This document shows, piece by piece, positions 1-33,456 of a DNA stretch of 33,456 bases. The translations under genes and the position numbers were made by a program. Source of the stretch: Myxococcota bacterium. GTDB taxonomy: Bacteria; Myxococcota; XYA12-FULL-58-9; JASMKV01. Below the pieces are notes generated by a model that was given only the letters and a program-made list of their open reading frames with translations, did no database searches and had not been told where the DNA came from. Location of the stretch: the NCBI GenBank assembly GCA_030749035.1, contig JASMKV010000486.1, positions 1 through 33,456 on the forward strand. Direction: 5' to 3'. Each line of letters begins with the position of its first letter. Position 1 is the stretch's first letter.

Positions 1-10
1 TGCATTAGAT

Positions 11-1270
11 TTGGAATCGTCGCAAGCCAACATCTTTCTGGAAGAACTTTACAATCGATCCGGTAGAATTAAGCTGGGTTTAGAACGGGTGGCTCAGGTG
101 CTTGATGCACTTGGTAACCCGCAAGAACAAACAAAACACATTGTCGTTGCGGGCACCAATGGCAAAGGTTCGGCAGTGCATCTTTTGAGTCAGTTCTTAG
201 AAAGATCTGGCTACAAGGTGGGGCGCTTTACATCTCCACATTTGCATCGTTTTGGCGAAAGGATTTGTATTCAAAGCCAGGAACTTGATGCGGCACAATT
301 TGAAATGCTTTACGAAAAAGTTCGCGCGGCTGAAATTTCGACGGCCCATGAACTCACCTTCTTTGAGTTTATTACAGTGATGGCCTTATTGCATTTTGCT
401 GCGGAAGAAGTTGACTTTAGTGTCCTCGAGGTTGGTCTGGGCGGGCGTTTGGATGCAACAAATATTGCACCTAAATTTTTATCATTGATTACCGTGATCG
501 ATTTTGACCACCAGGAATTTCTAGGAAATGCCATTGGCGACATTGCCAGGGAAAAAGCAGGTATTATTGCTCAAGCAGGGCATGTTGTGATTGCACGGCA
601 GCGTCATGATGCAGCAGAAAGGGTGCTCTTTGAGGTGGCCCAAAGCCAGCAGGCCACCATCTATCGTACGTCGGGGCCTTGTGCGACGCCATGTGTGTCC
701 TGGGACAGGTCGGAGCTTGAATTGCCTGAGCAGCATTATTTTTGGGACACTTTTGCTTTGCTGGATGAGGCGTTACACGCCCTGAGGCAATTGGGGGTCT
801 CGCTGACAAAGGACATGCTCTTGCAGGCCGCAAAGGATTTTTCCTGGCCAGGAAGATACACATGGTTGGAATGTGAGGTGCCAGTGTTGCTCGATGGGGC
901 CCATAACCCTGGAGCGCTCTTGGCCTTGATGTCGAGTCTTAAAAGTGATCCTAAATACGTGGGGCAACCGATTCATTGTGTTTTCTCGACACTCAACAAT
1001 AGACCACTCATACAAATGCTGGAGCATTTAGGGGCATGTTCTGACTTTTATTTTTGCCCGAATACCTCGGGGCGGAGCGTCACACGCCAAGCGCTTAGCG
1101 ATGTGAACTTAGGTCCAGTGTTTGCTGCCAGTGCTCAAGCTTTTGCCGCCGCTCAAGAAGCTGCCTTGCGCGTTCAAGGGATCGTTTTGATTACCGGTTC
1201 ATTGTTTTTGGTCGGTGAGATGATGGCGCATCTCAAAGGGGATGACGAACATCGAATGGTTGATGGTTAA
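11..1270 (+). CDS. folC: Bifunctional dihydrofolate / folylpolyglutamate synthase
   Basis: Cytoplasmic ATP-dependent ligase that adds glutamate to dihydropteroate and to folates, completing and retaining the folate cofactor. The Mur-ligase fold is clear: the P-loop GTNGKGS lies at residues 48-54, the segment LEVGLGGRLDATN near residue 140 carries the usual metal and substrate residues, and LLDGAHNP marks the start of the C-terminal domain. At about 419 residues it is close to the usual family length. The first usable codon is a TTG at base 11, but the frame stays open to the left edge of the window, so the true start may lie upstream and the 5' end should be treated as uncertain. It is the first gene of a same-strand run with the AMIN-like protein, lptD and the amidotransferase; the last of these may also serve folate synthesis through p-aminobenzoate. 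The family assignment is secure. Confidence 0.95.
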   Translation: MESSQANIFLEELYNRSGRIKLGLERVAQVLDALGNPQEQTKHIVVAGTNGKGSAVHLLSQFLERSGYKVGRFTSPHLHRFGERICIQSQELDAAQFEMLYEKVRAAEISTAHELTFFEFITVMALLHFAAEEVDFSVLEVGLGGRLDATNIAPKFLSLITVIDFDHQEFLGNAIGDIAREKAGIIAQAGHVVIARQRHDAAERVLFEVAQSQQATIYRTSGPCATPCVSWDRSELELPEQHYFWDTFALLDEALHALRQLGVSLTKDMLLQAAKDFSWPGRYTWLECEVPVLLDGAHNPGALLALMSSLKSDPKYVGQPIHCVFSTLNNRPLIQMLEHLGACSDFYFCPNTSGRSVTRQALSDVNLGPVFAASAQAFAAAQEAALRVQGIVLITGSLFLVGEMMAHLKGDDEHRMVDG

Positions 1271-1324
1271 CACAAAAAGCAATAATGCATGGACTACATT
1301 TGAATATGATTATAGGTTAGTTTG

Positions 1325-1732
1325 ATGATACGTGTTTTCGGTTTTATAGTACTTTTGTTACCCTCGCAGCTTTGGGCTCAAAGTCCAGCGCCTTTTATTG
1401 GCCAGGAAAAAGAAGTCACTTGGATTGGCTTTGCGCAATTTGAGGAAATATCACGCGTCTTTGTTCGGACCGATGAATCGGTTGCTTACCGTATTGATAT
1501 TTCCAGCCCGAAAACAGTTGTTCTGACTTTGGAAAATACACGCTTGCGAACACAGAATGATGCCAATCACTTGGATACACGATATTTTGTTTCGCCGGTG
1601 AAATTTGTTCAGCCCGCCCTCATTGAGGGCACCTCAAAAAGTGTTAAGATCACAATCTATTTGCGACATGCGGTGACTTTTAGTGAGCTGCAAAGAGACA
1701 ATTTCCTGGCGCTGGATTTTGAGCGGAACTAA
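1325..1732 (+). CDS. AMIN-domain-like periplasmic protein
   Basis: Small exported protein of 135 residues. A hydrophobic N-terminus ending LWAQ at about residue 19 is a good Sec signal peptide with cleavage after Ala18. The rest is one beta-rich domain with the AMIN pattern: a hydrophobic strand around VFVRTDESVAYRI, a turn, then TVVLTLENTRL, and a closing strand ending ALDFERN. AMIN domains in other proteins bind cell-wall or secretin partners in the periplasm; here the domain stands alone. A TTG lies immediately upstream in frame, but the ATG at 1325 is preferred. The stop is only 9 bp before the lptD start, so the two are probably co-translated and may act together at the envelope. The domain call rests on pattern only and is moderately sure; a free-standing beta-sandwich of another family is the alternative. 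Confidence 0.65.
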   Translation: MIRVFGFIVLLLPSQLWAQSPAPFIGQEKEVTWIGFAQFEEISRVFVRTDESVAYRIDISSPKTVVLTLENTRLRTQNDANHLDTRYFVSPVKFVQPALIEGTSKSVKITIYLRHAVTFSELQRDNFLALDFERN

Positions 1733-1741
1733 TCGTTTATC

Positions 1742-4201
1742 GTGAAGACACGAACCATTTCGATGCATTTTTCCTCTTACTTGTTGTTTAGTCTTCTGGG
1801 CTTTTGTGTCTTTTTGTCTTCTTCGGAAAATATTCATGCCCAAGGCACTCCAGCTTTTGTCGGTTTTTCCGGGAAAAGTTGTGAAGATCTACAATTAAGC
1901 GCCGAGCGGATGAATTGCACGCAAGACGGCTGCTTGCTTGAGGAGCAAGTGATTCTGACGTGCCCGGGCATGCGTCTTTGGTCCGATAAACTCTTTGTGG
2001 AGCTTGATGAAGAGGGCATGTTTCGTGGGGCATATGCCAGTGGTAACGTGACACTGGTGGAAGGAAAGAATGTTCTACAGTGTTCACAGATTGATTTAGG
2101 TCCGGATCGAATCAAGGGAAATATTCACGATGCGGATATACGGGTGGAAAATAAACCCATATCGTTACTCAAGCGACCGACGACAAAAGGCAGGACCGAA
2201 GCTTTTGTCTCGGGGCAAATTGAACGGGAGGATGAAAAAAATTTAACCCTGCGTGATGGGACATTTACGCTTTGTGATTGTGCCGACGGAGAAGCGTCTT
2301 GGACTGTGCATTCACCGAAAATTAATGTGACGCTCAACGAACGGGCAACCGTGTATTGGCCAAGTATGTGGATTCATGCTTTGGGCCTTTTTCAAATGCC
2401 CTTAACGCCACCGCTGGCACCGATTTCGGTCCCTTTAAAAAAGAGAGCAGCCGGTTTTTTAACGCCAGAAATCACTTTTTTGCGCATGCCTTCGCCAATG
2501 GTGGATTTGCCTTTCTTTATGCCGCTTGGCGAAGCCTATGACCTTACGTTGAAGCCCGGAATGCGTTTTGATTGGGGATCGCATAAGAAAGAAGATTTCT
2601 TAAGTTGGGGGGCGCCGCGTTTAGGGACCCGCCTTCGATATCGACCATCCAGTTCGGTTCAAGGCGAATTCAATGTGCATTGGACATACGACCCTTATCA
2701 TTGGAGCGCCAAATGGCTTGAAACAGATGCATATCAGCGCGCCGTTGACAGAGATATGGCGGAGGATCTTATTGCGCCTCCACCATGGAAAAAAACAAGT
2801 CCACAATGGGATTTGACGCATCGTGTGTTGGTTGATTTAGAGCAAAAAGTCGACTTTTCTCCGGATCTGGATTGGAGCACGGCCATCCATTGGATGTCTG
2901 ATGACAGAATCCTTTCGGATTTTGCTTTGACGATGGAGGAGCAATCGACGTTATTTATGCCCTCGAGAAGCCAAGTGCATTGGCGGCCTCCGGCGACATC
3001 ATTGCGCCTGGCGGCAGATTACTTTTTGCTTTTGAACAACAATCCCGACGATTATTCGAATGTATGGGGTGCTGAAGACGAGACACAGCATATTGGGCCT
3101 CTTGTGGAGCTAAAATTGCTGCCCAGAGAAATTTGGAACCGCATCTTTTGGGATGCCGAAATGGGACTCACGCGTTACGGTTCCTGGCTGGCAGATAAAA
3201 AGGCCATGCTTTATCCGCTTCGCTATGGCCCATGGTATCCCGACGAGAACGCGGCACTTTATGTGAGTTATGGGCGAGCCGGGTTAAGCATGCATCGGCG
3301 TCTTGGGCTTTTTAACATCTCGCTGGCAGGCCATACGGACACGTTGGTGAGCCAGGCAGGGTTCGAGCCGCATGTCTCAACCTTTTCACAATTTGATGTT
3401 TCGGTTGGAACGGCATTCTACCGTGCCTATAGCCAGATGGTGCATACGATCAGGCCTTTATTGGAATATCGCTGGATCCCTACGTTAAAAGGCGATGTAT
3501 TAGAGCTCGATGGCCTTGATGAACACCTGGATCGCGCTCAAATACATCAGGCGGTTTTGGGGATTGAGCAAGAATTGTGGTCGAAAGATTGGACTGGGAT
3601 AAAAAAACGTAAACTTGTTTTAAATATAAGACAGCCTTACTCATTGCGTGCAAAGCGTATCTTGCAGACCGATGTGCGTCTTGGTTTTGATGCTTTTGGC
3701 CTTTTACATCTTAATGCTTTTGGTTCTCTGGACTTGCAGGATAAGGCAGAGCCATGGCGCGAGCGAAGTCTCGGCGGACAGTTGAACTTGGGGCCATTGA
3801 AGTTGAGTGGGCTTTATAGCCATTGGCATCCCCAAGCAGAGCGCTTTGAAAGAAGTCTCTATGAATTGGCGGCGGTACCGTTGGATGCTCAGGGGGGAGA
3901 TGATTCGGAGAATGAGTGGGTCCATTCGGTAAAGGCGGGTGCGCGGATATCGCTCTTTAGCCGCTTGTCTCTGTCTTATGGCACGACTTATTTGTTGCCT
4001 TTAAACGACGACGAAGTCTTAGAAGGCGAGGATGATGGTAGAGGCTTTTTGGTGCACAGTGCAAGCATTGCTTATCGGTCAGCCTGCCGCTGTTGGGGTT
4101 TAAGTGTGAATGCGACACTGCCGGCTGAAACCATGCTTGATGGCATGCGTTTGACATTTTTACTCTCTGTTGGCGACTATACCTTAGGTAAGAAACGTTA
4201 G
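1742..4201 (+). CDS. lptD: LPS-assembly outer membrane protein LptD
   Basis: Outer-membrane beta-barrel that inserts lipopolysaccharide into the outer leaflet. Residues 1-33 are a signal peptide (IHA before QG). An OstA-like jellyroll follows to about residue 175. The barrel begins with a typical LptD sequence: the Cys-containing FTLCDC at 175-180, a WTVHSPKINV strand, and the segment around RAAGFLTPEITF that precedes the barrel. Known LptD proteins depend on disulfides between N-terminal cysteines and a C-terminal Cys pair before the last strands. Here N-terminal cysteines are at 47, 59, 64 and 74, and the C-terminal pair is CRC at 782/784 rather than adjacent cysteines. The start is a GTG at 1742; an in-frame ATG at 1763 is an alternative and would still leave a signal peptide. 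At 819 residues it is family-sized. It is followed after 6 bp by the amidotransferase gene. Confidence 0.93.
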   Translation: MKTRTISMHFSSYLLFSLLGFCVFLSSSENIHAQGTPAFVGFSGKSCEDLQLSAERMNCTQDGCLLEEQVILTCPGMRLWSDKLFVELDEEGMFRGAYASGNVTLVEGKNVLQCSQIDLGPDRIKGNIHDADIRVENKPISLLKRPTTKGRTEAFVSGQIEREDEKNLTLRDGTFTLCDCADGEASWTVHSPKINVTLNERATVYWPSMWIHALGLFQMPLTPPLAPISVPLKKRAAGFLTPEITFLRMPSPMVDLPFFMPLGEAYDLTLKPGMRFDWGSHKKEDFLSWGAPRLGTRLRYRPSSSVQGEFNVHWTYDPYHWSAKWLETDAYQRAVDRDMAEDLIAPPPWKKTSPQWDLTHRVLVDLEQKVDFSPDLDWSTAIHWMSDDRILSDFALTMEEQSTLFMPSRSQVHWRPPATSLRLAADYFLLLNNNPDDYSNVWGAEDETQHIGPLVELKLLPREIWNRIFWDAEMGLTRYGSWLADKKAMLYPLRYGPWYPDENAALYVSYGRAGLSMHRRLGLFNISLAGHTDTLVSQAGFEPHVSTFSQFDVSVGTAFYRAYSQMVHTIRPLLEYRWIPTLKGDVLELDGLDEHLDRAQIHQAVLGIEQELWSKDWTGIKKRKLVLNIRQPYSLRAKRILQTDVRLGFDAFGLLHLNAFGSLDLQDKAEPWRERSLGGQLNLGPLKLSGLYSHWHPQAERFERSLYELAAVPLDAQGGDDSENEWVHSVKAGARISLFSRLSLSYGTTYLLPLNDDEVLEGEDDGRGFLVHSASIAYRSACRCWGLSVNATLPAETMLDGMRLTFLLSVGDYTLGKKR

Positions 4202-4207
4202 TTTGTG

Positions 4208-4768
4208 ATGCTTCTTCTCATTGACAATTATGACTCCTTTACTTTTAATTTGGCGCAGCTTTTTTCCTGCTCTAGGCAAGAGGTCAAGGTTGTTCTTCAT
4301 GACCGGTGCGACGTCGAAGGGTTAAGAGATTTCAAGCCCGATTATCTTGTTGTTTCGCCAGGACCTGGACGCCCCGAGGATGCTGGGATTTCTTTGGCTG
4401 CGATACAGTATTTTTCCGGTCGAATTCCTGTCTTAGGTGTATGTTTAGGACATCAATGTCTTGCGCAGATTTATGGTGGAAAGATTGTGGCAGCTCAATC
4501 TTTAATGCATGGCGAAACATCCATGATTGATCACCACCAACAAGCACTTTTTTCTGGATTAAGCCGGCCTTTTGAGGCGATGCGTTATCACTCTCTTGCC
4601 GTTGAAAAAGCAACACTGCCAGAAGATTTTGACGTCAGCGCATGGAGTGAGGATGACGAGATTATGGGCCTTATACACAAACCCACAGGCGCCCAAGGCG
4701 TGCAGTTTCATCCGGAGTCTATTCTGAGTCCTTGTGGTGAACAAATTGTAGAGAATTTTTTGTCTTAA
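4208..4768 (+). CDS. pabA: Class I glutamine amidotransferase subunit (aminodeoxychorismate / anthranilate synthase component II)
   Basis: Releases ammonia from glutamine for a chorismate-using partner, giving p-aminobenzoate precursor (PabA) or anthranilate (TrpG). The protein opens with LLIDNYDSFTFNL, has the oxyanion loop VVSPGPGRPEDAG at 48-60, the nucleophile Cys79 in GVCLGHQ, and the His-Glu pair in FHPES near the C-terminus, so the triad is intact. At 186 residues it has normal length for a free subunit. A GTG directly precedes the chosen ATG in frame. No component I gene (pabB/trpE) lies in the window, and PabA and TrpG cannot be told apart by sequence alone; the folC gene in the same run slightly favours a folate role. 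The stop codon overlaps the stop of the small gene on the opposite strand. Confidence 0.9.
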   Translation: MLLLIDNYDSFTFNLAQLFSCSRQEVKVVLHDRCDVEGLRDFKPDYLVVSPGPGRPEDAGISLAAIQYFSGRIPVLGVCLGHQCLAQIYGGKIVAAQSLMHGETSMIDHHQQALFSGLSRPFEAMRYHSLAVEKATLPEDFDVSAWSEDDEIMGLIHKPTGAQGVQFHPESILSPCGEQIVENFLS

Positions 4769-4926
4769 AGATCGACGATGATGTTTTGTGTCGGGGTGCG
4801 TTCGTCATTGGGTTGAGGTGGCGGTGGCGGGGCATCGGCTTCTGGCACATGCAAAACAGGACGCTCGTCTTCGTGCTGCTGTTTTTCACGCCGCTTCAGT
4901 TCTTCTATGATGAATGCATCCAACAT
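4765..4926 (-). CDS. Small acidic/proline-rich protein, 53 residues, unknown function
   Basis: A short reading frame starting MLDAFIIEELKRRE and ending NIIVDL, in three parts: a charged amphipathic helix (residues 3-22), a Pro-rich linker with five consecutive prolines (33-37), and a short hydrophobic-acidic tail. From memory, small proteins with the same plan (DAFII-E-L-R-R-E at the front, a Pro-rich middle, a V/I-I-D-L end) occur in other deltaproteobacteria as hypothetical proteins; this needs a search. The sequence AAAGGA lies about 11 bases before the ATG. It follows the SRPBCC gene on the same strand after 160 bp, and its last bases overlap the convergent pabA stop. No signal peptide or membrane segment is visible. 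The function is unknown; the tail could be a peptide ligand for a partner protein. Confidence 0.62.
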   Translation of the reverse strand: MLDAFIIEELKRREKQQHEDERPVLHVPEADAPPPPPQPNDERTPTQNIIVDL

Positions 4927-5086
4927 ATGCGCAGGTATCCTTTAAATAAAACCAATACCTCTATCCTGCCGTAAATATATCAAAAGTCAAATTGTCTCCA
5001 GCACGGAGCTTGTAGACTTGCTTTTGAAGGGGCGAAAAACGCAATCTCCTTGGTCAGAAATGCAAGGAAATCAGGCTTCTTCGTGA

Positions 5087-5530
5087 TTATGGGCTGCTTT
5101 CCCCATAAAGTTTTTCTGCACGATCTTTGAATCTCTTTAGGGTTAAGGGCAGGGTTTTTTCCGTTAAACGCTGCATGACGGATTTAGGGACCAAGCCTTT
5201 GAGTTCGACAGAGATGTCGTAATTGGCCTTGGCTTTTTGTTCATCGACCTTAGTCAAGTACCATCCGCCGACGTTACTTTTTAAGTGCCGGCTTTCAGAT
5301 AACTCCCACCGAATCCCTTCATAGGGTGTTTCTGTGATTGCCAGGATGTAGGTGATGCGCATGATGAGCTCGAGTTCAAATTCCACATAGGCGATGTTTT
5401 CCTGGCGTTGCAGGAGGGAAGCCCGTTTGATCTCGGGTAAGAATTCAGGGTATTTTTCATAATCACAGACAATGTCATATATCGTTTGGATGGGCGTGTT
5501 GATGACAATATCTTGTTCGGTATTTGGCAT
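5087..5530 (-). CDS. SRPBCC-fold protein (Coq10/RatA-like, polyketide cyclase/dehydrase family)
   Basis: Single-domain cytoplasmic protein of 147 residues with the START/SRPBCC layout: a first strand (EQDIVINTPIQTIYDIV), the DYEKYPEFLP motif typical of the Coq10/RatA branch, a central antiparallel sheet, and a long C-terminal helix (QRLTEKTLPLTLKRFKDRAEKL). Family members bind hydrophobic ligands such as quinones in the cavity, or act on ribosome assembly (RatA); neither role can be chosen from sequence. It lies 51 bp downstream of recG on the same strand, so it may be the third gene of a greA-recG unit. The start ATG at 5530 is the first in frame with a complete first strand. The fold assignment is good; the biochemical role is open. 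Confidence 0.8.
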   Translation of the reverse strand: MPNTEQDIVINTPIQTIYDIVCDYEKYPEFLPEIKRASLLQRQENIAYVEFELELIMRITYILAITETPYEGIRWELSESRHLKSNVGGWYLTKVDEQKAKANYDISVELKGLVPKSVMQRLTEKTLPLTLKRFKDRAEKLYGESSP

Positions 5531-5581
5531 GGTACTAAGGGACTCAACCCTATCCTATTGCATGCCGCAAGGCCAGTGTGA

Positions 5582-8059
5582 TTAAGCGATTTGGGCCAAA
5601 TTGAAGCGTTCGCGCCAGACATTTTCAATAAGATGCTTTAAGCCTTGGTGCTCGGGAAGTTCAAGCAATGGGTCCAGGGCAAGAATTGCATGAGCATGCT
5701 TATGTGCCAGAAGTAGAGTTTTTTGATCCCGCACGATGTTGGCGATACTCAAATCAGGGAGGCCCGACTGTCGGGTCCCAAGAAAGTCTCCAGGGCCCCT
5801 AATGGCAAGGTCCTCTTCGGCAATTTTAAATCCGTCATTTGTGTGTTCCATAATCTGTAGTCGTCTAAAAGCATCTTCGGATTGACTATAATGCGATAAG
5901 AGATAGCAGGAACTTTGTTGTTCGCCTCTTCCGACACGACCTCTAAGCTGGTGCAATTGCGAGAGCCCAAAACGCTCAGCATGCTCAATCACCATCACCG
6001 TGGCATTTTTGACGTCGATACCCACTTCGATAACAGTGGTGGCGACTAAGACTTGAATCTTGCCGGCCAGAAAGTCATTCATGATATCTTCTTTAAGATC
6101 GCTTGGCATTTGTCCGTGCAGCAAAGCAATATTTAAACCCGAAAGACTTCCTGACTTTAACTCTTCGATCGAATTTGTGGCATCACGGATGCCTGCCATG
6201 GTTTCTTTTTCGGATTCATTAACCAAGGGATAAACGATAAAGGCTTGTGTGCCTTTGTTTACGGCTTCTCGCACTTTTGCATAAACGCTGTGGCGTTCTT
6301 CGTCGCGAAAGACTTTGGTCAAAACTGGCTTTCGGCCTGGAGGTAATTCATCGAGCAGTGAGAGGTCTAAATCGCCGTAAACGGTAAGGGCTAAAGTACG
6401 AGGAATCGGTGTGGCCGTCATCAGTAAGGTATGTGGTGTCTTGCCAATACCGACCAGACCTATTTCATGAAGCCGCGCACGTTGTTTGACACCAAAGCGA
6501 TGTTGTTCATCGACAACAGCAAGGGCAAGGTTTTTAAACTCGATATCGTTCTGAATCAGAGCATGTGTGCCGATTGCGATTTGTATAATACCAAACTTTA
6601 GCCTCTCAAGTTTTTCTCGTCTGGCAGCGGCACGCATGTGTCCGGTAATGAGTTCGGCACGGATGCCCTGTCCTTTCAGTATGGGGATGGCAATACGTGC
6701 ATGTTGTTCAGCAAGTATTTCAGTGGGCGCCATGATGGCAACTTGATAGCCTTGGGCCGCAACCCCAGAAGCAGCAGCAAGGGCCACCGCGGTTTTCCCA
6801 CTGCCCACATCGCCTTGTAAGAGTCGATTCATCGGTATGGGTTTTTGGAGATCGATTTCGATTTCCTCAAGTGTTCTGGTTTGAGCGTTGGCTAAGGTAC
6901 CACAAAAGAGCGCCTTGGCTGTGTCTAATAGGGGGGGGCTAGCAGAAAGAGGTTGCGCATGACTTTTGGGCGCATTGCCTTTGCGTTCTAATACAGCCAG
7001 CTGCAGAAAGAGCAGTTCTTCATAGATCAGGCGTTGATGCCAAGGTGTATCCATATTCTGTAGGGCTTTGTCTGAAATCTCAATTTGCGGCTGATGTAAA
7101 AAATGCAATGCCTCATTAATGGTTGGTAGATTTAAGTTTTGCAGTAGCGCTTCAGGTAGGGCCTCTGTGAATTTTGTCACAACGGGCAAGGCGCGTCCGA
7201 TCACTTTCCGAAGATGTGCCGGGCGAATACCATCGATTTCAGGATAGATGGGTATAATTTCATCTTCGAGATTCTCTTCCTTTTCTCCCGGTTCCAGGAT
7301 TTGGGTTTCCGGGTGGACAATTTGCATTTGGTTTCGATAAGCGGTGACTTGTCCTGAGGCCTGTATGATTTTGCCTTTGATGAACTTTTCGGCAAAGGTT
7401 TTACCCGGAACGCGAAACCATTTGAGTCTGATGACGCCCGAATCATCGCCAACCGCCACTTCAAGAGTCGAGCGCCGTCCAAATCGGCGAAATGCTTTTG
7501 TAAGGATTTCACCGCGAATGGTTGTGCCCTGTCCGATGTTGAGATGGGCGATTCCGGCACCGATGCGTCGAATCTCGTAGCGTCGCGGCAAGAAACGCAG
7601 AAGTTGTTCAATCGTGTATAGGCCCCGTGCAGAAAACTTTTCAGCTAAGCGTGGCCCAACGCCTTTAAGGAATTGCAGGGATGACTCAGGGGCTAAATTT
7701 TCGACAGCCCGTAATTCTTCGGGAGAGAAGGGGAGGGGGTGTCGCGTTTCTTTGGTGCTCGAGTTCTTTTCAGATGGCGCATGGCGCTTTAGCATCTCAA
7801 GGCATTTCTCTAGAGAGGCAATACGATTTTCAGGGGAGGCATTTTCTTTTGGTAGAGCATGGACAAGTGTTTCTATGAGATGACATTCAGCATCGGAGAG
7901 ATTTGTTTTGGGGAAAGCGTGAATGTTTTCCAGCACGCCTTTTTCAAGATCTTTGATCCGGCTCAATTGTTGATAGTTGTTCCTGGCAGCGAACTCTAGA
8001 GGCTTTGACAATGCGAGAATAAAATCGTCAAAGCTTGTTTTCAGATTATTTGAACTCAA
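5582..8059 (-). CDS. recG: ATP-dependent DNA helicase RecG
   Basis: Branch-migration helicase that reverses stalled replication forks and processes Holliday junctions. From the N-terminus: an extension of about 125 residues that is longer than in short RecG proteins, a helix-hairpin-helix-like LKGVGPRLAEKF at 131-142, an OB-fold wedge (about 165-250), Walker A GDVGSGKT at 416-423, the RecG-type Walker B DEQHRFGVKQR at 517-527, the TATPIPRTLAL motif III, and the second RecA-like domain with QLRGRVGRG. All helicase motifs are intact. The only credible start is a TTG at 8057-8059, lying inside the last codons of greA, so the two genes overlap by 14 bp and are probably translationally coupled. 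Length is 825 residues, with the excess over the family norm in the N-terminal extension. Confidence 0.95.
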   Translation of the reverse strand: MSSNNLKTSFDDFILALSKPLEFAARNNYQQLSRIKDLEKGVLENIHAFPKTNLSDAECHLIETLVHALPKENASPENRIASLEKCLEMLKRHAPSEKNSSTKETRHPLPFSPEELRAVENLAPESSLQFLKGVGPRLAEKFSARGLYTIEQLLRFLPRRYEIRRIGAGIAHLNIGQGTTIRGEILTKAFRRFGRRSTLEVAVGDDSGVIRLKWFRVPGKTFAEKFIKGKIIQASGQVTAYRNQMQIVHPETQILEPGEKEENLEDEIIPIYPEIDGIRPAHLRKVIGRALPVVTKFTEALPEALLQNLNLPTINEALHFLHQPQIEISDKALQNMDTPWHQRLIYEELLFLQLAVLERKGNAPKSHAQPLSASPPLLDTAKALFCGTLANAQTRTLEEIEIDLQKPIPMNRLLQGDVGSGKTAVALAAASGVAAQGYQVAIMAPTEILAEQHARIAIPILKGQGIRAELITGHMRAAARREKLERLKFGIIQIAIGTHALIQNDIEFKNLALAVVDEQHRFGVKQRARLHEIGLVGIGKTPHTLLMTATPIPRTLALTVYGDLDLSLLDELPPGRKPVLTKVFRDEERHSVYAKVREAVNKGTQAFIVYPLVNESEKETMAGIRDATNSIEELKSGSLSGLNIALLHGQMPSDLKEDIMNDFLAGKIQVLVATTVIEVGIDVKNATVMVIEHAERFGLSQLHQLRGRVGRGEQQSSCYLLSHYSQSEDAFRRLQIMEHTNDGFKIAEEDLAIRGPGDFLGTRQSGLPDLSIANIVRDQKTLLLAHKHAHAILALDPLLELPEHQGLKHLIENVWRERFNLAQIA

Positions 8060-8519
8060 CGTCAGCTATTTCCACCATGCGCGGGCCTTCGCGTCCAGGA
8101 ATTCGTGTTTCATCACCAATTTCCTTGCCAATCAACGCCCGGGCCAGGGGTGAGGTAATCGATATTTGACCCTCTTCAACCTTGGCTTCTTCTTCACCGA
8201 CCAGCTGGTAAACCTTTTCCGTATCATTTTCGATATCAAGTAACGTTACCGTAGCGCCAAACACAACGCGTTCTCCCGAGAGGGTTAGGGGATCGATAAC
8301 CTGCACTCGGGCGAGTTTGTCTTCGAGATCGCGGACCCGTGCTTCAATCATGCCTTGGCGATCTTTAGCGGCGTGGTATTCAAAGTTTTCTGAGAGATCG
8401 CCAAGCTCCCTGGCGGCGCCAATTTCCAAGCTTGTTTTGGGCCGTTCCACCGTTTTTAAATGGTGGAGTTCATCTTTGAGTTTTTTATGCCCTTCTGGGG
8501 TCAGAGGAAATGTTGCCAT
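8046..8519 (-). CDS. greA: Transcription elongation factor GreA
   Basis: Binds RNA polymerase and stimulates cleavage of backtracked transcripts. The N-terminal coiled coil carries the tip motif RELGDLSENFEYHAAKDRQ, with the acidic D and E that act in the polymerase active site, and the C-terminal FKBP-like domain contains SPLARALIGKEIGDE. The ATG at 8519 gives 157 residues, the family length, and is preceded by AAGAAAGG at good spacing. The frame could extend 23 residues further to 8588, but those residues are not GreA-like. The gene heads a minus-strand run with recG, which it overlaps by 14 bp, and is divergent from thiL across about 70 bp. Confidence 0.96.
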   Translation of the reverse strand: MATFPLTPEGHKKLKDELHHLKTVERPKTSLEIGAARELGDLSENFEYHAAKDRQGMIEARVRDLEDKLARVQVIDPLTLSGERVVFGATVTLLDIENDTEKVYQLVGEEEAKVEEGQISITSPLARALIGKEIGDETRIPGREGPRMVEIADVEFK

Positions 8520-8588
8520 AGGGCCTTTCTTATGCAGATATGGGATTTTGAGCAAGGGTTTTGAAGTGAGAATTGTGGATAAGAGCAT

Positions 8589-9593
8589 ATGAGTTCAACA
8601 AAAAAGACGAGGGCAATCTGGGGACAGGGGCAAATCAAATTGCTCGATGTTGGCGAAGGGGCGCTTTTAGAGCGCATCAAGAAAGGCTTTGCACAAACTT
8701 CAGACCGTGTGGCCGTGGGGATCGGAGACGATGCGGCCGTTCTCAAGGATACTGGCCGGAAGAGTGTGTTTTGCCAGGATACTTTGGTTGAAAATATTGA
8801 TTTCCGCCGGACTTGGGCGAGTCCTAAAGATCTTGGGCATAAAGCCGCAGCGGTGAATTTATCTGATTTGGCGGCCATGGGGGCTGAGCCCTGGGCACTT
8901 AGCGCATCTTTGGCGTTGCCCGCAGCGACCACACTTAAAGACGCGATGGCAATTTTACGCGCAATACATCGATATGGTGCACTGTTTGGCGCAGCATTGG
9001 TGGGCGGTGACCTTTCTGCGACCAAGGGCCCTATTGTTGTTTCTGTCAGTGCTTTGGGCAAAATGCATGGAAAGCGTGTACTCAAAAGGGGATGTGCCAG
9101 ACTTGGCGACCAGATTTTAGTCAGCGGTACGCTTGGGGGTGCCGGTGCGGGGCTCTTGCTTCTGGAACAAGGTTTGAACAAGCCCAAGCAGCTGATTAGA
9201 AAACAGCTGCGTCCAGTGCCCCAGGTTGATTTAGGAAAACTGTTGGTGGAAATGAAGAGTGTACGCGCATGTACGGATATTTCTGATGGACTTGATGTCG
9301 ATGCCGAGAATCTTTTAGGTTCGGGGCAGCATATTCATTGGTTTGAGGAGCAAATCCCCATGGCACCCGTGCTGATTAAACATTTTGGTCGTGAAAAATC
9401 ATTAGGGCTGGCTTTTTTTGGAGGAGAGGATTTTGAATTGGTTTTTACGTGTGCCCCAAAAAGCGTGGACGAGGTGCTAAAAAAAGCAGGTCAAAAAGGA
9501 ATTCGCTTAAGTGTGGTGGGGGAAGTCAGAAAAGGGGCCCAAAAAAACAAAAAAGCACGAATAATCTCGGCGTATGAACATTTTAGAGTTTAG
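8589..9593 (+). CDS. thiL: Thiamine-monophosphate kinase
   Basis: Phosphorylates thiamine monophosphate with ATP to give the active cofactor thiamine diphosphate. Family marks in order: the metal-binding VGIGDDAAV at 43-51, VNLSDLAAMGA at 89-98 (Asp93 is a metal ligand), VGGDLSAT near 140, CTDISDGLD near 230, and the C-terminal FFGGEDFELVFT. The N-terminus is about 20 residues longer than the minimal enzyme. The start ATG lies in the 69-bp divergent gap with greA and has only a weak ribosome site. It is followed 47 bp later by the receiver-like gene, with larC1 and the sensor gene after it; no other thiamine gene is nearby, so the coupling with signalling genes is positional only. Confidence 0.93.
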   Translation: MSSTKKTRAIWGQGQIKLLDVGEGALLERIKKGFAQTSDRVAVGIGDDAAVLKDTGRKSVFCQDTLVENIDFRRTWASPKDLGHKAAAVNLSDLAAMGAEPWALSASLALPAATTLKDAMAILRAIHRYGALFGAALVGGDLSATKGPIVVSVSALGKMHGKRVLKRGCARLGDQILVSGTLGGAGAGLLLLEQGLNKPKQLIRKQLRPVPQVDLGKLLVEMKSVRACTDISDGLDVDAENLLGSGQHIHWFEEQIPMAPVLIKHFGREKSLGLAFFGGEDFELVFTCAPKSVDEVLKKAGQKGIRLSVVGEVRKGAQKNKKARIISAYEHFRV

Positions 9594-9640
9594 GAGAAGC
9601 CTTAAATCGCATAGGGTTCTTAAAAGTAAAGGGTATCGAT

Positions 9641-10009
9641 ATGCAGAAACAAACAATCATGATCTCAGAAGGTGCCATGTTTCTTCGAGCAGAAATCAAG
9701 GACATGCTTGCCGATGAAGAAAACATTGAGCTCTTAGAAGCGTCTTCGGGCGAAGAAACCAGTGCAAAAATTGATGAAGGTATACTTGACGTTCTCTTGA
9801 TTAATGTGGATTTGTGTCGTGGCGAAGAGGGTTTCTCGGTGAAATTGTCCAGGAAGCGGCAAAAGAAACTTAAGATCTTAGTGTTGGGTACGGTCGACAA
9901 TTTGTCTGAACTTCAAAATCTTATCAGCCAAGGCGCGCAAGATTATTTAATCCGGCCCTTTGAAGCATCTGATTTAAAGAGCAAGCTTGATGCCATGCAT
10001 GTTTTCTGA
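9641..10009 (+). CDS. Pseudo-receiver domain protein (stand-alone, phosphorylation residues lost)
   Basis: A 122-residue single-domain protein with the length and alpha/beta rhythm of a CheY-type receiver: strand TIMISEG, helix to residue 25, strand DVLLINVDL at 50-58, strand KILVLGTVD at 78-86, and the final YLIRPFEASDL at 102-112. The residues needed for phosphorylation are replaced: the acidic pair after strand 1 is SEG (9-11), the acceptor Asp aligns with Asn55, the Thr/Ser after strand 4 aligns with Gly83 (Thr84 is one off), and the conserved Lys is Arg105. It is therefore expected not to accept phosphate and to work by constant protein binding. AAAGGG lies 7 bases before the ATG. It sits in the thiL-larC1-sensor run, so the GAF/PAS/HisKA protein two genes on is a natural partner (inference). 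Confidence 0.8.
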   Translation: MQKQTIMISEGAMFLRAEIKDMLADEENIELLEASSGEETSAKIDEGILDVLLINVDLCRGEEGFSVKLSRKRQKKLKILVLGTVDNLSELQNLISQGAQDYLIRPFEASDLKSKLDAMHVF

Positions 10010-10045
10010 GGAGCTTTTTCGGGGTGCATTTAAGCAGGGTTTTCT

Positions 10046-10792
10046 ATGCGTGATAAAAATCAATCAATAACACATCTTCATATGGAACCTGTCGGCGGTA
10101 TTGCTGGGGATATGTTTTTAGCCGCACTTTTAGATATGGGAGTGAGTCCCAGGCCTATTGAAGAAGCTTTTGCGAGTTTGAACTTACCCGGACTGAGTTT
10201 AGAAACACAGCAGGTTTCGGTCAACAATATTCCAAGTTTGTATGTGCGCTCGATGGCCCCTGAGTCGCAACACCACACGGACTTAAATGATGTTTTGGCG
10301 CGCATAGAGGCTTCATCCGCATCTGTAGATGCAAAATCTCTTGCGACAAAAATATTCAAGGTCCTGGCCAATGCTGAAGCCCGGGTTCATGGTGGCGAGG
10401 CTGAAAAGGTTCATTTGCATGAGGTTGGCGCACTTGATTCCATTATGGATGTGTTGGGGGCGGCGATTGCTTATTGTGAGCTTGGGGCACCGGAGATGAC
10501 CTATGCGCCAATACCTGTAGGATTCGGCCAAGTTGAGACCTCTCATGGTTTGCTTGATGTCCCTGTGCCCGCAGTTCGGGAAATCTGTCAAGAACATGGT
10601 TTGGCGCTGGAGGATGTGGATGTTCAAGGAGAGACTTTGACGCCGACGGGCGTCGCGCTTATCGGGGCTTTAGGGGCAAAAAACACATCAGCACCCCAAA
10701 AAGAGTTGTTGGCAAGTGGTGTGGGGGCAGGCACATTGCGTTTTCCACAAAGAGCGAATGTGCTTAAGGTCTTTGGGTACGGTGATGCTTAA
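10046..10792 (+). CDS. larC: LarC N-terminal domain protein (nickel-pincer cofactor family, DUF111), LarC1 only
   Basis: Relative of LarC, the CTP-dependent nickel insertase that completes the pincer cofactor of lactate racemase. The front GIAGDMFLAALLDMGV, the central KVHLHEVGALDSIMDVLGAA, the HGLLDVPVPA segment, ETLTPTGVALI, and the closing RANVLKVFGYG match the LarC1 half. The protein stops there at 248 residues; the C-terminal LarC2 half, which binds CTP in studied LarC, is absent. In lactobacilli LarC1 and LarC2 are joined by a programmed frameshift, but the only overlapping frame here encodes the sensor protein, not LarC2. No larA, larB or larE is in the window. The stop overlaps the start of the sensor gene by 8 bp, which suggests translational coupling. 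Whether LarC1 alone is active is unknown. Confidence 0.85.
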   Translation: MRDKNQSITHLHMEPVGGIAGDMFLAALLDMGVSPRPIEEAFASLNLPGLSLETQQVSVNNIPSLYVRSMAPESQHHTDLNDVLARIEASSASVDAKSLATKIFKVLANAEARVHGGEAEKVHLHEVGALDSIMDVLGAAIAYCELGAPEMTYAPIPVGFGQVETSHGLLDVPVPAVREICQEHGLALEDVDVQGETLTPTGVALIGALGAKNTSAPQKELLASGVGAGTLRFPQRANVLKVFGYGDA

Positions 10793-12722
10793 AGGTGTGA
10801 CGGATGATTTTAGGGTCGGCTTGCTCGGCAGTACACCTGTACCGGGGCTTGATTGTGTTGCGCATCTCGAAGCATTGGCTCCAGAATTAGACGCCGTTGT
10901 TCTGGAACATAATGTCACCGATGTGCGTCTTGAAGATGTGCGCGCGAGTTTTCCGAAAGCGGATGTTGTGGCCTGGTACCCTGAGGGCGTGCCTAAGGAT
11001 TTGCAAGGCGCGCTTGGAGAAAACTACGATGGTATCGCCTTGAGTCAGGAGCATTTGCTCTTTGTCCTTAATGCGATCAAAAAACGTTATTTTCAGTACC
11101 GACGCTTTCGGGAGCAGCAGCGCTTAACGCAAGGGGTGTTAACGCTTGTGAACGAATTGGCCGAAGCCACAGACCTGCAGGGGGTTTTACGAAAAGTTAT
11201 TTTGCGCCTGAGCGAGATCTTTTCTATTGAGCGGGTCTCCGTGGTGATGTTGAAGCCGGAAAGCGATATCGCCTTTGTGGTGATGGAGCATGAGGCGGCG
11301 CTTCTCGACACCGTGATGATTCGCTTAGAAGATTACCCTGAAATACAGGAGATTATGCGTACCGGAAAACCACTTATCATTTCGGATGTTTTGGCCAATG
11401 ACTTATTGCATGGTGTGCGTACGAAAATTAAAAAAGCAGCAGTGCGGCATAGATCGGCGATGCTTTTCCCTTTGCACCGCGGGCAGGAAGTGATTGGCGT
11501 CTTGTTTTTACGTAGCCCCGATCCACTCCAGGATGTTGACAATCGTCTTATGGACTTGGGTCGCGCGATTGCTCTGGTGACTTCAGTTTCGATCGGGCAT
11601 GTTCTGGACCTCGATAAATTGTTGGTTGAGCGACGTGCCATGGCAAAGGCCCAAGCAAAGGCCGATGAGGAATTGGCCGACCTCAAGCAGTTTTATGATT
11701 TACTGGAGCAAGAGCATGATGGGGTGCTTCTGATTTCTTTAGAGGGGGTCATTGATTATGCCAATCAATCGGCAGGTTTGCTGCTTAAGGGTGATGCGGC
11801 AGAATTAAAGGGCCAGATCTTTAGCGATTTCCTGGAGGGTGAATCCAAAGAACTCTTAGGCAAGGCAATGCAAGGTGAGGATGTGACGAGCGATAGAGGT
11901 TATGTCGATCTTGAAATGTCCTTTGAAGAACAAGCATTTATTTTTTCTTCATCGATTCAATACATCGAAGAGCGCAAAGGGATATTACTCACTTTACGTG
12001 ATGTCACCCAGTTGCGTGAGATTGAGGATGAATTGCGTCAGACAAAAGAATTTTTAGAAAACCTCATTCAGAGCAGTGTTGATGCGATTGTTGCAGCGGA
12101 TATGAAAGGTCGTATTTTACTCTTCAATCGTGCCGCCGAACAAATCCTTGGTTATTCTGCTATGGAAGCCGTTGGGCATCTTAATGTGACGTCTATTTAC
12201 GATAAGGAAGAAGCGTATCAAGTCATGCGCATCATGCGTTCGGCAGGGCAAGGTGGGGCAGGGCGCCTCGAGCAAATTCGACGTGATCTTATTGCTAAGA
12301 ATGGCGAAAAGGTCCCCGTGAGCTTTTCAGGGGCAATTATTTATGAGCAGGGACAGGAAACCGCTTCGGTGGGGATCTTCACCGATTTGCGTGAGCGCTT
12401 GCGGATGGAAGAGAAGCTTTCTGAGGCTCAGCGTCGTGTTCAGATGAGTGAACGTCAAGTTGTGGCGATGGAGTTGGCTGGTGTGGCGGCGCACGAATTG
12501 AATCAACCGCTAACGTCCATTCTTGGTTATGCGGAAATGTTAGACAAACGTTTGACTGGTGATGATGTAAAAATCCGCAAGCCTGTAGATGTTATTTTGC
12601 GCGAAACCGAACGCATGGCGCAGATTGTTCGGCGGATTGGTCAAATCACAAAATACGAGACAAAATCCTATGTGGGCAAAGCGCAGATTTTAGCCCTGGG
12701 TGATGAAAGTCAGGAAGAGTAA
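10785..12722 (+). CDS. GAF-PAS-PAS-HisKA sensor protein lacking the ATPase domain
   Basis: A 645-residue cytoplasmic sensor. Residues 8-95 have receiver-like alternating strands without conserved acidic residues. A GAF domain spans about 125-275, PAS 1 about 300-410, and PAS 2 about 420-538 (DAIVAADMKGRILLFNRAAEQILGYS). A HisKA helix pair follows, with the H-box AGVAAHELNQPLTSI giving His570. The protein then ends at TKYETKSYVGKAQILALGD; the N, G1 and G2 boxes of a HATPase_c domain are absent, and the next gene is convergent, so the domain has not been split off. It should not autophosphorylate, but could be phosphorylated in trans or act through HisKA dimerisation. The ATG at 10785 overlaps the larC1 stop by 8 bp; the frame stays open further upstream but only inside larC1. 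Confidence 0.88.
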   Translation: MLKGVTDDFRVGLLGSTPVPGLDCVAHLEALAPELDAVVLEHNVTDVRLEDVRASFPKADVVAWYPEGVPKDLQGALGENYDGIALSQEHLLFVLNAIKKRYFQYRRFREQQRLTQGVLTLVNELAEATDLQGVLRKVILRLSEIFSIERVSVVMLKPESDIAFVVMEHEAALLDTVMIRLEDYPEIQEIMRTGKPLIISDVLANDLLHGVRTKIKKAAVRHRSAMLFPLHRGQEVIGVLFLRSPDPLQDVDNRLMDLGRAIALVTSVSIGHVLDLDKLLVERRAMAKAQAKADEELADLKQFYDLLEQEHDGVLLISLEGVIDYANQSAGLLLKGDAAELKGQIFSDFLEGESKELLGKAMQGEDVTSDRGYVDLEMSFEEQAFIFSSSIQYIEERKGILLTLRDVTQLREIEDELRQTKEFLENLIQSSVDAIVAADMKGRILLFNRAAEQILGYSAMEAVGHLNVTSIYDKEEAYQVMRIMRSAGQGGAGRLEQIRRDLIAKNGEKVPVSFSGAIIYEQGQETASVGIFTDLRERLRMEEKLSEAQRRVQMSERQVVAMELAGVAAHELNQPLTSILGYAEMLDKRLTGDDVKIRKPVDVILRETERMAQIVRRIGQITKYETKSYVGKAQILALGDESQEE

Positions 12723-12730
12723 TCTCTTTT

Positions 12731-12746
12731 GGGGAGCACTCTCCCT
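12731..12746 (+). terminator. Weak intrinsic terminator candidate after the sensor gene
   Basis: A short hairpin with stem GGGAG / CTCCC, loop CACT, and one further G-T pair, followed by the T-rich stretch GTTTCTTC. It lies 9 bp behind the sensor stop and in front of the convergent etfA end, where a terminator is expected. The stem is only five to six pairs and the T run is interrupted, so the call is tentative. Confidence 0.4.
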
Positions 12747-12761
12747 GTTTCTTCATAGAAT

Positions 12762-13718
12762 TTAAGATTTGATGGATTCTATAATTTGTGGAACCGCATC
12801 AAAGAGGTCAGCGACTAAGCCATAGTCGGCAACTTGGAAAATGGGTGCTTCTGGATCTTTGTTGATCGCGACAATCACTTTTGAACCCTTCATGCCGGCC
12901 ACGTGCTGTATTGCTCCGCTTATGCCCAGTGCAAAATACAGATCTGGAGCGACAATTTTCCCTGTCTGCCCGATTTGCAAATCATTGGGTACCCAACCGG
13001 CGTCACAAACAGCACGGCTGGCGCCTAGCCCAGCGTTGAGCAGGTCGGCGAGCTCTTCGACAACTTTAAATCCGTCTGAGCTTTTTACACCGCGCCCACC
13101 GCTGACCACGACGTCGGCGACTGTGGCATCGGGACGTTCGCTTTTGATCTCTTTAAGATCGACAAGAGAAGTCTTGAGTTGGTCTAAGTCTACGTTGACA
13201 GGCAACGTTTCGATGCTTGCTTCTGAACCGGCTTCAGGAGCATCAAATTCGGTGGTTCGGACCGTACAGATTTGACGTTCAGATTTGAGTTCAACAGTGG
13301 CGAGAACATCACCGGCCCACATGGGACGCTTGAATGTTTTGGCACCAATGACTTCGAGAACATCACTGGCCATTGCGGCATTAAGCCTTATGGCTAAACG
13401 AGGAAATAAATCTTTACTCAAGGAAGAACTTGCGCCAGCAATGGAGGTTGCGCCGCAAGCTTCAGCCGCTGCGCTTAAGCCGGTGGCATAGCTTTCTGCG
13501 AGGTAGTTGTGCATCGACGGGTCATCAATGACAAAAACTTTTTCTGCGCCGTAGCCTTTCACGGCTTGTGCAGCTTCGCCGGCATTTTCGCCAACGAGAA
13601 GCAAATTTAAACTGCCGCCACTTTGTGCGCTCAATTGTTGTCCAAAAGTGATGGCGTTAAGGGATAACTTTTTTGGCTCTCCGCCAGCATGTTCAATAAG
13701 TATGAGAACGTTTGACAT
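12762..13718 (-). CDS. etfA: Electron transfer flavoprotein, alpha subunit
   Basis: FAD-carrying subunit of the ETF heterodimer, which takes electrons from acyl-CoA and similar dehydrogenases and passes them to an ETF-quinone oxidoreductase. The C-terminal FAD domain is fully recognisable: VSGGRGVKSSDGF, GASRAVCDAGWVP, QIGQTGKIVAPDLYFALGISGAIQH, and the INKDPEAPIFQVADYGLVAD signature near the end. At 318 residues it is of normal length. AAAGGAGT sits 6 bases before the ATG, a strong ribosome site. It follows etfB after 12 bp. No dehydrogenase or ETF-QO gene is in the window, so the electron donor is not shown. Confidence 0.96.
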   Translation of the reverse strand: MSNVLILIEHAGGEPKKLSLNAITFGQQLSAQSGGSLNLLLVGENAGEAAQAVKGYGAEKVFVIDDPSMHNYLAESYATGLSAAAEACGATSIAGASSSLSKDLFPRLAIRLNAAMASDVLEVIGAKTFKRPMWAGDVLATVELKSERQICTVRTTEFDAPEAGSEASIETLPVNVDLDQLKTSLVDLKEIKSERPDATVADVVVSGGRGVKSSDGFKVVEELADLLNAGLGASRAVCDAGWVPNDLQIGQTGKIVAPDLYFALGISGAIQHVAGMKGSKVIVAINKDPEAPIFQVADYGLVADLFDAVPQIIESIKS

Positions 13719-13730
13719 CGTATGACTCCT

Positions 13731-14522
13731 TTAGATGACTTTGGCTTCGTTACGTAGTTTTTCCATGAGTTGTGGCACGTCACTGACAATCATGCCCGCC
13801 GCCCGCGCAGCAGGTTTTTCCATTTTGAGAACCTCAACAAGTGGTTGTGCATCACCAATCAGGTCTCGCAGTGGGAACTCTTTAATCTCTTTTTTCTTCG
13901 CTTTCATAATGCCAGGCAAAGATGCATAGCGAGGAATGTTAAGACGCAACTCAGTGGTGATTAGGGCTGGAAGATTAAGGCAAAGAGTTTCAATGCCACC
14001 ATCGACCTCACGAACAACCGTGACCTTGTTGTCACTGACATTGAGTGCGGTTTGTTTGCTTTTTTCTTCTTCGGATTCCAGGCTTGCTTCTTTGGAAGCA
14101 AAGGATGCCTGTCCCCAACCTAAGCGTTCGGCGAGCATGACGCCTGTTTGTCCCATATCATCGTCAACAGCCTGCTTGCCCATAAGAACAATATCGGGAC
14201 TCTCATCTTCGATGACTTTTTGCATGGCCAAAGATGCCAGTGTTGGGTCGAGTGTTTCATCGGTGAGGACATGGACGCCGCGATCAGCGCCCATCGCTAA
14301 AGCGGTGCGGATTTGTTGGGCACAATCAGCAACGCCAAGTGAAAGGATGACAACCTCTCCCTCATGTGTGTCGCGCAGTCTCAATGCCTCTTCAACGGCA
14401 ATTTCATCAAAAGGATTGACCACATATTTCATCTGCTCAGATTCAAGACCTGAGCCATCGGCTTTGATTTTTATTTTGATTTCTGGATCTTCTACCCGTT
14501 TAACGGTTACAAGTATTTTCAC
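13731..14522 (-). CDS. etfB: Electron transfer flavoprotein, beta subunit
   Basis: AMP-binding partner of EtfA. It opens MKILVTVKRVEDPEIKI and contains VVNPFDEIAVEEALRLRD, the nucleotide-fold segment SLGVADCAQQIRTALAMGADRGV, DIVLMGKQAVDDDMGQTG, and the ETF-beta signature around LPALITTELRLNIPRYASLPGIMKAKKK, whose leucine-containing loop docks on partner dehydrogenases. Length is 263 residues. The start codon is GTG, with GGAG about 8 bases upstream. It is the first gene of an etfB-etfA pair. The 213-bp divergent gap to the next gene holds possible -35 boxes on this strand (two TTGAC sequences), but no convincing full promoter was chosen. Confidence 0.95.
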   Translation of the reverse strand: MKILVTVKRVEDPEIKIKIKADGSGLESEQMKYVVNPFDEIAVEEALRLRDTHEGEVVILSLGVADCAQQIRTALAMGADRGVHVLTDETLDPTLASLAMQKVIEDESPDIVLMGKQAVDDDMGQTGVMLAERLGWGQASFASKEASLESEEEKSKQTALNVSDNKVTVVREVDGGIETLCLNLPALITTELRLNIPRYASLPGIMKAKKKEIKEFPLRDLIGDAQPLVEVLKMEKPAARAAGMIVSDVPQLMEKLRNEAKVI

Positions 14523-14697
14523 GTGAATACTCCAATCTGAGTGTAAATAAGCTTATTTTTCGGGACTTTCCCTAAATTCTGATGGGCTAGGAGTCAAGCC
14601 TTTTATGTTGATTAGAACGCCTGGGTCAAGGGCAATCGTCCTTAAGTGCGTGTAAAGATCGGCGTGGTGGTCTTTAGAGTGCCCATCATTTTGAGGC

Positions 14698-14726
14698 TTG
14701 GGATGCGCATGAGGCTGAGATATAGA
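14698..14726 (+). promoter_or_regulatory. Sigma70-like promoter candidate, possibly giving a leaderless transcript
   Basis: TTGGGA, a 17-base spacer and TATAGA match a housekeeping promoter reasonably well. The expected start of transcription, about 7 bases after TATAGA, falls only two to four bases before the ATG at 14736. That ATG has an in-frame TGA nine bases upstream and no clear ribosome site. Confidence 0.4.
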
Positions 14727-14735
14727 TGAAGCATC

Positions 14736-15530
14736 ATGGGTGCATTATTGATCGTGCTTTCTTTGTTCGGAGGTTCCTCAAATTTAGCCGAAGGCATGCA
14801 GGCTGTTCAGGATTTTCGTGCAGAAGAAGGCATCGCCCATCTTGAGCAGGCCAAGCAAGAAGGACCTTATCAGTATGAGGACCTGCGTTTGCTTTATGAA
14901 CATCTTGCTGTTGGCTTTGCGTATTTAAATCGTCAAGAGGAAAGCTTAGCGGCTTTTGATATGCTCTTATCTTTAGATGCAGGATATGTCGTAAGCTATA
15001 CCTTGTCGCCAAAAGTGACTTTTCTTTTTGAGAAAGCCCGCACAATTGCAAAAGCGCAGCAGCCCACGCAGATTCAACTCAATTGGCCAGAACTGACGGA
15101 TGTCGATCGCCCTTTGCCTTTTACGTTTGAAGTGGTTGCTGATCGACAATCCATGCTCAAGCAAGGGTTGTTTTTTAGGCGCTTGGTAGGCGAACCCTCT
15201 TTTACATTTTTGCAGTTTAATTTAGCGCCCTTGCATCAAAAAGGTCGCTTGGAATTGCCACCTCAGGCTCTTGATGCCAGAGAAGATAAGTTCTTAGAGT
15301 TTTATTTTGTTGGCCTGGATGCCACGGGAAATGAGGTTTTACGTTGGGCTGATTCGCAACATCCCCGTAAACTTGTTCTTAAATACACGCCGCCAACGCC
15401 TTGGTATAAGAGGTGGTGGGTATGGGCTCTTGGTGGCTCTGTCCTTGCAGGTGCGACAGGTGCTGTGGTGTATGCGAGTAGTTATGAAACCCCATCTTTG
15501 CTTAAAGGGGATGTGCGCGTTCCGTGGTAG
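14736..15530 (+). CDS. TPR-like exported/membrane protein with C-terminal anchor
   Basis: A 264-residue protein of a type common beside Ser/Thr kinases in myxobacteria. Residues 1-19 are a hydrophobic signal-like start. Residues 20-105 are helical with TPR character (an EGIAHLEQAKQEG helix, then HLAVGFAYLNRQEESLAAFDMLLSLD). Residues 106-215 form a beta-rich domain that may be Ig-like. Near the end comes the motif PWYKRWWVWALGG, followed by a hydrophobic Gly/Ala segment (about 228-248) that should be a membrane helix. It converges on the kinase gene with a gap of only 6 bp. No enzymatic motif is visible. A role in the same envelope or signalling process as the kinase is inferred from position and architecture only. 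Confidence 0.7.
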   Translation: MGALLIVLSLFGGSSNLAEGMQAVQDFRAEEGIAHLEQAKQEGPYQYEDLRLLYEHLAVGFAYLNRQEESLAAFDMLLSLDAGYVVSYTLSPKVTFLFEKARTIAKAQQPTQIQLNWPELTDVDRPLPFTFEVVADRQSMLKQGLFFRRLVGEPSFTFLQFNLAPLHQKGRLELPPQALDAREDKFLEFYFVGLDATGNEVLRWADSQHPRKLVLKYTPPTPWYKRWWVWALGGSVLAGATGAVVYASSYETPSLLKGDVRVPW

Positions 15531-15536
15531 TTCGCT

Positions 15537-17222
15537 TTACTCTGGTGCTTTGATGCGCAGGTGTTGACCAGTCTTTAAGACAATTTCAGTCTTGTATCTT
15601 ACTGCTTCTGAATCTGGAGCAATAAGTTCAATCAGATGTTTTCCGGAAGGTATTTGTTTCCCCAACAAAGGCGTATTGCCGACATTTTTACCGTCAATTT
15701 TCACCAGGGCCCAGGGATTGGCGCCGATTGTCACTGTGCCGTACTCAATGCTTTGACTCGGCTCTTGAAGTTGTGGGGAGGGGGGAGGCGTGATGGCTTG
15801 AGAGGGCTCGGTTTTTTGAGCTGCCTTTGGAGCTTTTTTATTTATATGTTTTCGAGTTGCTTTTTTCTTGTTGGACTTTGTTGTTTTGGCTTTTTGGTTT
15901 TGACGTTTTTTTGTGGAGGTTTGTCTTTTAAGGTTTTGTTTGGGGGCAACCAGTGTGGGCATGCCATTTTTCATCACCACTTTGGTGCCAGGGGGGGACG
16001 AATGTGTTTTTTGTGACAAAACAATCAGGCCAAGCAGGGAACCCAAAAAGATCAGGGGGAGCATCCAACGCACCATCGGACGGTCAACCATATAGCGGGT
16101 TTTCGTAAGTATTCTTTGAATCGGTGGTGCTTTTGGGGTTGCGCCGCTTTGACTTAGGTTCAGGGCTTCCTGTACTGGGTTTGATGCTTTTGCTTGAACG
16201 GTTTGCATGTCGCGAGGGCGACCGCGGGCTGCAGGTCTTGTCGTGTCTATGTCTTCGGGGTGAAGAAGTCCTTGGAGCTTAGAGCGATGTTGTTCAAGTT
16301 CAGATGCGAGTTCGATGCGCGCAAAACTTTCGAGTGTGTCTTCTTTAAAGTCAGGAGCCAGAGCGCTTAAGGCTTCAGCAAATTCCAAACTGTTTTCGAA
16401 ACGTTTGTCCCGGTCACGTTCAAGGGCTTTTAATACAATGGCATCGAGTTCAGGTGGGATGCCAGGATTGATCTCGGATGGCTTGGGTGCGTTTGAGTCC
16501 AGGACCTTGCGTATGGTTTGGGCAATACTTTCTGCCCGAAAAAGTCGTTTGCCGGTCAGTGTTTCATGCAAAACCACGCCAGCGGCAAAAATGTCGGTGC
16601 GCCGATCGATATGTTCTGAATTGATTTGCTCAGGCGACATATAGGCGGGTTTGCCTTTGGGCATGCCCAGCGAGGTGGCTGGCGCCTCCCGGTCACGCAT
16701 TAAAGCGATGCCAAAATCAATAATTTTAGCACGTCCTTCAAAGGTGAGAATCAGATTTTGTGGGGAAATGTCCCGATGAACAACGCCGTAGGACTCACCG
16801 TTTAAGTCTTTAAGTTCGTGAGCCGCGTGCAGTCCGCGCAAGACTTCATCCATATAGCGAACGGCGACGCCAATGGGCAGCGCGGCTTGGCGCTTGGTGA
16901 GAATCTCACTTAGTGGTTCCCCGGAAACATATTCCATGACCAGATAAAGAATGTCGTCTGCTTTGTTTTCGCCAAAATCATGGACCTGGGTGATCGCAGG
17001 GTGCTCCAGGCGTGAAAGAAGATGGGCCTCGTCCAAAAACATTTTTTTTAGATCTTCATGTTTGCGCAAATCAGAACGAATGGTTTTAATTGCGACCAAC
17101 TTTTCAAAGCCAAAGACACCTTGCTTACGGCCCATCAGGACTTCGCCCATGCCGCCAGTTTTGATGGTGCTTAATATTTCATAATCGCCGAGGGTCTGCT
17201 TCGCTTCGAGGCGCTCACTCAT
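15537..17222 (-). CDS. Membrane-anchored Ser/Thr protein kinase with periplasmic PEGA domain
   Basis: Hanks-type kinase of 561 residues. The catalytic domain (about 13-290) is complete: glycine loop KTGGMGEV, Lys46 in VAIK, the HRD motif at 149-151 in HRDISPQN, DFG at 169-171, and an MSPEQ activation-segment end at 195-199. A linker leads to one transmembrane helix (about 386-403). Beyond it lies a Lys-rich segment (432-468) and a Pro-rich stretch, then a PEGA domain (about 494-560: TVTIGANPWALVKIDGKNVG), expected in the periplasm. The start ATG overlaps the stop of the FHA-sigma54 gene in an ATGA, so the two are co-translated; FHA domains bind phosphothreonine, so that protein is a likely substrate or reader. 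The basic linker could contact acidic envelope polymers (speculative). Confidence 0.93.
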   Translation of the reverse strand: MSERLEAKQTLGDYEILSTIKTGGMGEVLMGRKQGVFGFEKLVAIKTIRSDLRKHEDLKKMFLDEAHLLSRLEHPAITQVHDFGENKADDILYLVMEYVSGEPLSEILTKRQAALPIGVAVRYMDEVLRGLHAAHELKDLNGESYGVVHRDISPQNLILTFEGRAKIIDFGIALMRDREAPATSLGMPKGKPAYMSPEQINSEHIDRRTDIFAAGVVLHETLTGKRLFRAESIAQTIRKVLDSNAPKPSEINPGIPPELDAIVLKALERDRDKRFENSLEFAEALSALAPDFKEDTLESFARIELASELEQHRSKLQGLLHPEDIDTTRPAARGRPRDMQTVQAKASNPVQEALNLSQSGATPKAPPIQRILTKTRYMVDRPMVRWMLPLIFLGSLLGLIVLSQKTHSSPPGTKVVMKNGMPTLVAPKQNLKRQTSTKKRQNQKAKTTKSNKKKATRKHINKKAPKAAQKTEPSQAITPPPSPQLQEPSQSIEYGTVTIGANPWALVKIDGKNVGNTPLLGKQIPSGKHLIELIAPDSEAVRYKTEIVLKTGQHLRIKAPE

Positions 17223-18571
17223 GGTTTTTCGATTCCATATTTCTGCATGAGTTCGCGAAAGTGCCGACGGTTAATACCGGCATATTCTGAGGCTTGCGAA
17301 ATATTGTATTTATGTGCGGCGGCGACAGAAGCCAAATAACGTTGTTCAAAATATTCCGTCCAAATTTCTTTGGCTTCTTTAAAGGGCAGCGAGGTGTCTA
17401 CCGTCGGTAGGTTTTGATTTTCCGCCGCATCTGGGCCTAACCAAAAATTCAGCTTGTCAAAAGTGGCGCCCTTGGGCCCGCCGAGAACCCAGGCACGCTC
17501 CAGTGTATTGCGCAGCTCACGCACGTTACCGGGCCAGGAATATTTCTGTAGTTTGATCAGATTCTCTCCGGCGATGTCTCCGGCATCTAAACCGCGCCCT
17601 TCGTAAAAATGTTTGATGAGTCCGGGAATATCCTCGCTCCTGTCTCTTAAAGGCGGGAGCAGAACATGGATCACAGCCAGGCGATGAAAAAGGTCAAAAC
17701 GAAATTTCTCTTCCTGGACCATTTGATAAAGGTCACGATGGGTTGCGGCAACAACCCGGGTGTTTACTTTCACTTGCTTGTCTGAGCCAACCGGCTGGAC
17801 AGTTTGTGCCTCTAAAACTCGCAAGAGTTTCGCTTGCGCTGCGGCCGGCAGCTCACCGAGTTCATCAAGAAAAACGGTGCCGCCGTTGGCTTCTAAGAAT
17901 GCCCCTTTGCGTTCGCTTTGCGCGCCGGTAAAAGCGCCTTTGACATGTCCGTAAAGATGAGAATCGATGAGGTTTTCGGTGATCGCACTGCAGTCGACCA
18001 CAACAAAAGGCTTGTTGGCGCGCTCGGAGTGGTCGTGTAGTGCCCGCGCAACCAATTCTTTACCCGTACCTGATTCTCCCTGGATAAGCACCGTGGCATC
18101 GGTTGGACTGGCAAGTTCCAGAATGGCGAAAATTTCGCGCATGATCATGCTTTGTCCTGCCATGGCGCCAAAACGTTCACGTTCTGATGGGGGAATGCTT
18201 GGTGGGGCCATTTCAAGAAGTCGCAGCACACTCTCGCCGACTTGCAGGCTCGCGCCTACGGGGACAAGGGCCTCTTGTATTTTTGAGCCTTGATAGTAAA
18301 CGCCGTTGGTGCTTTCGAGGTCTTTGACCGTGACGCCTGCCTCAGAGAGCTGAAGCTCAATATGTTGCCGGGAAATTTGTTCGTCACTTAAGACGAGATC
18401 ACATTGTCCATCAGCACCAACAATACTGGGACGCTGGCCTAGACTTATTTGCGTTCCGGTGTCCGGCCCTGAGGCGACCCGACAAATGCACGAGCGTTTG
18501 AGAGATTTTGTCGCCGTATTTGAAGAAACCAGTCCGCTGGCGGCAATCGTGTGTCTATCAATCTCTGTCAT
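17219..18571 (-). CDS. Sigma54-dependent transcriptional activator with N-terminal FHA domain
   Basis: Enhancer-binding protein of 450 residues. The FHA domain (about 40-118) keeps the phosphothreonine-binding residues in SRQH (68-70) and STNG (87-90). The AAA+ domain has Walker A GESGTGKE (165-172), the sigma54-contacting loop GAFTGA (212-217), Walker B GGTVFLDELGEL (230-241), and the SWPGNVRELRN sensor region (345-355). A Fis-type helix-turn-helix closes the protein (about 410-446). GAFTGA is intact, so it should open sigma54 promoters. The ATG at 18571 is chosen; a longer frame to 18664 adds unconvincing residues. It is co-translated with the kinase, suggesting control by threonine phosphorylation, a pairing known from Myxococcus. 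A good sigma54 promoter lies elsewhere in this window, before the caspase-like gene. Confidence 0.94.
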   Translation of the reverse strand: MTEIDRHTIAASGLVSSNTATKSLKRSCICRVASGPDTGTQISLGQRPSIVGADGQCDLVLSDEQISRQHIELQLSEAGVTVKDLESTNGVYYQGSKIQEALVPVGASLQVGESVLRLLEMAPPSIPPSERERFGAMAGQSMIMREIFAILELASPTDATVLIQGESGTGKELVARALHDHSERANKPFVVVDCSAITENLIDSHLYGHVKGAFTGAQSERKGAFLEANGGTVFLDELGELPAAAQAKLLRVLEAQTVQPVGSDKQVKVNTRVVAATHRDLYQMVQEEKFRFDLFHRLAVIHVLLPPLRDRSEDIPGLIKHFYEGRGLDAGDIAGENLIKLQKYSWPGNVRELRNTLERAWVLGGPKGATFDKLNFWLGPDAAENQNLPTVDTSLPFKEAKEIWTEYFEQRYLASVAAAHKYNISQASEYAGINRRHFRELMQKYGIEKP

Positions 18572-18690
18572 GGCCCAAAGCCTAACACAGTCGATGCGGG
18601 CAAAGCCAAACACTAAATGCATAAAATTTAAAGCAACTTTGTCTCTTGTTGCGTGCAAATCCATGAAAATTGGATAAGGTGCATAAAGTG

Positions 18691-20865
18691 ATGCGTGTTT
18701 TGGGATACCAAACCCTATTTTTAGTGTTGATGCTGGTGGGCTGTGCCGATCCGCAGGTGCAGATTACCGTGAATCAACCTGCGGGCTTTACATTTGATGC
18801 CCTTGAGGTGGAGAGCCTTGTTGTCAATATTCTTTATCCGCCGCTCACGGCCGATGCTGGCTTGCGTTTTGATTGTGATGATATTGCTTATCAGGATGTG
18901 ACTCGCGCAGAAGCCTTAAGTCATATGGGGCAGCAGCTTACGATCAACAAAGGTCAAACAAAGAATGCGCTTGATGGCTTGGACCGCCATCGCACGAAAC
19001 TGTTTTGGCTTGAAGGTTATAGCGCCGACTTCGTTTTGGTTTTGGCTGGCTGCGCCGCATTGGCGCCATCGGATGTGGATGCGCGTGTCTCGATTGATAC
19101 TTGGGTAAGCCTGCGCGCCGAAGTGGCCTCTTTTGACCCTTCTTTGCCCATTGATTATGATGCAGAACTGGGTGGGGATATACCGGCCTCTTGTGACGAT
19201 GTGCAGACCAACTGTCCCGATGCGATCCAAGTCACGCTCAAGCAGCAAGAAGACATTTATACCGCGGGCCGCGATGTGCGACTTAGGTTGATTACAGGAT
19301 TGGTGCAAGATGTGCCGATGTGTAATGCAACGCAAGTTTGTGAAGGTGGAGAATCTGATGGACGGCATTGCACGCAGAAAAGTGATTGTCGCCCAGCGGT
19401 TTTGCCAGACAAAGAAGAAATTTTGACAAGCGATGGTGAGGGAGAGGTCACTTGGTCAACCTTGAAGGCGCCCCCGGGCATTGCCGGGCCCCTTATTCTC
19501 GAAGTGGTCGCCAAATGGCAAAGCCATGAGCCTTTGACGTACACCTTTGGTGTAAGCTTGCCTAAGAGCGGTAATGTTATGGCTCTTGGTCAAGCAAGTG
19601 CTTTTGATGCGAATGATAAGCCTCATGGTTTTGTGGTTGGGGCACTTGGCCCCCTTGGCCAACCGGGTGTGGCGCTTCTTTATGAAGATCTGAGTCAAAG
19701 CGATGATGGTGTGAAATATGATTTGTCTGTGACCTATTTTGGTGGGGGACAGGTTGGCTCGGCAACAGGCTCAGGGAGTGAAAGCTGTTCTGAGACACAT
19801 GACCGCCATGAAATCTGTTACCAAACCACTTACCACACGCAGCTTGAGACACTGCTTACGGTCAAGCCAGTGATGTTTAAGGGACGTGGTGCCGCGGTGA
19901 ATAATGATGTGTTGATTGGTGTACGTTCATCGGCTTGGGATCGCTTAGAGATGGTTTACGATGATGCGGTGGCTCCAAGTGCGATTGTGATGCACTCGAG
20001 TTCGGATACGACATCGGGGGTGGGAAATGTGAGTCAGGTTTTAGCCGTTGATGATTGTCACAATGAAAACACCATGGACGAAGTGCTCTTGCGTGCCATG
20101 CCTGGCGGGGACCCTATTTTGGGCTTGCGGGATCTTGAAGGCCAGGACATTCAAAGTGACCATCCGTTTGCGCCCCTGATGTCTGGCGGCATAAGCGAGG
20201 AACTCATCTCTTCGCAAAAGGAATTTGCCTACAGCGCCTGTATACAAGCCAATGATAATATGTCCTACCGGGTGCTCTTTGAAGATGAACGCAATCTCAA
20301 TGTCGTTTTGGCGACCGATGATGGTTTGCTTGGCGCAACCTGGAATTTGGTGCTTTCAGGGGGGCTGACCCATTCAAAAGCCATCACGGGAGCGTATGCA
20401 GAGCCGGCGATGATTTTTGGTGTACGTCCTTTAGGTACCGGTTTGGCTTTGGTGCGCTCGCAATTGCTTTTAGGGGATTCTGTTTTAGAGATACAGGAAC
20501 GCGATACGGATACCATTCCTTTTGTACCGCAGCGGTCCTTTGCGCAGGATTTTGATGGCGATGGCGCACTCGATGTGATTGCGATGTTGCATACGAATTT
20601 TGGTGTGAGCCCCGTGGTTTTTTATATGGTTCGTGGTGTGAAATATAAAGGCCAGCGCATCGCAGGTTATGTGGCACAGACAGGTATCGCACAAAGCACC
20701 ATGGCGCTTTTGGATGTGAACTGTGATGGGCTTGATGACATGGTCATGCTTAATTCCTGGAAGGGTGTCGATGCGAGTGAGAAAGTCAGCATTACGGGGC
20801 TGCATCAAGATATCGATTATTCGACTTTAGTGACATCGAGTGCGTGTGCTTTTAATGACGATTAA
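18691..20865 (+). CDS. Lipoprotein with FG-GAP/VCBS-like Asp-rich loops, unknown function
   Basis: A 724-residue predicted lipoprotein. The N-terminus FLVLMLVGC is a lipobox with the lipidated Cys about 18 residues from the ATG. A beta-rich N-terminal half follows, with a Cys-bearing insert (CNATQVCEGGESDGRHC) that resembles the Cys modules of the later lipoproteins. The C-terminal part has repeats of FG-GAP/VCBS type with calcium-loop sequences DFDGDGALD and DVNCDGLDD, suggesting a partial beta-propeller. No catalytic residues were recognised. A GTG and a TTG lie just upstream in frame; ATG 18691 keeps a short basic n-region. The gene is divergent from the FHA-sigma54 gene across about 119 bp, and its last 14 bp overlap the end of the caspase-like gene. 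Probably a surface protein; the ligand is unknown. Confidence 0.75.
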   Translation: MRVLGYQTLFLVLMLVGCADPQVQITVNQPAGFTFDALEVESLVVNILYPPLTADAGLRFDCDDIAYQDVTRAEALSHMGQQLTINKGQTKNALDGLDRHRTKLFWLEGYSADFVLVLAGCAALAPSDVDARVSIDTWVSLRAEVASFDPSLPIDYDAELGGDIPASCDDVQTNCPDAIQVTLKQQEDIYTAGRDVRLRLITGLVQDVPMCNATQVCEGGESDGRHCTQKSDCRPAVLPDKEEILTSDGEGEVTWSTLKAPPGIAGPLILEVVAKWQSHEPLTYTFGVSLPKSGNVMALGQASAFDANDKPHGFVVGALGPLGQPGVALLYEDLSQSDDGVKYDLSVTYFGGGQVGSATGSGSESCSETHDRHEICYQTTYHTQLETLLTVKPVMFKGRGAAVNNDVLIGVRSSAWDRLEMVYDDAVAPSAIVMHSSSDTTSGVGNVSQVLAVDDCHNENTMDEVLLRAMPGGDPILGLRDLEGQDIQSDHPFAPLMSGGISEELISSQKEFAYSACIQANDNMSYRVLFEDERNLNVVLATDDGLLGATWNLVLSGGLTHSKAITGAYAEPAMIFGVRPLGTGLALVRSQLLLGDSVLEIQERDTDTIPFVPQRSFAQDFDGDGALDVIAMLHTNFGVSPVVFYMVRGVKYKGQRIAGYVAQTGIAQSTMALLDVNCDGLDDMVMLNSWKGVDASEKVSITGLHQDIDYSTLVTSSACAFNDD

Positions 20866-22078
20866 GCTGTGTTTCGAGTTGCACGATCTCTTCTTCAAGA
20901 CATTCATTCCATCGGTCGAGAAAATCCATGCCCAAGGTAGAGTTTAAGTTTTCAGGCTTTAGATGAAAACGTTTCAGTATCGCCTGAAAACTTGTTTCTT
21001 CTTTGAGCGCTTTTCTCAGGGCCTGAATTTTTATCGGCTCTTGTGGTTTTTGATAGGCATGAAGTGGTATGGCTTCAGCGCCACGTAAGCCTATCGTATC
21101 TTGCTGTGTCACAGATATGAGATTGGGTACGCCCATGTTTTTGTTGATGAGTTGGGCTTCTTGCACGCAACATTGACCGAGGTAGACAAGTGCGTCCATC
21201 AGTTCTTGCCTTTTTGGGTGTGTGCTTTTTTTTGCGCGTTGCCAGAGTTTGGTCAGCTGGGTCATGCGTGCCTGATTGGCCAATTGTCCCGAAAAACAAG
21301 TGTCGACAACCAGGGCGAAATGAATATTCCGGGCTTGGGCAAGTTCTTCAAGCTCAAGGAGCTGCGTCACGTTGACGGCCGTGTTGGGGGATTCGGTTGT
21401 CGAGAAAACAAAAGAACCATCTTTTTGCCCGTGCCCCGAGAGCCAAAGAAGCACTTCATCGCCAGGCGCTGCTTTTTCAATGAGCTGAAAGGCCGCGTCA
21501 AAAAAGTGATTGCGATTTGGATTGATAAGATGTGCACAGGTAAAATTTAAAGGTTCAAGCGCTTGGCTCAGGATCTCAATATCTTTGAGCGTGCCGGGGA
21601 GTGAAGGCAGCGTCGGATGCGCTTTGTAATTATGCGCTGCGACCATGAGGGCGTAGCGTTGTGCATTGGGGTTGCTTGTCGCCGCACCGCGAGAATGCGT
21701 ATTGGGAAATTGTTTGCGGGCGTTTGGTTGCATTTGGAGTTGCTCTTTGGAAGTGGCGTTTAAGACAGCAAATATATCGCCAGCGCTCTGCTGCAGATTT
21801 TGTGAGAAACGTTGTGCGAACCAGGAACCTTCCTTGCCGTCAGCGATTTCCTGCAGGGCTGAGCCGGTGCCAATGAGGATGCCCTGGGGACGTGTGGGCT
21901 CTGCCGGTTTGGGACTTGTCGCTTTGAGTTTGGTTTGCGTGTCTGTCTTTTTAGAGGAAAAGATGTCGGGCTGTCTTAAGCGTGTGTGTGGCTGCTTTAC
22001 AGGCAGAGGTCCAGAACCGGCACTTTGATGCGCCCCCATTTGATGCATCTTGGTGCCGGTCTGGGTTTTTATCAGCAT
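20852..22078 (-). CDS. Caspase-like (peptidase C14 / metacaspase) protein
   Basis: A 408-residue protein with a caspase-fold domain at about 140-290. The first strand ALMVAAHNY leads into the LPSLPGTLKDIEILSQAL segment, where caspase relatives place the small-residue/Asp motif. The catalytic pair is visible as His216 in LWLSGHGQ and Cys261 in VVDTCFSG. The first 140 residues are polar, rich in Q, T, S, P and K and probably disordered, with no signal peptide, so the protein is likely cytoplasmic or exported by another route. The C-terminal 120 residues are helical and unassigned. Bacterial members cleave after Arg/Lys or Asp in signalling or death-like responses; the specificity cannot be read here. 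A -24/-12 promoter match and GGAAAG before the ATG support the start. It overlaps the upstream-lying lipoprotein gene tail to tail by 14 bp. Confidence 0.87.
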   Translation of the reverse strand: MLIKTQTGTKMHQMGAHQSAGSGPLPVKQPHTRLRQPDIFSSKKTDTQTKLKATSPKPAEPTRPQGILIGTGSALQEIADGKEGSWFAQRFSQNLQQSAGDIFAVLNATSKEQLQMQPNARKQFPNTHSRGAATSNPNAQRYALMVAAHNYKAHPTLPSLPGTLKDIEILSQALEPLNFTCAHLINPNRNHFFDAAFQLIEKAAPGDEVLLWLSGHGQKDGSFVFSTTESPNTAVNVTQLLELEELAQARNIHFALVVDTCFSGQLANQARMTQLTKLWQRAKKSTHPKRQELMDALVYLGQCCVQEAQLINKNMGVPNLISVTQQDTIGLRGAEAIPLHAYQKPQEPIKIQALRKALKEETSFQAILKRFHLKPENLNSTLGMDFLDRWNECLEEEIVQLETQLNRH

Positions 22079-22117
22079 ATGCTTTCCAATCTTTCGTTCC
22101 GTTCTCCTCTAGGCTAG

Positions 22118-22133
22118 TGCAGACCTTGTGCCA
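22118..22133 (-). promoter_or_regulatory. Sigma54 (-24/-12) promoter candidate of the caspase-like gene
   Basis: On the minus strand the sequence reads TGGCACAAGGTCTGCA. Against the sigma54 consensus TGGCACR-N4-TTGCW the only mismatch is C for the first T of TTGC, and the invariant GG and GC are separated by exactly 10 bases. The predicted transcript start is about 12 bases beyond the GC, giving a leader of roughly 30 bases with a ribosome site (GGAAAG) before the ATG at 22078. The match and position fit well; activity is inferred. Confidence 0.65.
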
Positions 22134-22365
22134 AAACGTTGCTCATCAGAAACATCTCTTAGATACTGTATTTAAAGGTTTTTTTGGAGAAACGTTTTGA
22201 GGTCAAATTTTGCTGTGCAGCGTGCAGATCATTTTGCAGGGGTAAAGGGCTTGTCCTGTTCCCTCGAGGGACCAGGGGACGACTTCGTCAAGGAGGCGCT
22301 TCACGGGAGCATGGCTGCGGCTTTGGGGTTTAACTTTTAGGCCACTTAAAGCCTGCGCAAAGCGA

Positions 22366-22390
22366 TACTCCCCTAAGCTTTAGGGGAGTA
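22366..22390. terminator. Perfect 11-bp hairpin behind the Asp/Trp lipoprotein gene
   Basis: Arms TACTCCCCTAA and TTAGGGGAGTA flank the 3-base loop GCT. It starts 31 bp beyond the minus-strand stop at 22421. On that strand it is followed by TCGCTTTGCG rather than a clean T run, so it may be a weak terminator, an RNA 3'-end stabiliser, or a protein-binding palindrome. Confidence 0.45.
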
Positions 22391-22420
22391 CATCGAAGTG
22401 TTTTATGAAAGGGTCTAAAT

Positions 22421-23851
22421 TTAAGCCTGTTCGCAGCCGGCAAATTGGGTTGCTTCGCAGTCTTCACAGGGTGCGCTAAAATTGGGTGCACACTCAGGGG
22501 CCATATTGCACTCAGGCAAATCAAGTCCCTCGCATTCGTCGCGTTCGGTGCAGGTGACAAATTCCCAATCGTCACAGCCACTGCAGCTGTTGCTGTAGAG
22601 GGCCATACAACCAGGGACCGCATCGCACATGCCCGCATCGTTGATGTCGTTGCAAGAGGTGGCGCTGTTGTCGCTGCAACCGGCGTCGCTCATATTACAG
22701 TCTGGTCGCTCCCAGCAGTGCTCTTCATTGAGTGAAGAACAGGTCAGCTCCCAAAAGGGCACACAACCGCCAAAGTTGTCGCTGCTGCCTTGGGGGACAC
22801 ATTCATAAGCGTCGTTGCATTCTTCGGGGCCCATGTCGTCACATTGTTCTGGTTCATTATCCTCAGGTTCGTTGTTCCCAGGCCCGCCATTGCCTTCATG
22901 GGGGGTGCATTGAAACGTGGCTTCGCAAGTCCCATCATCACATTCTTCATGCCAATGAGATTCACATTCGGGTGCCCAGTCGCAGAAGTCGGGTCCTAAG
23001 TCTTCGCAACCCCAGTTTTCCCAGTCGCCGCCTTCTTCGTTATCCCAGTCATCCCAATCGTCTTCGCCACCCTCTTCGTCGTCCCAATCATCCCAATCGC
23101 CGCCTTCGTCTTCATCGACACATTCAAAGTGTTCGTGACAGCCGTTGTCGTCGCAATCTTCCCAGTAGTGGGGTGCGCAACCGGGTATCCATTCGCAATA
23201 ATCCGGACCTGCGTCACCACAGCCCCAGTCACCCCAGTCGCCTTCGTCGTCTTCCTCATCATCCCAATCGCCCCAATCGCCTTCACTTTCCTCATCGTCC
23301 CAGTCGCCCCAGTCATTGTCGCTGTTTTCATCTTCGATGCATTTGAATTCCTCTTCGCATTCACCCTCTTCGTCACATTCTTCCCACCAGTAGGGTACAC
23401 AGCCGGGCGCCCATTCGCAGTAGTCGGGTCCGATGTCTTCGCAAGACCAGTCGCTCCAGTCACTGTCCTCATCATCGCCTTCCTCATTGTCCCAATCGCC
23501 CCAGTCGCCCCAGTCGTCCTCATTTTCATCATCGTTTCCAGGGTGATGCCAGTCGTCGCCATCTTCACAATCGTCACAACGCTCGCGTGGGACACAGTTG
23601 ACCACTTCATGGCAGCCATCATCGTCGCATTCTTCGCCCCATTGGGGTCGACAACCATCGGCGCGATGACATTGTTCTTTGCTCAGCTCATGACAGGGCG
23701 GGGTGCCCGCATCATCGTTGCGATTGTCGCTACCGGCTTGGAGGGAATCAAGGTTGGCGTTATCGTCATTGTTGCCCATGCCGTCGTCGCGAAAACAACC
23801 CACAAGTGCCAGCCCTAAACTCAGGCAAGAGATCAAAACTCGAAATTTCAT
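22421..23851 (-). CDS. Asp/Trp/Cys-rich repeat lipoprotein
   Basis: A 476-residue lipoprotein: signal sequence with lipobox LVGC (Cys19), then a disordered acidic spacer. Successive six-Cys modules follow the spacing C-x7-C-x5-C-x7-C-x4/5-C-x5-C, for example cysteines 53/61/67/75/80/86, 137/145/151/159/165/171, 211/219/225/233/238/244 and 282/290/296/304/309/315, with partly degenerate modules from 337 to the end. Modules 2-4 share the core GPD(Y/F)C(E/D)W-P--C and are separated by linkers made of DWGDW and DDEE units at 113-136, 179-210 and 251-281. The many even-spaced cysteines point to disulfides outside the cytoplasm. No enzymatic motif is present. A possible promoter (TTGCGC, 18 bases, TATAAG) lies upstream. 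The function is unknown; a calcium-binding surface or matrix protein is inferred from composition. Confidence 0.82.
   Translation of the reverse strand: MKFRVLISCLSLGLALVGCFRDDGMGNNDDNANLDSLQAGSDNRNDDAGTPPCHELSKEQCHRADGCRPQWGEECDDDGCHEVVNCVPRERCDDCEDGDDWHHPGNDDENEDDWGDWGDWDNEEGDDEDSDWSDWSCEDIGPDYCEWAPGCVPYWWEECDEEGECEEEFKCIEDENSDNDWGDWDDEESEGDWGDWDDEEDDEGDWGDWGCGDAGPDYCEWIPGCAPHYWEDCDDNGCHEHFECVDEDEGGDWDDWDDEEGGEDDWDDWDNEEGGDWENWGCEDLGPDFCDWAPECESHWHEECDDGTCEATFQCTPHEGNGGPGNNEPEDNEPEQCDDMGPEECNDAYECVPQGSSDNFGGCVPFWELTCSSLNEEHCWERPDCNMSDAGCSDNSATSCNDINDAGMCDAVPGCMALYSNSCSGCDDWEFVTCTERDECEGLDLPECNMAPECAPNFSAPCEDCEATQFAGCEQA
23009..23515 (-). repeat. Three tandem module-plus-linker units with acidic Asp-Trp linkers
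   Basis: Linkers at 23444-23515, 23222-23317 and 23009-23101 encode repeated DW(G/D)DW and DDEE units, each followed by a six-Cys module. The DNA is itself repetitive (recurring CCCAGTCGCC and CCAATCGCC), so the linkers probably grew by local duplication while the Cys modules diverged. Confidence 0.75.
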
Positions 23852-23989
23852 CGGTACTCCAAGAGTATTAAAGGTAGGGGCTGCGCAGGCTTATACATCA
23901 AATGGACCCGATTGCGCAAGGGCTTTGTGAAAGTGCCCATTTTTTGGGGTTTGTGGTAGGGGAGTGCTATGAGTTGAGGGATGCAAGGG

Positions 23990-24355
23990 ATGATTTTTGT
24001 TGGGCTTGGTGGCGTTGTAGGGGCGCTTTGCCGCTATGGTCTTGGAACTTTGGTGCAGCGTTTGGCGGGGGGCGCGTTTCCTTTGGGGACCATGTTGGTG
24101 AATCTCCTGGGCTGTTTGCTCATCGGTTTTTTGGCGGGGTTGCAGGAGGCCAGACAGATGCTTTCGCCGGAATGGGCTTTGTTTGTTTTTGTCGGATTTT
24201 TGGGCTCTTTTACGACCTTTTCGACCTTTGGCTTGGATGCTTTTAAGCTCTTGCGCGAGGAGGCGATTGCCGCAGCCGGGTTCTACGTTGGTGGGCAAGT
24301 GATCGTGGGGGTTTTGGCCGTTTTTGGTGGCTTTGCTCTAAGTCGTTTGCTTTGA
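23990..24355 (+). CDS. crcB: Fluoride ion channel CrcB/Fluc
   Basis: Small inner-membrane protein that exports fluoride as a dual-topology dimer. It has four hydrophobic segments and the family marks GLGGVVGALCRYGLG, GTMLVNLLGCLLIG with the conserved Asn, and GFLGSFTTFSTF with the phenylalanines that line the pore. GAGGG lies 9 bases before the ATG at 23990, giving 121 residues; the in-frame ATG at 23981 would add three residues. It stands alone on the plus strand between two surface-protein genes. No fluoride riboswitch was recognised in the leader, so its regulation is unclear. Confidence 0.93.
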   Translation: MIFVGLGGVVGALCRYGLGTLVQRLAGGAFPLGTMLVNLLGCLLIGFLAGLQEARQMLSPEWALFVFVGFLGSFTTFSTFGLDAFKLLREEAIAAAGFYVGGQVIVGVLAVFGGFALSRLL

Positions 24356-24627
24356 TGCTCATGTTGGCTCGCCCAAGGCATGTCGGGCACCTTGTGGGCT
24401 CGAGCGCAATGGCGTAAGTGTTGAAGAATACAGGCTAAAGCGAAATTTTATTGTGCGCAGATCAGATTGAGAAAAAAACTCTGCTTTGCTCAAGTTTTGC
24501 TTCGAACACCCTGAATTTTCTGCTAAAAATTCTATACGCCGCGGTGGCTTGAGTGTGATGCTTTGGGTATGCTTTGTCTGGGCCAGGGTTAATGCTCAAC
24601 GCCCGCGTATGGACTGGTGCGATTTTG
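24356..24627 (+). other. Intergenic leader between crcB and the giant lipoprotein gene
   Basis: A 272-bp stretch with no gene that can be supported. It has a GC-rich first part with imperfect inverted repeats around 24371-24400 and an AT-rich middle (about 24440-24540) where a promoter for the giant gene could lie, but no -35/-10 pair stands out. Confidence 0.4.
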
Positions 24628-33201
<8,574 letters not shown>

Positions 33202-33235
33202 ATGATAACGGACCAAAGGTTTGATTGAGGATTCT

Positions 33236-33456
33236 ATGCGAACAAGGAACTTGTCATGGCTGTGTCTGCTTGCCTTTGGATTTATCTTGGGCCTGCAGGG
33301 TTGTTCGAGCTGTGAACGGGTTTCGAAAAAGACCTCTTGCAATGTCGACAGTGATTGTACCTTGCCGGAAATTTGTCTTGAGGGGCAGTGCGCGACGTTG
33401 TCGTGCAACAACGACAGCGATTGTCGTGGGGCCTGGACCTGTCAGTCGGGTTTTTG
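33236..33456 (+). CDS. Cys-rich lipoprotein, N-terminal fragment cut by window edge
   Basis: The first 73 residues of a further lipoprotein. MRTRNLSWL is a basic start, a hydrophobic stretch follows, and the lipobox LQGC puts the lipidated residue at Cys23. After a short SSCERVSKK spacer come two copies of the same Cys module found at the front of the giant protein (C-VDSDC--PEIC-EGQC and C-NDSDC--AWTC). GAGG lies 6 bases before the ATG, and the gene follows the giant gene after 34 bp on the same strand, so the two may be co-transcribed. The frame runs off the right edge and the full length is unknown. Confidence 0.85.
   Translation, partial: MRTRNLSWLCLLAFGFILGLQGCSSCERVSKKTSCNVDSDCTLPEICLEGQCATLSCNNDSDCRGAWTCQSGF

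What the first reader, a model, noticed from the sequence alone, without database searches (positions are those of the whole stretch)
22118..22133. Near-consensus sigma54 promoter in front of a bacterial caspase-like gene
TGGCACAAGGTCTGCA has the exact GG-N10-GC spacing and a single consensus mismatch, and lies about 30 bases plus a ribosome site before the start codon. A complete FHA-sigma54 activator with an intact GAFTGA loop is encoded a few genes away. A signal-gated, kinase-linked caspase would be a notable circuit.
Basis: partly seen in the sequence, partly recalled or inferred. Interest (0 to 1): 0.62.

Follow-up and report, generated by a model that had tools for sequence, protein, structure and literature searches.

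The report
Reversed-order bacterial caspase, sigma54 promoter
A Myxococcota-like bacterium carries a caspase-like protein-cutting enzyme whose two parts appear in reversed order, behind a promoter type that is silent without an activator; that order was reported absent from bacteria, and in engineered caspases it makes the enzyme permanently active.

Summary
The site is real (minus strand, 22133..22118), but the 16-mer alone is no rarer than chance (17 matches, 16.5 expected). The genome decides. TGGCAC-N5-TTGC is enriched over other spacings (38 of 95) and sits between genes (26/37, against 2/25 at wrong spacings). A matrix trained on such sites ranks this one first of 66,762 window positions. 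I accept a sigma54 promoter (about 0.85), although no rpoN gene is in the 97.7%-complete assembly; all 7 order-mates have one. Control by the nearby FHA activator is unsupported: at least eight other G[AS]FTGA activators exist.

The larger finding is the protein. A p10-like part precedes the p20 catalytic part. The N-terminal segment alone matches Pfam C14 positions 160-225 (E=0.0019); moved behind p20 it yields one continuous match (61.5 against 39.2 bits). A paralogue and two proteins from other genomes appear to share the order. A 2019 survey of 11,208 prokaryotic sequences found none. Engineered caspases with this order are constitutively active, so transcriptional control would make sense.

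The N-terminus resembles those of other sigma54-driven cysteine peptidases without signal peptides, in a genome with a type III secretion cluster. I favour an exported effector over a suicide circuit (inference).

The parts
22118..22133 (-). -24/-12 sigma54 promoter TGGCACAAGGTCTGCA; predicted transcript start near 22107
22255..22276 (.). 22-nt palindrome CCTGTTCCCTCGAGGGACCAGG, candidate activator site about 150 nt upstream of +1; the only 22-nt palindrome with >=10/11 pairs in the window; its 18-nt core has one other genomic match only at 3 mismatches
22132..22199 (.). imperfect inverted repeat (arms 22132-22153 and 22178-22199, 77%) abutting the -24 element; significance unknown
20852..22078 (-). 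408-aa C14 (caspase-like) peptidase gene, ATG start
21893..22078 (-). residues 1-62: disordered S/T/P/Q/K-rich N-terminus, no signal peptide seen by eye
21692..21883 (-). residues 66-129: p10-like segment, placed before p20; matches PF00656 positions 160-225
21227..21658 (-). residues 141-284: p20 catalytic domain; His216 (SGHG) and Cys261 (DTCFSG)
17219..18664 (-). FHA + AAA+ sigma54 activator with GAFTGA; separate operon, link to the caspase not shown
15537..17222 (-). Ser/Thr protein kinase with PEGA domain, 4-nt overlap with the activator gene

Best explanation
A sigma54-type (-24/-12) promoter drives a C14 cysteine peptidase in which a p10-like segment precedes the p20 catalytic domain, i.e. 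a natural circular permutant. SHOWN by sequence: the promoter element and its fit to the genome's own sigma54-like set; the intact His/Cys dyad; the reversed order in profile matches. INFERRED: in the reversed order p10 packs onto p20 without inter-subunit cleavage, so the enzyme folds active once made (as in engineered reversed caspases), and expression is therefore controlled by a promoter with no activator-independent activity. INFERRED, weaker: the enzyme leaves the cell as an effector. It has a disordered N-terminus without signal peptide, like the C39-like, calpain-like and CHAP-like peptidases behind other sigma54-like promoters, and the genome carries a type III secretion cluster. Which activator is used is unknown.
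For: Promoter: spacing enrichment, intergenic position, top matrix score, no sigma70-like alternative. Permutation: the N-terminal segment alone hits PF00656 160-225 at E=0.0019, the best of 24,736 models. Rearranged p20+N-terminus gives one match 2-225 at 61.5 bits, against 39.2 bits (2-151) with the native C-terminal tail. hhalign of four N-terminal segments to 23 canonical p10s gives P=3.6e-4; the C-terminal tails give 0.99. A paralogue in the same genome (C7, 1143 aa) and homologues in G005 and G029 show p10-like sequence before p20, read by eye for the last two. Nearly all canonical relatives match the profile in one stretch from p20 into p10, while this genome's only two caspases stop at 131 and 151. 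Fold: Foldseek hits are caspases and MALT1, and include the engineered permuted caspase-2. Engineered reversed order is constitutively active (PMC7760212). Effector idea: T3SS cluster, sigma54-driven peptidases, N-terminal composition.
Against: No rpoN gene was found in the assembly. The p10 match is short and weak by itself: a p10 HMM from canonical relatives finds the right place in the window and C7 proteins but at 1.8 and 5.3 bits, levels that some of 2,500 shuffles exceed (at least ten for the window protein, eight for C7), and does not find it in G005 or G029. The single-sequence model is low-confidence in the p10 part, so the fold does not test the permutation; Foldseek aligns mainly p20. 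Export is not tested, and no chaperone or secretion gene lies near the caspase. The paralogue and G005 homologue lack the promoter element.
Confidence: 0.6

Rival explanations
1. One reading: a signal-gated cell-death or stress caspase switched on by the neighbouring FHA activator after phosphorylation by the linked kinase, acting inside the producing cell.
For: FHA activator with GAFTGA and kinase 2-6 kb away; sigma54-type promoter; FHA-type activators are known in Myxococcus development (Jelsbak 2005, cited in PMC12288465).
Against: Separate operon with a convergent gene between; at least eight other G[AS]FTGA activators, several FHA-like; effector-like N-terminus shared with other sigma54-driven peptidases.
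Confidence: 0.15
2. The N-terminal p10 resemblance is spurious: this is an ordinary orthocaspase (p20 only) with a disordered N-terminus and a helical tail.
For: Low scores of individual p10 comparisons; low model confidence for that part.
Against: Three comparisons agree on the segment; the same arrangement in a paralogue only about 23% identical in p20; no p10 match behind p20.
Confidence: 0.15
3. The -24/-12 match is chance and the gene is transcribed from another promoter; or the lineage has lost sigma54 and the sites are relics.
For: 17 window matches against 16.5 expected; rpoN not found.
Against: Wrong-spacing controls, intergenic enrichment and matrix rank; some 26 well-kept promoter-like sites and intact GAFTGA loops argue against relics; lptB, the usual rpoN neighbour, also has no close match in the assembly, while ptsN-hprK-rapZ are present on another contig.
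Confidence: 0.12

Closest known systems
Type III metacaspases (p10 before p20) of algae from secondary endosymbiosis
   Same: Order p10-p20 and a C14 dyad (PMC5756287).
   Different: Bacterial; the p20 is closest to MALT1 and caspases among solved structures; calcium dependence not tested; large N-terminal regions in three of the four members. The 2019 survey found no prokaryotic type III among 11,208 sequences (PMC6426788).
Prokaryotic orthocaspases / bacterial type I metacaspases (PF00656)
   Same: p20 fold, His/Cys dyad, over Pfam cutoff.
   Different: Those have p20 alone or p20 then p10; in 39 genomes searched nearly all matches run in that order.
Engineered circularly permuted caspase-2 (cpCasp2; PDB 9c2y, 8vp4)
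   Same: Small subunit before large; constitutively active single chain (PMC7760212); appears among the structural hits.
   Different: Man-made from human caspase-2; the activity of the present protein is untested.
FHA-domain sigma54 activators of Myxococcus xanthus
   Same: FHA + AAA+ with GAFTGA, here next to a Ser/Thr kinase gene.
   Different: No evidence that this one controls the caspase.

Membership tests
sigma54 (-24/-12) promoter | GG-N10-GC with TGGCAC/TTGC-like boxes | tested here: met
   exact spacing, one mismatch
sigma54 (-24/-12) promoter | fits the organism's own sigma54 set, upstream of a gene | tested here: met
sigma54 (-24/-12) promoter | rpoN in the genome | tested here: inconclusive
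   absent from a 527-contig assembly; present in 7/7 order-mates; usual neighbour lptB also lacks a close match
sigma54 (-24/-12) promoter | rpoN-dependent transcript start | not testable with these tools
   needs RNA and a mutant
Peptidase family C14 | PF00656 over gathering score | tested here: met
   55.3 bits, cutoff 21.4
Peptidase family C14 | catalytic His and Cys | tested here: met
   His216 and Cys261
Type III metacaspase | p10-like domain N-terminal to p20 | tested here: met
   weak when each protein is scored alone
Type III metacaspase | found in algae of secondary endosymbiosis | tested here: not met
   bacterial genome; so not filed as a member, only as same order of parts
Type III metacaspase | calcium-dependent activity | not testable with these tools
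   needs an assay
Orthocaspase (no p10) | absence of any p10-like segment | tested here: not met
   N-terminal p10-like segment
Type III secretion effector | type III secretion apparatus in the genome | tested here: met
   SctN and SctR over cutoffs, plus SctS, SctT, SctU and LcrH/SycD-like chaperones
Type III secretion effector | N-terminal secretion signal and translocation | not testable with these tools
   only composition compared
Type III secretion effector | adjacent chaperone gene | tested here: not met
   none recognised among the window's genes
FHA-type sigma54 activator (17219-18664) | FHA, AAA+ with GAFTGA, Fis-type HTH | tested here: met
   (HTH_8 slightly under cutoff, 21.2 of 22)

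The most novel reading that the evidence does not exclude
A family of naturally circularly permuted (p10-p20) bacterial caspases that are active as soon as they are made, gated by activator-dependent sigma54 transcription instead of by zymogen cleavage, and delivered to other cells as effectors together with other cysteine peptidases.
Probability: 0.3. Interest if true: 0.8.

Novelty: new variant of a known kind. Interest (0 to 1): 0.6.

Why it matters
The p10-before-p20 order was known from algae and from engineering, and was reported absent from prokaryotes. A bacterial family would give a second natural instance, bear on how caspase-like enzymes were rearranged in evolution, and allow a direct test of whether reversed order means constitutive activity in nature. 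It also links a caspase-like protease to a sigma54-type set of lipoproteins and cysteine peptidases in a Myxococcota-like lineage with a type III secretion system.

Tried and rejected
Treating the 16-mer match as significant by itself (chance level). Finding relatives of the caspase in GTDB contigs and viral contigs: none. Conservation of the promoter in homologues: not seen in C7 or G005, off-contig in G029. Canonical p10 HMM on its own: right place in two of four, weak scores. MAFFT alignments of the p10 segments are unreliable. An automatic listing of weak hits read minus-strand loci in the wrong direction; corrected. rpoN beside ptsN: not there.

Full report
OBSERVATION. The sequence TGGCACAAGGTCTGCA lies at 22133..22118 on the minus strand, 40 nt (from the end of GC) before the ATG of a 408-aa gene at 20852-22078. 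Spacing is exact, with one mismatch. By itself this is not unusual: the pattern has 17 matches with up to two mismatches in the window against 16.5 in shuffles, and five with one mismatch.

GENOME TEST. I used the spacing as an internal control across the 3.97-Mb genome. TGGCAC-Nn-TTGC occurs 22, 9, 38, 17, 9 times for n=3..7. The CTGC variant, to which the window site belongs, has 18 of 44 at n=5 (p=0.001). Sites with n=5 are mostly outside scored ORFs, often 10-60 nt before a start on the same strand (26/37 uncovered); wrong-spacing sites are nearly all inside ORFs (2/25 uncovered). For CTGC it is 8/18 against 2/20 (p=1e-6 and 0.03). ORFs were called by a simple codon-usage rule, not a gene finder. 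A matrix from 27 promoter-like sites, none from the window, puts this site first of 66,762 window positions. Its score (16.7) is at the low end of the training range (15.6-31.3), a range inflated because TTGC was fixed there. No sigma70-like site was found upstream on that strand.

RPON. Neither PF04552 nor TIGR02395 finds rpoN in this assembly, whereas all seven order-mates and 51 of 58 genomes searched have it. In order-mates rpoN stands between lptB and ptsN. Here ptsN-hprK-rapZ are intact but without rpoN beside them, and lptB has no match above 35% identity. Since well-kept promoters and G[AS]FTGA activators abound, a gap in the 527-contig assembly is the likelier reading, but loss is not excluded.

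THE PROTEIN. PF00656 matches residues 141-284 to profile positions 2-149, with the dyad at His216 and Cys261. The N-terminal segment alone matches positions 160-225 at E=0.0019. Moving it behind p20 produces a single match 2-225 at 61.5 bits; p20 with its native C-terminal tail gives 39.2 bits, ending at 151. For the paralogue on C7 the same move gives 52.0 (5-193) against 46.9. hhalign of four N-terminal segments to 23 canonical p10s gives P=3.6e-4, and of the four C-terminal tails 0.99. A canonical p10 HMM picks the right place in two of four proteins but with low scores that some shuffles exceed. In 39 genomes searched almost all C14 matches run p20-p10 in one stretch; this genome's only two stop at 131 and 151. 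I count four members: window, C7 (1143 aa), G005 (1086 aa) and G029 (1177 aa), in 3 of 195 genomes of the phylum; for G005 and G029 the p10 part rests on reading by eye and on the pooled hhalign result.

FOLD. The model of residues 60-290 (pTM 0.56, p20 blocks largely pLDDT 60-87) hits MALT1 and caspases (best E=2.6e-4), and the engineered permuted caspase-2. This confirms the caspase fold of p20; it does not test the permutation.

LITERATURE. Type III metacaspases have p10 first and were found only in algae of secondary endosymbiosis (PMC5756287). A survey of 11,208 prokaryotic sequences found none (PMC6426788). Switching the order in human caspase-2 gives a constitutively active single chain (PMC7760212). 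Only open-licence papers were searched, so a later report of bacterial cases may exist.

SURROUNDINGS. Genes behind the genome's sigma54-like promoters are largely lipoproteins and proteins without signal peptides whose N-termini are rich in S, T, P and Q; among the latter are a C39-like, a calpain-like and a CHAP-like peptidase (the last under the Pfam cutoff) and a NuiA-like protein. A type III secretion cluster with LcrH/SycD-like chaperones lies on C113. Myxococcota predators carry T3SS-related machinery (PMC11509652). Export of the caspase is an inference from this context.

CONTROL. The FHA activator/kinase operon is separated by a convergent gene, and there are at least eight other G[AS]FTGA activators. 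The intergenic region holds the window's only strong 22-nt palindrome (22255-22276), about 150 nt upstream of the predicted start, where activators of sigma54 promoters commonly bind (own knowledge). It has no near-copy elsewhere in the genome.

VERDICT. Promoter probably real (0.85); permutation probable (about 0.8); effector role plausible (about 0.4); control by the neighbouring FHA protein unsupported (about 0.15).

Noticed in passing
own genome, upstream of TGGCAC in e.g. L018, L038, L039, L043, L044: A CTTAAG-like element about 30 nt upstream of TGGCAC in 14 of 37 sigma54-like sites against 2 of 25 wrong-spacing controls; possibly a second recognition element. The window site has it only with 2 mismatches.
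   Followed up: partly
own genome C351 (L118/L120): ptsN-hprK-rapZ present but rpoN, their usual neighbour in the order, is not beside ptsN; an M16-peptidase-like gene is divergent there.
   Followed up: partly
own genome C113 (L171:125-13956): Type III secretion cluster with two LcrH/SycD-like chaperones and a protein with a weak needle-like C-terminal match.
   Followed up: partly
own genome C7 (L121:263-3691): 1143-aa permuted caspase paralogue; on the same contig an 876-aa protein with a similar disordered N-terminus (10780-13410, minus).
   Followed up: partly
window 24574-33201 (+): 2875-aa Cys-rich protein with long poly-Asp tracts, no Pfam or NCBIfam match.
   Followed up: no
window 22421-23851 (-): 476-aa putative lipoprotein with repeated W/D/E-rich and Cys-rich blocks, no family match; followed by a perfect 11-bp stem at 22366-22390.
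   Followed up: no
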